In this document: positions 1 to 64,000 of the stretch, piece by piece
Position numbering within the stretch: position 1 is the first letter of the stretch
Layout of the letters: every line of letters begins with the position of its first letter
Program-made: the position numbers and the translations under genes
The notes under the pieces: model-generated
Seen by the model: only the letters and a program-made list of their open reading frames with translations
Database searches by the model: none
What the model was told of the DNA's origin: nothing
DNA from: Sphingomicrobium astaxanthinifaciens
GTDB lineage: Bacteria; Pseudomonadota; Alphaproteobacteria; Sphingomonadales; Sphingomonadaceae
Length of the DNA: 64,000 bases
Assembly: GCF_022865105.1 (NCBI RefSeq)
Contig: NZ_JAKNYM010000001.1
Location: 124,001-188,000 of the forward strand
Direction: 5' to 3'

Positions 1-375
1 GAGCCGCTGCGCCTCGGCGGGGAGCGCGGGCAACAGGTCGGCCTCGGGCGGGTTGGCGTGCCCGAGCCGCCGTTCCTGCACCGCGCTGGTGCCGCGCGCA
101 ATCTCGCCGCCCTCGATCGCCTTCTGCGTCAACAGCCAGGCGACGATGTGCATCACCCGCGTCGTCACCTTGAGCGATTCGCCGGCGAAAGCGACCCGCG
201 CGGCCGCGGGCAGTTCGGCGCGGTCGCGGCGCCCCTCGACGTCGAAATAGGCGCGCGCCTCGTCGGCCAGCAGCATCGCCTCGCGATAGAGCGCGTCGAC
301 CAGCCGCGGGGTGATCCGCGGGCCGTGGGCCACCTCCGGTATCGGGTCGGGTGTGTCGGTCATCGGTCCCATCAT
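1..375 (-). CDS. DUF1465 family protein (3' end cut by window edge)
   Basis: Reading leftward from an ATG near 375 (alternatives at 372 and 363), an open frame continues uninterrupted to base 1, so the C-terminus lies outside the window. The visible part, about 125 residues, has a helical segment with an LYREAMLLADEARAYFD-type stretch followed by ESLKVTTRVMHIVAWLL, which I recognise as the DUF1465 family of small alphaproteobacterial regulators. No catalytic motif is visible. Two DUF465 genes and dksA follow, a neighbourhood I associate with sphingomonads. The family name is from memory of the sequence pattern; the molecular role is not known to me. Confidence 0.7.
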   Translation of the reverse strand, partial: MMGPMTDTPDPIPEVAHGPRITPRLVDALYREAMLLADEARAYFDVEGRRDRAELPAAARVAFAGESLKVTTRVMHIVAWLLTQKAIEGGEIARGTSAVQERRLGHANPPEADLLPALPAEAQRL

Positions 376-454
376 GCCAGCAAATGCCCGCGGTATAAAC
401 GGGGCAGCCGCGAGCGGGGTCCGCGGCGCACCGTTTTGGCACAGCCCGCGCGGG

Positions 455-652
455 TCAGGCGATGATGTCGGGGGTGGTCTCGTCGGCGACCGCGGCGATC
501 TCGTCCTTGAGCCGGAGCTTAGCCTTCTTGAGCCGGGCCAGTTCGAGGCTGTCGACCTCGCTCTCGGCCTCAAGGCGCTCAACCTCCTCGTCGAGACGGC
601 GATGCTCGGCGCGCAGCGCGTCGAGGAGCAGGCGGGGGTCATCATCGTTCAT
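455..652 (-). CDS. DUF465 / YdcH-family small protein
   Basis: A 65-residue, highly charged, almost entirely helical protein. It contains a heptad-like stretch (EEVERLEAE) and the family signature KLRLKDEI near residues 45-52, which resembles the YdcH/DUF465 coiled-coil family. It has no signal peptide or membrane segment. It lies on the same strand as the DUF1465 gene, about 80 bases upstream of it, so the two may be cotranscribed. A second DUF465 gene at 816 faces away from it and shares the same signature, so the two look like paralogues. Function unknown. Confidence 0.8.
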   Translation of the reverse strand: MNDDDPRLLLDALRAEHRRLDEEVERLEAESEVDSLELARLKKAKLRLKDEIAAVADETTPDIIA

Positions 653-815
653 CGCCGCTGATCGTAGCCGCGCGGCGCGGCTGCTGTCACCTGCCGCGCG
701 CGGTTATCGCCCACCCGAGGCGCGGATCTCGACGAGCCGAGGCGGCGGGAGGCGACAAAGCGCTGAGGATGTGGTTTGTTGGGGGTTCCTCAACGACTCA
801 AGGAAAGGACGTTCG

Positions 816-971
816 ATGGAACAAGCCCATGTCGAGGCGCTCACCCAAAAACATCACAAGCTCGCCGCCAAGATTGAGGTGGAGGAGCATCGACCGCAGC
901 CCGACACGGCCCTCATCCAGCGTCTCAAGCGCGAGAAGCTTCGATTGAAGGATGAGATCAAGGGCCATTAG
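816..971 (+). CDS. DUF465 / YdcH-family small protein, second copy
   Basis: A 51-residue frame from ATG at 816, preceded by an AAGGAAAGGA purine-rich ribosome binding site about 6 bases upstream. It is helical and charged, and ends in the signature KLRLKDEI also seen in the gene at 455-652. This supports DUF465/YdcH membership and a shared origin with that gene. Codon use matches the neighbours. A strong hairpin terminator follows within 20 bases. The role is unknown; such proteins are often small coiled coils. Confidence 0.8.
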   Translation: MEQAHVEALTQKHHKLAAKIEVEEHRPQPDTALIQRLKREKLRLKDEIKGH

Positions 972-989
972 GCCCGCTCTTCGAACAGC

Positions 990-1028
990 AAAGGGCCGCT
1001 GCTCCCATCCGGGGAGCAGCGGCCCTTT
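990..1028. terminator. Bidirectional rho-independent-like terminator
   Basis: A perfect 17-base inverted repeat (AAAGGGCCGCTGCTCCC and its complement) around a 5-base loop. It is flanked by A on the left and T on the right, so it can act on both strands. It sits between the rightward DUF465 gene and the leftward dksA, which end facing each other. Confidence 0.85.
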
Positions 1029-1051
1029 CGCATGGCGCGCGGGCGCGCGCG

Positions 1052-1519
1052 CTAGTCGGTGCGTTCGTCGCGGCTGACCCGCTCGGTGCGCTCATGACGT
1101 TCCTGCGCCTCGAGCGTCATGGTCGCGATCGGCCGTGCCTCGAGACGCGGCAACGAGATCGGCTCGCCGGTCACGTCGCAATAGCCATATTCGTCGGCGT
1201 AGAGCCGACGGATCGCGGCATCGATCTTGGCAATGAGCTTGCGCTGGCGATCGCGGGTGCGCAGTTCGAGGCTCCAGTCGGTCTCGCTCGACGCGCGGTC
1301 GGCGAGGTCGGGCTCGCGCAGGCTGTCGACCTGGAGCTGCGCCATCGTCGCGCGGCTCTCCTCGACGATCGATTCCTTCCACGCGCGCAGCTTGCCGAGG
1401 AAATAGGCCTTGTGCTTGGCGCACATGAATTCCTCCGCGTCGCTCGGCCGATAATCATCGTCGAGAACGAGCGTGTCGAACTTCGGTTCGCCGTTCAGAT
1501 CGTGAAGCGCTGTAGCCAA
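1052..1519 (-). CDS. dksA: RNA polymerase-binding transcription factor DksA
   Basis: A 155-residue protein with the DksA layout: a disordered N-terminus, a coiled-coil (about residues 35-105) and a C-terminal zinc-finger-like domain. DksA binds in the RNA polymerase secondary channel and, with ppGpp, adjusts transcription of rRNA and amino-acid genes. The C-terminal region reads YGYCDVTGEPI...RLEARP, so only one of the usual four cysteines is present; this is common in alphaproteobacterial DksA. The start codon is TTG (1517-1519), chosen because GGGAGGGA lies 5 bases upstream and because family members begin with the same MATAL-type sequence. Confidence 0.93.
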   Translation of the reverse strand: MATALHDLNGEPKFDTLVLDDDYRPSDAEEFMCAKHKAYFLGKLRAWKESIVEESRATMAQLQVDSLREPDLADRASSETDWSLELRTRDRQRKLIAKIDAAIRRLYADEYGYCDVTGEPISLPRLEARPIATMTLEAQERHERTERVSRDERTD

Positions 1520-1523
1520 AATG

Positions 1524-1531
1524 TCCCTCCC
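1524..1531 (-). promoter_or_regulatory. Ribosome binding site fixing the TTG start of dksA
   Basis: On the minus strand this reads GGGAGGGA, 4-5 bases before the TTG codon of dksA. No ATG or GTG with a comparable site is nearby, so it decides the start. Confidence 0.6.
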
Positions 1532-1801
1532 GCAAATCCACTAGCTGTCGCTGTCGCGACAGGCCACCCATCACGACAGGCGAGAGCAAAATCCTTTGGC
1601 ATTCCTGATAGTTAGTCGGAATGCCTCAGCCCCGAGGGCCATGTACATAAACCTGCATGGATTAACAAGCACTGACAGGCTTGGCGGCGTACGCCCAACG
1701 CGCTTGGGGGACCGCTGTGGCCTTCGCGCAACAGGCAGATTTCTGGCCGTTTGCAAGGAGTTGCGGCTTGCATAGCGGCGAACGAGCGGGAACAAGGCGA
1801 T

Positions 1802-2566
1802 ATGCGCATCCTCCTCACCAACGACGATGGAATCCACGCCCCCGGGCTCGCACTGCTCGAACGACTCGCCGCCCCGCTCGCCGAGGAACTTTGGTTGGTC
1901 GCCCCTGCCGAGGAGGCCTCGGGGGCGGGACACAGCCTCACCCTCACCCGTCCCCTGCGGATCCGCAAGCACGGCCCGCGCCGCTTCTCGGTGACGGGCA
2001 CTCCGACCGATGCGGTGATGCTCGCGCTCGGCCATCTGATGAAGGAGGCGCGCCCCGACGTCATCCTCTCGGGGGTCAATCGCGGCGCGAACCTGGGCGA
2101 GGACGTCACCTATTCGGGCACAGTGTCGGCGGCGATGGAAGGCGCGCTGGCGGGGGTGCCCGCGATCGCGCTGGGTCAGTGCTCGGCCGCCCCGGGAACG
2201 CGCGACGGGGTGCGCTGGGAGGCCGCCGAGGCGCGCGGCGGCGAGGTGCTCGCGCGGCTGGTCGGCACGCCGATGCCGGCGCGCAGCCTCGTCAACGTCA
2301 ACTTCCCGCCGCTGGCGGCCGAGGAGGTGCGCGGGATCAAGGTCTGCCGGCAGGGCTTTCGCGACTATTCGCGGCTCAAGATCGTCGAGCGCACCGACCC
2401 GCGCGGGTTCCGCTATTACTGGTTCGGCACCGGCGAGACAGTCGAGACGCCGGGGCATCGCACCGATCTCGAGGTGATCGCCGACGGCTTCGTCGCGGTC
2501 ACCCCGCTCCACCTCGACCTGACCGGCGACGAGCAGCTCGCCGCGCTCGGCGCGCGCTTCGCCTAG
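1802..2566 (+). CDS. surE: 5'/3'-nucleotidase SurE
   Basis: A 254-residue cytosolic metal-dependent phosphatase that removes phosphate from nucleoside 5'- or 3'-monophosphates and contributes to stationary-phase survival. The N-terminal TNDDG motif (residues 6-10) supplies the metal-binding aspartates, Ser40 follows in EEASGAGHS, and the SGVNRGANLG loop near residue 90 is the family asparagine motif. Length is typical (about 250). The ATG at 1802 was chosen over an upstream in-frame start because SurE proteins begin at MRILLTNDDG. The gene converges with the metallophosphatase, the two ending 2 bases apart. Confidence 0.95.
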   Translation: MRILLTNDDGIHAPGLALLERLAAPLAEELWLVAPAEEASGAGHSLTLTRPLRIRKHGPRRFSVTGTPTDAVMLALGHLMKEARPDVILSGVNRGANLGEDVTYSGTVSAAMEGALAGVPAIALGQCSAAPGTRDGVRWEAAEARGGEVLARLVGTPMPARSLVNVNFPPLAAEEVRGIKVCRQGFRDYSRLKIVERTDPRGFRYYWFGTGETVETPGHRTDLEVIADGFVAVTPLHLDLTGDEQLAALGARFA

Positions 2567-2567
2567 C

Positions 2568-3308
2568 CTAGCTTGTCAGGAAGTCGACGCGATCGCCCTC
2601 GAACCGCGCCGCGGTCAACTTGCCGCTCGCATAGCAGCCGGTGTCGATCGCGATGCGGTTCTTCTTGTGCTGCGGCTTGGACGTGATCGTATGCCCGTGG
2701 ACGACGACCATGCCATGGTCGGCCTTGGACTCGAGGAATTCCTCGCGGATCCAGACGAGGTCGCGCTTTTTCTGCTTGTCGAGCGACACCCCCGGCCGGA
2801 TGCCCGCGTGGACGAATAGATAATCGCCGATCTTCTTGTAGGGCTTGAGCGCGCGGAAAAAGTCGAGGTGCGCGCGCGGGACATGCTCGGCGATCAGCTT
2901 CTTGACCGAGGGCACCTTGAACAGTTCGCGCTTGGTGACGCCATAGCTTTCCATCGTCTGGATCCCGCCATAGGCGAGCCAGCCGAGCGCCTTGCCCTCG
3001 GCGGCTTCGAGCATCGCTGCCTCGTGGTTGCCGAGGAGGAAATGCTGGTTGCTGCCGGGCAGCGCGCCGCCGACCAGCCGGTCGACCACCCCCGCGCTGT
3101 CGGGGCCGCGATCGATATAGTCGCCGAGGAAGATCAGCGTTGACTTGCCGTCGTGCCCGGCCAGGTCGGCGGCGATTCGATCGAGCAGCCGGTCGAGCTC
3201 GGCGCGGCAGCCGTGGATGTCGCCGATCGCATAGACGCGGCGCCCGGGCTTGAGCGGGACCGGGCCGGACGGCTTGCCCGCCCGGGAGAAACGCTTGAAA
3301 CGGGTCAT
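2568..3308 (-). CDS. Metallophosphoesterase, serine/threonine phosphatase (PPP) type
   Basis: A 246-residue cytosolic protein with the full calcineurin-like motif series: GDIHG (29-33), GDYIDRGPDS (about 65-74), GNHE (about 98) and a late HGHT. These coordinate two metal ions and fit a PPP-family protein phosphatase or diadenosine tetraphosphatase-like enzyme. An upstream in-frame ATG at 3362 would add 18 residues of unlikely sequence; the ATG at 3308 is preferred. It diverges from ugd across about 135 bases. Substrate is not inferable from sequence alone. Confidence 0.85.
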   Translation of the reverse strand: MTRFKRFSRAGKPSGPVPLKPGRRVYAIGDIHGCRAELDRLLDRIAADLAGHDGKSTLIFLGDYIDRGPDSAGVVDRLVGGALPGSNQHFLLGNHEAAMLEAAEGKALGWLAYGGIQTMESYGVTKRELFKVPSVKKLIAEHVPRAHLDFFRALKPYKKIGDYLFVHAGIRPGVSLDKQKKRDLVWIREEFLESKADHGMVVVHGHTITSKPQHKKNRIAIDTGCYASGKLTAARFEGDRVDFLTS

Positions 3309-3430
3309 CGAGATTGAACATGGTGCGAGCGCGCCGGCAACGCAACGCCGGTCATTGCGCAACCCTTGACCCTGTCTTGCCGTTCGCCACCCGAGCGCCT
3401 ATGCGGGCGCCCGTGGCCCGCCCGCCAGCC

Positions 3431-3437
3431 AAGGAGG
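3431..3437 (+). promoter_or_regulatory. Ribosome binding site selecting the GTG start of ugd
   Basis: AAGGAGG lies 6 bases before GTG 3444, the codon at which the Rossmann motif begins correctly. An upstream in-frame ATG at 3366 has no such site. Confidence 0.75.
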
Positions 3438-3443
3438 ATCTTT

Positions 3444-4748
3444 GTGAAAATTGTCGTCATCGGTACCGGTTATGTGGGGCTCGTCTCGGGCGCCTGCTTC
3501 GCCGACTTCGGCCACCATGTGACCTGCGTCGACAAGGACCCCAAGAAGATCGAGATGCTCGAGGCGGGACAAATGCCGATCTGGGAGCCGGGGCTCGACA
3601 GCCTCGTCGAGTCCAACGTCAAGAAGGGGCGCCTCCACTTCACCACCGAACTCGCGCCCTCGCTCGCGGGGGCCGAGGCGGTGTTCATCGCGGTTGGCAC
3701 GCCCTCGCGGCGCGGCGACGGGCATGCCGACCTGTCCTATGTCTTCGCCGCGGTGAAGGAATTGGCGGGCGCGCTCGACCATCCGGTCGTCGTCGTCACC
3801 AAGTCGACCGTCCCCGTGGGCACCGGTGACGAGATCTCGAAGATCCTCAAGGAAAATGGCGCGCCCGAGGGGTGCACCGTCGCCTCCAACCCCGAATTCC
3901 TGCGCGAGGGCGCGGCGATCGCCGACTTCAAGCATCCCGACCGCATCCTCATCGGTGCCAATGACGAGAAGGCGCGCGAGGTCCTGCGCGAAATCTATCG
4001 CCCGCTGTTCCTCAACCGCGCGCCGATGCTGTTCACCTCGCGCCGCACCGCCGAGCTGACCAAATATGCCGCCAACGCCTTCCTCGCGACCAAGATCAGC
4101 TTCATTAACGAGATGGCCGACCTGTGCGAGGCGGTCGGTGCCGACGTCCAGGACGTCGCGCGCGGGATCGGGCTCGACAATCGCATCGGCCCCAAGTTCC
4201 TCCACGCCGGCCCCGGCTATGGCGGCAGCTGCTTCCCCAAGGACACGCTGGCGCTCCTGCGCACCGCCGAGGAAGCGGGGGTTAAAAACCAGATCGTCAG
4301 CGCGGTCGTGAAGGTCAATGACGACCGCAAGAACGCCATGGCCGATCGCGTCGAACAAGCGCTCGGCGGCTCGGCCGACGGCAAGACGGTGGCGGTGCTC
4401 GGGCTCACCTTCAAGCCCAACACCGACGACATGCGCGACGCGCCCTCGATCCCGCTCGTCAACATGCTCGCCAACAAGGGCGCCAAGCTGCGCGTCTTCG
4501 ATCCGGTCGGGATGGAGATGGCCAAGCCGCACATGCCCGAGGGGCTGCACTGGGCCCGCGACGAGCATGACGCGATCGCGGGCGCCGATGCGCTGGTGAT
4601 CGTCACCGAATGGGACGAATTCCGCGCGCTCGACCTCGATGCGGTGGCCCAGGCGATGAACGGCAAGCTGCTGATCGACCTGCGCAACATCTACAGCCGC
4701 GCCGAAGCCGAACGCGCGGGCTTCGACTACCTCCCGATCGGCCGCTAG
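3444..4748 (+). CDS. ugd: UDP-glucose 6-dehydrogenase
   Basis: A 434-residue NAD-dependent enzyme that oxidises UDP-glucose to UDP-glucuronate for polysaccharide and glycolipid synthesis. The N-terminal Rossmann motif GTGYVG (7-12) begins right after the GTG start. The catalytic cysteine is Cys263 in GPGYGGSCFPKD, and the C-terminal UDP-binding domain starts around residue 310. Length is normal for the family. In sphingomonads UDP-glucuronate feeds glucuronosyl sphingolipids and exopolysaccharide; that link is general knowledge. The gene stands alone, converging with apaG 4 bases away. Confidence 0.95.
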   Translation: MKIVVIGTGYVGLVSGACFADFGHHVTCVDKDPKKIEMLEAGQMPIWEPGLDSLVESNVKKGRLHFTTELAPSLAGAEAVFIAVGTPSRRGDGHADLSYVFAAVKELAGALDHPVVVVTKSTVPVGTGDEISKILKENGAPEGCTVASNPEFLREGAAIADFKHPDRILIGANDEKAREVLREIYRPLFLNRAPMLFTSRRTAELTKYAANAFLATKISFINEMADLCEAVGADVQDVARGIGLDNRIGPKFLHAGPGYGGSCFPKDTLALLRTAEEAGVKNQIVSAVVKVNDDRKNAMADRVEQALGGSADGKTVAVLGLTFKPNTDDMRDAPSIPLVNMLANKGAKLRVFDPVGMEMAKPHMPEGLHWARDEHDAIAGADALVIVTEWDEFRALDLDAVAQAMNGKLLIDLRNIYSRAEAERAGFDYLPIGR

Positions 4749-4752
4749 CGCG

Positions 4753-5172
4753 TCAGCCGCGCGGCGCCGACAGGTCGAACAGCGGGATCGCGACCTCGAA
4801 ACCGCGCCCGTCGGCATCGATCATCTGGTAGCTGCCCTGCATCGTGCCCCGCGGGGTATCGAGCGGGCAGCCCGAGACATAGTCGTGGCTCTCGCCCGGC
4901 GCGATCACGGGCATCTCGCCGACCACCCCGTCGCCGCGCACCTCGGCGGTGACGTGGTCGCCGTCCTCGATCACCCAGTGCCGACTGATCAGCTGGACCG
5001 GCTTGTCGCCATGGTTCTCGATCCGGACATGATAGGCCCAGAACCAGCGCTTGTCGGCGGGCGCGCTCTGCTCGGGCATGTAGTTGACCGCCACGCGCAC
5101 GGTGATGCCCCCCGTGGTCGCCGCATAGGCGAAGAAGGCTTCGAGCATTCCGCTGGTGGGCAGGTCGGTCAT
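4753..5172 (-). CDS. apaG: Co2+/Mg2+ efflux protein ApaG
   Basis: A 139-residue single-domain beta-sandwich protein of the ApaG/DUF525 family. The family pattern is clear: FFAYHVRIEN-like strand (here FWAYHVRIENHG), RHWVIEDG, GVVGE and the GTMQGSYQM loop near residue 110. ApaG is annotated as linked to divalent metal efflux, but its biochemical role is poorly defined. It lies directly downstream of recO and uvrC on the same strand, 9 bases after recO ends, so it is probably the last gene of that transcription unit. Confidence 0.92.
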   Translation of the reverse strand: MTDLPTSGMLEAFFAYAATTGGITVRVAVNYMPEQSAPADKRWFWAYHVRIENHGDKPVQLISRHWVIEDGDHVTAEVRGDGVVGEMPVIAPGESHDYVSGCPLDTPRGTMQGSYQMIDADGRGFEVAIPLFDLSAPRG

Positions 5173-5181
5173 GCACGAACG

Positions 5182-5919
5182 CTAGGCGAGACCCGCGGCC
5201 CGGCGCAAGCGCGATAACAACCGTTCGCGTGCCGACAGCGCGGCGGCGGCGCGATCGACCAGCAAGTCGCGCTCGAGAAAGTGCCCCGACAGCGCGAGCC
5301 CGTCGAGCACCGCGCCCCAGTCGCCGCGTCCCCCCTCAAGCAGAAACGCGGGCAGCGGCAGGAGCCTGCCCGCATAGGGGCCGGCCGCCGCGGCCCCGAC
5401 CGCGCGTCCCGAGCGCGGGCTGACCGCGACGAGGTGGTCGTTGTCCCCGCTCACCGCGCAGCCCGACAGGTCGAGCCCGTAGCCCAGCTCGGCGAGCAGC
5501 GTGAGTTCGTAGCGCACCAGCGCGCTGGCCCAGTCGCGCGCGCTCGCGGCGCGCTCGATCGCCGCGAGCAGCGCCCCGAGCGCGGCGTGGAGCGTGGGAT
5601 AGGGCTGGCGCTCGGGCAGCACGGCGGCGGTCAGCGCGCTGAGCCACTCGATCGCGGCGGCGGGCAGGGGCTCGCCGAGCAGCGCGCCGCGCGAGACGCG
5701 CAGCTCGAGCCGCGCCTGCGGAAGCTCGTTGTCGTTGCGCGCGCTCAATTCGGCGGCGACCTCGTTGCCCGCGAGCAGGACGGGCCCCAGCCGCCGCCCG
5801 TGCGCCCCGCGCACATAGGCGGCGAGCAGCCCCTCGTCGACGGTGAACAGCCGCACCACCGCGCCGCGCTCGCCATGCGCGCGCACCGCGACGAGGATGC
5901 CGTCGACCCGCCGCCTCAT
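5182..5919 (-). CDS. recO: DNA repair protein RecO
   Basis: A 245-residue protein beginning with an OB-fold (VDGILVAVRAHGERGAVVRLFT), followed by an all-helical domain and a C-terminal region that in many homologues binds zinc. RecO loads RecA onto SSB-coated single strands together with RecR in gap repair. A clear cysteine tetrad is not visible here: only one cysteine (in LSGCAVSG) occurs in the C-terminal half. The start ATG overlaps the uvrC stop (ATGA), so the two are translationally coupled in a repair operon. Confidence 0.92.
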   Translation of the reverse strand: MRRRVDGILVAVRAHGERGAVVRLFTVDEGLLAAYVRGAHGRRLGPVLLAGNEVAAELSARNDNELPQARLELRVSRGALLGEPLPAAAIEWLSALTAAVLPERQPYPTLHAALGALLAAIERAASARDWASALVRYELTLLAELGYGLDLSGCAVSGDNDHLVAVSPRSGRAVGAAAAGPYAGRLLPLPAFLLEGGRGDWGAVLDGLALSGHFLERDLLVDRAAAALSARERLLSRLRRAAGLA

Positions 5920-7853
5920 CCGCGCGGGTGGAAATAGTCGTAGATCTGGCGCGCCATCGCCGAACTGATGCCGGGGGCGCGTTCGAGGTCGTCGAGCGCG
6001 GCCGACTTGACCGCCTTGGCGGTGCCGAAATGCATCAGCAGGGCGCGCTTGCGCGCGGGCCCCACGCCGGGCACCTCGTCGAGGGTCGAGCCGGTGAAGC
6101 TCTTGGCGCGCTTGGCGCGATGCGATCCGATGGCGAAGCGATGCGCCTCGTCGCGCAGCCGCTGCAGGTAGAAGAGCAAGGGCGCGTTGGGCGGGAAGCT
6201 GATCTCGCGCCCGCCGGGCAGGTGGAAGATCTCGCGCCCGGCGTTGCGATCGGGCCCCTTGGCGACCCCGACCACGGACACGTCCTCGACGCCGGCCTCC
6301 TCCATGATCTCCAGCGCCGCCGACAATTGCCCCTTGCCCCCGTCGATCAGCAGCAGGTCGGGCCAGTCGCCCTTGTCGCGGTCGGGATCCTCCTTGGCGA
6401 GCCGCGCGAAGCGGCGCGTCAGCACTTCCTTCATCATGCCGAAATCATCACCCGGGGTGATGTCAGACTTGATGTTGAACTTGCGATAATTGTTCTTCCT
6501 GAAGCCCTCGGGCCCCGCGACGATCATCGCGCCGACCGCATTGGTGCCCATGATGTGGCTGTTGTCATAGACCTCGATGCGCTGCGGTGGCTCGGGCAGT
6601 TCGAAGGTCTCGGCCATTTCGCGCAGCAGCCTGGCCTGCGTCGTGGTCTCCGCCATGCGCCGCTCGAGCGCCTCGCTCGCGTTGCGCTGCGCCTGCTCCA
6701 TCAGCTTGCGGCGCGGCCCGCGCTGGGGGCGCGACAGCGCCACCTTGCGTTCGGCGCGTTCGGAAAGCGCCTCGCCCATGAGGTCGGATTCCTCGAGGTC
6801 GCGGTCGACGAGGATGGTCTTGGGCGGCGGCACGTCCTCGTAGAACTGCATCAGGAAGTCGGCGAGCACCTCCTCCTCGCTCAACCCCTCGACATGGGTC
6901 GGGAAGAAGCTTCGATGCCCCCAATTCTGCCCGCCGCGGATGAAAAAGGCCTGGACGCAGATGCTCGAGGCCTTGCTCGCCAGCGCGAAGACGTCGGCAT
7001 CGCCCAGCCCCTCGGCATGCACCGTCTGCGACCCTTGGATGTAGGTCAGCGCGCGCAGCCGATCGCGGTAGATGGCGGCGAGCTCATAATCCTGCTTCTC
7101 GGCGGCCTCGGCCATCGCTTGCCCGAGCTTCTTCTGCACCCCGGTCGACTTGCCCGCGAGGAACAGTTTCGCGTCCTCGACCAGCTCGGCATAATCCTCC
7201 TCGCTGATCCGCCCCACGCAGGGCGCCGAGCAACGCTTGATCTGGTAGAGCAGGCAGGGCCGGTCGCGCCCGCGCATGAACCCGTCCGAACAGCTGCGCA
7301 GCAGGAACAGCTTCTGCAGCGCGTTGAGGGTGTTGCGAACCGATCCCGCGCTGGCGAAGGGGCCGTAATATTGCCCCTTGGTGCGGCGCGCGCCGCGGTG
7401 CAGTCGGACCTGTGGAAAGTCGTGGTCCTCGCGCAGCAGGATGAAGGGAAAGCTCTTATCGTCGCGGAGCAGCACGTTGTAGGGCGGGCGGAAACGCTTG
7501 ATCAGCTGCGCCTCGAGCAGCAGCGCCTCGGCCTCGGTGCGCGTCGTCACGATGGTCATCGAGCGCGTCTGCGCCACCATCCGCTGGAGCCGCTTGGTGA
7601 GCCGCGCGACCTGCGTGTAATTGGTGACCCGGTTCTTGAGCGCGCGCGCCTTGCCGACGTAGAGCACCTCGCCGCGCGCGTCGAGCATGCGATAGACCCC
7701 GGGGCGCGCGGGCAGCGTCTTCACCACGTTGCGGATCGCCGCCACCCCGGCCTCGATGTCGGGCTTGCCCGCCCCCTTGACGGCCTGCGTCGCCGCCGCC
7801 TCGTCGAAGCGCGTACGGGCGTTGGGACTATCGGGACGGTCGGCCTTGCTCAC
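5916..7853 (-). CDS. uvrC: Excinuclease ABC subunit C
   Basis: A 645-residue nuclease subunit of UvrABC that makes both incisions around bulky DNA lesions. Domains in order: GIY-YIG nuclease (about residues 40-125, with GVYRM and VLYVGKA), a cysteine-containing region, the UVR motif that binds UvrB (about 235-270), the RNase H-like C-terminal nuclease (about 400-560, with YDNSHIMGTNAVG and LLIDGGKGQL), and tandem helix-hairpin-helix motifs (VPGVGPARKRALLMHF). The start is GTG 7853; the open frame extends further upstream into the GH16 gene but with non-family sequence. It overlaps recO by 4 bases. Confidence 0.96.
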   Translation of the reverse strand: MSKADRPDSPNARTRFDEAAATQAVKGAGKPDIEAGVAAIRNVVKTLPARPGVYRMLDARGEVLYVGKARALKNRVTNYTQVARLTKRLQRMVAQTRSMTIVTTRTEAEALLLEAQLIKRFRPPYNVLLRDDKSFPFILLREDHDFPQVRLHRGARRTKGQYYGPFASAGSVRNTLNALQKLFLLRSCSDGFMRGRDRPCLLYQIKRCSAPCVGRISEEDYAELVEDAKLFLAGKSTGVQKKLGQAMAEAAEKQDYELAAIYRDRLRALTYIQGSQTVHAEGLGDADVFALASKASSICVQAFFIRGGQNWGHRSFFPTHVEGLSEEEVLADFLMQFYEDVPPPKTILVDRDLEESDLMGEALSERAERKVALSRPQRGPRRKLMEQAQRNASEALERRMAETTTQARLLREMAETFELPEPPQRIEVYDNSHIMGTNAVGAMIVAGPEGFRKNNYRKFNIKSDITPGDDFGMMKEVLTRRFARLAKEDPDRDKGDWPDLLLIDGGKGQLSAALEIMEEAGVEDVSVVGVAKGPDRNAGREIFHLPGGREISFPPNAPLLFYLQRLRDEAHRFAIGSHRAKRAKSFTGSTLDEVPGVGPARKRALLMHFGTAKAVKSAALDDLERAPGISSAMARQIYDYFHPRG

Positions 7854-7893
7854 GCCCCGATCAATAGGCCGTCGGCAGCGGTTTGGCGAGCGG

Positions 7894-8802
7894 TCAGTCC
7901 TCTTCGCCCCAGACGCGGACCCAGTCGACATACATCGCCGGTTCGCCGCGCTGGATCGCCTCGACCGTCGCCTGCGGCAGCCCGTAATAGGGCTCGGTGA
8001 TCGCATTGACCTTCCACGGGTAGACCCCGCCGACCGCGAAGTTGAGGATCAGATATTTGGGGTTGTCGTAGGACCAGCGCCCCAGCTGCTCGATCTCGGG
8101 CTTGGTGACTGTCCAATAATGCGCATCGTCGACGTAGAAGCGGATCTCAGTCGGCTCCCATTCGACCGCATAGACATGCCAGCCGGTCACGTCCTCGCCC
8201 TCGGGGAAGTAGTAGCGCTTCACCGGCGCCTCCTCGCCCGAATAGCCGGGGCCGTGCACGGCCACCCCGATCCAATCCTTCTCGCCGACATATTCGAGGA
8301 TGTCGATCTCGCCGGTGTCGGGCCAGCGCCCGTTGCCGAGCAGCCACCAGGCGGGCCAGACGCCGACATGGTCGGTCATCCGGATGCGCGCCTCGGCGCG
8401 GCCGTAGGCGAAGTCGAAATGGCCCTTGCTGTTGATCCGCCCCGAGACGAAATCGGCCTTGCGCCGGTCCGAATCCTCGGCGCCCTCGCGCCATTCGGGC
8501 TTGAGCACGAGCACCCCGCCCTCGGCGCCCTCCATCGTGTCGCGAAAGGAGATCACCCCGGGCTCGTCGACATAGACCTGGAGCTCGTCGTTGACCCAGA
8601 AATCGGGGCCCTCGACGTTCCACTTGCTGCGGTCGAGCGCGCCCTCGTCGAAGCCATCCTCGAACAACAGCGCGGCGGCCCGCGTCCCCGGGGCGGTGGT
8701 CGCCGCGTCGCCCGACGCGCTGGCGGGCGGCGTCGCGGGCGAGGTCGAACAGCCCGCCAGAACGGCGGCACCGAGGGTGATGGCAGCGAGGGTACGGATC
8801 AT
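7894..8802 (-). CDS. Glycoside hydrolase family 16 lipoprotein
   Basis: A 302-residue protein with a lipoprotein signal peptide (lipobox LAGC, lipidated Cys18) and a low-complexity linker, then a GH16 beta-jelly-roll. The catalytic signature E-x-D-x-x-E is present as Glu165, Asp167 and Glu170 in GEIDILEYVG. Enzymes of this family cleave beta-1,3-glucans, mixed-linkage glucans or related polymers such as agar; the exact substrate cannot be read from the sequence, though the laminarinase-like core is the simplest guess. It should be anchored to the outer or inner membrane facing the periplasm or exterior. It ends 40 bases before uvrC on the same strand. Confidence 0.88.
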   Translation of the reverse strand: MIRTLAAITLGAAVLAGCSTSPATPPASASGDAATTAPGTRAAALLFEDGFDEGALDRSKWNVEGPDFWVNDELQVYVDEPGVISFRDTMEGAEGGVLVLKPEWREGAEDSDRRKADFVSGRINSKGHFDFAYGRAEARIRMTDHVGVWPAWWLLGNGRWPDTGEIDILEYVGEKDWIGVAVHGPGYSGEEAPVKRYYFPEGEDVTGWHVYAVEWEPTEIRFYVDDAHYWTVTKPEIEQLGRWSYDNPKYLILNFAVGGVYPWKVNAITEPYYGLPQATVEAIQRGEPAMYVDWVRVWGEED

Positions 8803-8861
8803 GGGCGCGTCTCCTGTGAACGTTCACACCGCGCCGTCATGCCGGATTTTTCGCGCGCTGG

Positions 8862-9578
8862 CTAGGCCGCCGCGCTCGCCGTCTCCTCGTCCTCGAGCAG
8901 CCAGTCGACCGCGGCGCGCGCGTGGAGCTGGGTGGTGTCGTAGACTGGCATCACGTTGGCGCGGCTATCGACCGCGAGGCACAGCTCGGTGCAGCCCAGC
9001 ACGATAGCGTCGGCGCGCTGCTTGTCGAGCTCGGTGATCATCGTCTTGAGCGCGCGCTGGCTCGAGCGCTTGACCTGCCCCATCGCCAGCTCGTCGAAGA
9101 TGATCCGGTCGATCTCCTCGATCCAGTCCTCGCGCAGCCGCATCACCTCCAGTCCCGCCGCCGCGTAGCGGTCGCGCGCGAAACCCTCGGTCATGACGTA
9201 GCGCGTGCCGAACAGCGCGATGCGGCGGCGCCCGTCGGCCCGGAGCTGCGCGATGGTCGGATCGGCGATGTGGAGCAGCGGCAGCCCGGTCGCGGCGGCC
9301 ACCGCGGGGGCGTAGCGGTTGGTGGTGTTGGAGGCGATGAGGATGGCCTGCGCGCCCCCCGCCGCGAGCGCCTCGCCCGCCGCCACGATCCGCGCCTCGG
9401 CAGCGGCGGTGCGCCCCGCGCGCTGGTCGGCGGCATAGGGGGCAAGGTCGATGCTCTCGACCATCAGCCGCGCTGAATGCAGCCCGCCCAGCGCGCGGGC
9501 GATGCCCTCGTTGATGTGGCGGTAGTAGAGCGCGGTCGAATTCCAGCTCGTCCCGCCGATGATGCCCAGCTTGCGCAA
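8862..9578 (-). CDS. Aspartate/glutamate racemase family protein
   Basis: A 238-residue, cofactor-independent amino-acid racemase-like protein. It starts with KLGIIGGTSWNST, the usual N-terminus. The second catalytic site is present as Cys196 in VLGCTELC, but the first, normally a cysteine before NT, is serine (Ser83 in IASNTTNR). From memory, E. coli YgeA/L-DER has threonine at the same place, so activity may be one-directional or substrate-restricted. The TTG start at 9578 was chosen because AGGGGAGGG lies 7 bases upstream; a GTG at 9614 would add 12 residues without a ribosome site. Confidence 0.82.
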   Translation of the reverse strand: MRKLGIIGGTSWNSTALYYRHINEGIARALGGLHSARLMVESIDLAPYAADQRAGRTAAAEARIVAAGEALAAGGAQAILIASNTTNRYAPAVAAATGLPLLHIADPTIAQLRADGRRRIALFGTRYVMTEGFARDRYAAAGLEVMRLREDWIEEIDRIIFDELAMGQVKRSSQRALKTMITELDKQRADAIVLGCTELCLAVDSRANVMPVYDTTQLHARAAVDWLLEDEETASAAA

Positions 9579-9585
9579 GTTGACG

Positions 9586-9594
9586 CCCTCCCCT
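9586..9594 (-). promoter_or_regulatory. Ribosome binding site supporting the TTG start of the racemase
   Basis: Minus-strand AGGGGAGGG, 7 bases before TTG 9578. The competing GTG at 9614 has no similar site. Confidence 0.55.
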
Positions 9595-9741
9595 GCCCCG
9601 ACAGCCGGGGGCACCGGCTGGGGGCTTTAACCCAGTAAGCAGTTGATCGAGCGTTCTTTATTCGCGACCTGCCCCGAGTCCGGCAAGGCTTTTTTCACCA
9701 TGACGACGGGGCGAGCCGTGGATGCGACGAACCGCGCCGGC

Positions 9742-11199
9742 TCAGTCGAGCGCCTTGACGATTTCCTCGACCATCTTCTTGGCATCGGCCAGGAGCATCA
9801 TCGTCTTGTCCTTGTAGAACAGCTCGTTCTCGACCCCGGCATAGCCCGCGCCCCCCATCGAGCGCTTGATGAACAGCGTGGTGCGCGCCTTCTCCACGTC
9901 GAGCACGGGCATGCCGTAGATCGGCGAGCTCTTGTCGGTCTTGGCGGCGGGGTTGGTGACATCGTTGGCACCGATCACGAAGGCGACATCGGCCTGCGCG
10001 AATTCGGAGTTGATGTCCTCGAGCTCGAACACCTCGTCATAGGGCACGTTGGCCTCGGCGAGCAGCACGTTCATGTGCCCCGGCATGCGCCCGGCGACGG
10101 GGTGGATCGCGAACTTGACCTCGACCCCTTTGCCCTTGAGCAGGTCGGTCATCTCGCGCAGGACGTGCTGCGCCTGCGCCACCGCCATCCCGTAGCCGGG
10201 CACGATGATGACCTTGTCGGCCTGCCCGAGCAGGAAGGCGGCATCGTCGGCGCTGCCCGCTTTGTAGGGCCGGTCGAGCGCGGGCCCCTTGTCGCCCCCG
10301 CCCCCGCCGTCCTGCCCGAAGCCGCCGGCGATGACGCTGATGAAGCTGCGGTTCATCGCCCGGCACATGATGTAGGACAGGATCGCGCCCGAGGCGCCGA
10401 CCAGCGCGCCGGTGATGATCATCGCGGTGTTGCCGAGCGTGAACCCCATCGCCGCGGCGGCCCAGCCCGAATAGCTGTTGAGCATCGACACGACGACCGG
10501 CATGTCCGCCCCGCCGATCGGGATGATCAGCAGGAAGCCGACCGCGAAGGCGGCGACGAGGATGATCCAGAACAGCGGGCTCTCGCCCGCCCCGCCCGCG
10601 CCCGAGAGCGCGAAGGCGATGGTCATCGCGATGATCGCGGCGATCGTGCCGAGGTTGATGAGGTGCCGCGCGGGCAGCAGGATCGGCGCCCCCGACATGC
10701 TGCCGTTCAACTTGGCGAAGGCGATGACCGAGCCCGAGAAGGTGATCGCGCCGATCGCCGCGCCGAGCGCCATCTCGATCCGGCTCACGGTGAGGATCTG
10801 CCCCCCCGCATCGAGCAGCCCGAAGGCGCCGGGGTTGACGAAGGCGGCGGCCGCGACAAGCACCGCGGCGAGCCCGACGAGGCTGTGGAAGGCGGCGACC
10901 AGCTGCGGCATCGCGGTCATGGCGATGCGGCGCGCCACGGTCAGCCCGATCGCCCCGCCCAGCAGGATCGCAACGAGGATCTCGGGCAGGCTGGCGAGAT
11001 CGTGGGTGACCAGCGTGGTGACGACCGCGATGCCCATGCCCGCCATGCCATAGGCGTTGCCGCGGCGGCTGCTCGCGGGCGACGACAGGCCGCGCAGCGC
11101 GAGCACGAAGCAGATGCCGGCGACGAGATAGGCGAGCCGGACCCAGTCGGGGGTGGCGGCGGCGGCGCCGCCGGCGGCGAGGAGCAGCGGCAGGGTCAT
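9742..11199 (-). CDS. pntB: NAD(P) transhydrogenase subunit beta
   Basis: A 485-residue inner-membrane subunit of proton-translocating transhydrogenase, which reduces NADP+ with NADH using the proton gradient. About eight or nine membrane helices occupy residues 1-270 (domain II), followed by a cytosolic NADP(H)-binding domain III with VIIVPGYGMAVAQAQ, HPVAGRMPGHMNVLLAEA and GANDVTNPAA motifs. The ATG at 11199 overlaps the stop of pntA2 (ATGA); a longer upstream frame is antisense noise. Length is near that of E. coli PntB (462). Confidence 0.96.
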   Translation of the reverse strand: MTLPLLLAAGGAAAATPDWVRLAYLVAGICFVLALRGLSSPASSRRGNAYGMAGMGIAVVTTLVTHDLASLPEILVAILLGGAIGLTVARRIAMTAMPQLVAAFHSLVGLAAVLVAAAAFVNPGAFGLLDAGGQILTVSRIEMALGAAIGAITFSGSVIAFAKLNGSMSGAPILLPARHLINLGTIAAIIAMTIAFALSGAGGAGESPLFWIILVAAFAVGFLLIIPIGGADMPVVVSMLNSYSGWAAAAMGFTLGNTAMIITGALVGASGAILSYIMCRAMNRSFISVIAGGFGQDGGGGGDKGPALDRPYKAGSADDAAFLLGQADKVIIVPGYGMAVAQAQHVLREMTDLLKGKGVEVKFAIHPVAGRMPGHMNVLLAEANVPYDEVFELEDINSEFAQADVAFVIGANDVTNPAAKTDKSSPIYGMPVLDVEKARTTLFIKRSMGGAGYAGVENELFYKDKTMMLLADAKKMVEEIVKALD

Positions 11200-11483
11200 C
11201 CCTTGCGCTCCTTCTTCTTGTACATCGCCAGCATGCGCTGGGTGACCGAGAACCCGCCGAAGATGTTGACGCTGGCGAGCGCCACCGCGGCGAGCCCGAG
11301 CCACTTGGCGAGCGGGCTGCCCGCCGCGGCGGCAGCGATCAGCGCGCCGACGATGATCACCGAGGAAATCGCGTTGGTCACCGCCATCAGCGGGGTGTGA
11401 AGGGCGGGCGTGACCGACCAGACGACATAATAGCCGACGAAACAGGCGAGCACGAAAATCGACAGGATGGAAATGAAGTCCAT
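11196..11483 (-). CDS. pntA2: NAD(P) transhydrogenase subunit alpha, part 2 (membrane part)
   Basis: A 95-residue protein with three hydrophobic helices, matching the membrane end of PntA (domain II) that is a separate polypeptide in many alphaproteobacteria, as in Rhodospirillum. The conserved HTPLMAVTNAISSVIIVGA stretch lies at about residues 29-47, and the C-terminus is basic (KKKERKG). It is translationally coupled to pntB. The soluble NAD-binding part, pntA1, is not adjacent but lies 3.1 kb away beyond two opposing genes. Confidence 0.94.
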   Translation of the reverse strand: MDFISILSIFVLACFVGYYVVWSVTPALHTPLMAVTNAISSVIIVGALIAAAAAGSPLAKWLGLAAVALASVNIFGGFSVTQRMLAMYKKKERKG

Positions 11484-11580
11484 GGCCCTCCCCCTTATGG
11501 TGCGCCGACCATGGCAAGCCGGATGGCAACTGTCGAGGGGCGTGATGGTCGCGCCCTCTGGGCCCCCGCCCGCGCCCCCA

Positions 11581-11646
11581 TTGCTCCGCTTCGGAGGGTT
11601 AACCGGAGCAAGGTTTCCGATTTGATAACCTTTCGTGCGTTATCAA
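11581..11646. promoter_or_regulatory. Promoter region of the CHASE2-EAL gene with two inverted repeats
   Basis: Two perfect 8-base inverted repeats occur in tandem: TTGCTCCG (11581-11588) with CGGAGCAA (11604-11611), and TTGATAAC (11622-11629) with GTTATCAA (11639-11646). The second ends 26 bases before the ATG at 11673. A GGTTAACC palindrome lies between the first pair's arms. They could be operator sites for dimeric regulators, or RNA hairpins in the leader. No clear -35/-10 pair was identified. Confidence 0.4.
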
Positions 11647-11672
11647 GCGGCAACCGTCACGGGAGCCGAACG

Positions 11673-13970
11673 ATGAACCGCGCGATCGACAGCGCAAGAC
11701 CGGGTCGGGGCAAGGCCCCCAAGCTGTTCGGCTGGACGGTGGTGCTCGGGCTCTTGTTCGGGCTGCTCGGGCTCGGGCAACCGCTCGAGGACGTCGCGCG
11801 CACGCTGCGCAACAACCTCCACCCGACCGATGCCAGCGGCGACATCGTCGTCGTCGCGCTCGACCGGCAGAGCGTCGAGAAGATCGGCGCCATGCCGTGG
11901 CCGCGCAGCACCTATGCGCGGCTGATCGAACAGGCCAATGCGCGCGGGGCCGAGGAAATCTACTTCGATCTCGTCTTCGCCGGTCGCTCGACCCCGGCGG
12001 AGGATGCCGCGCTCGAGCGCGCGCTGGCCGAGGCGGGCAACGTCGTCATCGCCGCCAATCGCCAGAGCGCGCGCGATGACGAAGACAACCTCCTCTTGCT
12101 GCCCGACGAACAGTTCAGCGAGGCCGCGCGGCTGGGGTCGATCAACGCCTATTTCAATTTCCAGACGGCGGTCTGGGACCTCGCCTTCGCGCACGAGATC
12201 GGGGGGCGCAAGGTGCCGACCTTCGCCGCCAGCCTCGCCGAGGTCGACGGCGCGGCCGACAAGACCTTCCCGCTCGACTATTCGATCCGCTACGACAGCA
12301 TCCCCGTCATCAGCAGCATCGACCTGATCGAGGGGCGCGTGCCCGAGGCCGCGGTGCGCGGCAAGAAGCTGATCGTCGGCATCACCCCGATGCAGCTGGG
12401 CGACCAGGTGTTCATCCCCGGGATCGGCCGCCGCGGCGGGGTGTTCGTCCAGGTCATCGGCGCCGAGACGCTGCTGCGCGGCATCCCCACCGACCTCGGC
12501 TGGCTGCCCGGGCTGGGGATCGCCGTCCTGCTCCTTGGCGTCGCCTGCTTCCATCCCAAGGCGCGCTATCGCTTCGGCGCGCTCGTGATCGGCGTGAGCG
12601 CGCTGCCCGCGCTCGCCTTCGTGCTCGAGACCCGCCAGCATGTGTTTGACATCGTCCCCGGGCTGACCGCGCTGCTGGTGGCGGGCGGGGTGCTGATCTA
12701 CCGCTTCTTCAAGGCGCGCGGGTTCGTCAACACCCTCACCGACCTGCCCAACCTCGCCGCGCTGCGCGCCGACAAGGAGGGCAAGAGCAAGCCGCTGATT
12801 GCCGCCAAGGTGCACAATTACGCCGAGATCGCCTCGACGCTCAACGCCGCGGGCGAGAAGCGGCTGGTCGAGCAGATCGTCGCGCGGCTCGCGCTCGGGC
12901 GGCAGAATGGCTTCCGCCTCTACCAGGGCGACGAGGGCATCTTCGCGTGGTTCGTCGACGGTGACATCGCCATCTCGCACCATCTCGAGGCGCTGCATGC
13001 GCTGTTCCGCACCCCGGTACGGATCAACCAGCAGCCCTATGACATCGCGATCAGCTTCGGGGTCGAGATGGGATCAGGGCGCAGCGCTGCGAGCCGGCTC
13101 GGCTCGGCGCTGGTCGCCGCCGACGAGGCCGAGAACGAGGCGATCAAGTGGAAATATCACGACCCGGCCCGCCTCGCGAGCACCCCGTGGAAGCTCTCGC
13201 TCCTCTCGCAACTCGACGAGGCGATCGAAAAGGGCGAGGTGTGGATCGCGCTCCAGCCCAAGCAGGACCTGCGAACCAAGCGCATCGTCGCCGCCGAGGC
13301 GCTGGCGCGCTGGACCCACCCCGAGAAGGGGCCGATCAGCCCGATCGAATTCATCGCCGCGGCGGAAAGCAATAACCGCATCTCCAAGTTGACCCACTTC
13401 GTCCTCGATGAGGCGTGTAAGGCGGTTACCCACCTGCGCCGGACCGATCACGATTTCGCGATCGCGGTCAACCTGTCGGCGCGGATGCTCACCGACCACC
13501 ACTTGGTCGGCTCGGTTCTCTCGATGCTCGACCGCCACGACCTGCCGGCCGCGGCGCTCACGCTCGAGCTGACCGAGACTGCTGCGCTGGCTGGCTCGGG
13601 TGCGGATATCGAATTGCTCAGCCAGTTGCGCGCGATCGGCATCAACATCTCGATCGACGATTACGGGACCGGACTGTCGACGCTCGAATATCTCAAGAAG
13701 GTGCCTGCGAGCGAGATCAAGATCGACCAGAGCTTCGTACGCTCGATGCGTGAGAACCGCTCGGACCTCATTATGGTCCAGTCGACCATCGCGCTGGCGC
13801 ACTCGCTCGGGCGCAAGGTGGTCGCCGAGGGGGTCGAGGACCGACAGGTGCTCGAACAGCTTGCCATGCTCGACTGCGATCTTGCGCAGGGCTTCGCCAT
13901 CGGTCGCCCGATGACGCTCGAGGAGATGCAGCACCGGCTCGAGCGCAAAAGCACGCGTCGCGTCGCCTGA
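11673..13970 (+). CDS. CHASE2 sensor protein with degenerate GGDEF and intact EAL domain
   Basis: A 765-residue membrane protein. Order: one N-terminal helix (about 18-36), a periplasmic CHASE2 sensory domain (about 40-270), three membrane helices (about 278-350), a GGDEF-like domain (about 365-500) and a C-terminal EAL domain (about 515-760). The cyclase signature is degenerate (QGDEG in RLYQGDEGIF), so synthesis of c-di-GMP is unlikely. The phosphodiesterase part keeps EAL (542-544), DDYGTGLSTLEYL, KIDQSFV and VAEGVED, so it should hydrolyse c-di-GMP. The ATG at 11673 was chosen; the longer upstream frame crosses the pntA2 promoter. It is transcribed against the flanking pnt genes. Confidence 0.9.
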   Translation: MNRAIDSARPGRGKAPKLFGWTVVLGLLFGLLGLGQPLEDVARTLRNNLHPTDASGDIVVVALDRQSVEKIGAMPWPRSTYARLIEQANARGAEEIYFDLVFAGRSTPAEDAALERALAEAGNVVIAANRQSARDDEDNLLLLPDEQFSEAARLGSINAYFNFQTAVWDLAFAHEIGGRKVPTFAASLAEVDGAADKTFPLDYSIRYDSIPVISSIDLIEGRVPEAAVRGKKLIVGITPMQLGDQVFIPGIGRRGGVFVQVIGAETLLRGIPTDLGWLPGLGIAVLLLGVACFHPKARYRFGALVIGVSALPALAFVLETRQHVFDIVPGLTALLVAGGVLIYRFFKARGFVNTLTDLPNLAALRADKEGKSKPLIAAKVHNYAEIASTLNAAGEKRLVEQIVARLALGRQNGFRLYQGDEGIFAWFVDGDIAISHHLEALHALFRTPVRINQQPYDIAISFGVEMGSGRSAASRLGSALVAADEAENEAIKWKYHDPARLASTPWKLSLLSQLDEAIEKGEVWIALQPKQDLRTKRIVAAEALARWTHPEKGPISPIEFIAAAESNNRISKLTHFVLDEACKAVTHLRRTDHDFAIAVNLSARMLTDHHLVGSVLSMLDRHDLPAAALTLELTETAALAGSGADIELLSQLRAIGINISIDDYGTGLSTLEYLKKVPASEIKIDQSFVRSMRENRSDLIMVQSTIALAHSLGRKVVAEGVEDRQVLEQLAMLDCDLAQGFAIGRPMTLEEMQHRLERKSTRRVA

Positions 13971-14343
13971 GCCGCGCGCCAAGGCCGCCCCGCCGCCGCC
14001 GAGAGTGCCGCTAAGGCTGCCTCCGAGCCCGCCCGCCCCGCCGGATCGCTGCCCCCCCTTTCCTCCCCTTATCCGCCACCTTCTGGCGTATCAGTCTCCC
14101 CGCCGGGCCCAACAGCGCTGCCCGCAACTTGGCACGCGGCCACCGACGGGCACGCGGCGCAGCCTGCCCCCCCGCCGACGGAGGCCGATTAACCCTTATC
14201 TTCTTGACCTGCCGGGCGAATTACTTCGCCTCCGTGCCAACATCGTCCCTATAAAATGGTAAATTGCTTGCTAACCGTTTCCATTAAGGTTAACAGGACG
14301 GTCTGTGCGCGGCATTTCGCGCCTTTTTCGAAGGGGACTTAGA
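13971..14343. other. 373-base intergenic region, C-rich then AT-rich
   Basis: The first 200 bases are pyrimidine-rich (runs such as CCGCCCCGCCGCCG and CCCCCCTTTCCTCCCC) and carry no credible gene; an 85-codon frame at 14005 is proline/arginine-rich and lacks a ribosome site. From about 14,190 the composition becomes AT-rich (AATTGCTTGCTAACCG...TTAAGGTTAAC), which fits a promoter and leader for the peptide gene at 14344. I could not fix -35/-10 boxes. Confidence 0.5.
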
Positions 14344-14442
14344 ATGACTAAGAAGAACAAGCCGGCTCGCGGCTGGGTTATCTGGGATTTCTGGCGTGAA
14401 CTCGTCGGCGGCGGCAATGGCAGCACCGGCGGCGCTGGCTAA
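14344..14442 (+). CDS. 32-residue peptide, tryptophan-rich with glycine-rich tail
   Basis: An ATG with AAGGGG 7 bases upstream opens a 32-codon frame. The N-terminus is basic (TKKNKPARG), the middle is tryptophan-rich (WVIWDFWREL, a possible amphipathic helix) and the C-terminus is GGGNGSTGGAG. It is followed 26 bases later by a textbook terminator and preceded by an AT-rich leader, so it looks like a dedicated, perhaps strongly expressed transcription unit. I do not recognise the family. Possibilities include a membrane-associated small protein or a peptide precursor; no modification enzyme or exporter gene is adjacent, which argues against a ribosomally made natural product. Confidence 0.6.
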   Translation: MTKKNKPARGWVIWDFWRELVGGGNGSTGGAG

Positions 14443-14468
14443 AAGCCACCCGGATACGAACCAAGACT

Positions 14469-14492
14469 AACCCGGCTTCGGCCGGGTTTTTC
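14469..14492 (+). terminator. Rho-independent terminator of the peptide gene
   Basis: AACCCGGC-TTCG-GCCGGGTT stem with a stable TTCG tetraloop, followed by TTTTTCTTT. It also faces the end of pntA1 on the other strand, but the T-run is on the plus side. Confidence 0.9.
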
Positions 14493-14565
14493 TTTGCCTT
14501 GCAGTTCTTTAGAATGACGCGCCATCATTTGTGGCGCGCAACGACGCCGCCCCTCGCGGGGCGGC

Positions 14566-15729
14566 TCATCCCATCGCGCGCAGCCGCTCGTGTACGATCG
14601 CGCCGTCGCGGGTGAGCCGGATCGCGGCGACGATCTCGTCGTCATCGGGCAGCGACAACAAGCCGCCCGTCGCGGGCGAATCGCTCTCCGCGTTGTCGGG
14701 CTCGGCGGTGAAAGCGAGTAGGAAATTAGCGATGTTGCGCGAATAGAGCGCCGCGGCATCGCCCGCCAGGCTGCGCGCTAGCTGCACCGCGCCGATGATC
14801 CGGACCCCGTGCCGCTCGGTCACCTCGCCCGCCACGCAGCCCTCGACATTACCCCCCGCCTCGGCAGCGAGATCCACGATCACGCTGCCAGGCTTCATGG
14901 TGGCCAGCTGGGCATCGCTGATCAGCCGCGGCGCCGGGCGCCCGGGGATGAGCGCGGTGGTGATGACCACGTCCTGCTTGCCGATATGCTCGGACACCAG
15001 CGCGGCCTGCGCCTTCTTATACTCCTCGGAGGTCTCGCCGGCGTAGCCGCCCTGCCCTTCGCCCTCGATCCCCTCGACCGCCTCGACGAAGATAGGCTTG
15101 GCGCCGAGCGAGAGGATCTGTTCGCGCGTGGCCGAGCGCACGTCCGTGGCGCTGACCTGCGCGCCGAGCCGCTTGGCGGTGGCGATGGCCTGGAGCCCGG
15201 CCACCCCGACCCCCATGACGAACAGCTTGGCGGGGCTCACCGTACCCGCAGCGGTCATCATCATCGGGAAGGCGCGCTGGTAGAGAGCGGCGGCATCGAT
15301 CACCGCCTTGTAGCCCGCAAGGTTGGACTGGGAGGACAAAATGTCCATCGACTGCGCGCGGGTGATACGCGGCATCCACTCCATCGCCAGCGCCTCGAGC
15401 CCAAGCCCGGCATAACCGCCGACCTCGGCGCCGCGCGTGGCCGGCGATAGCGCGCCGACCAGCCGCGCGCCCTTCTTCGCTCCCTTGAGATCGGACGGGT
15501 CGGGACCCGTCACCACGAGCAGCACGTCGGCCTCGCTCACCGCCGCGGGGCGGGTGACGAGCCGCGCGCCCGCGGCCTCGTAGGCGGTGTCCTCGAACCC
15601 GGCGCGTTCGCCCGCCCCCCGCTCGACGAGGAGCTCATATCCCTTGCCCGCCAGCTTGCGGACGGTCTCGGGGATGGCGGCAACGCGCGGCTCGGCCGCG
15701 CCCTCCTTGAGGACGGCGACCTTCGTCAA
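14566..15729 (-). CDS. pntA1: NAD(P) transhydrogenase subunit alpha, part 1 (soluble NAD-binding)
   Basis: A 387-residue soluble subunit resembling alanine dehydrogenase, the domain I that binds NAD(H) and transfers hydride to PntB domain III. Visible motifs are KEGAAEPRVAAIPETV at the N-terminus, the Rossmann loop GVGVAGLQAIATAKRLGA around residue 170, DVR just after it, and IVDLAAEAGGN near 290. The start is TTG 15729, which overlaps the stop of the upstream oxidase gene (TTGA). The open frame extends further but only through that gene's antiframe. The membrane subunits pntA2-pntB are on the same strand 3.1 kb downstream. Confidence 0.93.
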   Translation of the reverse strand: MTKVAVLKEGAAEPRVAAIPETVRKLAGKGYELLVERGAGERAGFEDTAYEAAGARLVTRPAAVSEADVLLVVTGPDPSDLKGAKKGARLVGALSPATRGAEVGGYAGLGLEALAMEWMPRITRAQSMDILSSQSNLAGYKAVIDAAALYQRAFPMMMTAAGTVSPAKLFVMGVGVAGLQAIATAKRLGAQVSATDVRSATREQILSLGAKPIFVEAVEGIEGEGQGGYAGETSEEYKKAQAALVSEHIGKQDVVITTALIPGRPAPRLISDAQLATMKPGSVIVDLAAEAGGNVEGCVAGEVTERHGVRIIGAVQLARSLAGDAAALYSRNIANFLLAFTAEPDNAESDSPATGGLLSLPDDDEIVAAIRLTRDGAIVHERLRAMG

Positions 15730-15872
15730 TTGGCGATGACGATCAGCACGAGGATGACGATAGGGGCGACGAGAATCATCGACCACTTGAGCAGCGTCAA
15801 GAAGTTGCTCCACGTCTTGCGGTGCGCCGGATAGTCCATTTCGGTCGCGGTCGGATATTTCTTGTCGGCCAT
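15726..15872 (-). CDS. aa3-type cytochrome c oxidase subunit IV-like small membrane protein
   Basis: A 48-residue frame from ATG 15872, with the start MADKKYPTATEMDYPAHRKT and one C-terminal membrane helix (about residues 25-47, ending in IVILVLIVIAN). The pattern matches the bacterial aa3-type cytochrome oxidase subunit IV family, a small peripheral subunit with one helix. The stop TGA overlaps the TTG start of pntA1, so the two genes are translationally coupled. No other oxidase subunit is in the window. The family assignment rests on length, topology and the YPAHRKTW-like motif. Confidence 0.8.
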   Translation of the reverse strand: MADKKYPTATEMDYPAHRKTWSNFLTLLKWSMILVAPIVILVLIVIAN

Positions 15873-16015
15873 GATGTCCCTTTGTCGCGGCAGTGGGCGG
15901 ATTGTTTCGCCTGTCTTCTAAGCCCCGCGCGCGGGGGCCGACAAGCCCCTTGGCGCGGCCTTAACCGCAATTTCACCGTCTCACCCTAGGCTAGAGCGGA
16001 AACGGGAGAGAAGTC

Positions 16016-17452
16016 ATGCGCGAACCCACGGTCCGATCGCTGCTGCTGGTTGATTCGAACGCTGAGGAACGGCGGCTCGTCTCGACCGTCGCCCAGCGGG
16101 CTGACTGGATGGTGGTCGGCGCCGCCGACCTCGAGACCGCGATCGGGCTCCTCCAGGGCCCCCACGGCCGCGAGGTGCGTGCCGCGATCCTATCGAGCTG
16201 GACCGCGAGCGATGGGCCGCGCCTGCTCGAGGCGCTGCGCGAGGAACGCCCCGAACTGCCGGTCATCGTGCTCGCCGACGAGGGCTCGGTCGAGCTGGCG
16301 GTCGATGCGATGCGGGCGGGCGCCTCCGACTATCTGTCCAAGCCGGTGGCCCCCGAACGGCTGCTCGAGGCGCTCAACACCCACGCCGACCGTCGCCGCC
16401 CCGGGGGCGAACTCGCGCCCCTGTCGGAAAAGCTCGACGTCGATCTCAGTCTCGAGCAGCTGGTCGGGGCGGCGCCGCAGTTCCGCTCGGCGCTGGCGGT
16501 CGCGGCCAAGGCGGCGCGCAACCGGCTGCCGGTGCTGATCGTCGGCGAGCCGGGCAGCGGCAAGGAAAGCTTCGCCCGCGCCATCCACCACGCCAGCCTG
16601 CGCGCGCGCGGGGCGCTCGTCTCGCTCGACGCCAAGCTGGTCGGGGCGGCCTCGATCAACAGCGAATTGTTCGGCCATGTGATGGGCGCCTTCCCGGGCG
16701 CGTTCGCGGAAAAGCAGGGGCGGATGTGCGAGGCCCACGAAGGTACGCTGCTGGTCAAGAATATCGCGCGGCTGCCCGCCGAGACCCAGCATGCGCTCGA
16801 CCGCGCGCTGGCCACCGGCGAGGTGCGCCCGGTCGGGTGCAACGGGTCCTCGAGCGTCGACGTGCGGCTGATCGCGACCACCAGTCGACTGCTGCCCGCC
16901 GATTTCGACAGCCGGCTCAAGGAGCGGGTCGAGCATACGGTAGTGATCCTGCCCCCCTTGCGCGAACGGTCCTCCGACATTCCCGCGCTGGCGCGCCACT
17001 TCCTCGCGCGGATCGCCGAGCAGCCCGGGATGCGCCCGCTGTCGATCGGCAATGACGCGCTCGCGGTGCTGATGCGCTACGGCTGGCCGGGCAACCTGCG
17101 CCAGCTGAGCAGCGTCCTGTTCCGCGCCGCGGTCGCCTGCGAGGGCAACAGCCTCACCGCCGACGACTTCCCGCATATCGCGATCCAGTCGCGCTTCACC
17201 GGGCGCAAGTCCGACGCGCGCACCGAGCTGTCGAAGGCCAGTTCGGACCAGGCGCTGGCGGGCGCGGGGCCGGTCACGATCTTCGACGACGATGGCCACA
17301 TCCGCCAGCTGAGCGACATCGAGGCCGACCTCATTCGCCTCGCCATCGGCCATTATCGCGGGCGCATGACCGAGGTCGCGCGCCGGCTCGGCATCGGCCG
17401 CTCGACGCTCTACCGCAAGCTCGGCGATCTCGGGATCGACACCGCCGCCTGA
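16016..17452 (+). CDS. NtrC-like protein with degenerate receiver and AAA+ domains
   Basis: A 478-residue protein with the NtrC layout: receiver-like (about 8-125), sigma-54 AAA+ (about 145-375) and Fis-type helix-turn-helix (about 450-475, MTEVARRLGIGRSTLYRKL). The receiver lacks the phospho-acceptor aspartate (SSWTASDG) but keeps SKP. The AAA+ domain keeps Walker A (GEPGSGKE, 177-184) but has GAFPGA (224-229) for GAFTGA and VKNI (247-250) where the Walker B LDEI is expected. Classical sigma-54 activation by ATP hydrolysis is therefore unlikely; a DNA-binding role without sigma-54 is more plausible. Targets are unknown. It diverges from the oxidase/pntA1 unit across about 140 bases. Confidence 0.85.
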   Translation: MREPTVRSLLLVDSNAEERRLVSTVAQRADWMVVGAADLETAIGLLQGPHGREVRAAILSSWTASDGPRLLEALREERPELPVIVLADEGSVELAVDAMRAGASDYLSKPVAPERLLEALNTHADRRRPGGELAPLSEKLDVDLSLEQLVGAAPQFRSALAVAAKAARNRLPVLIVGEPGSGKESFARAIHHASLRARGALVSLDAKLVGAASINSELFGHVMGAFPGAFAEKQGRMCEAHEGTLLVKNIARLPAETQHALDRALATGEVRPVGCNGSSSVDVRLIATTSRLLPADFDSRLKERVEHTVVILPPLRERSSDIPALARHFLARIAEQPGMRPLSIGNDALAVLMRYGWPGNLRQLSSVLFRAAVACEGNSLTADDFPHIAIQSRFTGRKSDARTELSKASSDQALAGAGPVTIFDDDGHIRQLSDIEADLIRLAIGHYRGRMTEVARRLGIGRSTLYRKLGDLGIDTAA

Positions 17453-17472
17453 GCGGCCTAGCCCTTGAGGCC

Positions 17473-18168
17473 ATGACCCGCATCCTCATCACCGGCGCCG
17501 CCTCCGGTATCGGCAAGGCCTGCGCCGCGCATCTGGCCGCCACCGGCGCGCGCCTCGCCCTTACCGACCTCAACCCCATCACCCCGCCAGCGGGCGATCA
17601 TGAGGTGTTGCAGGGCGATGTCGCCGATCCCGCCTTTTGGGACGCAGCCGACCTCGGCACCCTCGACGGCGCCATCGTCAACGCCGGCATCGGCACCGCC
17701 GCCCCCATCGCCACGCTGAGCCTCGAGGAATGGCGACGCACGATGGCGGTCAACCTCGACGGCGCCTTCCTCACCCTCAAGGCCGCGCTCGCGGCGATGC
17801 GCGAAGGCGGGAGCATCGTCACCATGAGCTCGGCCAGCGCGCTGCGGGCGCTGCCCCATACCGCCGCCTATGGCACGTCGAAGGCCGCGCTGCTCCATCT
17901 CACCAAGGTCGCCGCCGCCGAGGCCGCGCCGCGCGGCATCCGCGTAAACGCGCTCGCCCCGGGCGGCGTCGACACGCCGATCTGGGACCCGATGCTCGAC
18001 GCGGGCAAGGACCGGGGCGAACAGATCGCGGCGATGGGCAAGGCAGTGCCGCTGGGGCGCTATGCCCGCCCCGAGGAAATCGCGCGGCAGGTCGCCTTCC
18101 TCCTGTCCGACGACGCCGCCACCATCACCGGCGCGGTGCTCGCCAGCGATGGCGGTTTCACCCTCTAG
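17473..18168 (+). CDS. Short-chain dehydrogenase/reductase
   Basis: A 231-residue classical SDR. The cofactor motif TGAASGIG (7-14), NAG (70-72), the catalytic serine region MSSAS (about 118-122), and Tyr133-x-x-x-Lys137 are all present. The C-terminal PLGRYARPEEIARQVAFLLSDDA and the final GxxLxxDGG are typical. It should oxidise or reduce a hydroxyl/keto substrate with NAD(P)(H); Asp32 after the second strand (ALTDLN) suggests NAD preference. Substrate is not inferable. It starts 20 bases after the NtrC-like gene, possibly cotranscribed, and its stop codon overlaps that of folP on the opposite strand. Confidence 0.88.
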   Translation: MTRILITGAASGIGKACAAHLAATGARLALTDLNPITPPAGDHEVLQGDVADPAFWDAADLGTLDGAIVNAGIGTAAPIATLSLEEWRRTMAVNLDGAFLTLKAALAAMREGGSIVTMSSASALRALPHTAAYGTSKAALLHLTKVAAAEAAPRGIRVNALAPGGVDTPIWDPMLDAGKDRGEQIAAMGKAVPLGRYARPEEIARQVAFLLSDDAATITGAVLASDGGFTL

Positions 18169-19247
18169 AGCGGCAGCCGCGGCGTGAGCGCCTCGTCGCG
18201 AAGCCCGCGCCAGACCTTCAACGCCTGCACCGTCTCGGGCACGTCGTGGACGCGCACGATCTGCGCGCCCTGGTCGGCGGCCTTGAGCGCGAGCGCGAGG
18301 CTGCCGGCGAGCCGCTGGTCGGCCGGCACCTCGCCCGCGAGTGCGCCGATCAGGCGCTTGCGGCTCGCACCCACCAGCAGCGGACAGCCGAGCCCGTGGA
18401 ACGCCGCGAGACCGTTCATGAGCGCCAGGTTGTGCGGCACCGTCTTGCCAAAGCCGATGCCCGGATCGACGATGATCCGCGAGCGCTCAATGCCGCGCGC
18501 CTCGGCCCAGCCGATGCGCTCCTCGAGCCACAGCCAGATGTCGACGAGCGCATCGTCGTAGGTGGGATTGTCCTGCATCACCTGCGGGTCGCCCTGCGCG
18601 TGCATCAGCACCACCGGGACATGCGCGCCCGCCACCACCTCGGCCGAGCGCTCGTCCCAGCCGAGCGCCGAGACGTCGTTGACGATGTGCGCCCCGAGCG
18701 CGAGCGCGCGCTCCATCACGGCGGCCTTGCGGGTATCGACCGAGACCGCGTTGCCGCCCTTGACGAGCCGCTCGATCACCGGGGCGACGCGCTCGATCTC
18801 GTCGCCTTCCCAGACGGTGCGCGCGCCGGGGCGCGTGCTCTCGCCGCCGACATCGAGGATCGCGGCCCCCGCGCCCGCCATGTCGGCGCCGGCGAGGCAG
18901 ACGGCATCGACGTCGTCGTGCCGGCCGCCGTCGGAAAAGCTGTCGGGGGTGCAGTTGAGGATGCCCATCACGCGCGGCTGGTCGAGCGGGATCGTGCGCT
19001 CGCCGAGCGCGAGCGGCGCGCGCGCCGCGGTGATCGCCTGCCACTGTGCGTCCATGTCGGCATCGCAGCGTTCCTCGAGCCCCGCGACGGGCACGAGCTC
19101 GCTGCCGACGCGCCGGTTGGCATCGTCGAGCTGCAGGAGCTCGACCTGCGAGAACCAGCGCATGCCGCAGGCGAGCCGCGCGACCTTGCCGTCGTGGCCG
19201 AAGGGCGCGTCGACGAAGCCGGTGGGGCGCAGGATCGTCCGGGTCAT
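18165..19247 (-). CDS. folP: Dihydropteroate synthase
   Basis: A 360-residue enzyme joining 6-hydroxymethyl-dihydropterin diphosphate to p-aminobenzoate in folate synthesis. The core TIM barrel starts around residue 90 with MGILNCTPDSFSDGG, followed by DVGGESTRPGA, SVDTRKAAV, IVNDVSAL and VDPGIGFGKT, and ends with GASRKRLIG and the RVHDV motif. About 85 residues precede the core, longer than E. coli FolP (282); I have no function for that extension. It is downstream of ccrM by 3 bases on the same strand. Confidence 0.94.
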   Translation of the reverse strand: MTRTILRPTGFVDAPFGHDGKVARLACGMRWFSQVELLQLDDANRRVGSELVPVAGLEERCDADMDAQWQAITAARAPLALGERTIPLDQPRVMGILNCTPDSFSDGGRHDDVDAVCLAGADMAGAGAAILDVGGESTRPGARTVWEGDEIERVAPVIERLVKGGNAVSVDTRKAAVMERALALGAHIVNDVSALGWDERSAEVVAGAHVPVVLMHAQGDPQVMQDNPTYDDALVDIWLWLEERIGWAEARGIERSRIIVDPGIGFGKTVPHNLALMNGLAAFHGLGCPLLVGASRKRLIGALAGEVPADQRLAGSLALALKAADQGAQIVRVHDVPETVQALKVWRGLRDEALTPRLPL

Positions 19248-19250
19248 GGC

Positions 19251-20411
<1,161 letters not shown>

Positions 20412-20432
20412 TCACAACGGACCTCGACCCCT

Positions 20433-20585
20433 GAATCAACCATGATTCGCGGTCAAGATTCGGCGGAGAATCAGGCTTTTAAAGCACGGGGAGGTTGATC
20501 GGACTCAAGTAGAGCTCAACCACAAGATGTTGAGTCCGTCGGAATCGACGGGACTCAACCCCTTGTGGTGTGCCCTGAAAGACTC
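20433..20585. promoter_or_regulatory. Cluster of nine GANTC sites upstream of ccrM
   Basis: GANTC begins at 20433, 20444, 20457, 20468, 20502, 20532, 20542, 20552 and 20581, nine sites in 153 bases. A four-base-specific motif is expected about once per 256 bases by chance, fewer in GC-rich DNA. Four sites are embedded in GACTCAA or its complement (20502, 20530, 20552, 20581). The stretch is the whole gap between rnhB and ccrM and most likely contains the ccrM promoter, with methylation-dependent autoregulation as in Caulobacter. Confidence 0.75.
20519..20569. repeat. 51-base imperfect inverted repeat with GANTC in both arms and at its centre
   Basis: Left arm ACCACAAG-AT-GTTGAGTCC-GTCG (20519-20541) and right arm CGAC-G-GGACTCAAC-CC-CTTGTGGT (20546-20569) pair with two mismatches and one bulged G, around the 4-base centre GAAT (20542-20545). 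The central GAATC and the arm sites at 20532 and 20552 are CcrM targets. It may act as a DNA operator or as a hairpin at the end of the rnhB transcript; there is no T-run after it on either strand. Confidence 0.7.
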
Positions 20586-21180
20586 AATCGTCGATTAAAT
20601 GAGGCCAGAGCTGCGCGACCGGCGCGAAACTGCGGCGATGCAGCGGGCTCGGGCCCTTTTCCCTGAGTGCCGCCATGTGCGCCGCCGTGCCATAGCCCTT
20701 GTGCTGGCCGAAGCCGTAGCCGGGATGGACGACCTCATAGTTGGCCATCATCGCGTCGCGCGTCTGCTTGGCGATAATCGAGGCGGCCGCGATGCATTTT
20801 TCGCGCCCATCGCCGCCGATGATCGCGCGGGCGCCGGCCCAGCGCCATTCAGGGCGGCGTCCCTCGGGCGTGAGATTGCCGTCAATGAGGATCTCGGCGG
20901 GATCGCAGCCGAGCGCGGCGCAGCATTCCTCCACCGCGCGGGCCATCGCCAGCATGGTGGCGTTGAGGATATTATATTCGTCGATTTCCTCGACCGAGGC
21001 CACGCCAACCCCGACCTTGCAGCGGGTGCGGATGCGCCCCGCCAGCACGGCGCGCTTCTCGGCTTTCAGCTTCTTGCTGTCGTCAAGCCCGCGGATGGGG
21101 GTGCCGCACAGGTGCACCGCCGCGGCGACGACCGGTCCCGCAAGGGGCCCCCGGCCCGCTTCATCCACCCCGACGATCAT
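20584..21180 (-). CDS. rnhB: Ribonuclease HII
   Basis: A 198-residue enzyme that cuts RNA in RNA-DNA hybrids and at single ribonucleotides. The start MIVGVDEAGRG supplies the catalytic Asp6 and Glu7; DDSKKL (near 33-38), EEIDEYNILNATMLAM, LIDGN and ASIIAKQTRD carry the other active-site residues. Length is typical. It lies 39 bases after thiD on the same strand, at the end of the glmM-thiD-rnhB run. Its stop codon overlaps the last GANTC of the ccrM upstream cluster. Confidence 0.95.
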   Translation of the reverse strand: MIVGVDEAGRGPLAGPVVAAAVHLCGTPIRGLDDSKKLKAEKRAVLAGRIRTRCKVGVGVASVEEIDEYNILNATMLAMARAVEECCAALGCDPAEILIDGNLTPEGRRPEWRWAGARAIIGGDGREKCIAAASIIAKQTRDAMMANYEVVHPGYGFGQHKGYGTAAHMAALREKGPSPLHRRSFAPVAQLWPHLIDD

Positions 21181-21219
21181 GACGCCATCCTGCCGCCCCG
21201 AGCCGATGCTGTCGAGCGC

Positions 21220-22434
21220 CTAGGCGGGCATCTCGTCAGCGCCCTCGCCCATCCGCCACGGCGGATAGCGGCGGTTCTCGCCCGCCTTGTAGAGGAAGAT
21301 CGTGTTGCCCGCCGGATCGCGCAGCCGCGCCTCGCGCCACATCCACGGCTGGGCGCGCGGGCCATGTTCGAAGGGCAGCCCCTCGCGCGCGAGCCGCTCG
21401 ACCCGCGTGTCGAGGTCGTCGCATTCGAAATAGACCGCGAAATTCTCCGCCACCGGGGCATCGGGATCGCATTGCACCGAGAAGGTCGCGCCCCCGCCCG
21501 TCTCGAAGCGCGCATATTGGTTCTCGGGGCTGTCGACGATTTGGCGCAGCCCGATGCGATTATAGAATTCGACCATCTTGTCATAGTCGGTGCCGGTTAC
21601 GGTAAGCTGGTTCAGGCGCGGCGCGACGTCGCGCCCAGTGGCGCCGACATCCATGCGGATGCGCGACAGCCCGAGCGGGCCGTGCCCCTCGCCCAGCCCC
21701 GGCGCCTCGTGCAGCCCCATGCGCACGACCATGCGCGCCCGATCGATCGCCTCGTTGAGCCCGACCCCGCCGCCGACGAAGGCAGCGATCGCGGCCGAGA
21801 GCGTGCAGCCGGTGCCATGGTCGTGCCGGGTATCGATCCGGGTGCCCTGCCAGCTGGTGATATTGTCGTCCTCGATGAGCGCGTCGGCGAGCGCCTCGCC
21901 CTCCTCATGCCCGCCGGTTAGCAGAACCGGCGCGCCGTGCTTGCCGACGAGCTGGAGCGCGCCCGCGATCGGGTCTTCCTCGCCTGTCAACTGGACGACC
22001 TCGGGCATGTTGGGGGTGGCCAGCGCGGCGATCTCGAACAAATCGCCTAGGGCGGCCACCGTGGCCTCATCGGCAAGCGCATCGCCCGAGGTCGCGACGA
22101 TGACCGGGTCGACGATGATTGGGACCTTGCCGTCGAGCGCGCGCAGCCGCTGTGCGATGGCGCGGGTGGTGAAGGCGCTCCCAGTCATCCCAACCTTGAT
22201 CGCGCTCACCGTGAAATCGGCAAGCACCGCGTCGATCTGAGCGAGCACGGTTTCGGCGGGCACCGGGTGGATGGCGTGGACGCCCTGCGTGTTCTGTGCG
22301 GTGACTGCGGTGATCGCGGTGCACGGATGCGCGCCGAGCATGGTGATAGTGCGCACGTCGGCCTGGATGCCTGCGCCGCCCCCGCTGTCCGACCCCGCGA
22401 TCGTGAGGATCACCGGTGTTGCCCTTTTGCTCAT
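21220..22434 (-). CDS. thiD: Hydroxymethylpyrimidine (phosphate) kinase fused to a VOC-family domain
   Basis: A 404-residue protein of two parts. Residues about 1-262 are ThiD, with [18 protein letters not shown] at the start, [21 protein letters not shown] and the nucleotide-binding [14 protein letters not shown], so it should phosphorylate HMP and HMP-phosphate in thiamine synthesis. Residues about 274-395 form a glyoxalase/bleomycin-resistance (VOC) domain ([20 protein letters not shown] ... [16 protein letters not shown] ... [13 protein letters not shown]). ThiD alone is about 265 residues, so this is a genuine fusion without an intervening stop. The ATG at 22434 overlaps the glmM stop. 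Confidence 0.9.
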
Positions 22435-23768
22435 GCCACCTCTTTCACCGCCGCGCAGACATGGTCGACCCATTGCTCGACCTTGGCGGCGTCTTCGCCT
22501 TCGGCCATCACCCGGACGAGCGGTTCGGTGCCCGACATGCGGATCACCATCCGGCCATCCTTCGCGAGCGCGGCCTCGGCATCGCTGATTGCCTGTTTCA
22601 CGCGCGCGTCCTCGAGCGGGTTACCGCCCGAGTAGCGCACGTTCTTGAGTAGCTGGGGAATGGTGTCGAACTGGTTAAGCATCTCGGAGGCCGGACGCCC
22701 AGCATCAACCATCGCGGCGAGCACCTGCAGCCCGGCCACCAGCCCGTCGCCGGTGGTGGCGTGGTCGGTCAGGATGATATGCCCCGACTGCTCGCCGCCG
22801 ACGTTGCACCCGCGCTCCTTCATCATCTCGAGCACATAGCGGTCGCCGACCTTGGCGCGCAGCAGGTCGAGCCCATTGGCGGCCATGTGGCGCTCGAGCC
22901 CGAGGTTCGACATAACCGTGGCGACGAGCGCATTGCCACGCAGTTCGCCGCGTTCCTTCTTGGACAAGGCGATGAGAGCCATCAGCTGGTCGCCGTCGAT
23001 GATCTTGCCCTTTTCGTCGCACACGATCAGGCGGTCGGCATCACCGTCGAGCGCGAGGCCGATGTCGGCCCCCGAGGCGACGACGGTCTCCTGCATCAGC
23101 GAGGGCGCGGTCGAGCCGCACTGCTTGTTGATGTTGGTGCCATCAGGGTCGACCCCGAGCGTGATGAGGTTGGCGCCCAGCTCCCACAGCGCGAGCGGGG
23201 CGGCGCTGTAGGCGGCCCCATTTGCGCAGTCGAGGACGATCTTGAGCCCGTCGAGACGCAGCCGGTCGGGGAAGGTCGACTTGGCGAAATGGACATAGCG
23301 ACCGATCGCATCGTCGATCCGCTTGGCGCGCCCGATATGCGTAGCGTCGACCAGCTCGGGCTCGTCAACGATCAGCGCCTCGATCGCGGCCTCGTCCTCG
23401 TCGGACAGCTTGTAGCCGTCGGGGCCGAACAGCTTGATGCCATTGTCCTCGAACGGATTGTGGCTGGCGGAGATCATCACCCCCATGTCGGCGCGCATCG
23501 AGGTGGTCAGCATCGCCACCGCGGGGGTGGGCATCGGCCCGAGGAGGACGACGTCCATCCCGACCGAGGTGAAGCCCGCGACCAGCGCGCTTTCCATCAT
23601 GTAGCCCGACAATCGGGTGTCCTTGCCGATGACGACGCGGTGGCGGTGGTCGCCGCGCTGAAAATGCGCGCCCGCGGCCTGTCCGACCTTGAGGGCCATG
23701 AGTGCGGTCATAGGTTGCGCGTTGGTACGCCCGCGAATCCCGTCGGTGCCAAAATACTGTCTTTTCAT
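22431..23768 (-). CDS. glmM: Phosphoglucosamine mutase
   Basis: A 445-residue enzyme converting glucosamine-6-phosphate to glucosamine-1-phosphate for peptidoglycan and LPS precursors. It begins [13 protein letters not shown]; the phosphorylated Ser102 is in ISASHNP, the metal loop is DGDADR (about 240), the sugar-binding loop is GGEQSGH (about 325), and the phosphate loop is [14 protein letters not shown] near the C-terminus. The ATG at 23768 fits the family N-terminus better than 23798. It is the first gene of a glmM-thiD-rnhB run. Confidence 0.96.
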
Positions 23769-23891
23769 GGGGCAGCGCCATAACGCGCCCTCCCGCAAGA
23801 TGCGAGAGCCAAGCCGACCGGCTGGCGCGCTTTTCCTTTTTGCGGCATTGCCCTAGGTTCGTGCCCGCAAGCAGGCGGGGGGAAAACACGC

Positions 23892-25301
23892 ATGGAATGG
23901 CTCGCCGAGGTGATCGCGACGATCTCGAGCATCGTCTTTGCCCAGGTCGTCCTGTTCGGCCAGCCGGTCGAACTGATCGTGATGTGGCTGGCGCTGCCGA
24001 TGGTGCTCTTCACCGTCGGGCTCGGGTTCATCAACCTGCGCGGGCTGCCGCATGCGGTGGCGGTGGTGCGCGGGCATTTCGTCGACGAGAAGGCCGACGG
24101 CGCGCTCTCGCCCTTCCAGGCGCTGGCAACCGCTTTGTCGGGCACCGTCGGGCTCGGCAATATCGCCGGGGTGGCGATCGCGATCGCCACCGGTGGGCCG
24201 GGCGCCGCCTTCTGGATGTTCGTGATCGGCTGGTTCGCGATGAGCCTCAAGTTCGCCGAGGTGACGCTGGGGCTCAAATATCGCGAGATCGGGCGCGACG
24301 GCGAGGTGCGCGGCGGCCCGATGTACACGCTCAAGAACGGGCTGGCGGCGCGCGGCTGGCCCCGCGTCGGGCTCGTGCTCGGCGGCCTGTGGGCCTTTTT
24401 CGGGCTCTTCGGCGGCCTGCCGATGCTGCAGGTCAACCAGAGCTACCAGCTCACCACGAGCGCCTTCGGCATCGCCGACACGCCGACTCATGCGACGCTC
24501 TACGGGCTCGGCATGGCGGTGCTGGTCGGTGCGGTGATCTTCGGCGGGGCGCGGCGCCTCGGGCGGGTCACCGCCGCCATCGTGCCGGCGATGGGGGTGG
24601 TCTACCTCGCCGGCGTCGCCGCGATCCTCCTGATCGGCTGGCGCGAGGTACCCGCCGCGCTCGGCCTGATCGTCGCCGACGCCTTCACCGGGGAAGCGGC
24701 GGCCGGGGGAGCGCTCGGCGCCTTCGTCATCGGCATGCGCCGCGCGGTCTTCTCGACCGAGGCGGGGATCGGCTCGGCGGTGATCGCGCACAGCCAGAGC
24801 CGCACCGACGAACCCGTCGCCGAAGGGATGGTCGCGCTGCTCGAACCGTTCATCGACACCGTCGTCATCTGCTCGCTCGGCGCGCTCGCGCTGGTGGTGG
24901 CGGGCACTTGGACCGAGCCCGGTGCCGAGGGCATCGCCATCACCGCCGCGGCCTTCGCGCAGATCGGCCCGGTCATGCCCTGGCTGCTCACTCTCGCGGT
25001 GTTCCTGTTCGCCTATTCGACCCTGTGCGCTTGGGGCTTCTACGGGTTGCAGGCGTGGGGCTACCTGTTCGGCGAGGGCCCGCACAAGGTGTGGCTGTTC
25101 CGCCTGTTCTACCTCGGCTCGATGCCGGTGGCGGCGATGCTCAGCATCGGCGCGGTGCTCGATTTCGTCGACAGCGCCTTCTTCCTGATGGCGCTGCCCA
25201 ACGTGATCGCGCTCTACTGGTTCGCCCCCGAGCTCAAGGCGCTGGTCGACGATTATTGGCGCCGGGTGGTCAAAGCCAGCGCCACACCCCCGCGGGGCTA
25301 G
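23892..25301 (+). CDS. Sodium:alanine symporter family protein (AgcS/AlsT)
   Basis: A 469-residue inner-membrane transporter with about ten hydrophobic helices. The family signature ALSGTVGLGNIAGVAIAIATGGPGAAFWM spans about residues 80-110, and the EAGIGSAVIAHSQSRTDEP motif is near residue 295. AGCS members import alanine, glycine or glutamine with Na+. Most family members have a similar length. Solitary gene diverging from glmM; its 3' end overlaps the NnrU gene by 32 bases on the opposite strand. The specific amino acid is not determined here. Confidence 0.9.
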   Translation: MEWLAEVIATISSIVFAQVVLFGQPVELIVMWLALPMVLFTVGLGFINLRGLPHAVAVVRGHFVDEKADGALSPFQALATALSGTVGLGNIAGVAIAIATGGPGAAFWMFVIGWFAMSLKFAEVTLGLKYREIGRDGEVRGGPMYTLKNGLAARGWPRVGLVLGGLWAFFGLFGGLPMLQVNQSYQLTTSAFGIADTPTHATLYGLGMAVLVGAVIFGGARRLGRVTAAIVPAMGVVYLAGVAAILLIGWREVPAALGLIVADAFTGEAAAGGALGAFVIGMRRAVFSTEAGIGSAVIAHSQSRTDEPVAEGMVALLEPFIDTVVICSLGALALVVAGTWTEPGAEGIAITAAAFAQIGPVMPWLLTLAVFLFAYSTLCAWGFYGLQAWGYLFGEGPHKVWLFRLFYLGSMPVAAMLSIGAVLDFVDSAFFLMALPNVIALYWFAPELKALVDDYWRRVVKASATPPRG

Positions 25302-25950
25302 CCCCCATGAGGCCGTGGCCATAGGTCGCGGCGAGGAAGAGGAGCGTGCCGCCGATCAGCGCGAAGCCGTCGGGCGCGGCCAGCTGGCGGCCGAAGGGCA
25401 CGAAGCTGGTGCGCGCCGCCCAGTCGGCCCAGGCGGGGCCCATCAGCCGGCGCTTCTTCACGTCCTGCCCGGCCGCGCCGACCAGGCTGAGGAAGAGGAT
25501 CGCGGTCGACAGGATGAGGCTCGGCAAGGTCGGGTTGATCGCGACATGCGCCAGCGCCCACAGCGCGAAGCTCCACAGCATCGGGTGGCGGGTGATCGCA
25601 TAGACCCCCTTGGCGGGGGCGCGGGCGAGCGCTGCGGCGCCGGGATGCGGCAACGCGGGATTGCGGCGAAAGGCCCCGACGAGCAGGACGCTCGCGCCCC
25701 ACATCACGAGGCTGACCAGCGCCCAGAGCACCTCGCCCGGCTGCCAGAGCATCGGCGGGCCGGCCGCGCGCGCGCTGCCATAGGCGCGTACCGTCATCAC
25801 CAGCGTGAACAGGCTGACGAGCGAATAGGTGCCGAGGAACCCGCGCTCGCTCAGGGTGCGCACGAGCGGGGCACGCAATGGGTGGCTCATGACGAGGTGG
25901 CTGCCCGCGAAGGCCGCCGCCCAGAGCGCGAGCCACCCCTCGGGGCTCAT
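25270..25950 (-). CDS. NnrU family membrane protein
   Basis: A 226-residue integral membrane protein with about six helices. The N-terminal FAGSHLVMSHPLRAPLV and the YAITRHPMLWSFALWALAH motif (about 120-140) identify the NnrU family, related to isoprenylcysteine methyltransferase-like membrane enzymes. NnrU was named for an association with nitric oxide metabolism in Rhodobacter and has no proven activity; no denitrification gene is near. The ATG at 25950 overlaps the stop of the amidohydrolase upstream, making it the last gene of a three-gene coupled unit. Confidence 0.82.
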   Translation of the reverse strand: MSPEGWLALWAAAFAGSHLVMSHPLRAPLVRTLSERGFLGTYSLVSLFTLVMTVRAYGSARAAGPPMLWQPGEVLWALVSLVMWGASVLLVGAFRRNPALPHPGAAALARAPAKGVYAITRHPMLWSFALWALAHVAINPTLPSLILSTAILFLSLVGAAGQDVKKRRLMGPAWADWAARTSFVPFGRQLAAPDGFALIGGTLLFLAATYGHGLMGASPAGVWRWL

Positions 25951-27247
25951 CGGCGATAGGCCTTGGGCAGCGCCTCGCGCTGCGGATAGCGGTAGCGCCG
26001 CGCCAGCGCGGTCTGGCGGTTCTCGAGGCTCTGCTCGACCCCGTCGATCCAGACGCGCTCGGCATGGCTGGTCAGCTCGAGGGGGTCGCCCGACCAGAGC
26101 ACGACATCGGCGCGCGCGCCCGGCGCGAGGACGCCGATCTCGCCCCTCAGCCCGACCATCGCGGCGGGCGTGGAGGTGATCATCGCGAACGCCTGCCCCC
26201 AGCTCACCCCCGTATGCCCCGGCACTCGGGTCAGCGCGACGAGGTTGCCCGCCAGCTGGCGATTGTTCTGCGCCGACCGGGTGAGGAAGTCGTTGATCTG
26301 CGCAGCCGCGACTTCGACCCCGGCGGCGACCATCCGGCCCGCGTTGCTCTGCGTCGCGGCGAGCGCCTCGAAGCTGCCGGGGCGGTTCTGGGTGGGCTCG
26401 ACGATCACCGGCACGCCCGCGGCGGCGATGCGGTCGGCGACGAGGTGCCCCTCGGCAGCGCCCATCAGGATGAGGTCGAGGCCGCGATATTCCTGCGCGA
26501 GCCGCAGCAGGTTGACGATATCGACCGCGCGATTGGCGACCACCATCAGCGGCACCTCGCCCTTCACCACCGGGACCAGCGCCTCGATGTCGGCGGCGGT
26601 CAGCAGGCTGTCGTCGGGCAGGTCGCGATAGGCGCCCTCGCCCATCGCGCGGCGCAACCCCTCGCGCAGTTCGAGCACGCTGCCCGAGCGCGATCCGCCC
26701 GCCATGCCCGCGCCGGCCTCGCCGAGATAGACGAGCTGGAACGCCTTCGCGCGCGTGATCGGGTCGTAGTCGGTTGCGGTGTCGATCACCGCCCCCTGGC
26801 CCGAGAAGATGCGGTCGCCCGGGCCCGGCGCGACCAGCGCGCGGGTGACCCCGTCGGCGCGCGCGACGCCGATCGGGCTGGCGGCGGGGTTGACGCTCCA
26901 GGTGACGTCGATCGCCGCCGAATGCGGGCTGTCGCCGATGCTCGCATCGTCCGAGCCATCGGCCGACAGGTCGACTTCGGCCAGCCCGATGCGGCTGAAG
27001 GGCGCGACGAGGCCGGGCGAGACCCACTTGCCTCTGGCATCGAGCATGACCGCGCCCGCGGGCACCGCGACGCTGCCCGCAGGACCGGCAGCGACGATGC
27101 GCCCGTCCTCGAGGATCACCACCCCGTTATCGATCGGGGCCGAGCCGTCGCCGAGCGCGAGCTTGCCCCCGGTGATGGCGACGGGCTGGGCGATGGCGGG
27201 GCTCGCGGCGACAAGCGCGGCGGCGAGCGCGGTCAGCGCGAAGCGGC

Positions 27248-27251
<4 letters not shown>
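25947..27251 (-). CDS. Secreted amidohydrolase-family protein, metal ligands incomplete
   Basis: A 434-residue protein with a signal peptide (cleavage near ASPAIAQP) and the composite fold of amidohydrolases: a beta-sandwich at the N-terminus (AITGGKLALGDGSAPIDNGVVILEDGRI) and the GVLAPGARADVVLWSGDPLELTSHAERVWIDG C-terminal signature. The usual HxH after the first strand is missing: the position reads LVAPFSRIGL. An enzyme lacking these histidines may be catalytically altered or structural. Start and stop overlap its neighbours (ATGA on both sides), so it is tightly coupled to the larger amidohydrolase upstream, perhaps as a partner subunit. Confidence 0.82.
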
Positions 27252-28636
<1,385 letters not shown>

Positions 28637-28695
28637 GAAGGTCCCCTGTGTCACGGATGGTCTGAGATACTGATACGGGCGCGGCACGAAAAAGA

Positions 28696-28720
28696 AAGGG
28701 CGGACCTGAGGCCCGCCCTT
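28696..28720 (-). terminator. Rho-independent terminator of the POT transporter gene
   Basis: On the minus strand AAGGGCGG and CCGCCCTT form an 8-bp stem with a 9-base loop, followed by TCTTTTTC. It sits 25 bases after the transporter stop codon. Confidence 0.8.
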
Positions 28721-28744
28721 CCGTTGGTCGAAGGATTTCGACGC

Positions 28745-30403
28745 TTAGCCGTGGGTCGGCTTGGTGGTCGGGTGGACCCCGGCCTCCTGCGCTTCGATCC
28801 CGGCACCGGCCTCGCCTTCGAGCGCGGTGTCCTCATCGACGATCGTGTCGAGGTGCATCAGCTTCTTCACGAAGGGGCTGATGACCATGACGACCACGCC
28901 GATCCCCACCGCGGTCCAGCCGACGGTCGAATAGACGTCGAGCACGACCTGCTTGCCGGCGGCCTCGTCGAGGCCTTCGGCACCGGTCGCGGCGGCGATC
29001 AGGCCGGCCGCGAAGTTGCCGGTCGCCGAGGCGAAGAACCACGTGCCCATGACGAGGCTCGCCATGTGCGCGGGGCTGAGGCGGTTCATCGCCGAAAGGC
29101 CCACGGGCGAGAGGCACAGCTCACCGGTGGTGTGCAGCAGGTAGATGAGGAAGATGAAGATGACCGGGGTCGGCACATCGATGCCCACCGTGCCCGCGCC
29201 CCAGACGAGGACGAGGAAGCCCAGGCCCACCTGCACGACCGCGAGGCCGAACTTCAGCGGGGTCGAGGGTTCCTTGCCGCGCCGCGCGAGGCCCTGCCAG
29301 ATCATCGCGAACACCGGCGCCAGGAGCACGATGTAGATCGCGTTGATCGACTGGAACATCGAGGCGTTGACGCCCTGCGTGTCGACATGGCGGTCGGTGA
29401 ACAGGTTGAGCGAGCTGCCCGCCTGTTCGAACAGCGCCCAGAAGACGATCGACACGAAGATCAGGAACATCGCCGCGAAGATGCGGTCGCGCTCGTCACG
29501 CGGCAGCCGCGCCACAGCAATGTAGAGGACGTAGCTCACCAGCCCAAGGCCGAAGACGGCGAGCACCCAGCCGACGAGATCCTGGTACTGGATCGCGAGC
29601 CAGCACAGCGCGACCATCGCGAGGCCGGCGCCGTAGATGCCGAACTCCTTGCCGCCCTTCAGGGCTTCGGGGTTCTTGGGTTCGCCCTTGCCGAGCAGCA
29701 GCGGCTTGCCGAGCACGAAGAAGACGGTGCCGATCAGCATGCCGATGCCGGCAAGACCGAAGCCATATTCCCAACCATAGGTCTGGCCGAGAAAGCCGCA
29801 GATGATCGAGGCGGTCGCGGCGCCCACGTTAATCCCCATGTAGAAGATCGTGTAGGCGGGGTCGCGACGCACGTCGGTGCGCGGATAGAGCTGGCCGACG
29901 AGCACCGAGATGTTCGCCTTGAGAAAGCCCGAACCGACGATAATCAGCGCGAGCGCGAGCCAGAAGATGTTGATCGTAGGATCATCCTGTCCGCCCGTAC
30001 CTTCGAAGGCCATGAAGAAGTGGCCGAAGGTGAGCAGGATCGCGCCGAACAGCACCGCCTTGCGCTGGCCAAGGTAACGGTCGGCCAGATAGCCGCCGAC
30101 GACCGGCGCGATATAGACGAGCGCGGTATAGGCGCCATAGATGATCGAGGCTTCGCTATCGGTGAACAGCCAATGCTGCACCAGATAGAAGATCAGGAGG
30201 GCGCGCATGCCGTAGTAGGAGAAGCGCTCCCACATTTCGGCGAGGAAGAGCAGGAACAGCCCCTTGGGGTGCCCGATGACTTCCGGCTGCGGCCGGGTGA
30301 TGATGAACAGACCGCCCAAGAGGAACACGCTGAGCGCCAGCACGGCGGCCCAGAATGCCCACATCTCGAACGCGCTGTCGAAGACGAGTCCAAGCATTTC
30401 CAC
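28745..30403 (-). CDS. POT/PTR2-family proton-coupled peptide transporter
   Basis: A 552-residue inner-membrane transporter with about 14 hydrophobic helices. Family motifs are LFLLFLAEMWERFSYYGMRALLIFYL (E-x-x-E-R-type region, about residues 48-72), GGYLADRYLGQRKAV (about 110-124) and FYMGINVGAATA (about 185). It should import di- and tripeptides with protons. GTG 30403 is preferred, as GGGAG is 8 bases upstream; ATG 30397 is possible and would drop two residues. A frame extending to 30529 has no support. A terminator follows; a nitroreductase gene diverges upstream. Confidence 0.93.
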   Translation of the reverse strand: MEMLGLVFDSAFEMWAFWAAVLALSVFLLGGLFIITRPQPEVIGHPKGLFLLFLAEMWERFSYYGMRALLIFYLVQHWLFTDSEASIIYGAYTALVYIAPVVGGYLADRYLGQRKAVLFGAILLTFGHFFMAFEGTGGQDDPTINIFWLALALIIVGSGFLKANISVLVGQLYPRTDVRRDPAYTIFYMGINVGAATASIICGFLGQTYGWEYGFGLAGIGMLIGTVFFVLGKPLLLGKGEPKNPEALKGGKEFGIYGAGLAMVALCWLAIQYQDLVGWVLAVFGLGLVSYVLYIAVARLPRDERDRIFAAMFLIFVSIVFWALFEQAGSSLNLFTDRHVDTQGVNASMFQSINAIYIVLLAPVFAMIWQGLARRGKEPSTPLKFGLAVVQVGLGFLVLVWGAGTVGIDVPTPVIFIFLIYLLHTTGELCLSPVGLSAMNRLSPAHMASLVMGTWFFASATGNFAAGLIAAATGAEGLDEAAGKQVVLDVYSTVGWTAVGIGVVVMVISPFVKKLMHLDTIVDEDTALEGEAGAGIEAQEAGVHPTTKPTHG

Positions 30404-30537
30404 GAATGTTTCTCCCAATGGAGGGCGGCCCCCCCGGGAGCCGCTGCACGGTAAAAGACCGCCGCACCCTAGCGGCGATTCGCTCGCTGTGAAGAGGGCG
30501 CTTGACGAAAGCTGTGGCACAAAGGACACGGAACGGC

Positions 30538-31101
30538 ATGGTGAACGACCGAACCAGCCTTCTCGACCATCTGGCGAGCCGTCGCTCGGCGCGCCCGCGC
30601 GACCTCGTCGCCCCCGGCCCCTCGCCCGCGCAGCTGGCGCGCATCCTCGAACTCGCCAGCCGCACCCCCGATCATGGCAAGCTCGTCCCGTGGCGGTTCG
30701 TCGTGATCGAGGATCGCGCCGCGTTCGCCGACCGGCTCGAGGCGGGGTGCCGCGCCGAGGCCGAATGCCACGCCGCCAAGATCGTGAAATTCCGCGCCAA
30801 GGCGTTCTGGGCCCCCACCCTCGTCGCGCTCGTCGCCTCGCCCACCTTGGGACACAAGATCCCCGAATGGGAGCAGCAGCTGTGCGTCGGCTCGGTCGGC
30901 ATGAACCTGCTCCATGCCACGCATGCGCATGGCTATGTCGGCGGCTGGATCACCGGCGCGCAGGCGACCATGCCTGCCGTCGTGGAGGCGCTGTGCGCGC
31001 CGGGCGAAAGCATCGCGGGCTTCTTCTACATCGGCACGCCCGCGCTCGCGCTCACCGAGCGCGAGCGTCCCGACATGGACGCGATCGTCACGACGGCCTG
31101 A
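30538..31101 (+). CDS. Nitroreductase family protein
   Basis: A 187-residue FMN-dependent oxidoreductase. The FMN-binding region RRSARPRDLVAPGPSPAQLARILELASRTPDHGKLVPWRFVVI is typical of the YdjA-type small nitroreductases, and GWITGAQA with FFYIGTPALA gives the late FMN and dimer motifs. These enzymes reduce nitro or enone groups with NAD(P)H; the natural substrate is unknown. ATG 30538 follows an AAAGGA sequence; an in-frame TTG at 30502 is less likely. Confidence 0.88.
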   Translation: MVNDRTSLLDHLASRRSARPRDLVAPGPSPAQLARILELASRTPDHGKLVPWRFVVIEDRAAFADRLEAGCRAEAECHAAKIVKFRAKAFWAPTLVALVASPTLGHKIPEWEQQLCVGSVGMNLLHATHAHGYVGGWITGAQATMPAVVEALCAPGESIAGFFYIGTPALALTERERPDMDAIVTTA

Positions 31102-31151
31102 TCCCGGACCGCCCGCTTGCCAGCGCACCTGCACCGCTGTATTAAGCCACC

Positions 31152-31502
31152 ATGACGCTCGCCAAAACGCCCGCCAAGCCCATCTATGTCCGTATCCGCG
31201 AGGAGATCGGCAACGCGATCCTCGCCGGACGCTATCGCGACGGCGATGCGCTGCCCTCGGTGCGCGCGCTGGCCGCCGAGATGGGCGCCAATCCGCTGAC
31301 CGTCGCCAAGGCCTACCAGGGGTTCCAGGACGACGGGCTCGTGACGGTCCGGCGCGGGGTCGGCATGTTCGTCGCCAAGGGCGCGCGCGAGCGGCTGACG
31401 AGTGCCGAGCGGATGCGCTTCCTCGAGGAGGAATGGCCCGAGATCCGCGCCCGGATGGAGCGGCTCGGAATCGATCCCGCGCAGCTCGTTCCCGGGTCCT
31501 AG
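31152..31502 (+). CDS. Short GntR-family transcriptional regulator (YtrA type)
   Basis: A 116-residue regulator with a winged helix at about residues 11-78 (PIYVRIREEIGNAILAGRY, LPSVRALAAEMGANPLTVAKAYQ, and the wing TVRRGVGMFV), followed by a short helical tail of about 35 residues. Lacking a large ligand-binding domain, it fits the YtrA subgroup, whose members often control an adjacent ABC transporter. No transporter is adjacent here; the next gene, acyl-CoA dehydrogenase, runs in the opposite direction with a 4-base stop overlap. Targets unknown. Confidence 0.85.
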   Translation: MTLAKTPAKPIYVRIREEIGNAILAGRYRDGDALPSVRALAAEMGANPLTVAKAYQGFQDDGLVTVRRGVGMFVAKGARERLTSAERMRFLEEEWPEIRARMERLGIDPAQLVPGS

Positions 31503-33178
31503 GCCGCGCCGAGCGCCTCGGTCTCGAGCGCGTATAGCAGCTCGGCCCCCACTCCCGCCGCCGCGCCGAGCCCAAAGGCCTCGGGGACGATGGTGGCGTT
31601 GAAGAAGGCGCTTGCCGCGCGGGTGCGCGCATCGGCGTCAACCGCCTGCGCCATCTTCTCGAGCAGCCAGCCGCCGACCAACACCGAGCACATGGTGAGG
31701 AAGGGATAGCTGCCCGCCATCCGGGTGTCGGGTGCCGCCGATCGCAGCATCACCGCCGCCTGCTCGACCGCATCGGCCAGCGCTTGCAGCCGCTCGTCGA
31801 CCGCCTCGGCGCGGATGTCGGCAATCAGCCCGTCGAAGGCGAGCCCGCCGTCGAGGTCGAGCTTGCGCCCGGCCAGGTCGGCGGCCTGAATGCCATTGGT
31901 GCCCTCGTAGATCGGCGCGATCCGCGCATCGCGCAGATATTGCGCCGCGCCGGTCTCCTCGACGTAGCCCATGCCGCCATGGACCTGGACGCCGAGGCTG
32001 GCGACCTCGCAGCCAACATCGGTCGCCCACGCCTTGGCCATCGGGGTGAGGACGTCGCCGCGGCGCTGCATCGCGGCATAGCCGGTCGCGCCCCAGTCGA
32101 GGCAGCCGAAGGCGTAATAGGTGAGCGCGCGCGCCGCCATCGTCAGGCTGCGCATCCGCATCAGCATGCGCCGCACGTCGGGATGGTCGGCAATCGGGCT
32201 GGCGAGGCCGGCGCGGGTGCCCTGCTTGCGCTCGAGCGCATAGTCGACCGCCTTCTGCGTCGCCGCCTCGGCGATCCCCACCCCCTGCAGCCCGACGTTG
32301 ATGCGCGCATTGTTCATCATCACGAACATCGCGCGCATGCCACCATGCTCCTCGCCGATCAGCCAGCCGGTGGCCCCGCCTTCGTCGCCATATTGCATGA
32401 CACAGGTCGGCGAGGCGTGGATGCCGAGCTTTTCCTCGAGCTTGGTGCACTTGAGGTCGTTTCGGCTGCCGTCGGGCAGGATCTTGGGCACGAGAAAGAG
32501 CGAAATGCCGCGCGTGCCCGCGGGTGCGTCGGGGGTCCGAGCGAGGACGAGGTGGATGATGTTCTCGGTTAGCTCATGCTCGCCATAGGTGATGTAGATC
32601 TTCTGCCCGCTAATCTTCCAGCTGCCATCGCCCGTCGGCACCGCCTTGGAGGTCAGCGCGCCGACGTCCGAGCCCGCCTGCGGCTCGGTCAGGTTCATCG
32701 TCGCCGGCCATTCGCCCGACACGATCTTTTCCAGATAGCGCTCTTTCAGCTCATCGGACCCATAGGCCTCCAGCGCTTCGATCGCGCCCATCGACAGCAT
32801 CGGGCACAGCGCGAAGGCGATGTTGGTGGCGTTGAGGTCTTCCATCAGCGCCGCCGAGAGCGACAGGGGCAGCGCCTGCCCGCCCCACCGCGCGGGTGCT
32901 GACAGCGTCATCCAGCCTCCCTCGACAAAGGCGTCATAGGCGCGCTTGAAGCCGTCGGGCAGCACCACCTTGCCATCAACCAGTCTCGCGCCTTCCTCGT
33001 CACCGGTGCGATGGAGCGGGAGGAACGTGCCGGTGGCGAATTGGGCGGCGCCCTCTAGCACCGCTTCGACCAGCTCGCTGTCCGCCGCCTCGAAGCGCTC
33101 GTGCCTGGCGAGCCCGGGAAGGTCGACAACATCGCGCAGCACGCGAGCCTGGTCCGAAACGGGGATCGAAAAGGGCAT
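31499..33178 (-). CDS. Acyl-CoA dehydrogenase (long, DmdC/FadE-like subgroup)
   Basis: A 559-residue flavoenzyme introducing an alpha-beta double bond into acyl-CoA. The FAD-binding region MNLTEPQAGSDVGAL (about 161-175) and ISGQKIYITYGEH, the LGVQVHGGMGYVEE motif near 405, and the catalytic-base region APIYEGTNGIQA (about 425-436) are all present. The roughly 560-600 residue length with an extra C-terminal helical domain resembles the group containing 3-methylthiopropionyl-CoA dehydrogenase DmdC, but the chain substrate cannot be assigned. Solitary on its strand; sua5 diverges upstream. Confidence 0.92.
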   Translation of the reverse strand: MPFSIPVSDQARVLRDVVDLPGLARHERFEAADSELVEAVLEGAAQFATGTFLPLHRTGDEEGARLVDGKVVLPDGFKRAYDAFVEGGWMTLSAPARWGGQALPLSLSAALMEDLNATNIAFALCPMLSMGAIEALEAYGSDELKERYLEKIVSGEWPATMNLTEPQAGSDVGALTSKAVPTGDGSWKISGQKIYITYGEHELTENIIHLVLARTPDAPAGTRGISLFLVPKILPDGSRNDLKCTKLEEKLGIHASPTCVMQYGDEGGATGWLIGEEHGGMRAMFVMMNNARINVGLQGVGIAEAATQKAVDYALERKQGTRAGLASPIADHPDVRRMLMRMRSLTMAARALTYYAFGCLDWGATGYAAMQRRGDVLTPMAKAWATDVGCEVASLGVQVHGGMGYVEETGAAQYLRDARIAPIYEGTNGIQAADLAGRKLDLDGGLAFDGLIADIRAEAVDERLQALADAVEQAAVMLRSAAPDTRMAGSYPFLTMCSVLVGGWLLEKMAQAVDADARTRAASAFFNATIVPEAFGLGAAAGVGAELLYALETEALGAA

Positions 33179-33222
33179 TTCTATTCCTTGTCACTGTCAC
33201 TCTGGCGCTGCATAGCGCGGCA

Positions 33223-34120
33223 ATGGCTGCCCCGTCACTACCGACCGAAATCATTCCCGCCAATGCCGCGGGGATCGACCGTGCCTGCACCATTCTGGCG
33301 CAGGGAGCCCCCGTGGCGGTGCCGACCGAGACGGTCTACGGGCTCGCCGCCGATGCCACCGACGCGCTCGCCGTCGCGCGCATCTACAAGGCCAAGGGGC
33401 GCCCCGACTTCAACCCCCTGATCACCCACGTCTTCGACCTCGAGGCCGCCGAGGCCCTCGGCGTCTTCAACGACGAGGCACGCGCGCTGGCCGAGCGCTA
33501 CTGGCCGGGCCCGCTCACCCTCGTGTTGCCGCGCCGCGAGGCGACGGGGATCGCCGACGTCGTCACCGCGGGGCTGCCGACCATCGCCATCCGAGTGCCC
33601 GCCCATCCGGTGATGCGCGCGCTGCTGCATCGCTTCGGCAAGCCGCTCGCGGCGCCGTCGGCCAACGCCTCGGGCCGGATTAGCCCGACGCAGGCCGCGC
33701 ATGTCGCCGCCAGCCTCGCCGGCCGTATCCGTCTGATCCTCGATGGCGGCCCCTGCGAACAGGGGATCGAGAGCACCATCGTCGCCGCCACCGGCGAGGG
33801 CCTGCGGCTCCTGCGCCGCGGCCCGATCCACGTCCCAGCGGCGGTCGAGGCCGGCGGCGAGCGGATCGAGGCCCCTGGCCAGCTTCTTAGTCACTATGCC
33901 CCGAACAAACCGCTCCGGCTCGACGCGCGCGAAGCCGAAGCGGGCGAATTGCTGATCGGCTATGGCGAGGTCGAGGGCGATCTCTATCTCGGCGCCGAGC
34001 CCGTGACCGCAGCGGCGCGGCTATTTTCGCTGCTGCATCAAGCCGATGCCAGCGCGGCCGAGCGGATCGCCGTGGCGCCCGTCGCCGGTGACGGGCTAGC
34101 CGCCGCGATCCGCGACCGCC

Positions 34121-34149
<29 letters not shown>
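33223..34149 (+). CDS. Threonylcarbamoyladenylate synthase (Sua5/TsaC type)
   Basis: A 308-residue protein with an N-terminal YrdC domain (about 1-195) and a Sua5 C-terminal domain. It makes L-threonylcarbamoyl-AMP from threonine, bicarbonate and ATP for the t6A modification of ANN-decoding tRNAs. Motifs: PTETVYGLAADA (near 30), KAKGRPDFNPLITHV, WPGPLTLVL, VPAHPVMRALL and PSANASGRISPT (about 143-155). The linker LLSHYAPNKPL separates the domains. The last 29 bases overlap msrA on the opposite strand. Confidence 0.93.
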
Positions 34150-34672
<523 letters not shown>

Positions 34673-34742
34673 GCCGATCGTTTCCTTGTCTCTTGTTTCC
34701 GAGATAGGAGGCGGCGGGCGCGATGGAAGGGGGCAAAAAGCC

Positions 34743-35450
34743 CTATCTCTTGGGGGCGAATGAGGCCTTGAGGCTGGCCAGTTCGAGCCGCTTGCCCATC
34801 CACTCGGCCAGTTCCTCGAACTGGAGCGGGCGGTCGAACACGATCCCCGCGCGGCGTTCCGAATACCAGCGGATCTCGCCCTTGATCGGGCGCAGGCTCT
34901 CGACCACCACCACGACCTTCTGGCCGAGGCAGTATTCCTCGATCGGCTCGACCTTCATGCCGCCGAGCGAGATGTCGTGGACATCGACCGAGTAATAGAG
35001 CTTGCCAACGCGCACGTTGGCTTTGCAATTGACCTGAAGCCGCGGCGGGCGCGGGCGGAAGCCATGGCGCGGTTTGCGCCCGGCGAGCATCTCGCCAAGG
35101 TCGATGTTGGCGTCGAACTTGAACCCCGCGTTGCCCTCGCGCGTCCAGACGACCTTAGCCGGGATCTGTTGCGAGTTGAGCTCGATCATGACGCTGTCGC
35201 CCACCTCATGCCGGTGCGTGGTCTCGGCCATCAGCCCCCCAGCCGATAGATTGCGAACGCGGATAAGCTGCTCACCTTCATTGGCGTCGACGAGCTTCGC
35301 CACCCGCAGCATCGGCATGACACGTTCATCGACGCGACGCTCGACCGGGCGCGGCACCTCGGTCGAGAGTGAGAAAATGGTCGACTCAAACGCCAAATTG
35401 TCCTGCCCGAAAGGTCTGTTCTGGCGACGGCGAATGAACGAGCCGAGCAT
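34743..35450 (-). CDS. Tandem PilZ-domain protein
   Basis: A 235-residue soluble protein with two PilZ-like domains. The first (about residues 36-125) has the arginine motif in VERRVDERV and NLSAGG; the second (about 135-225) begins PRLQVNC and has DISLGG. The first fits R-x-x-x-R and [DN]-x-S-x-x-G of c-di-GMP-binding PilZ; the second lacks a clear R-x-x-x-R and may be a non-binding partner domain. It diverges from the response regulator-EAL pair, which likely controls the same second messenger. Output not known; flagellar control is possible. Confidence 0.85.
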   Translation of the reverse strand: MLGSFIRRRQNRPFGQDNLAFESTIFSLSTEVPRPVERRVDERVMPMLRVAKLVDANEGEQLIRVRNLSAGGLMAETTHRHEVGDSVMIELNSQQIPAKVVWTREGNAGFKFDANIDLGEMLAGRKPRHGFRPRPPRLQVNCKANVRVGKLYYSVDVHDISLGGMKVEPIEEYCLGQKVVVVVESLRPIKGEIRWYSERRAGIVFDRPLQFEELAEWMGKRLELASLKASFAPKR

Positions 35451-35595
35451 GCAATTCTCCCTGGGAACTGAGGTCCTGTCCCCAAGACCCTAGATCGCAG
35501 TGAGTTAAAAAGACGTTTCCCGAGAGCGCTATAGTCGCTACACTTGGCAAACCGGCGGCGCTTGCTCGGGCCCGCGCCGGCAAAATGGAGAGTGT
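35451..35595. promoter_or_regulatory. Divergent promoter region between PilZ and response-regulator genes
   Basis: 145 bases containing start regions for both divergent genes. A TATAGT hexamer at 35531-35536 could be a -10 box for the rightward pair, but no good -35 lies 16-18 bases upstream. An AT-rich patch (GAGTTAAAAAGACG) surrounds 35503-35516. Assignment is positional only. Confidence 0.3.
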
Positions 35596-35988
35596 ATGGC
35601 GCGGCGGCCCCGGCTCCTGCTTATCGACGATGAACCCGCCCTCGCGGCTTTCCTTGCGGATGCTGCGCGTCTGAGCGCGTTCGAGCCCGTTATCGCCACC
35701 GACCATCACGATTTTCGCGAGATCTTCCGGAATGAGCCGCCCGACATGGTGGCCATCGATCTCGGTATGCCGGGAATGGACGGGGTAGAATTGCTCCGCT
35801 TCCTTGCCGAACACGAGGCCAAGCAGCCGGTACTTATTGTCTCGGGATTTGAGCCGCGGGTGGTCGACACTGCATTCCGTCTGGGCCACGAACTGGGGCT
35901 CAAGATGGTCGGCCCTCTCAACAAGCCGGCGCGGCTCTCGACCCTTGAAAGCTTGCTTGCCAAGGTTCGCGAGCGCCTCGTCGCGTGA
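35596..35988 (+). CDS. Single-domain response regulator
   Basis: A 130-residue receiver domain with no output domain. The acidic pocket is Asp11-Asp12 in LLIDDE, the phospho-acceptor is Asp55 in AIDLGMPGMDG, the conserved Ser is in LIVSGF, and the conserved lysine follows in GPLNKPA. All residues needed for phosphorylation are intact. Its stop overlaps the GTG start of the EAL gene (GTGA), so the two are coupled and probably act as a split two-part switch, analogous to response regulator-EAL fusions. Confidence 0.9.
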   Translation: MARRPRLLLIDDEPALAAFLADAARLSAFEPVIATDHHDFREIFRNEPPDMVAIDLGMPGMDGVELLRFLAEHEAKQPVLIVSGFEPRVVDTAFRLGHELGLKMVGPLNKPARLSTLESLLAKVRERLVA

Positions 35989-36791
35989 CCGACACGCTAG
36001 ATTTGGGCCTTCTCGATGGGTTTGAGCGGGCACTGATCAACGACCGGCTGCGGCTAGTTTACCAGCCCAAGGTATCGCTACGTACAGGGAAGTTGGTGCG
36101 GGTCGAGGCGCTGGTGCGCTGGGACGACGAGAAATTTGGTGCGGTGCCGCCCTCCCGCTTCGTTCCACTCGCCGAACGCCACGGGCTCATCGACCCGCTG
36201 ACTCACTGGGGCCTAGACACAGCGTTTGCCGAATGGGCACGATGGTGTGCAGCAGGGATTGACACCGGGCTAGCCTTCAACATCTCGGCGATGAGCCTCG
36301 AGGCACTCGATTTCCCTGATCTCGTTACCGCCAAATGCGCCAAGCATGGGGTGCCGAGTGATCATCTCGTGCTGGAGTTGACCGAGGGCGCCACTCAGCC
36401 GCTGACCAATCTCATGGACACGCTGACGCGCTTTCGCATTAAGGGGATCGGGCTGGCGATTGACGATTTTGGCACCGGCTATTCGACCCTCATGCAGCTA
36501 CGCCAGCTACCTTTTACTGAGGTCAAGATCGATCGCTTCTTCGTGACCGACGCGCCCGACCATCGCGACAGCGCGGCGGTGGTACGCGCGGTCATCGCAC
36601 TAGCGCACGAGATTGGGTTGTCGGCTACCGCCGAGGGTGTTGAGACCGACGCGCAGCTGAAGCTGCTTGCGGCGATGGACTGCGACATCGTCCAGGGCTA
36701 TCGGATAGCGCGCCCGCTACCACCCGATGAGCTGGCCGGATGGATCGACTGGTGGTCCAGTGACTGGAAGCGGCTGGGGATCGGCGACTAG
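35985..36791 (+). CDS. EAL-domain c-di-GMP phosphodiesterase
   Basis: A 268-residue stand-alone EAL protein. The motif EAL is at 41-43 (RVEALVRW); FNIS, LELTE, DDFGTGYSTLMQL, KIDRFF and ATAEGVE are all present, so metal-binding and catalytic residues look intact and it should cleave c-di-GMP to pGpG. There is no transmembrane segment. The GTG start overlaps the upstream response-regulator stop. Its stop lies 4 bases inside the 3' end of the opposing CoA-transferase gene. Confidence 0.92.
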   Translation: MTDTLDLGLLDGFERALINDRLRLVYQPKVSLRTGKLVRVEALVRWDDEKFGAVPPSRFVPLAERHGLIDPLTHWGLDTAFAEWARWCAAGIDTGLAFNISAMSLEALDFPDLVTAKCAKHGVPSDHLVLELTEGATQPLTNLMDTLTRFRIKGIGLAIDDFGTGYSTLMQLRQLPFTEVKIDRFFVTDAPDHRDSAAVVRAVIALAHEIGLSATAEGVETDAQLKLLAAMDCDIVQGYRIARPLPPDELAGWIDWWSSDWKRLGIGD

Positions 36792-37894
36792 CGCGACACT
36801 ATCCGCGCCGCGAGACTCTGGTCGCACCCCATTTGATCGAGCAGGTCGCGCGGTGCGTGGCGGCTACGCGCTGGCTCTAACGGGTCCCCATCATAACGCG
36901 GCGCGGGCGCGGGCACGGGCCCGTCAGGGGTCGCGGCAAAGGCGCCGCGTGCGATATGGTGTGGATGCCGCACCGCCTCTGCGGGGGTTAGCACCGGGGC
37001 AATACAGGCATCCTTGCCTTGGAATGCGGCGAGCCAGTGGCGGCGCGGTTCGGCTTCGATCCGCTCGGCGATCAGCTCGCGCTGTGCCTCCCAGCGCGCG
37101 GGATCGAGGGTTGTGCTGAATAGCTCGGTACGCTCGAGCTCGAGCACCGATAAAAACTGCTGCGCGAATTGTGGCTCGAGCGCGCCGACCGCGAGCCATT
37201 TACCGTCAGAGCAGCGATAGGTCCCATAGAGCGCCATCCCGCCATCGAGCAGGTTGGCCTCGCGCTCCTCGGTCCAGAGTCCGGCGTTACGCATCCCGAA
37301 GAGAATCGTGCCGAGAAGCGCAGCGCCCTCGCTCATCGCCGCGTCGACCACCCGCCCGCGCGCCGCGCCCCCGCGCACTTCGATGAGCGCGGCGAGCATT
37401 CCGAAGGCAAGCAACATCGCCCCACCGCCATAATCAGCGACGAGATTGAGCGGGGGCAAGGGACGCGCCTCCGCGGGACCAATGCTGGCGAGCATCCCCG
37501 ACATGGCCAGATAGTCGATATCGTGGCCCGCGCGCTGGCTCATCGGCCCGCTCTGACCCCAACCAGTGATCCGCCCGATGACCAGTGTGGGATTGCGTGC
37601 CTGCAGCACGTCGGGGCCGAGCCCGAGTGCTTCGATCCGACCCGGGCGATAGGGGTCGATCAGCGCGTGGCTGGTGGCCACGAGGTCGAGGAGTAGCGCA
37701 CGTTCGTCAGCCTCGCGAAGGTCGAGCGAAAGGGTGGTGCGCCCGCGATCGACCGGGTCGCTGGGCAGACTGAGGCGCCCCTCGCGCTCGATGCGGATCA
37801 CCTCGGCGCCATGATCGGCGAGCATCATCGCGGCGAAGGGCCCCGGCCCCACGCCGGCCAGCTCAATAACCCGTAAACCATCGAGCGGTCGCAT
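36788..37894 (-). CDS. CaiB/BaiF-family CoA transferase, alpha-methylacyl-CoA racemase-like
   Basis: A 368-residue class III CoA-transferase-fold protein. The opening [35 protein letters not shown] is the classic N-terminus, and [14 protein letters not shown] and the [15 protein letters not shown] segment match alpha-methylacyl-CoA racemases, which epimerise 2-methylacyl-CoAs during branched-chain degradation. ATG 37894 is preferred because GGGAGGGGG lies directly upstream; two earlier in-frame starts lack family sequence. The exact substrate is uncertain, as CoA transferases share the fold. Confidence 0.87.
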
Positions 37895-38016
37895 TGCCCC
37901 CTCCCTGTCCATCGCGCGAGCCTGCCCGGCGCCCGCGCACTTGTCGAGGGGCGAAGGATCGGTGCGGTAGCGCAACAAGGCTTTCCTTTTTGCGCACAGG
38001 TGACAATATAGGCGGC

Positions 38017-38690
38017 GTGACCGAGGGAAGACTGCCACACAGCATCGGCGAGCGCGAGCCGCCCCAACCGACCGTGCCGCTCGACGCGCTCGATCCGGCT
38101 CCCGAGATCGTGCAGCTCATCGCGGGCAGCCCGATTGCCTCGGTGGTGTCCGACCCGCGGCTGCCCGATAATCCGCTGGTCGCGGTCAACGACGCCTTCT
38201 GCGCACTGACCGGCTATGCGCCCGAGGAGATCCTCGGACGCAACTGCCGTTTCCTCGCGGGTCCGAGCACCGAGCCCTTCCTGTCGCAGCGGCTGCGCGA
38301 GGGGGTCGAGCAAAAGAAGGCCGTGCTGGTCGAGATTCTCAACTACAAGAAGGACGGCTCGCCCTTCCGCAACGCGGTGATGATCGCCCCGTTGTTCAAC
38401 GAGGACGGGGAGCTGACCTACTTCCTCGGCAGCCAGGTGGAGCTCGAGGCGGACGACCTCGGTCCCTCGACGAGCCGGTCAGCGCGCGCAATCGAACTGG
38501 TCAAAACGCTGAGCCCGCGACAGGCCGAGGTGATGAAGATGGTCGCCTCGGGGCTGCGCAACAAGCAAATCGCCTACGAACTCGGCCTGTCCGAAAAGAC
38601 GATTAAGATGCACCGCGGACTGGTGATGAAAAGCTCGGTCTGCGCTCGAGCGCCGAGATGGTGCGCATCGCGGTCGAAGCGGGGATCTGA
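38017..38690 (+). pseudogene. EL222-like LOV-HTH blue-light transcription factor, frameshifted near the 3' end
   Basis: From GTG 38017 the frame encodes a LOV domain (about residues 30-140) with the flavin-adduct cysteine Cys77 in GRNCRFLAG, then a LuxR-type helix-turn-helix (about 165-210; [29 protein letters not shown]...). The sequence closely follows EL222 of Erythrobacter litoralis as I remember it. After HRGLVMK the frame breaks at an A-run (38629-38632): adding one A restores [20 protein letters not shown] and a stop at 38688-38690, the expected C-terminus. As given, translation runs on in antisense sequence to about 39699. It is either a real lesion in the dimerisation helix or a homopolymer sequencing error. 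Confidence 0.85.
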
Positions 38691-38832
38691 GCCCTACCCC
38701 TTAAGGTCTATCTGGCGGTCGGGCGCCCGATCGCTAGCTTGGCAACGGTGTCGATCCCGGTCTGACGGGTCTCACCGCTTCCCTCTTGGCAAGGCCTACG
38801 GGGTCGGCACCACGGCTTCTCCCCACCCCACG

Positions 38833-38961
38833 TCAATCGGTCATCCGAGGCACGTTCTCGCGCACGACCTGCGCGGCGGGAGCGCGTTTCGCGAGGGGCT
38901 CTTTCGGCTCCTCAGCGGGCGGGTCGAACTTAGCGGCGGCGGCGCGCTTGGCGATCGTCAT
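38833..38961 (-). CDS. 42-residue hypothetical protein downstream of the CtlX-like gene
   Basis: ATG 38961 is preceded by GAGGGG 9 bases upstream, and a 42-codon frame follows: an Ala/Lys-rich start ([22 protein letters not shown]) and a charged tail ending RMTD. It is on the same strand as, and 54 bases after, the CtlX-like gene. Proline/alanine/lysine content suggests a disordered basic protein. No family recognised; the ribosome site and codon use are the only support. Confidence 0.45.
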
Positions 38962-39015
38962 GGCGGTTTTCCCCTCGTCTGTGAATTGTTTCCCTTTCAG
39001 CGCGCGGCGCGGCGC

Positions 39016-39933
39016 TTAGGTTGCGACCGAAACGACGGGTCGTGGCGGCAGTTCGACCGCTGCCAGCATGCAGCGCACCGACCCACCCGCGCGCTCGATC
39101 GTCGGCACCGCCACCGGGATGAGCCGGGCGTGCTGCTCGATCGCCGAGCGCTGGTCGGGGCGCAGCGCAGCCGCTGCGCGCGTGGAGAGCAGGAGGCACG
39201 GTCCGGCGCGCCCTGCCAGTTCGAAGGCGTTGCCGGCAAAATCGTCGACCTGGCACGGCTCGAGCGGGATAATCTCGCGCCCACCAAGCGCGGCTTGCAG
39301 CGCGGCGCGCTCGTCGCGGTCGCGCACGAGGTCGAGCCCGACCAGCGCATAGCCACTACCGAGCGCCATCATCACGTTGGTGTGGTAGACCGGCCGACCG
39401 TCAGCGCAGGTCGCGGTGAAGATGGTCGGCGCATAGTCGAGCGCCGCGCACAGGTCGCGCAGCAGCCCCTCGTCGCAGCGCCCCGACCGCGCGGCAAAAG
39501 CGCGGCGACGCGGATGGTCGAAGACGATCGCCCCCGTGCCTTCGAGAGACCGACCCTCGGTCTCGTGCGACGCAAGGTCGATCCGGCGGGTCACCGCGAA
39601 GCGGCGCTCGAGCGCGGCGAGGATGTCCGCGCGGCGTTCGCGCCGGCGACTGGTGGCGCGCATTGGATAGGTTACAAGCGTGCCATCAGGATGCGCTGAT
39701 AACCAGTTGTTTGGGAAAACCGAGTCTGGGGTCTCTACCCCCAAATCCTCGAACAACAATACCTCGACCCCCGCCTCTTCTAGGGTTCTCGCCAAAGCGG
39801 TGGCTTCGGAAAATGCGGCATCTGAATCGGCAGAGCCTGCGCCAACCTGAAAGCTATTGTCTGCTAGTGTCTCAGGGTTGAGCGAGAAGCAGTGCGGGCG
39901 GACCATGAGCACGCATGAGGGTGTCGTCTTCAT
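39016..39933 (-). CDS. Arginine deiminase-related protein (CtlX/amidinotransferase fold)
   Basis: A 305-residue guanidine-group-modifying enzyme fold. Key motifs: [19 protein letters not shown] (about 72-90; substrate-binding N-N and D), [10 protein letters not shown] with the Glu-Gly-Thr-Gly loop (about 130), the catalytic histidine in [12 protein letters not shown] (about 183), and the late cysteine in [14 protein letters not shown] (about 288), which would be the nucleophile. The group includes citrulline-using CtlX and N-omega-dimethylarginine hydrolases; substrate undetermined. No signal peptide. It follows the PilZ gene of the flagellar block after 102 bases on the same strand. Confidence 0.88.
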
Positions 39934-40035
39934 GATAATCTCTGCCGCAATCCTTTCCGGCAGTCGTCTACAAACGCAAACGCTAACAAATAAATTTAGG
40001 GAAATGCAGCTGTCTCGGCGTATCGCGTGTTTGCC

Positions 40036-40671
40036 CTATCGTGTGAGCCTTCGCACCAAATCTGCCATCCCCACATCATCAAGCGCCTTGAAACGGTCAT
40101 CCGATTTCAAGATTTTTGACAGGTGCATCAAGGCGTTCGTCGCTTTCTCTAGCCGCTGCAGCGTAGCAGGCGCCCTGTTCAACAGGATGGGATACTCCGC
40201 CAGTTCGTCGAGTGAAAATGAAATTGACCGGATCGTATAGTCTATTTCTTCAGCCACGCGAATGTCGGAGATATTCTTTTTCTTGTCTTCTTGGATGCTG
40301 TAGAGATTGCTTTGTCGCGCCGAAGCGACCTTGCAATCTACCTGTGACTGCCCTGATCCCTTCGAATTAGGCGACCAGTCCGTAGGCAGGATCGGAATAT
40401 CAAAGTTGATCCCGCAACGTCCACGGGACTGCCACACAATAACCCCTGAAACTTGGTTTTGCGCGCGAACCAAACGGACATGGGAGCCCACCGCTGGCAG
40501 CCCCGGCGCTTCGATCAATGCTCCAGTCGGCGAAATATTTCGAACGATGACGCTTAGGCGCTCCCCTGCGCTTTCGAGGAGTGCACTCAAGAATAGGTTG
40601 ACCCGCTCGTCTTTGCGCTCGGTCGATTCCGACTGTGCGATTTTTACGACGTTCTCGGAGTTGAGAGGCAT
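40036..40671 (-). CDS. PilZ-domain protein at the end of the flagellar block
   Basis: A 211-residue soluble protein. The N-terminal PilZ domain (about residues 18-95) has R-x-x-x-R in ERKDERV, then NISPTGALIE for the [DN]-x-S-x-x-G motif, and VIVWQSRGRCGINF as the closing strand. The C-terminal 100 residues are helical without a recognisable domain. It starts 46 bases after fliS on the same strand, the last gene of the flagellar run, suggesting that it senses c-di-GMP and adjusts motor or cap assembly. It resembles flagellar PilZ regulators only in outline. Confidence 0.8.
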   Translation of the reverse strand: MPLNSENVVKIAQSESTERKDERVNLFLSALLESAGERLSVIVRNISPTGALIEAPGLPAVGSHVRLVRAQNQVSGVIVWQSRGRCGINFDIPILPTDWSPNSKGSGQSQVDCKVASARQSNLYSIQEDKKKNISDIRVAEEIDYTIRSISFSLDELAEYPILLNRAPATLQRLEKATNALMHLSKILKSDDRFKALDDVGMADLVRRLTR

Positions 40672-40717
40672 TTGACAATTCGTCCTAACTGAAGTGCTGA
40701 AGTTGGGCTGGCTACCT

Positions 40718-41119
40718 TTAAGCAGCCACTTCCATCGGGCTGTCTTTCACCATTGCTGAAGCAACGTCAGCGACGTCTCTACGCAACTCCTCTATCTTAG
40801 ATCCATGCCTCGACCAGGCCTGACGAGCTAATTCGGTGCGAACACCAAGATAGAATGAGCTAAGCGCAGGAGCCAGCGGCGAACTCCGGTCAATCCCTGT
40901 TTCAAGAGCGCTCAAGGCTGCCAGAGCTTTGGATAAAGCCTCGCTCGCAATTGCCGGTCGGTTACGCTGCTTTGCGGCGATCAATTGGCCCAAAGACCGG
41001 TCTAGTTCTTCGAAGCAAAACCGGACAAGTTTCTCCCCATCACAGCCGAGAATACGTGCCTCGATGCTCACTTGATTATAGGCGCGGGTAGCGCAACGTC
41101 CTGCCAATGAACTAGTCAT
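40718..41119 (-). CDS. fliS: Flagellar export chaperone FliS
   Basis: A 133-residue helical protein that binds flagellin in the cytosol until export. The pattern AYNQVSIEARILGCDGEKLVRFCFEELDRSLGQL and the Ser/Ala-rich middle match FliS. Its ATG overlaps the fliD stop by 8 bases. The fliD-fliS pair is the usual arrangement. C-terminus extended by about 10 residues over E. coli FliS. Confidence is lower than for the other flagellar genes because FliS diverges strongly. Confidence 0.82.
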   Translation of the reverse strand: MTSSLAGRCATRAYNQVSIEARILGCDGEKLVRFCFEELDRSLGQLIAAKQRNRPAIASEALSKALAALSALETGIDRSSPLAPALSSFYLGVRTELARQAWSRHGSKIEELRRDVADVASAMVKDSPMEVAA

Positions 41120-42524
41120 TACCGCCCTCCCAAACCCGGATTTGCGCTTGGAGATAGGACAGAGTTGATTGCGCCGCGCTGATGCGGCTTTCCGTCTTGG
41201 CAAACCGAGCAACCAGGCTGGCTCGAAGAGCCTCCTGTTTTTCAGCGAGCTCAGATGAAGTCTCACGCGCATCGATCGCCAAAGCTTCATAACGGGCAAT
41301 TGACCCTGCCAAGCTTCCCGGATCAGTCGAACGCGACATTGCACGGGACAGGCGATCCAAGCTCGAATAAACGCCGTGGATGCCCGTGGTGAACATTGCT
41401 GCCACGCCCGCGGGATCCTTATCCAGCATCTTCTGGAGCTGAGCGGAATCGAGCCGGAAACCACCCTTCCTTTCAGTTGCCAGACCAATGTCCGCCAAGG
41501 TTCGAGGGGAATCGTTCGCGGCAGTCGGCATGACGACTTGCCCTGCAAAGGTCGAAAGCGCGCGCTTCAGTGCCCGCGCTCCAGGGTCACTTGCCAGTTC
41601 TCCCCCGATCGGCGCTGTAGCGGCCTCCAGCTTGCTGGCGATCTCGTTGAGTGCACTGACGAAGTCAGCCATGGCATCCGCAATTGCCTTGACCGGCTTG
41701 GAAAAACTGATCGTCGACGGCTGCCCGGTGTTGGTGCCAAGAAGGTTGAGCTGCAAGCCGGGAGCTATTTCCCCCGTGTTATTGCTGCTTCGCTGGTAAG
41801 CGACACCATCGACCTCGAACAATGCATCTCTCGAAGTGTTGACGAGCCGACTGGGATCCCCCGCACTATTTGGATTCCAAGCCAGCGTGCCCAGGTCCCC
41901 CCCGGCCCCATCGACCTCTACAACGAAACCGCTTTCGCGCCCCTCACTGCCCTTGAGTACAAGCTGGACGCCATTCCCGGTATCCGCGAGATATGCTGAC
42001 ACGCCTGCATTGGCGCCATTGATCGCAGCGGCAACGTCATTCAGGGTGGCACCCGCGGCGATTTGAATTTCAATGGGTGCGGCACTGGAAGCGGAGAAAG
42101 AGGTCCCATCGACCGCGCCGAAACGCAGGCGAAGCGTCCCCTCTCCGAGGACATCATCCTTGCTGGTAAATGCCGTCGAGGTCAGCGATTGCGCAGCTGC
42201 CAACTGATGCACTTCAAGCGAGTAGGTCCCACTGCCTGTGCGGCCAGCAGGGCTGGACGGTGTTGCGACCTGAAGGCCCGAGAGCTCCGGCTTGATGGCC
42301 AAGTCGCCAGCGCGAATGCGATCACCAAATGCTGATGCCAAGAGGCTAAGGTTACCTCTCAGGTCGGCCGCGGCGGAAATTTTGGCCTCGAGGTCCTCTT
42401 GGCGCATTTCCAAACGATCGTTGCGCTGCTGGAACTGCGCGTTCGCCAGGCTCTCGGCGAGACCGACCATATCGATGCCACTACCGGCACCAAGGGCAGA
42501 GATAATGGAGCTGCTGCTAGTCAT
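41112..42524 (-). CDS. fliD: Flagellar filament cap protein FliD
   Basis: A 470-residue secreted protein that caps the filament and folds flagellin subunits at the tip. The N-terminus SIISALGAGSGIDMVGLAESLANAQF is typical, as is the C-terminal coiled-coil (IARYEALAIDARETSSELAEKQEALRASLVARFAKTESRIS). No classical signal peptide, as expected for type III export. Length is in the FliD range. Downstream of flhB by 30 bases, same strand. Confidence 0.93.
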   Translation of the reverse strand: MTSSSSIISALGAGSGIDMVGLAESLANAQFQQRNDRLEMRQEDLEAKISAAADLRGNLSLLASAFGDRIRAGDLAIKPELSGLQVATPSSPAGRTGSGTYSLEVHQLAAAQSLTSTAFTSKDDVLGEGTLRLRFGAVDGTSFSASSAAPIEIQIAAGATLNDVAAAINGANAGVSAYLADTGNGVQLVLKGSEGRESGFVVEVDGAGGDLGTLAWNPNSAGDPSRLVNTSRDALFEVDGVAYQRSSNNTGEIAPGLQLNLLGTNTGQPSTISFSKPVKAIADAMADFVSALNEIASKLEAATAPIGGELASDPGARALKRALSTFAGQVVMPTAANDSPRTLADIGLATERKGGFRLDSAQLQKMLDKDPAGVAAMFTTGIHGVYSSLDRLSRAMSRSTDPGSLAGSIARYEALAIDARETSSELAEKQEALRASLVARFAKTESRISAAQSTLSYLQAQIRVWEGGND

Positions 42525-42554
42525 ATCCCGAAGAACGGCATTGGGATACTCTTG

Positions 42555-43685
42555 TTAAGCGCTGCGTCTCCCTTCGCTATCAAACCGAAGGTTATGCGGC
42601 ACCTCGATCGAGGGAGGCGCGACCCGGTCGCCCCGCTTGAGCGAATAAACGAAAGCCAACACCGCTGCGATCGAGGCGTAGAGATCTTCGTGAATCATCT
42701 GATTTTCGCGGCTGGTATAATATACCGCTCGTGTAAGCTGCGGGAACTCCAGGACAGGAAGATCCATCCCCGTCGCGATTTCTCGCATTGCCAGGGCCTT
42801 ATCCCCTGCACCTCGCGCCAGCACAATCGGTGCAGCAGCCCGTTCCGGATCGTAGACAATAGCCACCGAAAAGTGCGTCGGATTGGCGAGAACGAACTGC
42901 GCGTCTTTGAGGGCGAAGGTAAGGCCGCCGCTGGCAATATCTCTCTGGCGCTGTCGTCGAGCCGCCTTGGCTTCCGGCGAGCCTTCAGCGTTCTTGTTCT
43001 CGTCCTTCATCTCTCGATGGCTCATTTTGAGCCTCTTCGACCTGCGTATCCATTGAATGAGAACGTCGACGATCGCGATGAGGATCAGCCCCCCACAGAG
43101 ACTGATGAGCAGACTGATCAAGGCATCGAAAGCTACCTGTAGTTGTTGTGAAAGATTTCCCTGACCGAGGCCGAAGATTGGCTCGAGCCAGCTAACCACC
43201 CAGAAGCCCGCTATGGAGCCGAGCAATCCAAGCTTCAGGATCCCCTTCCCCATCTCGATCAGACCTGTAGGGCCGAACATTCTTTTCAAGCCCGCCCCCG
43301 GATTTATGCGTTTACCCTTGAAAGCCAGATTTTTCGTTACCCAGCGACCTTTCCCAAACACAAACTGGGAAATAACGACGGCAACCATGACTGGCAGAGC
43401 GATCGTCAGTGCAGTGAGGAGGACGGCCTCCCCGCCTGAAAGGAGCAGGGAACTAAAATCAAATTCCTCGAGCGATTGGCGGTCGAAATTGAACGCTTGG
43501 TGAAACTCATCACGCCAAAGATTGAGCACCCAGGGCCCTGCAATCCACAGCCAGACGCAACCCAGAATAACCGTCACCGCCGCAGCAAGGTCTTTTGATC
43601 TTAGGACATCTCCCTTCTCGACAGCGTCTTGGATGCGCTTGGGTGTCGGCGCAAATGTCTTCTCGCCGCTATCGCTCTCACTCAT
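42555..43685 (-). CDS. flhB: Flagellar type III export protein FlhB
   Basis: A 376-residue export-gate protein with four membrane helices in residues about 30-215 and a cytosolic autoprocessing domain. The self-cleavage motif NPTH lies in FVLANPTHFSVAI, followed by ARGAGDKALAMREIA, and cleavage switches export from rod/hook to filament substrates. Its start overlaps the fliR stop by 4 bases. Confidence 0.96.
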   Translation of the reverse strand: MSESDSGEKTFAPTPKRIQDAVEKGDVLRSKDLAAAVTVILGCVWLWIAGPWVLNLWRDEFHQAFNFDRQSLEEFDFSSLLLSGGEAVLLTALTIALPVMVAVVISQFVFGKGRWVTKNLAFKGKRINPGAGLKRMFGPTGLIEMGKGILKLGLLGSIAGFWVVSWLEPIFGLGQGNLSQQLQVAFDALISLLISLCGGLILIAIVDVLIQWIRRSKRLKMSHREMKDENKNAEGSPEAKAARRQRQRDIASGGLTFALKDAQFVLANPTHFSVAIVYDPERAAAPIVLARGAGDKALAMREIATGMDLPVLEFPQLTRAVYYTSRENQMIHEDLYASIAAVLAFVYSLKRGDRVAPPSIEVPHNLRFDSEGRRSA

Positions 43686-44467
43686 CGGATCACCAAGCTC
43701 TCAGTCTTTAGAAGTGCCGTCGCGATCAGATCACTAAGGTGCTGATAGATGAGTGGCGTCGATAGAAGCAGTGCGCAGATGCCCGCCAGAACCCCAGCGG
43801 GAAGCCCCAGCGAAAAGAGGTTCAGCGATGGTGCCGATCGGCTAAGAATGCCGGTGATCACCTGAACGAGAAAAAGTATCACGGTGACTGGCAGCGCGAT
43901 CCGCACCGCAGTCTCGAACATGACTCCACCGAAGGCTGCGACCTCGGCCATGCGATCAGCACCAAGCCAGGTTTCGCCTGGTGGAAAAGCTCGAAAGCTT
44001 TCGATGACCAATCCGAGCCACTGAACATGGGCGCCCAGCGTTAGAAATATCAGGACAAGGACGACCGAAAAGAACTGGCCGTAAGCGGTCGTCTGGCCCC
44101 CTGAGGCCGGGTCTCCGGTGATTGCCATGCTCATCCCCATCGCCCCGGATATCATCTCGGCTGCAATAAGCGGCGCGGCAAAGGCTATCTGCAGCACGAA
44201 CCCCAGGCAGAGCCCTACCAGGATTTCGCCTACGACTACGATCATACCGGGAACACTGAAAAGGTCGCTTGGGAGACCGACGACTGGTACCCAGTGAAGA
44301 ATGAATATCGCAACAGCTCCGGCGACACTCACTCGTACCAACGCAGGCACCGCCGCTGCACTAAAAAACGGCGCGACCACCAGTGCCGCCCCCACCCGGA
44401 TCATCAGGAAGGCTAATTGCCAGAATTGATTTTCCAGCTCACCGAGAGCGAACACCGATTCAGACAT
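43682..44467 (-). CDS. fliR: Flagellar biosynthesis protein FliR
   Basis: A 261-residue membrane protein with about six helices, part of the FliPQR export gate that spans the inner membrane. Family features: GAALVVAPFFSAAAVPALVRVSVAGAVA in the N-terminal helices, GEILVGLCLGFVLQIAFAAPLIAAEMISGAMGMSMA, and ALPVTVILFLVQVITGILSRSAPSLNLFSLGLP. The start base is shared with the fliQ stop region. Confidence 0.95.
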   Translation of the reverse strand: MSESVFALGELENQFWQLAFLMIRVGAALVVAPFFSAAAVPALVRVSVAGAVAIFILHWVPVVGLPSDLFSVPGMIVVVGEILVGLCLGFVLQIAFAAPLIAAEMISGAMGMSMAITGDPASGGQTTAYGQFFSVVLVLIFLTLGAHVQWLGLVIESFRAFPPGETWLGADRMAEVAAFGGVMFETAVRIALPVTVILFLVQVITGILSRSAPSLNLFSLGLPAGVLAGICALLLSTPLIYQHLSDLIATALLKTESLVIR

Positions 44468-44736
44468 CAGCCGATGCTTGCTATCTCATGGAAAATGTCT
44501 TGAAAAAAATCGGTCACAAGCGTCGTCATACCTGCGCCAAAAAGCACCAAGATTAGCGCTGTCGCGGCAAGCTTCGGGACGAAGGTGAGCGTCTGTTCGT
44601 TGACGGACGTGGCAGCCTGAATCAGGCCGATCAACAGGCCCACACCCAGGCTACCGAGCAAAACAGGCGCAGCGACTAAGGCCGTTGTCCAAAGCATGCG
44701 GTCCGCGATGGCCAGCAGGGCGTTGAGGTCATCCAT
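44467..44736 (-). CDS. fliQ: Flagellar biosynthesis protein FliQ
   Basis: An 89-residue, two-helix membrane protein of the export gate. The LLGSLGVGLLIGLIQAATSVNEQTLTFVPKL segment (about 25-55) is the family hallmark, with the Q-A-T-S-x-N-E-Q-T-L turn between helices. Length is exactly typical. It sits between fliP and fliR with 4-base or 1-base spacings. Confidence 0.96.
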   Translation of the reverse strand: MDDLNALLAIADRMLWTTALVAAPVLLGSLGVGLLIGLIQAATSVNEQTLTFVPKLAATALILVLFGAGMTTLVTDFFQDIFHEIASIG

Positions 44737-44740
44737 AACC

Positions 44741-45496
44741 CTAACTGTAACTCGCGGCGAGCGATCCCATCAGCATTGCCCATCCGTCTACTAGGACGAA
44801 TAGCAACAGCTTGAACGGGAGCGAGACCAACATTGGTGACATCATCATCATGCCCAACGACATGAGCACGCTGGAAACGACTAGATCGATCACCAGAAAT
44901 GGCAGGAAAAGCATGAAACCGATTTGAAATGCCGTTTTCAGTTCACTCGTGACGAAAGCTGGCAACAGGATTGAGAAAGGAACATCGGAGGGCCTTTCAA
45001 ACCCACCTACACCCGCGATGTCAGCGAACATCTCGAGGTCGCTCTCGCGTGTCTGTTGGATCATAAAACCGTGGAATTCATCCCCGGCCGCAGAAATCGC
45101 CTGATCCGCCCCCATCTCGCCGGCCGCATAAGGCGCGATCGCGTTGTCGTTCACGCGCTCGAGCGTTGGAGACATGATGAAGAAACTGAGGAATAGCGAC
45201 AGGCCAATCAGCACCTGATTTGGCGGTGACTGCTGAAGTCCGATGGCTTGTCGGAGAATAGCCAGTACGACGAGGACCCGCGTGAAACTCGTCATCATGA
45301 GGACCAAGCTTGGCAGCAAGGTCATCAGGCCCATGATCAGCAACAGCTGGAGCGAGAGGGCCAGGGGCTGCCCCCCTGAACCCGTCACATTCTCAATCAC
45401 TCGGTCGACCGTACCGGCTTCCGTTGCCGCATAGGCCTCCCCTGGCGAGATTAGCGAGAAAGCGAGTAATGCTGCGGTGAGGACCAAATTTCTCAT
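44741..45496 (-). CDS. fliP: Flagellar biosynthesis protein FliP
   Basis: A 251-residue export-gate protein with a cleavable N-terminal signal peptide (ends near GEAYA). Core motifs: LMGLMTLLPSLVLMMTSFTRVLVVLAILRQAIGLQQSPPNQVLIGLSLFL, and the C-terminal LPAFVTSELKTAFQIGFMLFLPFLVIDLVVSSVLMSLGMMMMSP. These are diagnostic for FliP. Its start overlaps the end of fliO by 4 bases. Confidence 0.97.
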   Translation of the reverse strand: MRNLVLTAALLAFSLISPGEAYAATEAGTVDRVIENVTGSGGQPLALSLQLLLIMGLMTLLPSLVLMMTSFTRVLVVLAILRQAIGLQQSPPNQVLIGLSLFLSFFIMSPTLERVNDNAIAPYAAGEMGADQAISAAGDEFHGFMIQQTRESDLEMFADIAGVGGFERPSDVPFSILLPAFVTSELKTAFQIGFMLFLPFLVIDLVVSSVLMSLGMMMMSPMLVSLPFKLLLFVLVDGWAMLMGSLAASYS

Positions 45497-45771
45497 TCGG
45501 GTAGCACCGGTTCTTGCGCAGAGGGGGCTTCGGCCAACCGCACAAATCCCGCCTTCGAATGACTCACCAAAATGTCTCGCCCATGGAATTGCAGCACCGC
45601 AAGACGGAGGCCTGGCGAGACCATCTGGGTTTCCCGGATGGTGACGATCCGCTGTCGGGAGTTAGATCCACTCTGCTTTTCCTGAAGGAACCGCATTGCA
45701 CGATAGGAGCCCCAGATAAGGCCAACGGTCAGGGCAAGCATCAGGATTAACTTGCCAAGGTACCAGGTCAT
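45493..45771 (-). CDS. fliO: Flagellar biosynthesis protein FliO
   Basis: A 92-residue protein with one N-terminal membrane helix (about 6-25) and a small cytosolic beta-rich domain (RIVTIRETQMVSPGLRLAVLQFHGRDILVSHSKAGFVRL). FliO helps FliP complexes assemble and is weakly conserved; position between fliN and fliP, topology and the domain pattern support the call. Confidence 0.85.
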   Translation of the reverse strand: MTWYLGKLILMLALTVGLIWGSYRAMRFLQEKQSGSNSRQRIVTIRETQMVSPGLRLAVLQFHGRDILVSHSKAGFVRLAEAPSAQEPVLPE

Positions 45772-46082
45772 TAGTCGGCTCCCACGCCAGTGGGAGGCAC
45801 CGCACCCATCGTGGACTTACCACCCAAAAGGCCATCGGCTTGCCCATCGACTTCGAGAATGCGGACGCCAAAATGATTTCCCTGGCGAACCACCTCGCCC
45901 CGAGCCACGCGCTTTCCGTTCACCATCAGGTCGACAGGTTCATCGATCAACCTGTCCAGCGTAACGATGCTGTCGGCGTTAAGCGTCATGAGCTTTTGCA
46001 ACGACATGGACGTGCGTCCCAGCTCGACGTTCATTTGCACGTCGATGTTTTCGAAAATTCCCATGGAATGCGAGATCGTCAT
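45771..46082 (-). CDS. fliN: Flagellar motor switch protein FliN
   Basis: A 103-residue cytosolic C-ring subunit. The SpoA domain starts at about residue 14 with VQMNVELGRTSMSLQKLMTL, then DSIVTLDRLIDEPVDLMVNGKRVARGEVV, all typical. The C-terminal 15 residues are glycine/proline-rich. Forms the lower C-ring with FliM and FliG and receives CheY-P signals. It overlaps fliO by 1 base. Confidence 0.96.
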   Translation of the reverse strand: MTISHSMGIFENIDVQMNVELGRTSMSLQKLMTLNADSIVTLDRLIDEPVDLMVNGKRVARGEVVRQGNHFGVRILEVDGQADGLLGGKSTMGAVPPTGVGAD

Positions 46083-46092
46083 TTTGCTTTTC

Positions 46093-46971
46093 CTATTGTC
46101 CGAAAATGGAGTGGGTCACCTGGAGAGCGACGCGCCCGTCACATTCGCCAATCGTTCCGCGAGCGATTTCCTCTCCCGAGAGGAGCAAGGGAACGGTCGC
46201 GTTAAGGGATACCGGAAGAACATCTCCGGGCGTCAGGCGGGACAGCTTACCGACCGTGATGCTGGCAGAGGCGAGCGAAGCTGAGACCGGGAGAGGGACG
46301 TGACGAAAGGGTGATTTGAGAGGATTGATCGGACCTGCGGGCTTAGTGGCCTTGTTGCGCTTATCGCAAAGACTTGCCGTGTGCTTCTCCTGCATCACAA
46401 GTTCCAGACGCCAATCTTCGTTCTTTTCCGCTCCGATGCTGAATGCGATCTTCAAGAGGTCGGAGCCCATCGCAAATGGATAGGTATCGAAGTGGGTACC
46501 GCGCTCGCCCACGCGCCACACATCGCTAACGCCAGGAGCGATGATCTCGCCAAGATCGCGCTCAATCATTGCTTCGATCTTCTGTGAATAGCGATCAACC
46601 GACGCGGAAAAGGCATTTACGTTCTTCGCCACGGAGCCATCACCGCCAAAAGCGCGATCGAATTTGGACAGAAGGAGCGAGCAATCGATCGACAAAACGA
46701 TCGAAATTCTTTCGGGAATCAACCACAGGACACGATTGCAGCGCCCCGCTTTCGCTGTTTCGCGAAAGTCCTTTTCGTCTACGCGCTCAAGGGGATGAGG
46801 CTCGACATCGGCTTCACGCATGCCGAAAGCAGAGGCGATAATGGGTGCGACCTTCTTCGCGAAGAGGTCAAGGCTAGCCTGCTCCCCTGCCCTTTCATCA
46901 ACGAGCTTCAGCAATTCCTTGCAATGATTGGCTGCCCGCCCAGCAGCCACCATATCCCCCTCAGGCTTCAT
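46093..46971 (-). CDS. fliM: Flagellar motor switch protein FliM
   Basis: A 292-residue C-ring protein. The central domain (about 45-215) binds FliG; the C-terminal SpoA domain (VPLPVSASLASASITVGKLSRLTPGDVLPVSL...) pairs with FliN. The N-terminal CheY-binding motif LSQxEIDALL of typical FliM is not visible; the protein begins MKPEGDMVAAGR. It may be shorter at the N-terminus than usual (about 330 residues), so direct CheY-P binding may differ. Located between fliL and fliN, overlapping fliL by 4 bases. Confidence 0.9.
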   Translation of the reverse strand: MKPEGDMVAAGRAANHCKELLKLVDERAGEQASLDLFAKKVAPIIASAFGMREADVEPHPLERVDEKDFRETAKAGRCNRVLWLIPERISIVLSIDCSLLLSKFDRAFGGDGSVAKNVNAFSASVDRYSQKIEAMIERDLGEIIAPGVSDVWRVGERGTHFDTYPFAMGSDLLKIAFSIGAEKNEDWRLELVMQEKHTASLCDKRNKATKPAGPINPLKSPFRHVPLPVSASLASASITVGKLSRLTPGDVLPVSLNATVPLLLSGEEIARGTIGECDGRVALQVTHSIFGQ

Positions 46972-47534
46972 TGGACGATGAGGCTCTGAAAGTGGACATC
47001 ATCCACCCCGCCGAACCCCTCGAGGGTTTCCAGCTCATCATTGATCGCAGCCGTCAATCGGCCTTGGAGCTCTTTTTTCCCGGCAATGGAATGGATATCG
47101 GTGGCAGGCGTGGCAGCCAATTCAACAAGAATACGTGAACGCAGTGCGATCTGGTGCTCCTGGAGCCACATCAGAACCCGGCCATCATAGGTAGTGGATG
47201 CAGCCAGTTTCACCTGGACCAGCGAATCCGAATTCTTCAGGTTGGTCGTGAAAACTTCGCCGAAATCGAAATATGCACGCCGGTATTCGCTGCCGCCGTC
47301 GCCATAGACGATTGTGACTTCATCCTTGCCCGCCGGAAGAGCGTAAGGGTCTGTTTCGCCTTTCAGGATCTGGGCCGGCCCGGTTTCCTTGGCTTCGACG
47401 CTGTCGATCGTTCCCGTCGCGACAAGAGCCAGCGCTCCGCCCCCCCCGAGCGACACCAACACCAGCCCAAGCACTACCTTCCCAATCAGGCCGCCCTTCT
47501 TAACGGGCTTATCGGTTTCGTTTTCTTTGCCCAT
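46968..47534 (-). CDS. fliL: Flagellar basal-body-associated protein FliL
   Basis: A 188-residue inner-membrane protein: a short charged cytosolic N-terminus, one membrane helix (about 17-42, glycine-rich), and a periplasmic stomatin-like domain with YFDFGEVFTTNLKNSDSLVQVKL and the LVEL... C-terminal helix. FliL assists stator function. It begins 21 bases after fliK and overlaps fliM by 4 bases. Confidence 0.92.
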   Translation of the reverse strand: MGKENETDKPVKKGGLIGKVVLGLVLVSLGGGGALALVATGTIDSVEAKETGPAQILKGETDPYALPAGKDEVTIVYGDGGSEYRRAYFDFGEVFTTNLKNSDSLVQVKLAASTTYDGRVLMWLQEHQIALRSRILVELAATPATDIHSIAGKKELQGRLTAAINDELETLEGFGGVDDVHFQSLIVQ

Positions 47535-47555
47535 TCGTCCTCTACTTCAATCGTT

Positions 47556-48839
47556 TCACGCCAAAATTCCGCGCCGCAGATCCTGCTCGTCTGTCATCGC
47601 GTTTTCTCTGATCGAAAGCGTCCGAGCGCTGTCGTCGTCAAATCGGTGTTGCGGTCCGCTGTTTGCCCGGCCTCGCCGCCCATCCTGAGCGGTGCTCGGA
47701 TGGCCTTTATCTTGGAAGGAGTGGGAATTGTCGGAGCGCTCCTGCCCGGCTTCCTGCAGGGCGGCCTTCAGAGCCCGGTGACTGGATGCGTCCGCGCCGG
47801 CAAGCTCGACGCTGACCTCTCTTTCGCGCCCGTGTTCAATCCGGACAACAAGGTTGCCGAGTTCCTGGTGCTTGAGGGTAATCTCGGCTTCCGCCTTATC
47901 GGTTGTTGCGGCCCCGAGGTTTTGGCTTTGCAACTGGACCATCAAATCTCGCACCGCGATCAGGCTGGTGGTCGCGGCAATCCCAACCGGTCCTATTGTC
48001 GAGGCAGGACTACCGCCTGCGATAGCGGTCGAAAGGAAGGTATCTGACGGGCCGCCAGACTGAATGGGGATCTCATTGAGTTTCGCAAAGGTTGCCGCGG
48101 GGGAAACCACGTCCTCATGTTGGATTGCCGCATTCGTGGCGGCCAGCGCCTCGCCGCTAAGCTGGCGTCGGGGCATCGCGAAGTTCTTGCTAACAGGCAG
48201 AGGGAAGTCGCCAACTCGTATGTTGAGCGATTTTCCTTCAGACGCGCGCCCATCCTGTCCGATCACTGTGGGAAGGTGCAGCTTTTTCGCGCCTTCCTCG
48301 CCGATAAGGAGTGGTTCTACTGCTGAGGGAGCGAGGCCTTGCCGGGGCGCGGGCGAAATCGCCTGCAAGAACTTGGGATCTTGGGAGCTAGGCTTCTCGA
48401 CGTCCACTCCGATCGTCACGCTATCCCGCATCGGGACCAGACAGACTACCTGTTCCTCAACACCTTCCAGATTCTCAGTCAGGTCAGCCGCCTGGCCCTT
48501 GTCGGGAACAAGAGTGGCGCCCGCTGCCGGCGGCACCGTGACATTCGAGGCATCCAACTGGCTAACGTCTACAACCGACACCGGCACCGACATTCCGAGA
48601 GCGGCAAAGGTTTGCCGCTCAACCGGCAAGCCTCCTCCGCTCGCGGGCGCCGCCTCATTCGCCACCTCGAGAATTTCCGGGGTAGGATGCGGCGCCTGAG
48701 AAGGCAGTAGCCCCTCGGCATCCGCAAGGAGACTCTCAAAACTGCCGCTTTCCCCTGTCGGAGCCTTCATCTGCTTCAGCCCCTGGGCAGGCCCCGAAGC
48801 TCCTAGAGCTGCCATGATATTCAGACTTGCAGAAGCCAC
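47556..48839 (-). CDS. fliK: Flagellar hook-length control protein FliK
   Basis: A 427-residue, export-signal-bearing, low-complexity protein that acts as the hook ruler and switches substrate specificity via FlhB. The C-terminal core (about 320-370; AEITLKHQELGNLVVRIEHGREREVSVELAGADASSHRALKAAL) matches the FliK domain. The rest is variable and Ala/Pro/Glu-rich, as usual. Between fliJ (gap 59 bases) and fliL. Confidence 0.88.
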   Translation of the reverse strand: MASASLNIMAALGASGPAQGLKQMKAPTGESGSFESLLADAEGLLPSQAPHPTPEILEVANEAAPASGGGLPVERQTFAALGMSVPVSVVDVSQLDASNVTVPPAAGATLVPDKGQAADLTENLEGVEEQVVCLVPMRDSVTIGVDVEKPSSQDPKFLQAISPAPRQGLAPSAVEPLLIGEEGAKKLHLPTVIGQDGRASEGKSLNIRVGDFPLPVSKNFAMPRRQLSGEALAATNAAIQHEDVVSPAATFAKLNEIPIQSGGPSDTFLSTAIAGGSPASTIGPVGIAATTSLIAVRDLMVQLQSQNLGAATTDKAEAEITLKHQELGNLVVRIEHGREREVSVELAGADASSHRALKAALQEAGQERSDNSHSFQDKGHPSTAQDGRRGRANSGPQHRFDDDSARTLSIRENAMTDEQDLRRGILA

Positions 48840-48898
48840 GACGAAATCCTCATCAGTTCGAGGCTTTCAATCTTTCAAGAAGCGTGCCAACTGCTCAA

Positions 48899-49291
48899 TC
48901 AATCCGCATGAATGCCCCTTAGCGCTAGCGTCTTTGCAATGCCTTCAAGATGCTCGACCGCGTCGCTTCGGCGTCGCTCTTTCAAGGCCAAATCCGCTTT
49001 TTTCGCAGCGAGCTGTAATTCTTCCTTGGCAAGTTCAGAGCGCAATCTGGATCGGTGCTCGAGAACGCTGGCGGCGACAGCAGACTGATTGCGCAGCGTA
49101 AGCCCGTCGCTTGCCCTGGATGCTTGCCCATAAGAGGATGTTAGCTCCTCGAGACGCGCTGAGAGCTTCTCCATATTTTGGAGGCGCACCACAGATTCTG
49201 ACAATTGAGTAGCTACGTTGCGCTTATCAATTTCACGCATCCGAACAAGCAGTGATGCTCGTTTCAACTTGGCCTGATCAACCTTCGACAT
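48899..49291 (-). CDS. fliJ: Flagellar protein FliJ
   Basis: A 130-residue helical coiled-coil protein, the central stalk of the export ATPase. Sequence is charged and repetitive in helix-forming residues (SKVDQAKLKRASLLVRMREIDKRN...). FliJ is poorly conserved, so the assignment relies on the coiled-coil, length (typical 130-150) and position directly after fliI. ATG 49291 overlaps the fliI stop by 14 bases; the longer frame to 49318 would overlap more. Confidence 0.8.
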   Translation of the reverse strand: MSKVDQAKLKRASLLVRMREIDKRNVATQLSESVVRLQNMEKLSARLEELTSSYGQASRASDGLTLRNQSAVAASVLEHRSRLRSELAKEELQLAAKKADLALKERRRSDAVEHLEGIAKTLALRGIHAD

Positions 49292-50615
49292 CAGCGAAAA
49301 TCTGCTCGAGCTGACCACGCGCCTCCGCGGGGCTCACGGCCTGGCCACGGGCTTGGGTCAAGAACGCTTCGATCTTCGGCCTCATGGCGATTGCCAAATC
49401 CAGACGGGGATCTGCGCCCGCCTTGTAGGCTCCCATCAGCAGCAAATCTCTATTGCTCTCATAATGAGCGATTAGCCCCCGGAGTTCTCGAGCCATGAGG
49501 CTGTGATCCTCGCCTACGATATCGTCCATGACGCGGCTAAGGGACACAGTCGCGTCAATCGCTGGGTAATGACCGCGTTGGGCGAGTTCGCGAGAAAGTA
49601 CGATATGACCATCGAGAATGGCGCGCGCGGTGTCCACCACCGGGTCATTGGTGTCATCGCCATCTGCCAATACCGTGTAAACGCCGGTAATTGACCCGTT
49701 GCTCGAGCGAGATCTACCTGCTCGTTCGACTAGCTTCGTAATTGTCGCCAATGCAGAGGGTGGGTAGCCCCGGGCAGCGACAGGCTCTCCAAGCATGAGA
49801 CCGATCTCTCGGGAGGCGTGAGCCACGCGAGTAAGACTATCGAGCACGAGCAACACGCGCTTGCCTTGACTTCGGAAGTATTCGGCGAGGCCTGTAGCAA
49901 GCATCGCGCCGCGAAGGCGAAGATTTGGGGCATGATCGGCCGGCACGGCGACCACGGCGAGGCGCTCCTTTTGCTCACCTTCCATATGGTGGGCGACGAA
50001 GTCTGAAACCTCACGAGCACGCTCGCCAATAAGGCCTGCAACCACGACGTCCGCGCTTGCGGCCGCAACGATCATGTCCATTAGGACTGATTTACCGACG
50101 CCCGATCCTGCGATCAGGCCAACACGTTGACCAACCCCCAAGGTCGTCAGGCCGTCGATCGCCCGGATACCTGAGTGAAACTGTTCATCGACCTGAGTGC
50201 GCTCCAGCGCGCCATGCCTTTGCCCACCAACTGGCCAGAGAGTCTGTCGGGCAAGCGGTGCCCCCCCATCGATCGGATGACCTAGACCGTCAACAGCCCT
50301 GCCAAGGTTGGCTTCACCGACCCGAACCATCCCGGGCCAACCTTCAGGTCGAACTCGCATGCCTGGCCGTAGCAATACCGAGTCACCGAGCAGCATCATC
50401 AACGTACGGCCATTCCGAAAGCCCACGACTTCCGCTGCAAGCTGTCGACCTTTACCATCGTCGATACGAGCGATCGCACCTACCGGTATTGCTAAGCCGC
50501 TAACCTCCAACAGGCCGCTGTCGCAGGCTGCCACATGGCCAAATCGCTGCGGACTGAAGTCCGGTTTTGATTGGCAGATGCCGTCCAAGAGGCCTTCGAT
50601 TGTTTGCGTCCTCAT
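49278..50615 (-). CDS. fliI: Flagellum-specific ATP synthase FliI
   Basis: A 445-residue hexameric ATPase that energises export with FliH and FliJ. Walker A is in GLIAGSGVGKSVLMDMI (about residues 166-182), the Walker B aspartate in RVLLVLDSLTRVAHASREIGL, and GEPVAARGYPPSALATI follows. All match F1-beta-like flagellar ATPases. Starts 1 base after fliH ends. Confidence 0.97.
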   Translation of the reverse strand: MRTQTIEGLLDGICQSKPDFSPQRFGHVAACDSGLLEVSGLAIPVGAIARIDDGKGRQLAAEVVGFRNGRTLMMLLGDSVLLRPGMRVRPEGWPGMVRVGEANLGRAVDGLGHPIDGGAPLARQTLWPVGGQRHGALERTQVDEQFHSGIRAIDGLTTLGVGQRVGLIAGSGVGKSVLMDMIVAAASADVVVAGLIGERAREVSDFVAHHMEGEQKERLAVVAVPADHAPNLRLRGAMLATGLAEYFRSQGKRVLLVLDSLTRVAHASREIGLMLGEPVAARGYPPSALATITKLVERAGRSRSSNGSITGVYTVLADGDDTNDPVVDTARAILDGHIVLSRELAQRGHYPAIDATVSLSRVMDDIVGEDHSLMARELRGLIAHYESNRDLLLMGAYKAGADPRLDLAIAMRPKIEAFLTQARGQAVSPAEARGQLEQIFADVEG

Positions 50616-50616
50616 A

Positions 50617-51183
50617 TCAGGCCTGACTTTGCAATGCCTCGATCAATTTTTGACGCCACAAGTGGGGACCATCCTCAATGCCTCCGTCTGGCGTATCGAT
50701 CCTGAGATGACCGCGCGGAAGGCTGGCGTCCGATTTCAGCTTGAGGTCCGGCCCGATCGATTTGCGAACAAGTTCAATGTCATCGGGATGGAGGCAGACT
50801 TCGCGCTCGTCTTCCTGCCGTCGCAAAAGTCCGACAGCCTTTTCCACGCGCGCCGCAATCATTTCCGGCTGGCTGGAGGTCGTTTCGATCAGATCCTCGC
50901 AAAGAACCATCACGACCTGAAGAATGCGGTCCTGCAGTTGAGCTGTAAGCTCATCGTCAAGGCGCCGAAAGGAGACTTCCAGTTTGCTTTTTTCACCTAC
51001 AAGGGCGTCATGATCGGCGCGCGCTTGGGCGATACCTTCTTCCAAGCCGTCGGAATAGCCGCGCTCATAGCCCCGAGCTTCCAAGTCGATCGGCGGCGAC
51101 GCCTGCATTCCGTCACAGATTTGCCTCGGCACGAACTGCCCGCTGAGGGACAGGTCGGTCAGCCGGATGCTAGACGAAGTCAT
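50617..51183 (-). CDS. fliH: Flagellar assembly protein FliH
   Basis: A 188-residue protein that inhibits and positions FliI at the export gate. The GYERGYSDGLEEGIAQARADHDALV segment holds the GxxxG-type repeats typical of FliH, followed by an ATPase-stator-like C-terminal domain. ATG 51183 overlaps the fliG stop by 14 bases and is preferred over 51219. Position between fliG and fliI supports the call. Confidence 0.9.
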   Translation of the reverse strand: MTSSSIRLTDLSLSGQFVPRQICDGMQASPPIDLEARGYERGYSDGLEEGIAQARADHDALVGEKSKLEVSFRRLDDELTAQLQDRILQVVMVLCEDLIETTSSQPEMIAARVEKAVGLLRRQEDEREVCLHPDDIELVRKSIGPDLKLKSDASLPRGHLRIDTPDGGIEDGPHLWRQKLIEALQSQA

Positions 51184-52201
51184 CGTCACCCCCGCCGAGG
51201 GCAAGAGTACCGTTTTCAATAAGACGCTTTGCGGTGGCGATTACGTCGCGCTGCGCTTCTTGCGCCTCATCCCGGCGAATGCGTCCCAAGGAGTCGATCT
51301 CATCTCGTACGCCATCGGCAGCTCGCGTCGACATGGCGGCGAAGAAGGGCTCTCGGAGCGGTTCATTAAGCCCCTTCAAAGCCTTGATAAGCGTCTCATT
51401 CTCAACTTCGCGCAGCAATTGCCCCATGGACTGAGCGTCAAGCGAACAAAGATCCTCAAAGCGGAAGAGCTCCCTTTCGAGGTCGTCCGCCAACGCCCGG
51501 TCGATTTTCCCAATGGCCGGGATAATCCGTTTCTCAACAGCGCTGGCGGCAGCATTGATGATGCGAGCGGCTTCGCAGACGCCACCAACGGTCACAGGGA
51601 CCGCTCCGTGGTTCTTTTCGATACGCTCCTGAAGCGTATCATTTAGGATTTCGAGAGACTCTTTGCTCACCGGGCCCAAGCGCGCAATCCTGTGGACTAC
51701 TTCCGTTTGCAGATCCTCTGGCAGCTGCGAAAGAACCACCGCTGCATCCTCAGGCTCGAGCTGCACCAGGAGAAGCGCAATCATTTGCGGGTGTTCATCC
51801 GCCACAAGCGGCAAAATGGTCTTCGGCTGCAGCCACTTGGCCAGTTCGATTGCTGGAGTAGACAATGCCGTCTCGGCGCTTCCAATCCGGCTCATCACAG
51901 CCTGCGCCTTCATTTCTCCCAGGGCTCCCGTCATCATCGCTTCGACGCGACGATGGCTATCACCGGGCGGCGGGCCCACGCGATTAGCATTCTCAGCGAA
52001 AGACCGGATAGCGGCTTCGATAGCATCGGAGCCAATCTCGTTGAGCGCGCACATCGCGCTGCCAAGCCGCTGAAGCTCCTTGGGCTCCAGTTGAGAGAGT
52101 ATCCAGCGCGACTCCTCCTCTCCCAAAAGCGTTACAAGGATAGCCGCGTTCTCGAGAATCGCATCTTTGTGCGAGCTGTCTACCGTAGCTTCCTGCATCA
52201 C
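51170..52201 (-). CDS. fliG: Flagellar motor switch protein FliG
   Basis: A 343-residue rotor protein linking the MS ring to FliM and the stators. The middle domain carries the EHPQ motif (in VADEHPQMIALLLVQLEPEDAAVVLSQLP). The C-terminal torque helix region (FRFEDLCSLDAQSMGQLLREVENETLIKALKG) has the charged residues that face MotA. Length is typical. The start overlaps fliF by 4 bases. Confidence 0.97.
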   Translation of the reverse strand: MMQEATVDSSHKDAILENAAILVTLLGEEESRWILSQLEPKELQRLGSAMCALNEIGSDAIEAAIRSFAENANRVGPPPGDSHRRVEAMMTGALGEMKAQAVMSRIGSAETALSTPAIELAKWLQPKTILPLVADEHPQMIALLLVQLEPEDAAVVLSQLPEDLQTEVVHRIARLGPVSKESLEILNDTLQERIEKNHGAVPVTVGGVCEAARIINAAASAVEKRIIPAIGKIDRALADDLERELFRFEDLCSLDAQSMGQLLREVENETLIKALKGLNEPLREPFFAAMSTRAADGVRDEIDSLGRIRRDEAQEAQRDVIATAKRLIENGTLALGGGDDDFV

Positions 52202-53835
52202 TGCGATCCCTGTTGGGTGGGCGGCGAAACCAGCATGCGACGCAAAGCCACCAAGGCGTCTTCTGGCCTCTCCCGCGCCAGTCGCTGTGCCAGATCGATC
52301 TGCTCGTTCAGCCGGGAACCGCCCTGAGCGACCTCATGGCTTTCGTTTGAAGCAGCACGCGGCGCAGTCGAATTATCGGCGTTTGCCAGTAGCGCTGGTT
52401 TTGACGGAGCGTCGGCCCCGTCGGGTTCGGACGTCCGTTTCCCGATCATTTTCATCGCGGGTCGAATGACCAAGAGGATTGTCAGAAGCACAGCCAGTAG
52501 CGCCGCCCCCGTGCGTAAGGCGGAGGAAAACCAACTACGCTCCCAAACGGCTAGTTCTTCTTCCACCGGCTGATCGAACGGACGCACCATCACCGCCACC
52601 TGATCTCCTCGCTCCGGGTTCGCACCGACTGCTGCAGAAATCAGGGTTTCGAGTTTTTGCAAATCCTCTTCGCTAAAACCCTCGAGCGCATTCTGGTCGA
52701 GCGCTACAGCGACCGATAGGCGATCGATTGCGCCCGGCGCGGAGTTAGAAACGCTAACCTCACGGCCGACCTGATATTGTCGCGAAGAACTACGATCTCC
52801 GATCAACTCCTGATCGACAACGCCCTCGTTTGCGATCGGTGGGCCGTCTACTGTCGCGGCGTTCTCGGGGGGCATATTCGACGTTGCACCTGGAACACCC
52901 CGCGCGTTCGCCAGAGCGCTTTGACGTCGTTGCTCAGTTTCGCTCACGAGCGCACCTTGCGGATCGTATTGCTCACGCGCCGCGGTCACCTCCGCCATGT
53001 CGAGCTCGACCTGGGCCTCGAAGGAGAAGTTGCCTGCTCCAAACATTGGAGTGAGAAGCTGTGCCAACTGAAGCCGGATCTTTTCTTCCATCCGGGACTG
53101 CAGTTCGAGGCTGTCGTGATCACTGCTTTCAGCGCCGGTCAAAAGGCGCCCATGCTGATCCACGATGCGAACGGCGTCGTTGGGCATGCCGGGGATTGAG
53201 CCCGAGACCAAGTTGGCGATTGCACGAACCTGATCATTGGACAAACTACGCCCCGGAGCCATGCGGACCATAACTGACGCACTCGGCGGCAGTTTTTCAC
53301 GAACGAATACAGACTTCTCAGCTTGGCCAAGGTGGACCCGCACCGCCTGGACGCCATCGATTTCCTTGATCGTAAGCGTCAGCTCGCGCTCCTTGGCCAC
53401 GCGAAGACGGTCCCCTTCCAGCGTCCGGCTAGCACCCATGGGGAGCGAATTGATCAGGTCAGTCCCCGTCTCTGGCGTAGCCAATGCCCCATTGGATGCG
53501 ACGAACATACGCGCTCGATGATAATCGTCCTCGCCCACCGTGAGGCTGCCGGTACCAGGGTCAATGGAGTAATCAATCGCCGCACTATCAAGCGCGGCTG
53601 CAACAGCGGCCCTGTCGGCATCGTTCAAAGCGGAGAACAAGGTGCGCTGAGGAGGCTCGGAGACAACCGACCAAGCTAAAGCCGCCAAGCCCAGACCAGC
53701 GATCCCGACGAAGGCGGGCAGCGCCTTTCGGATCGCTGGCTGGTTCACCACGTCCGAAATACCGGGAGGCAGTAGCTTGCTTCCCGGTAGAACAGTTGCA
53801 GTCTTCTCAGACATAGTCGGCACCAGTTCGGTCAC
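52198..53835 (-). CDS. fliF: Flagellar MS-ring protein FliF
   Basis: A 545-residue inner-membrane protein that forms the MS ring. Two membrane helices flank the periplasmic part: one at about residues 38-60 and another at about 445-465. The periplasmic YscJ-like and collar domains (RTLFSALNDADRAAVAAALDSAAIDYSI..., ALATPETGTDLINSLPMGASRTLEGDRLRVAKEREL) are clear. The C-terminal tail binds FliG. Four bases after fliE, overlapping fliG. Confidence 0.97.
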   Translation of the reverse strand: MTELVPTMSEKTATVLPGSKLLPPGISDVVNQPAIRKALPAFVGIAGLGLAALAWSVVSEPPQRTLFSALNDADRAAVAAALDSAAIDYSIDPGTGSLTVGEDDYHRARMFVASNGALATPETGTDLINSLPMGASRTLEGDRLRVAKERELTLTIKEIDGVQAVRVHLGQAEKSVFVREKLPPSASVMVRMAPGRSLSNDQVRAIANLVSGSIPGMPNDAVRIVDQHGRLLTGAESSDHDSLELQSRMEEKIRLQLAQLLTPMFGAGNFSFEAQVELDMAEVTAAREQYDPQGALVSETEQRRQSALANARGVPGATSNMPPENAATVDGPPIANEGVVDQELIGDRSSSRQYQVGREVSVSNSAPGAIDRLSVAVALDQNALEGFSEEDLQKLETLISAAVGANPERGDQVAVMVRPFDQPVEEELAVWERSWFSSALRTGAALLAVLLTILLVIRPAMKMIGKRTSEPDGADAPSKPALLANADNSTAPRAASNESHEVAQGGSRLNEQIDLAQRLARERPEDALVALRRMLVSPPTQQGSQ

Positions 53836-53839
53836 CTAG

Positions 53840-54196
53840 TTAGACCCCCATTCGCATAATTTCCTGATAAGCGGACAGCAGCTTATTTCGGACTTGGAGC
53901 GTAGCTTCGAAGGCAATGCTCGACTCTTGGCGGGCCAGCATCACGGAGGTTATGTCGGTCACTTCACCGCGCTCATACGCCGCACTCAATTCTGCAGAAC
54001 GTTGCGCACTATCGTTGACCTCTGACAGGGCCGTCTTGAGCGTTCCCGCAAAGCCCCCCGCAGGCTCGTCAGTCGCGGGGGTGGCTGTGGGTTTGCCTGC
54101 TTGCAGTTCCTGAAGAGCGCGCGATTGCTCGATGAGTTGCTGACGCAGCTGCATCACCGATTGAACGCCGCCTCCAACACCACCGACCGGGGTCAT
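53840..54196 (-). CDS. fliE: Flagellar hook-basal body complex protein FliE
   Basis: A 118-residue protein connecting the MS ring to the rod. The C-terminal half is the FliE core (GGFAGTLKTALSEVNDSAQRSAELSAAYERGEVTDITSVMLARQESSIAFEATLQVRNKLLSAYQEIMRMGV-type), ending with the near-universal YQEIMRM. The start overlaps the flbD stop (ATGA), so fliE is coupled to the regulator. Confidence 0.95.
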   Translation of the reverse strand: MTPVGGVGGGVQSVMQLRQQLIEQSRALQELQAGKPTATPATDEPAGGFAGTLKTALSEVNDSAQRSAELSAAYERGEVTDITSVMLARQESSIAFEATLQVRNKLLSAYQEIMRMGV

Positions 54197-55476
54197 CGAC
54201 CCGCTCCTTGCATCAGACCAGCTTCACGAAACGAGGCGAGCCGATAGCGTAATGTGCGCTCGCTGATCCCCAGTTTCTGAGCCGCTTCCCGCCGCTTCCC
54301 GCCCACTGAATCGAGCGTCTCGATGATTGCCCGAGCTTCTGAGATCTTGACTACATCGGCTAGGTTAGCTGCGACGGCACCGTCGGTTTGATGGCTCTCA
54401 TTGCTCATCAGTTGAGCCGACAGCTGGCTATCATCCCGATTGGCGCTGACGAGCCGAGCAGGCTGGTCGAAGACGATGTGCTGCAGCTTGATGACCTTCT
54501 CGCTCCCAAGGAGAACCAAGGCGCGGCGCATCACGTTTTCGAGTTCGCGGATGTTTCCCGGCCAACCATGCGCCAAAAGTGCCGACATCGCATACTCGTC
54601 GATCCAAGGAACCGATTGCGAGCGAGGTGTGTGGCGCGCGATCATCTCAAAAGCCAACGGCGCGATATCTTCCGCACGGTCACGCAATGCCGCCAACGAC
54701 AGGGGAAAGACGTTCAGACGATAATAAAGGTCGGCCCGGAAACGTCCCTCGGCCACTTCTGTAGGCAGGTCGCGGTTGGCACATGCAAGCACACGCACGT
54801 CAATTTTGACAGGAGCTGTGGCACCCACTGGTACAACTTCACCTTCCTGAAGCGCGCGCAGAAGCTTGGCCTGGAGTGCCAATGGCATTTCCGCAATCTC
54901 GTCGAGAAGAAGCGTCCCGCCATCTGCTGCGCGAAAAAAGCCTTCTCCCCCAGCACTCGCCCCGGTGTAGGCACCTTTCACGTGACCGAAAAGCAATGCC
55001 TCGAGCATGGTCTCGGGGATTGCGGCACAATTTACAGCAACAAACGGCTTGTCGGCCCGGTCACTGCTTTCATGAATGAAGCGAGCAAGCACTTCTTTCC
55101 CTGTACCGGTAGGCCCATTGATCAGAACCGGGACGTCAGAACCCGCGAGGCGTACCGCCAGATTGACCACCGCAAGGGAGTCCGGATCCGCCGCAATGGG
55201 CCCGCGCCGCTGGTGAAGGAGAGCGACCAAAGCGCCAAAGGTGGCCTGACCTGTCGGATCATCATAGGTCAGCGTCCCCCGAACGCGCTCAGACGACCAT
55301 TCAGACGCTTCGCCCGCACGGTGATCAATGAAAATCCGTGCGGTGTCGCCTTCGATCACCTCACCGGGTGCTGCGATAGTCGCGTTTTTCGAAAGCTGCA
55401 GCGCACTCGCAACGCCGGCGAGACGAGCGCAGAGCACTGGATTAGCGTTTTTTGCTTTCTCAGTGATCTCGATCAT
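54193..55476 (-). CDS. flbD: Flagellar sigma-54-dependent transcriptional activator (FlbD/FleQ type)
   Basis: A 427-residue activator. A short non-canonical N-terminal region (about 1-95, no receiver aspartate visible) precedes the AAA+ domain: Walker A GPTGTGKE (121-128), sigma-54 loop GAYTGA (168-173), Walker B LLLDEI (189-194) and FRADLYYRLNVFPLSL with the arginine finger. A Fis-type helix-turn-helix is at the C-terminus (REAAQKLGISERTLRYRL). All ATPase elements are intact. By analogy with Caulobacter FlbD it should switch on middle and late flagellar genes. First gene of the long fli block. Confidence 0.92.
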   Translation of the reverse strand: MIEITEKAKNANPVLCARLAGVASALQLSKNATIAAPGEVIEGDTARIFIDHRAGEASEWSSERVRGTLTYDDPTGQATFGALVALLHQRRGPIAADPDSLAVVNLAVRLAGSDVPVLINGPTGTGKEVLARFIHESSDRADKPFVAVNCAAIPETMLEALLFGHVKGAYTGASAGGEGFFRAADGGTLLLDEIAEMPLALQAKLLRALQEGEVVPVGATAPVKIDVRVLACANRDLPTEVAEGRFRADLYYRLNVFPLSLAALRDRAEDIAPLAFEMIARHTPRSQSVPWIDEYAMSALLAHGWPGNIRELENVMRRALVLLGSEKVIKLQHIVFDQPARLVSANRDDSQLSAQLMSNESHQTDGAVAANLADVVKISEARAIIETLDSVGGKRREAAQKLGISERTLRYRLASFREAGLMQGAGR

Positions 55477-55715
55477 CGCGCCCCACCCTCTTTGGCATTA
55501 ACCTAAGTCGTTTGAAGCGATATGCCCCTCTAACGGCTAAATGGGTATTAATTTCAGCCTAGGCATAGGCACTTAAGGGGGAACACCTAATTCGGCACTA
55601 TCCGCCATCGCGATCCTACATTCGGGGTTAAATACCGATCTATCCGTCCGGTCTGAGTAGCAACTGCCCGCAGCTATCGAGGCAGTTCAGAAATGAACCG
55701 AAGGGATAGATCATT
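55477..55715. promoter_or_regulatory. Divergent control region between flbD and fliC
   Basis: 239 bases, AT-richer than flanking genes, holding promoters for flbD (leftward) and flagellin (rightward). I searched by eye for GG-N10-GC sigma-54 sites on both strands and found none. A near match to the CtrA consensus lies at 55537-55551. Several TTAA tetramers occur. The start of the flagellin leader probably lies within 55620-55700. Confidence 0.45.
55537..55551 (-). promoter_or_regulatory. Possible CtrA-type site upstream of flbD
   Basis: Minus strand TTAA-TACCCAT-TTAG, matching the Caulobacter CtrA consensus TTAA-N7-TTAA at seven of eight positions, 61-75 bases before the flbD start. A single short match in AT-rich DNA, so weak evidence. 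Confidence 0.3.
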
Positions 55716-56543
55716 ATGACCGTTATCAACTCGAACATTAGTGCCCTGCGCGCCTCGAATGCCTCGACCACCGCCAGCAACATGCTGTCGTCGGCCATGG
55801 AGCGCCTCTCGACTGGTAAGCGCATTAACAGCGCCCGAGACGATGCCGCTGGCCTCGCTATCGCGACCACGATGACTTCTCAGGTTCGTGGCATGAATCA
55901 GGGTATCCGCAATGCGAACGACGGCATTTCGATGGCGCAGACTGCTGAAGGCGCGCTCTCGGAAGTGACCAACATGCTCCAGCGTGTCCGCGAACTCGCT
56001 GTGCAGTCGGCCTCGGGGACCTATCAGGACGCCACCGACCGCTCGTACATGCAGGCTGAAGTTGACGAGCTGACCTCGCAGATCAACCAGGTCATCACGA
56101 ACAGCGAATTCAACGGCGTCACCCTCTTTGATGGCTCGACTGCATCGGTCACCATCCAGACCGGTGCCAACGGTGCGGATACCGTGGCCCTTGCGATGGC
56201 CAACCTGACCACGCTTTCGGCCAACGGTGGTCTTGCTGGCTCGTACAACGTGTCTACTGCCGCCTCGGCGAATACGCTTCTTGCGACGCTCGACACCGAA
56301 CTCAACTCGATCTCGAGTGCCCGAGCCACTCTCGGCGCCGGTCAAAGCCGCCTGGAATCGTCCGTGAACACGCTCACCAGCAATGTCACGAACCTCTCGG
56401 ACGCCCGCTCGCGGATCGAAGACGCGGACTATAGCGCGGAATCGACCGCCCTCGCCAAGGCCCAGATCCTGTCGCAGGCCTCGTCGGCGATGCTCGCCCA
56501 GGCGAACCAGAGCCAGCAGAACGTTCTGTCGCTGCTCCGCTAA
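55716..56543 (+). CDS. fliC: Flagellin
   Basis: A 275-residue filament protein. The N-terminal D0/D1 region ([48 protein letters not shown]) and C-terminal D1/D0 region ([44 protein letters not shown]) are both complete; the variable centre is short (about 100 residues), giving the small flagellin typical of alphaproteobacteria. It is exported by the type III apparatus with FliS and FlbT/FlaF-type control in relatives (not seen here). Codon use is more restricted than neighbours, as expected for a highly expressed gene. A strong terminator follows. Confidence 0.97.
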
Positions 56544-56565
56544 AGAACTTTACGTTCCCCAACGG

Positions 56566-56599
56566 CCCCCCGGCGCTTTCAGCGTCGGGGGGTTTGTTT
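56566..56599 (+). terminator. Rho-independent terminator of the flagellin gene
   Basis: CCCCCCGGCGCT pairs with AGCGTCGGGGGG over 12 bases (one G-T pair) around a TTC loop, followed by TTTGTTTC. It begins 22 bases after the fliC stop. Confidence 0.9.
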
Positions 56600-57367
56600 C
56601 GCGTAGATTGGAAGAACCAATCTTTACCCAACATGGGCCTATCGATCTCACAGATATCTAGGGTGGGCGTGAAACCGCAGCCTCCCGGGGTGATGACAAT
56701 CAGGACTTGACCAGCAAGCCTCCTTCTGCGGCTCATCCGTCACGCAGCTCTCGTGCCTACGAGCTGGAGGTTCCCATTCTCACAGCAGCGAGGCCGGTGC
56801 CCCATCGATTGCTAGCGTTCAAATTCCAGTTCGACCGATGGATCGGGCGACACGGGTGGCAGGAACTTGATTGCTCTTTCGACCGCCTCCACCAGATGAG
56901 CCTTAGTTTCATTACGGAAATCCAAAACGAAAACTCATCGCGAGATCGCCACTCGGACTGCTCACGTTCTTCCCGCAAGCTGGCTCAACTTACCACATGA
57001 AGTGGCCTCATCCAGTTGATCACCTCGATAACAGAGGTGGCAAAGCATATGGTCATTGGTCAGAGCCCCCTCCCCCGAAGCCCCATCCAATTAGAGGCGC
57101 TCCATTACACAAATCGCGTTGGGTCGGCCTGCAGCACATGTCTTATTGGAGCTTCGCGGGGAACTACGAAGCTAGCGGCGGTGCCCTTCGGAGTTTCGAT
57201 GCGGTGATATGAGCTGCGCCCCGATGCGCGGCGACCTACAGTCCGCATTTCATCGTCCCCAGACTTTTCGGGCAGCCCTAGCCACAGCACTTTAGACGGC
57301 GAGGCGGTGGCGCGGTCAAGAGGGCCCTAGCGAGAGGCTGAGGGTCCGCAGCTGGAGCTACGCCGTG
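56600..57367. other. 768-base stretch with no convincing gene
   Basis: Several frames of 60-97 codons exist on both strands but lack ribosome sites, family resemblance and consistent codon use. The most protein-like piece is a 37-codon minus-strand frame at 56812-56925 (TTG start, sequence such as NETKAHLVEAVERAIKFL), without a ribosome site. The composition is intermediate and the region separates fliC from motB. It may hold decayed genes; I recognise no transposase or integrase. Confidence 0.5.
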
Positions 57368-58204
57368 CTAGTTCGCGATGAAGATCGAAATCCGACGATT
57401 TCGGGGATCGGTCGGATTATCAGGGATCAGGGGCTCACGGTCCGCAACGCCCTCAATTCGGGTGAAGCGGGTCTGTGGGAGACCGTGCCGCATTAGCGCC
57501 TGCCGGGTAGCTTCGGCACGGCTGGTCGAGAGCGACCAGTTGTTGGCACGTGCGGCCTCCTTCCACCGGACTGCGTCAGTGTGGCCACGAACAACGAGGT
57601 TTCCATCTTCAGCGGACAAAGACTTGGCAAGAGCCTCGACCAACGAGCGCGCGCTATCGGTCAACACCGTCGTGCCTAGTGAAAACATCGAGAAATCGGC
57701 ATCGTCGACAAGGTCGATCCGAATACCTTCGGTTGTCTCCACCATGCGCACTTGGCGCAGGAGCGTCTCAAGGCCTGGACGGTCACCGAGTTGTTCTTCG
57801 AGGCTCTTTCGAACGCGCTTGATCTTGCCAGCCCCTTCCTTGGGACCACCCACCGTATCCAGGGGGATCGTAATCGTTTCCGTGCCTGTTTGCCCTTGAG
57901 CATGCTGATAATTGTCAACGTCGGTGAGCGATGCCCCACCAAGCAGCCCGTCTGAGCCGGCACTTTGCTGCCGAATCTTTACCAGGGTCGGCGTGAAATA
58001 GTCGGCCAGGCCCTTGCGCTGATCTTCAGTCGTTGCGCCCAACAGCCAGAGCATAAGAAAGAAGGCCATCATCGCTGTCACGAAGTCGGCGTACGCAACT
58101 TTCCATGCCCCACCGTGGTGCCCGTCGCCGCCATCGACGATGACTTTTTTGACGATGATCGGGGCCGGCTTTTCGCCCTCGCCGTCAAGAGTACCAGCAG
58201 ACAT
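57368..58204 (-). CDS. motB: Flagellar motor protein MotB
   Basis: A 278-residue stator subunit: short cytosolic N-terminus, one membrane helix (about 34-55; VAYADFVTAMMAFFLMLWLLGA) with the proton-conducting Asp40, a periplasmic linker, and an OmpA-like peptidoglycan-binding domain (about 150-278; NLVVRGHTDAVRWKE, LSTSRAEATRQAL, RNRRISIFI). It anchors the stator to the wall. Follows motA by 5 bases. Confidence 0.95.
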   Translation of the reverse strand: MSAGTLDGEGEKPAPIIVKKVIVDGGDGHHGGAWKVAYADFVTAMMAFFLMLWLLGATTEDQRKGLADYFTPTLVKIRQQSAGSDGLLGGASLTDVDNYQHAQGQTGTETITIPLDTVGGPKEGAGKIKRVRKSLEEQLGDRPGLETLLRQVRMVETTEGIRIDLVDDADFSMFSLGTTVLTDSARSLVEALAKSLSAEDGNLVVRGHTDAVRWKEAARANNWSLSTSRAEATRQALMRHGLPQTRFTRIEGVADREPLIPDNPTDPRNRRISIFIAN

Positions 58205-58209
58205 CGGCG

Positions 58210-59073
58210 TTACTTCCCGCGCGTTGCATCAAGCAATTCAGTCAGCCCGGGGCGAACCGCGTGCCCCAGACCGGACCGTGCGCTTTCAATAATGAGGGCT
58301 TGGGGGTGCCCATGGAGGTTGGCCATGATCACCTGCTTTACAGCGTGGAAGATCATCTCGTCTTGCACGAGCACTTGTTTGAGCCGAGAGGCCATCGGTC
58401 CGACAATTCCATATGCCAGAAAGACGCCCAAGAAGGTTCCTACGAGCGCGGCCCCGATCATTCCCCCAAGAACCGAGGGCGGCTCATCAATGGAGCCCAT
58501 GGTTTTCACGATTCCCAGCACGGCCGCTACAATGCCCAGAGCCGGCAATGCGTCAGCGAGATTTTGAAGTGCGTGCTGGGCTTCGTGCTGCTCATGAAAG
58601 TGCGTCTTCAGGGCATTGTCGATCACGTCCTCTACCGCATGCGGCGACAAGGTGCCCGACGAGACCACCATCAGCGTCAAAGTATCCGCGATGACAGCTA
58701 CAAGAGGCTTGTTAGCCAACAGCTTTGGATACTCTGCAAAAAGAGATGAATTCTGCGGATCTTGGACGTGCGCCTCGACAGCGACGGGTCCTTCGGAACG
58801 CCACAGCTTCATCAGTCGACTGGTCAACGAGATGGCATCAATATGGTCCTGCTTGTCATGCGAGGGACCTTTAAAAATCTTCTTGAACGCGGCCCCCACA
58901 CCTTTCAGCTCGTGGCTCGAGTTCCCGATCAGCAAGGCGCCAAGTGCGGCGCCGCCAATGATCATTAGTTCCAATGGCATGGCGGCAAAAACCGGTCCGA
59001 GTGCTCCGCCAGCCAGAACGAAGCCACCGAACACCATTACAAGCAGAACTATGATACCGATGATGGGAAGCAC
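58210..59073 (-). CDS. motA: Flagellar motor protein MotA
   Basis: A 287-residue stator subunit with four membrane helices. The first pair lies in residues 1-50, and the second pair in about 165-225 (LPALGIVAAVLGIVKTMG and LGGMIGAALVGTFLGVFLAYGIVGPMA). The cytosolic loop and C-terminal segment contain the charged residues that engage FliG. MotAB conduct protons to generate torque. It follows flgL by 26 bases on the same strand. Confidence 0.95.
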   Translation of the reverse strand: MLPIIGIIVLLVMVFGGFVLAGGALGPVFAAMPLELMIIGGAALGALLIGNSSHELKGVGAAFKKIFKGPSHDKQDHIDAISLTSRLMKLWRSEGPVAVEAHVQDPQNSSLFAEYPKLLANKPLVAVIADTLTLMVVSSGTLSPHAVEDVIDNALKTHFHEQHEAQHALQNLADALPALGIVAAVLGIVKTMGSIDEPPSVLGGMIGAALVGTFLGVFLAYGIVGPMASRLKQVLVQDEMIFHAVKQVIMANLHGHPQALIIESARSGLGHAVRPGLTELLDATRGK

Positions 59074-59099
59074 GGTGAAATCCTATTTCAAGAAGCTGA

Positions 59100-60011
59100 T
59101 CAACGCAGACGGTTGAAAAGGGTAAGGCTGGAAAGACGCACGAAGCTTGCCTGGCTTGCTTCGAGGACGGTCATGAGGCTCTGCAAATTGGACACGGCCG
59201 TGGCCAGATCCACTCCGCCAACCTGATTCTCTCGCTCGGCGATGCTGTTAAGCGTCGATTGCCGCTGCTCCCCGACCACGCCGATTAGCCCCAATTTCGC
59301 CCCGACATCGGTCTGCGCAACGGTCACTTTTTCGAGTGCGGCACCAAATGCCTCGGTTGCGTCCCGAGCCCCAGCAGCTGCTGCAGCCGGATCCGCCCGT
59401 ATCTGGGCAACGAGATTTTCGATCACGGCGAATAGGTCCGTCGCGGATCCGGCATGGGAGAACTGAACAATGTTCTGGCCGACAATGCCACGCGAGACAT
59501 TTACATCCGGACTGATTTCGACTTCCGAGGATGTCTGAGTGCCCGAATAGCTGACAACATTCCCGACCTTCTCGAAGGCCATGCCCGTTGTGGTACCACC
59601 GAAGAGGGCGTGGCCTGCAGTATCGCGGCTGTTCGCCACCGTCAGAAGGCTTTCGCGAAGCGACTCCAACTCAACCGCAATAATCAATCGATCTTGCTCG
59701 CTGGCTGTGCCATTCGCCGCGCTGACCGCCAATTCGCGCGCGCGGATTACCAAATTCGCCATCTCGCCGAGAGCGTCATCTGCAAGTTGCAAGTCTGAAG
59801 CCACGAGATCGGCGTTGCGTTGATCGACGCCCGCAAGGCGCTTCTGCCGATCAAGTGAACGCAGCTGAGCCGCCCCGACCGGATCATCCGACGAACGCTC
59901 GATACGCTCTCCTGTGGCGATCTGCCCTTGGAGCTTCTCGGCCGATTCTCGTAGTTTCGCCAGTTGGCCGGTCGCCCGGGCGTAGAAGTCATTAGTACTG
60001 AGATTAATCAT
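59100..60011 (-). CDS. flgL: Flagellar hook-filament junction protein FlgL
   Basis: A 303-residue HAP3 protein with flagellin-like ends. The N-terminal helix region (INLSTNDFYARATGQLAKLRESAEKLQGQIATGERIERSSDDPVGAAQL) and C-terminal helix (REN...VDLATAVSNLQSLMTVLEASQASFVRLSSLTLFNRL) match FlgL. It joins the hook to the filament with FlgK, which lies 3 bases upstream. Confidence 0.93.
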   Translation of the reverse strand: MINLSTNDFYARATGQLAKLRESAEKLQGQIATGERIERSSDDPVGAAQLRSLDRQKRLAGVDQRNADLVASDLQLADDALGEMANLVIRARELAVSAANGTASEQDRLIIAVELESLRESLLTVANSRDTAGHALFGGTTTGMAFEKVGNVVSYSGTQTSSEVEISPDVNVSRGIVGQNIVQFSHAGSATDLFAVIENLVAQIRADPAAAAAGARDATEAFGAALEKVTVAQTDVGAKLGLIGVVGEQRQSTLNSIAERENQVGGVDLATAVSNLQSLMTVLEASQASFVRLSSLTLFNRLR

Positions 60012-60014
60012 CGT

Positions 60015-61352
60015 TCATCCGATCCCCAGCAGAGTGTCGAAAATCTCGGTCGCAGTCTGCATGGCCCTGGCGGAAGCTTCGAAAGCCTGCTGGAAACGAA
60101 CGAGATTTGCGGCCTCTTGCTCGAGGTCCACGCCGGCCTGCAGCTGGAGAGCGGCCCGCGCCGCGTTCGAGACAGCTCCTACTGCCTGGACCGTCACGTC
60201 TTGTTTGACGACCTTAGTGGAGACGTCGAAGAGATGCTGGTTCGACGCCTGTGCTATCCCCTTTTGCGAAAGAGAGGCCCGCAGATTGTCTAGGTTGGAC
60301 GTATCTCGGCTCATCGGGCTCGCGCCCGCTGGCGCTGTCGCTAGTTTGTCGGCTCCGGTAATAACGACCGACATCGTTCCTGCGGTGCTGCCACCAAATA
60401 GCGGGCTGCCCGGCGCGCCGGAGAGATCCGATCCAGCCGATTGGCTGGCATTGACAAGCTGGCGCAGGTTATCTGCCTGCTGGTCGAGCCTGACAAAAGC
60501 ATCACCGATCTCCAATTGCGTCTGTCGCAGCCCATCGATTGCGCCTGAGCGGAGATTCGTGTTCGCGCCGTTCACCTGGAACGTAGCGACGCCACTAGCA
60601 TCGGCCGCCCAGGTGAAGGTCCCGACACGAGTACCCGAGACCAGCGCCGAGGACCGATCGTCACCAATCTGCACTTTGACCGTGCCATTGCTTTCAAAGC
60701 TGACAGCAATATCGGCACGCTCGTTGAGTTGGCTCAGGAGAAGGTCCCGCTGATCTAACAGGTGGGCACGGCCCGAGCTTTCTAAGCCAGCTCGCGCAAT
60801 TTTCTCGTTCAACTTAGCAAGGGAGCCCGCAAACTGATTAACTTCATCAACGGCGTATGAAATGCGTTCGGCGGCCGCGACCGACTGCGCGCCCAATTCA
60901 CCCGACACATGACGGAAGGCATTCGCAACTGTCTCAGCCTTGCCGATCACAGCAATGCGCAAGGCCGTGTTCACAGGATCAGCCTGAAGTGCCTGCAAAC
61001 TCTCTTCAAACCCGACGATCGCTCCGAACGGGTCTGCGGCTTCAATTGCTCCCTCGATTGCCTTGAGGCCCGAAAGAAGCGTCTTCGCGCCCTCAAATTC
61101 ACTCGAAGAGCGCCGAGCCTCTGCAGCAAGTAGTGGATCGATGTTTCGTTCAACACCGGCAACTCGCGAGCCAGCAAGCGTCAGGCGGTCTTGGTAGGGG
61201 AACCCCGGGCTGGCCGCGACCTCCCTGATGTTGGCTGACCGCCGAACATACCCGTCAGTGTCCGCGTTAGCGATATTCTGAGCAGTCACTTCAAGAGAAC
61301 TGCGGGCGGCCCGCGTACCGCTATATGCGATCGAAAGTAGATCGGAAGCCAT
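60015..61352 (-). CDS. flgK: Flagellar hook-associated protein FlgK
   Basis: A 445-residue HAP1 protein. Start SIAYSGTRAARSSLEVTAQNIANADTDGYVRR is the conserved rod/hook-family N-terminus, and the C-terminus ANLVRFQQAFEASARAMQTATEIFDTLLGIG is diagnostic. The protein is shorter than E. coli FlgK (547). Follows the flgJ-like gene by 3 bases and precedes flgL. Confidence 0.95.
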   Translation of the reverse strand: MASDLLSIAYSGTRAARSSLEVTAQNIANADTDGYVRRSANIREVAASPGFPYQDRLTLAGSRVAGVERNIDPLLAAEARRSSSEFEGAKTLLSGLKAIEGAIEAADPFGAIVGFEESLQALQADPVNTALRIAVIGKAETVANAFRHVSGELGAQSVAAAERISYAVDEVNQFAGSLAKLNEKIARAGLESSGRAHLLDQRDLLLSQLNERADIAVSFESNGTVKVQIGDDRSSALVSGTRVGTFTWAADASGVATFQVNGANTNLRSGAIDGLRQTQLEIGDAFVRLDQQADNLRQLVNASQSAGSDLSGAPGSPLFGGSTAGTMSVVITGADKLATAPAGASPMSRDTSNLDNLRASLSQKGIAQASNQHLFDVSTKVVKQDVTVQAVGAVSNAARAALQLQAGVDLEQEAANLVRFQQAFEASARAMQTATEIFDTLLGIG

Positions 61353-61355
61353 CGC

Positions 61356-61664
61356 TTATTCCTTTGGTCGCTGAGCTGACAGGTGCGTCTCGAGCCTCTT
61401 TGCGAGACCGATCTGGCCAGACTGCGAGGCAAGGTCCGCAAAGACCTTGTCGCGCATCTCCGTGAATGTCTGGAGACCCTCCCCCTCGAACAGGCCGCCG
61501 TCGTCGATTGAATTTGCGCGTGCTGTGGCGAGAAGCTGCCGAAGAAAGATAGCCTCGAATTGCTGACTGGCAGCTTTAAGGTCACGCAGCGGGGTCGTGC
61601 CAGCCTCGTCGAAGCTCCGTTTAATCGACACACCTTCCGGCGCCCTGAAGGAGACCGGCACCAT
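61356..61664 (-). CDS. flgJ: Rod-binding protein, FlgJ N-terminal type
   Basis: A 102-residue protein covering only the rod-capping domain of FlgJ (AASQQFEAIFLRQLLATARANSI and the FTEMRDKVFADLASQSGQIGLAKRL helix). The C-terminal muramidase domain of enteric FlgJ is absent, as is usual in alphaproteobacteria, so a separate lytic enzyme must open the wall. It lies between flgI (1-base overlap) and flgK (3-base gap). Confidence 0.9.
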   Translation of the reverse strand: MVPVSFRAPEGVSIKRSFDEAGTTPLRDLKAASQQFEAIFLRQLLATARANSIDDGGLFEGEGLQTFTEMRDKVFADLASQSGQIGLAKRLETHLSAQRPKE

Positions 61665-62767
61665 CAGAGGATCACCATTTCGGCCGTGAGGGACCCGGCT
61701 TGCTTCAATGCTTCGAGAATGGCCACAAGGTCAGCCGGGCTGGCCCCCAACTGATTTAGCGCGTCAACGACCTCGGCAAGCGAGGCTCCGCCCTCCATAA
61801 GACCGATGCTTCCCATGCCCTGTCCCACGGAGATACTAGAACTCGGCTCGAGCGCAGTTTCGCCATCCGAAAAAGGTTCCGGTTGTACGATGGCCGGATT
61901 TTCGTCGATCCGTACGACGAGGCTGCCGTGGCTAATTGCTGCAGGCGCGAGCCTCACGGCACTAGAAATGACAACCGTGCCGGTACGACTATTCACGATG
62001 ATCTTTGCGGAACTTTCAGCCGGTGCCACCTCGATCATATCGATTGCGGCAATGAGATCTGCACGTTGGTCCGCGCCAGGCGGGAGACGCAGCGCCAATG
62101 TCACGCCATCGACTACCTGCGCGACGCCGCTGAACTTTGCATTGATGGCATCACGAACCCGCGAGGCGGTCAGGAAGTCTGCGCGATGCAAGTTCCAATT
62201 CAGGATGGGGCTTGCTGCAAAGTCGTTTCCAACTTCCCGCTCGACGCTAGCTCCATCTGAGATCCGCCCAACAGTCGGGACGTTGACAGTCAACTTTGAA
62301 CCGTCTGCTCCGGAAACCCCCAATCCGCCGACGGCCAAGTTACCCTGAGCCATGGCATAGATCTGACCATCCGCCCCGTATAATGGCGTCAGGATGAGCG
62401 CTCCGCCCCGCAAAGACTTTGCCTTACCCATGGTGGAAACGGTCACGTCGATCCGTTGTCCACGCTTAGCATAAGCCGGCAGGTCAGCTGTGATGATGAC
62501 CGCTGCAGCGTTCTTGAGGGCCGGATTGACGCCTGGCGGGAGCTGCAGGCCTAGACGACCAGACACACCTCGCATCGCCTGGGTTAGATATGCGAAGTTA
62601 TCATCGCCTGTTCCGTCGAGGCCGACCACGATGCCGTAGCCCGTGAGCTGGTTGCTCCGACTGGTCTCGAAGCTACCAAGATCACGAACCCGTTCCGCTG
62701 AAGCGGGTGGAGACCAAAACACGAGCGAAAGAAGGGCCAGGAACCAGAATGGGTTTGCGAGTTTCAT
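61664..62767 (-). CDS. flgI: Flagellar P-ring protein FlgI
   Basis: A 367-residue periplasmic ring protein with a signal peptide (residues 1 to about 24, ending near ASA). Motifs: RVRDLGSFETSRSNQLTGYGIVVGLDGTGDD, NVAAVIITADLP-like (KNAAAVIITADLPAYAKRGQRIDVTVS), and the C-terminal GGASLAEVVDALNQLGASPADLVAILEALKQAGSLTAEM, all FlgI hallmarks. Overlaps flgH by 1 base. Confidence 0.96.
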   Translation of the reverse strand: MKLANPFWFLALLSLVFWSPPASAERVRDLGSFETSRSNQLTGYGIVVGLDGTGDDNFAYLTQAMRGVSGRLGLQLPPGVNPALKNAAAVIITADLPAYAKRGQRIDVTVSTMGKAKSLRGGALILTPLYGADGQIYAMAQGNLAVGGLGVSGADGSKLTVNVPTVGRISDGASVEREVGNDFAASPILNWNLHRADFLTASRVRDAINAKFSGVAQVVDGVTLALRLPPGADQRADLIAAIDMIEVAPAESSAKIIVNSRTGTVVISSAVRLAPAAISHGSLVVRIDENPAIVQPEPFSDGETALEPSSSISVGQGMGSIGLMEGGASLAEVVDALNQLGASPADLVAILEALKQAGSLTAEMVIL

Positions 62768-63423
62768 CAGAATGGACTCACCACATTGAAGAAGCGAAGG
62801 AGCCAGCCTGATCGGCTAGCCTGTTGCACGCTGCCTCGTCCGGAATAAACAATTCGAGCATCCGCCAATCGGGTAGAAGCGATGCGGTTGTCCTGATCAA
62901 TGTCCGCAAAGCGGACGATACCCGACACCTGGACCCACTCTTCGCCCTGGCTAAGTTGCATCAGCTTTTCCCCTCGGACGAATGCCGTTCCGTTGGGGCG
63001 GACCTCTGCGATCGTGACCGTAATGTCGCCCCGCAGCGAACTCGATTGGTCAGCGCTGCCCTGTCCAGTGAACGACGATCCGGAACCAGAATTAAGGGAG
63101 TCGGGGTTGAACGAGAACGGCCCCACTGCCGGTGGCGCGACATCGATGCTGCCATCTCGACTGGTCGACGAGCTGGTGGATTTTGAAGAACGGACGCGCT
63201 CAACCAAAACAATGGTAAGAAGGTCTCCCACGCGCCGCGCACGCTCACCATGATAGAGCGGAGCATAGCCAGCATCTGCCTGGAAAATAGCACCGTTCGC
63301 CGGGCTGGAAGTCGCATAGACAGGCGGCGGAAGAGTTGGCGCATATTCTGCTGACCGCTTAGCGCCGCAGCCACTCACGATTAGCGCCCCCATCGCGGCG
63401 CATAGGATGGTCTTACCATTCAT
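62767..63423 (-). CDS. flgH: Flagellar L-ring protein FlgH
   Basis: A 218-residue outer-membrane lipoprotein with a lipobox (IVSGCG, Cys19). Core features are GAIFQADAGYAPLYHGERARRVGDLLTIVLVERVRSSKS, the GDITVTIAEVRPNGTAFVRGEKLMQLSQGEEWVQVSGIVR region and the C-terminal GWLLRFFNVVSPF, all matching FlgH. It forms the L ring around the rod. Follows flgG by 2 bases. Confidence 0.96.
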   Translation of the reverse strand: MNGKTILCAAMGALIVSGCGAKRSAEYAPTLPPPVYATSSPANGAIFQADAGYAPLYHGERARRVGDLLTIVLVERVRSSKSTSSSTSRDGSIDVAPPAVGPFSFNPDSLNSGSGSSFTGQGSADQSSSLRGDITVTIAEVRPNGTAFVRGEKLMQLSQGEEWVQVSGIVRFADIDQDNRIASTRLADARIVYSGRGSVQQASRSGWLLRFFNVVSPF

Positions 63424-63425
63424 CG

Positions 63426-64000
63426 CTAGAGAACCTGATTGGCATTTCGAAGCATCTCGTCGACCGACGAAATCATCTTCGAGTTGATTTCGTAGGCACG
63501 CTGGGCCTCGATCATTTCGACAAGTTCCTCGACGATGCTCACGTTAGACGCTTCGAGCATGCCCTGACGAACCTGTCCCCGCCCGCCTTCACCGCCGGCC
63601 CCGAGCTGAACAGGCCCACTAGCGGCCGTTTCACCAAGGAAGTTGTCGCCAAGCGCTTGGAGGCCAGCGGAGTTTGCAAAGCGAGCGACTTGGATTTGTC
63701 CAAGTTCAGCCGGCTCGGACTGCCCCGGGATTTGAGCAGTCACGGTACCATCGGTACCGATCGAGATTGTACCAGCATCCTCAGGGATGCTGATGGCGGG
63801 CTGCACAGCGTAGCCTTGTTGCGTCACGAGCATTCCCTCGGCCGAGCGAGCAAAGTTGCCAGCGCGCGTATAGGCGAGTTGCCCGCCTGGGAGCTCTACT
63901 TGGAAATAGCCGTCGCCATCGAGAGCTAGGTCCAGCCCGTTGTCGGTTGTATCCAACGTGCCTTGGGTGACGATCTGGCTGGTCGACTGAACCGCCACAC
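63426..64000 (-). CDS. flgG: Flagellar distal rod protein FlgG (5' end cut by window edge)
   Basis: The C-terminal 191 or so residues of FlgG; the N-terminal 70 or so lie beyond base 64000. Visible are the D1 domain (GLDLALDGDGYFQVELPGGQLAYTRAGNF) and the C-terminal helix ASNVSIVEELVEMIEAQRAYEINSKMISSVDEML, the rod/hook-family signature. It forms the distal rod. First visible gene of the flgG-H-I-J-K-L-motA-motB run, which presumably continues to flgF/E upstream. Confidence 0.95.
   Translation of the reverse strand, partial: VAVQSTSQIVTQGTLDTTDNGLDLALDGDGYFQVELPGGQLAYTRAGNFARSAEGMLVTQQGYAVQPAISIPEDAGTISIGTDGTVTAQIPGQSEPAELGQIQVARFANSAGLQALGDNFLGETAASGPVQLGAGGEGGRGQVRQGMLEASNVSIVEELVEMIEAQRAYEINSKMISSVDEMLRNANQVL

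Follow-up and report, generated by a model that had tools for sequence, protein, structure and literature searches.

Predicted NrdR boxes carrying CcrM methylation sites upstream of ccrM in Sphingomicrobium astaxanthinifaciens and other Sphingomonadaceae

At agn43 the operator of OxyR overlaps Dam sites. A Dam methylation site also lies under the operator of the repressor Fur in the sci1 cluster of E. coli (PMC3145626). NrdR, a repressor that senses dATP and ATP, has been described as specific for ribonucleotide reductase (RNR) (PMC9110341), and about three NrdR target genes were found per proteobacterial genome (PMC5343134). Its operators at RNR genes consist of two tandem 16-bp boxes of the type CWA-N4-TWG, placed about three helical turns apart. 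At the CcrM/GcrA promoters of Caulobacter, GANTC adjoins a -35-like hexamer. The region upstream of ccrM described here shares with the RNR operators a pair of boxes that is detected by a matrix built from RNR promoters, with the Caulobacter promoters the GANTC next to the hexamer and a genome encoding both GcrA and CcrM, and with the Fur operator the overlap between a methylation site and a (predicted) repressor operator. The differences from the RNR operators are the predicted target, which is a gene for a DNA methyltransferase, the CcrM sites borne by the inner box halves, and the placement of the boxes upstream of the core hexamer. In contrast to the Caulobacter promoters there are nine GANTC sites, most of them tied to the predicted NrdR operator and one in the YGAKTCG context. 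Unlike at sci1 and agn43, it is the gene of the methyltransferase that is under control, NrdR would act as the repressor, and the effect of methylation is a prediction.

The features of the locus are listed below in coordinates of the window, that is the whole 64-kb stretch of S. astaxanthinifaciens DNA that was analysed. GANTC sites are given without strand, with their offsets from the ccrM ATG counted along the minus strand and with the site count as their basis unless another one is named.

19251..20399, minus strand: ccrM, GANTC adenine methyltransferase, 382 aa (open reading frame; Pfam N6_N4_Mtase and RAMA)
20433..20437: GANTC at -38, second core-promoter site (position kept in relatives)
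20444..20448: GANTC at -49, first core-promoter site, 11 bp from the -38 site; the only one in YGAKTCG context (at 20443)
20451..20456, minus strand: TTGACC, -35-like hexamer of the putative core promoter (GGTCAA on the plus strand)
20457..20461: GANTC at -62, directly upstream of the -35-like hexamer
20468..20472: GANTC at -73
20502..20506: GANTC at -107
20520..20535, minus strand: NrdR-like box 2, reading ACTCAACATCTTGTGG in the ccrM direction (RNR-trained matrix)
20532..20536: GANTC at -137, overlapping the inner half of box 2
20542..20546: GANTC at -147, in the box spacer, 10 bp from each box site
20552..20556: GANTC at -157, in the inner half of box 1
20553..20568, minus strand: NrdR-like box 1, reading CCACAAGGGGTTGAGT in the ccrM direction, with a spacing of 17 bp to box 2 (RNR-trained matrix)
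20581..20585: GANTC at -186, upstream of box 1, overlapping the rnhB stop codon
20584..21180, minus strand: rnhB, ribonuclease HII (open reading frame; Pfam RNase_HII)

The NCBIfam CcrM model NF050803 matched the ccrM product over nearly its full length with 622.9 bits, which is under the curated cut-off of 830.

The original prediction had described nine GANTC sites in 153 bp between rnhB and ccrM, four of them in GACTCAA or its complement. All nine were located in 20433-20585, and the four recounted as those at 20502, 20532, 20552 and 20581; as a small correction, the site at 20581 reaches into the stop codon of rnhB. The density was also confirmed to be far beyond the background. There are 71 GANTC in the window compared with a mean of 327 in 100 shuffled versions, thus the motif is otherwise avoided. 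A sample of the same genome (59 stretches of 20 kb, 1.18 Mb) contained 863 sites (0.73 per kb), and the densest 153 bp in this sample held at most four. Such runner-up clusters of four sites occur at L102:2203, L104:8819, L108:894 and L288:10457. With a Poisson expectation of 0.11 per 153 bp, the probability of nine or more sites is about 5e-15; were the local rate ten times higher, it would still be about 2e-6. The suggestion that the cluster titrates CcrM was rejected, because nine sites stand against an estimated 1,640 in the genome (extrapolated from the 1.18 Mb sample).

A CcrM match was found in all 61 genomes of the genus (in G015 by a weak match only), 30 of which provided loci for the genus comparison, and in all 119 genomes of the family. 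The family set excludes the genomes G111, G095, G085, G152, G164, G107 and G118; G000 and G034 belong to the set of 140 upstream regions and are absent from the set of 110 further genomes, and L076 and L077 were dropped as duplicates of L001 and L002. Counts over these related genomes are non-independent. Among the 140 Sphingomonadaceae regions, the 220 bp upstream of ccrM contained a median of 6 GANTC (range 0-11), at positions relative to the ccrM start that are similar among relatives, thus the dense cluster has been kept across the family. Neither finding that would have refuted the original prediction was made: the cluster recurs in relatives, and the 1.18 Mb sample showed no comparable density. 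Where the end of rnhB sits 542-880 bp upstream (L074, L003 and L004), the distance between the element and ccrM is unchanged. As this distance is kept to ccrM even with rnhB far off, the element belongs to ccrM, and ownership by rnhB was ruled out. These comparisons support the view that the cluster is a conserved control region of ccrM. In the genus, the layout of its distal module is approximately GAGTC-N4-GAGTC-ACACCACNAGNNNTTGAGTC-N15-GACTCAACATSTTGTGG, with the second leading site absent in S. astaxanthinifaciens. Many genera have, between about -118 and -104 of ccrM, a conserved element resembling G-GANTC-CTTTYGTTC (L122, L125, L129, L130), which is not present in S. astaxanthinifaciens.

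Neighbouring sites in the family upstream regions are mainly 9-11, 19-20 and 29-30 bp apart. SeqA prefers phased GATC pairs, which these spacings resemble, and a SeqA-like protein binding phased hemimethylated GANTC might sequester the ccrM promoter after replication. We know of no SeqA-like protein for GANTC, and the phasing stems in part from the geometry of the NrdR box pair described below and in part from shared descent, the layout being inherited. We regard sequestration of this type as very improbable.

The proximal part of the region has the form TTGACCGC-GANTC-N6-GANTC (also given as TTGACNGC-GANTC-N6-GANTC), with the GANTC at 20433 and 20444 downstream of TTGACC, and this arrangement is conserved. 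The looser pattern TTGAC-N2..5-GANTC-N3..7-GANTC was present in 99 of the 140 family upstream regions and in many, although not all, loci of other Alphaproteobacteria. Sequence comparison thus shows a putative core promoter whose two GANTC sites are separated by one helical turn. A similar core, TTGCG-N3-GAGTC-N5..6-GATTC, running into an NrdR-like box (AGTATCTAGTGG), was seen in the RNR promoters L169, L171 and L174; in L173 the GATTC and an NrdR-like box are visible, the rest of the core being outside the view. In 39 of the 140 family regions there is a perfect DnaA box (TGTGGATAA or its complement) at most 70 bp upstream of ccrM. It lies about 30 bp before the ccrM start in L138, L140, L142, L144-L148 and others, directly after the second core GANTC in the cases displayed, and does not occur in this position in S. 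astaxanthinifaciens. These boxes agree with an earlier prediction that DnaA controls ccrM where the gene is without CtrA sites (PMC2877005).

All nine sites could form a single CcrM/GcrA array that, once methylated, brings in GcrA with sigma-70 and defines a methylation threshold for ccrM transcription, NrdR having no part in it. The genome does encode GcrA (PF07750, 129.8 bits; cut-off 26.9), the core sites are conserved well outside the family, and ccrM of Caulobacter most probably responds itself to the methylation state (PMC3973325). The YGAKTCG context was, however, found at just one of the nine sites, although this context was defined in Caulobacter, and the simple GcrA array that had been proposed for the cluster is not supported. 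The distal sites, moreover, proved to follow a second type of element.

To score this element, a symmetric matrix was derived from the RNR-promoter box pairs of 15 genus genomes, S. astaxanthinifaciens excluded; the training boxes were chosen by an NrdR consensus, and RNR promoters were taken from 30 relatives. The S. astaxanthinifaciens genome has one gene for the RNR large subunit, and its promoter carries a box pair with a 16-bp spacer. When the matrix was run over 444 kb of this genome and then over 1.25 Mb, a total that includes 6 kb shared by the window and one of the stretches, the pair upstream of ccrM ranked first with 34.7 bits and the RNR promoter second with 33.8 bits; the best place outside both promoters reached 14.4 bits in the 1.25 Mb. 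Random 300-bp windows (3,000 draws) gave a 99th percentile of 3.0 bits and a maximum of 14.4. For 350 bp the 99% null was 4.2 bits, and the null of all scores was drawn from this genome, which has 68% GC.

In 110 further family genomes, the pair upstream of ccrM was above the 99% null of 4.2 bits in 101, the scanned regions being longer than 350 bp, and reached at least 14.5 bits in 94. With 300-bp regions of the 80 family genomes added later, 72 exceeded 3.0 bits and 66 reached 14.5. Modules of at least 14.5 bits were found in 123 of the 140 family upstream regions, which is a lower bound because start codons were chosen by a script and a few are wrong (e.g. L179, L208, L218, L223 and L256); for the set of 110, wider regions were rescanned. 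Several genera have a degenerate left box. Since the requirement for 14.5 bits selects the conserved C and G of the boxes, the full conservation of these two bases in the modules is not independent evidence.

An NrdR pair was taken to have a spacing near 15-16 bp, with about three turns between the centres. The boxes upstream of ccrM are 17 bp apart here and in 104 of the 123 family modules, and 16 bp apart in the other 19. NrdR boxes often overlap the polymerase site. Those of S. astaxanthinifaciens lie 63-112 bp upstream of TTGACC, and no distal promoter overlapping the boxes was recognised by eye in the genus and family upstream regions. With a 17-bp spacer, binding has been reported at 1 nM for the Listeria, 45 nM for the E. 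coli and 21 nM for the Streptomyces protein, and at 340 nM for that of S. pneumoniae (PMC12051234); the ccrM spacing is thus in the well-bound range for NrdR of E. coli, S. coelicolor and L. monocytogenes, and not for that of S. pneumoniae. The distal part is very probably a tandem NrdR operator, binding to it being predicted.

Beyond the family, 26 loci from the 143 genomes of the class with a match were compared. In six of them (L184, L186, L187, L197 barely, L198 and L199) the pair upstream of ccrM scored above the null maximum, and L187 has GANTC at both inner box edges. These cases hint that the link between NrdR and ccrM is older than the family; the extension is weaker because the null came from a GC-rich genome. 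In Rhodobacterales-like loci, the matrix picked out single boxes with strong scores, along with pairs that scored lower (9 to 21 bits), at the 3' end of rnhB; being inside coding sequence, they were used as a hint only. The single NrdR-like boxes scored 19-25 bits and lie in or near the rnhB end in L007-L011, L013, L062-L064, L195, L202 and L205 (Rhodobacterales by name or layout). In Rhizobium-like loci the best pair upstream of ccrM had 7.7 bits.

S. astaxanthinifaciens has one nrdR gene (TIGR00244, 173.7 bits; cut-off 124.65). Its product retains D15, R17 and the RRRR motif (counting the residue before RCPFC as 1), which contact DNA in the structure of S. coelicolor NrdR (PMC9110341). In five of the 119 family genomes nrdR was not found: two genera with two genomes each, g7 (G066 and G151) and g16 (G075 and G156), and G080. 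The box pair upstream of ccrM was missing in four of the five genomes without nrdR versus 5 of 105 with the gene (Fisher 1e-4). When counted by genus, nrdR was missing in two of five genera without the pair versus 1 of 77 with it (0.009). If 14.5 bits were required, the pair was missing in four of five versus 12 of 105 genomes (0.0014; by genus 0.04). The exception is G080, a fragmented assembly of 380 contigs, in which no nrdR was detected, yet ccrM has a 30-bit pair. In G066, which is without nrdR, the RNR promoter has also no pair (-9.4 bits).

The loss of the boxes separates the two groups of GANTC sites. Nine genomes without the pair have 0-2 distal GANTC, compared with 98 others whose median is 4 (P 2e-6; L208 was left out, and in L244 the core was misplaced so that its two core sites were tallied as distal), while the core sites remain in genomes that lost the pair. 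An undivided CcrM/GcrA array does not explain why the distal sites track the NrdR boxes and vanish with them, nor does it account for the scores of the box pair, and we consider it improbable.

The predicted operator itself contains CcrM sites. Of the 246 inner box halves in the 123 family modules, 202 form part of a complete GANTC; in 89 modules this applies to both halves, as it does to the two boxes of S. astaxanthinifaciens. At RNR promoters (28 of 31 past 14.5 bits, including the S. astaxanthinifaciens one) this is true for 1 of 56 inner halves; the difference corresponds to a Fisher value of 1e-31, a statistic that ignores kinship. A further GANTC is present in the spacer of 23 of the 89 modules, four of them from close relatives of S. 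astaxanthinifaciens; the genome rate predicts about 0.7. It is always 8-11 bp from a box site, with 5 to 15 bp being possible. The excess in the inner halves, together with the spacer sites, argues that GANTC has been selected within the predicted operator.

It could be, alternatively, that the boxes are an NrdR operator on which GANTC has no effect, the inner half GAGT being just tolerated by NrdR and the sites serving CcrM, GcrA or nothing. In some relatives the inner half of RNR box 2 ends in CTC (ACTC or GCTC; L163, L154), so such a half-site is compatible with NrdR. The frequency of complete GANTC at ccrM versus RNR halves nevertheless stands against neutrality, as do the spacer sites added at 8-11 bp, since NrdR requires GANTC neither in the spacer nor in the inner halves. 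We judge this alternative to be unlikely.

The inverted repeat might also act as RNA, terminating or attenuating transcription between rnhB and ccrM. The fold of the strand is better than all 200 shuffled versions (z -4.5), but the repeat is not followed by a T-run, and covariation was barely above the shuffled expectation: in 105 modules the pairing of variable columns was near that expectation in 20 of 24 column pairs, and the modest excess in the remaining four (14, 16, 18 and 19) falls in two cases within GANTC sites. The element also stays next to ccrM in the loci where rnhB is 542-880 bp away. An RNA hairpin was therefore rejected as hardly credible.

The reading that we prefer, and think likely, is that of a composite ccrM control region made up of a core promoter, tandem NrdR boxes, and CcrM sites in the boxes and their spacer, with ccrM as a predicted NrdR target and the operator as a CcrM substrate. 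NrdR carrying ATP and dATP would bind the pair and repress ccrM while dNTPs are plentiful, and the draw-down of dNTPs by replication would release ccrM together with RNR. The methylatable adenine of the inner sites comes directly after the conserved G of the box. By our own matching of positions, this G belongs to the highly conserved pair that NrdR reads (PMC9110341). With the methylated base adjoining that G, NrdR would bind with an affinity that depends on whether the operator is fully methylated, hemimethylated or unmethylated; for an effect of methylation on NrdR binding we see slightly better than even chances. The product of ccrM would thereby feed back on its own operator, and either sign of this feedback is conceivable. 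Adenine methylation weakens protein binding at some other operators. If it weakened NrdR, full methylation would favour ccrM and the brake would have to come from the core sites; if it strengthened NrdR, the operator itself would close a negative loop. The core GANTC sites would act separately, via GcrA and sigma-70, as they do at CcrM-dependent promoters. We are evenly divided on whether the operator works with two keys, NrdR and CcrM methylation acting on the same bases, so that ccrM would fire upon low dATP combined with the right methylation state. Of the epigenetic feedback element postulated by the original prediction, the conserved control region, the presence of GcrA and the plausibility of feedback by CcrM have stood; the picture of a uniform array has not, having missed the NrdR pair.

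As far as titles and abstract openings go, none of the open papers listed in our searches reports ccrM as an NrdR target, and the main text of a reconstruction of the NrdR regulon in Proteobacteria names neither ccrM nor a methyltransferase (PMC5343134). GANTC sites in front of cell-cycle genes were tallied in an earlier comparison, which could not derive a control from the counts (PMC2877005). In Caulobacter, deletion of nrdR changes spreading in soft agar, and cells that do not replicate enter S phase later when their dNTP levels are raised (PMC12186491); dNTPs are thus known to be linked to the cell cycle there, in the text consulted not via CcrM.

In Sphingomonadaceae the two-key operator would, if true, link the epigenetic clock of the cell cycle to nucleotide supply. 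With a conserved cell-cycle methyltransferase among its targets, NrdR would have a broader role and provide a direct, testable wire from dNTP level to DNA methylation, and the methylation clock would, if this is confirmed, be tied to the supply of DNA precursors.
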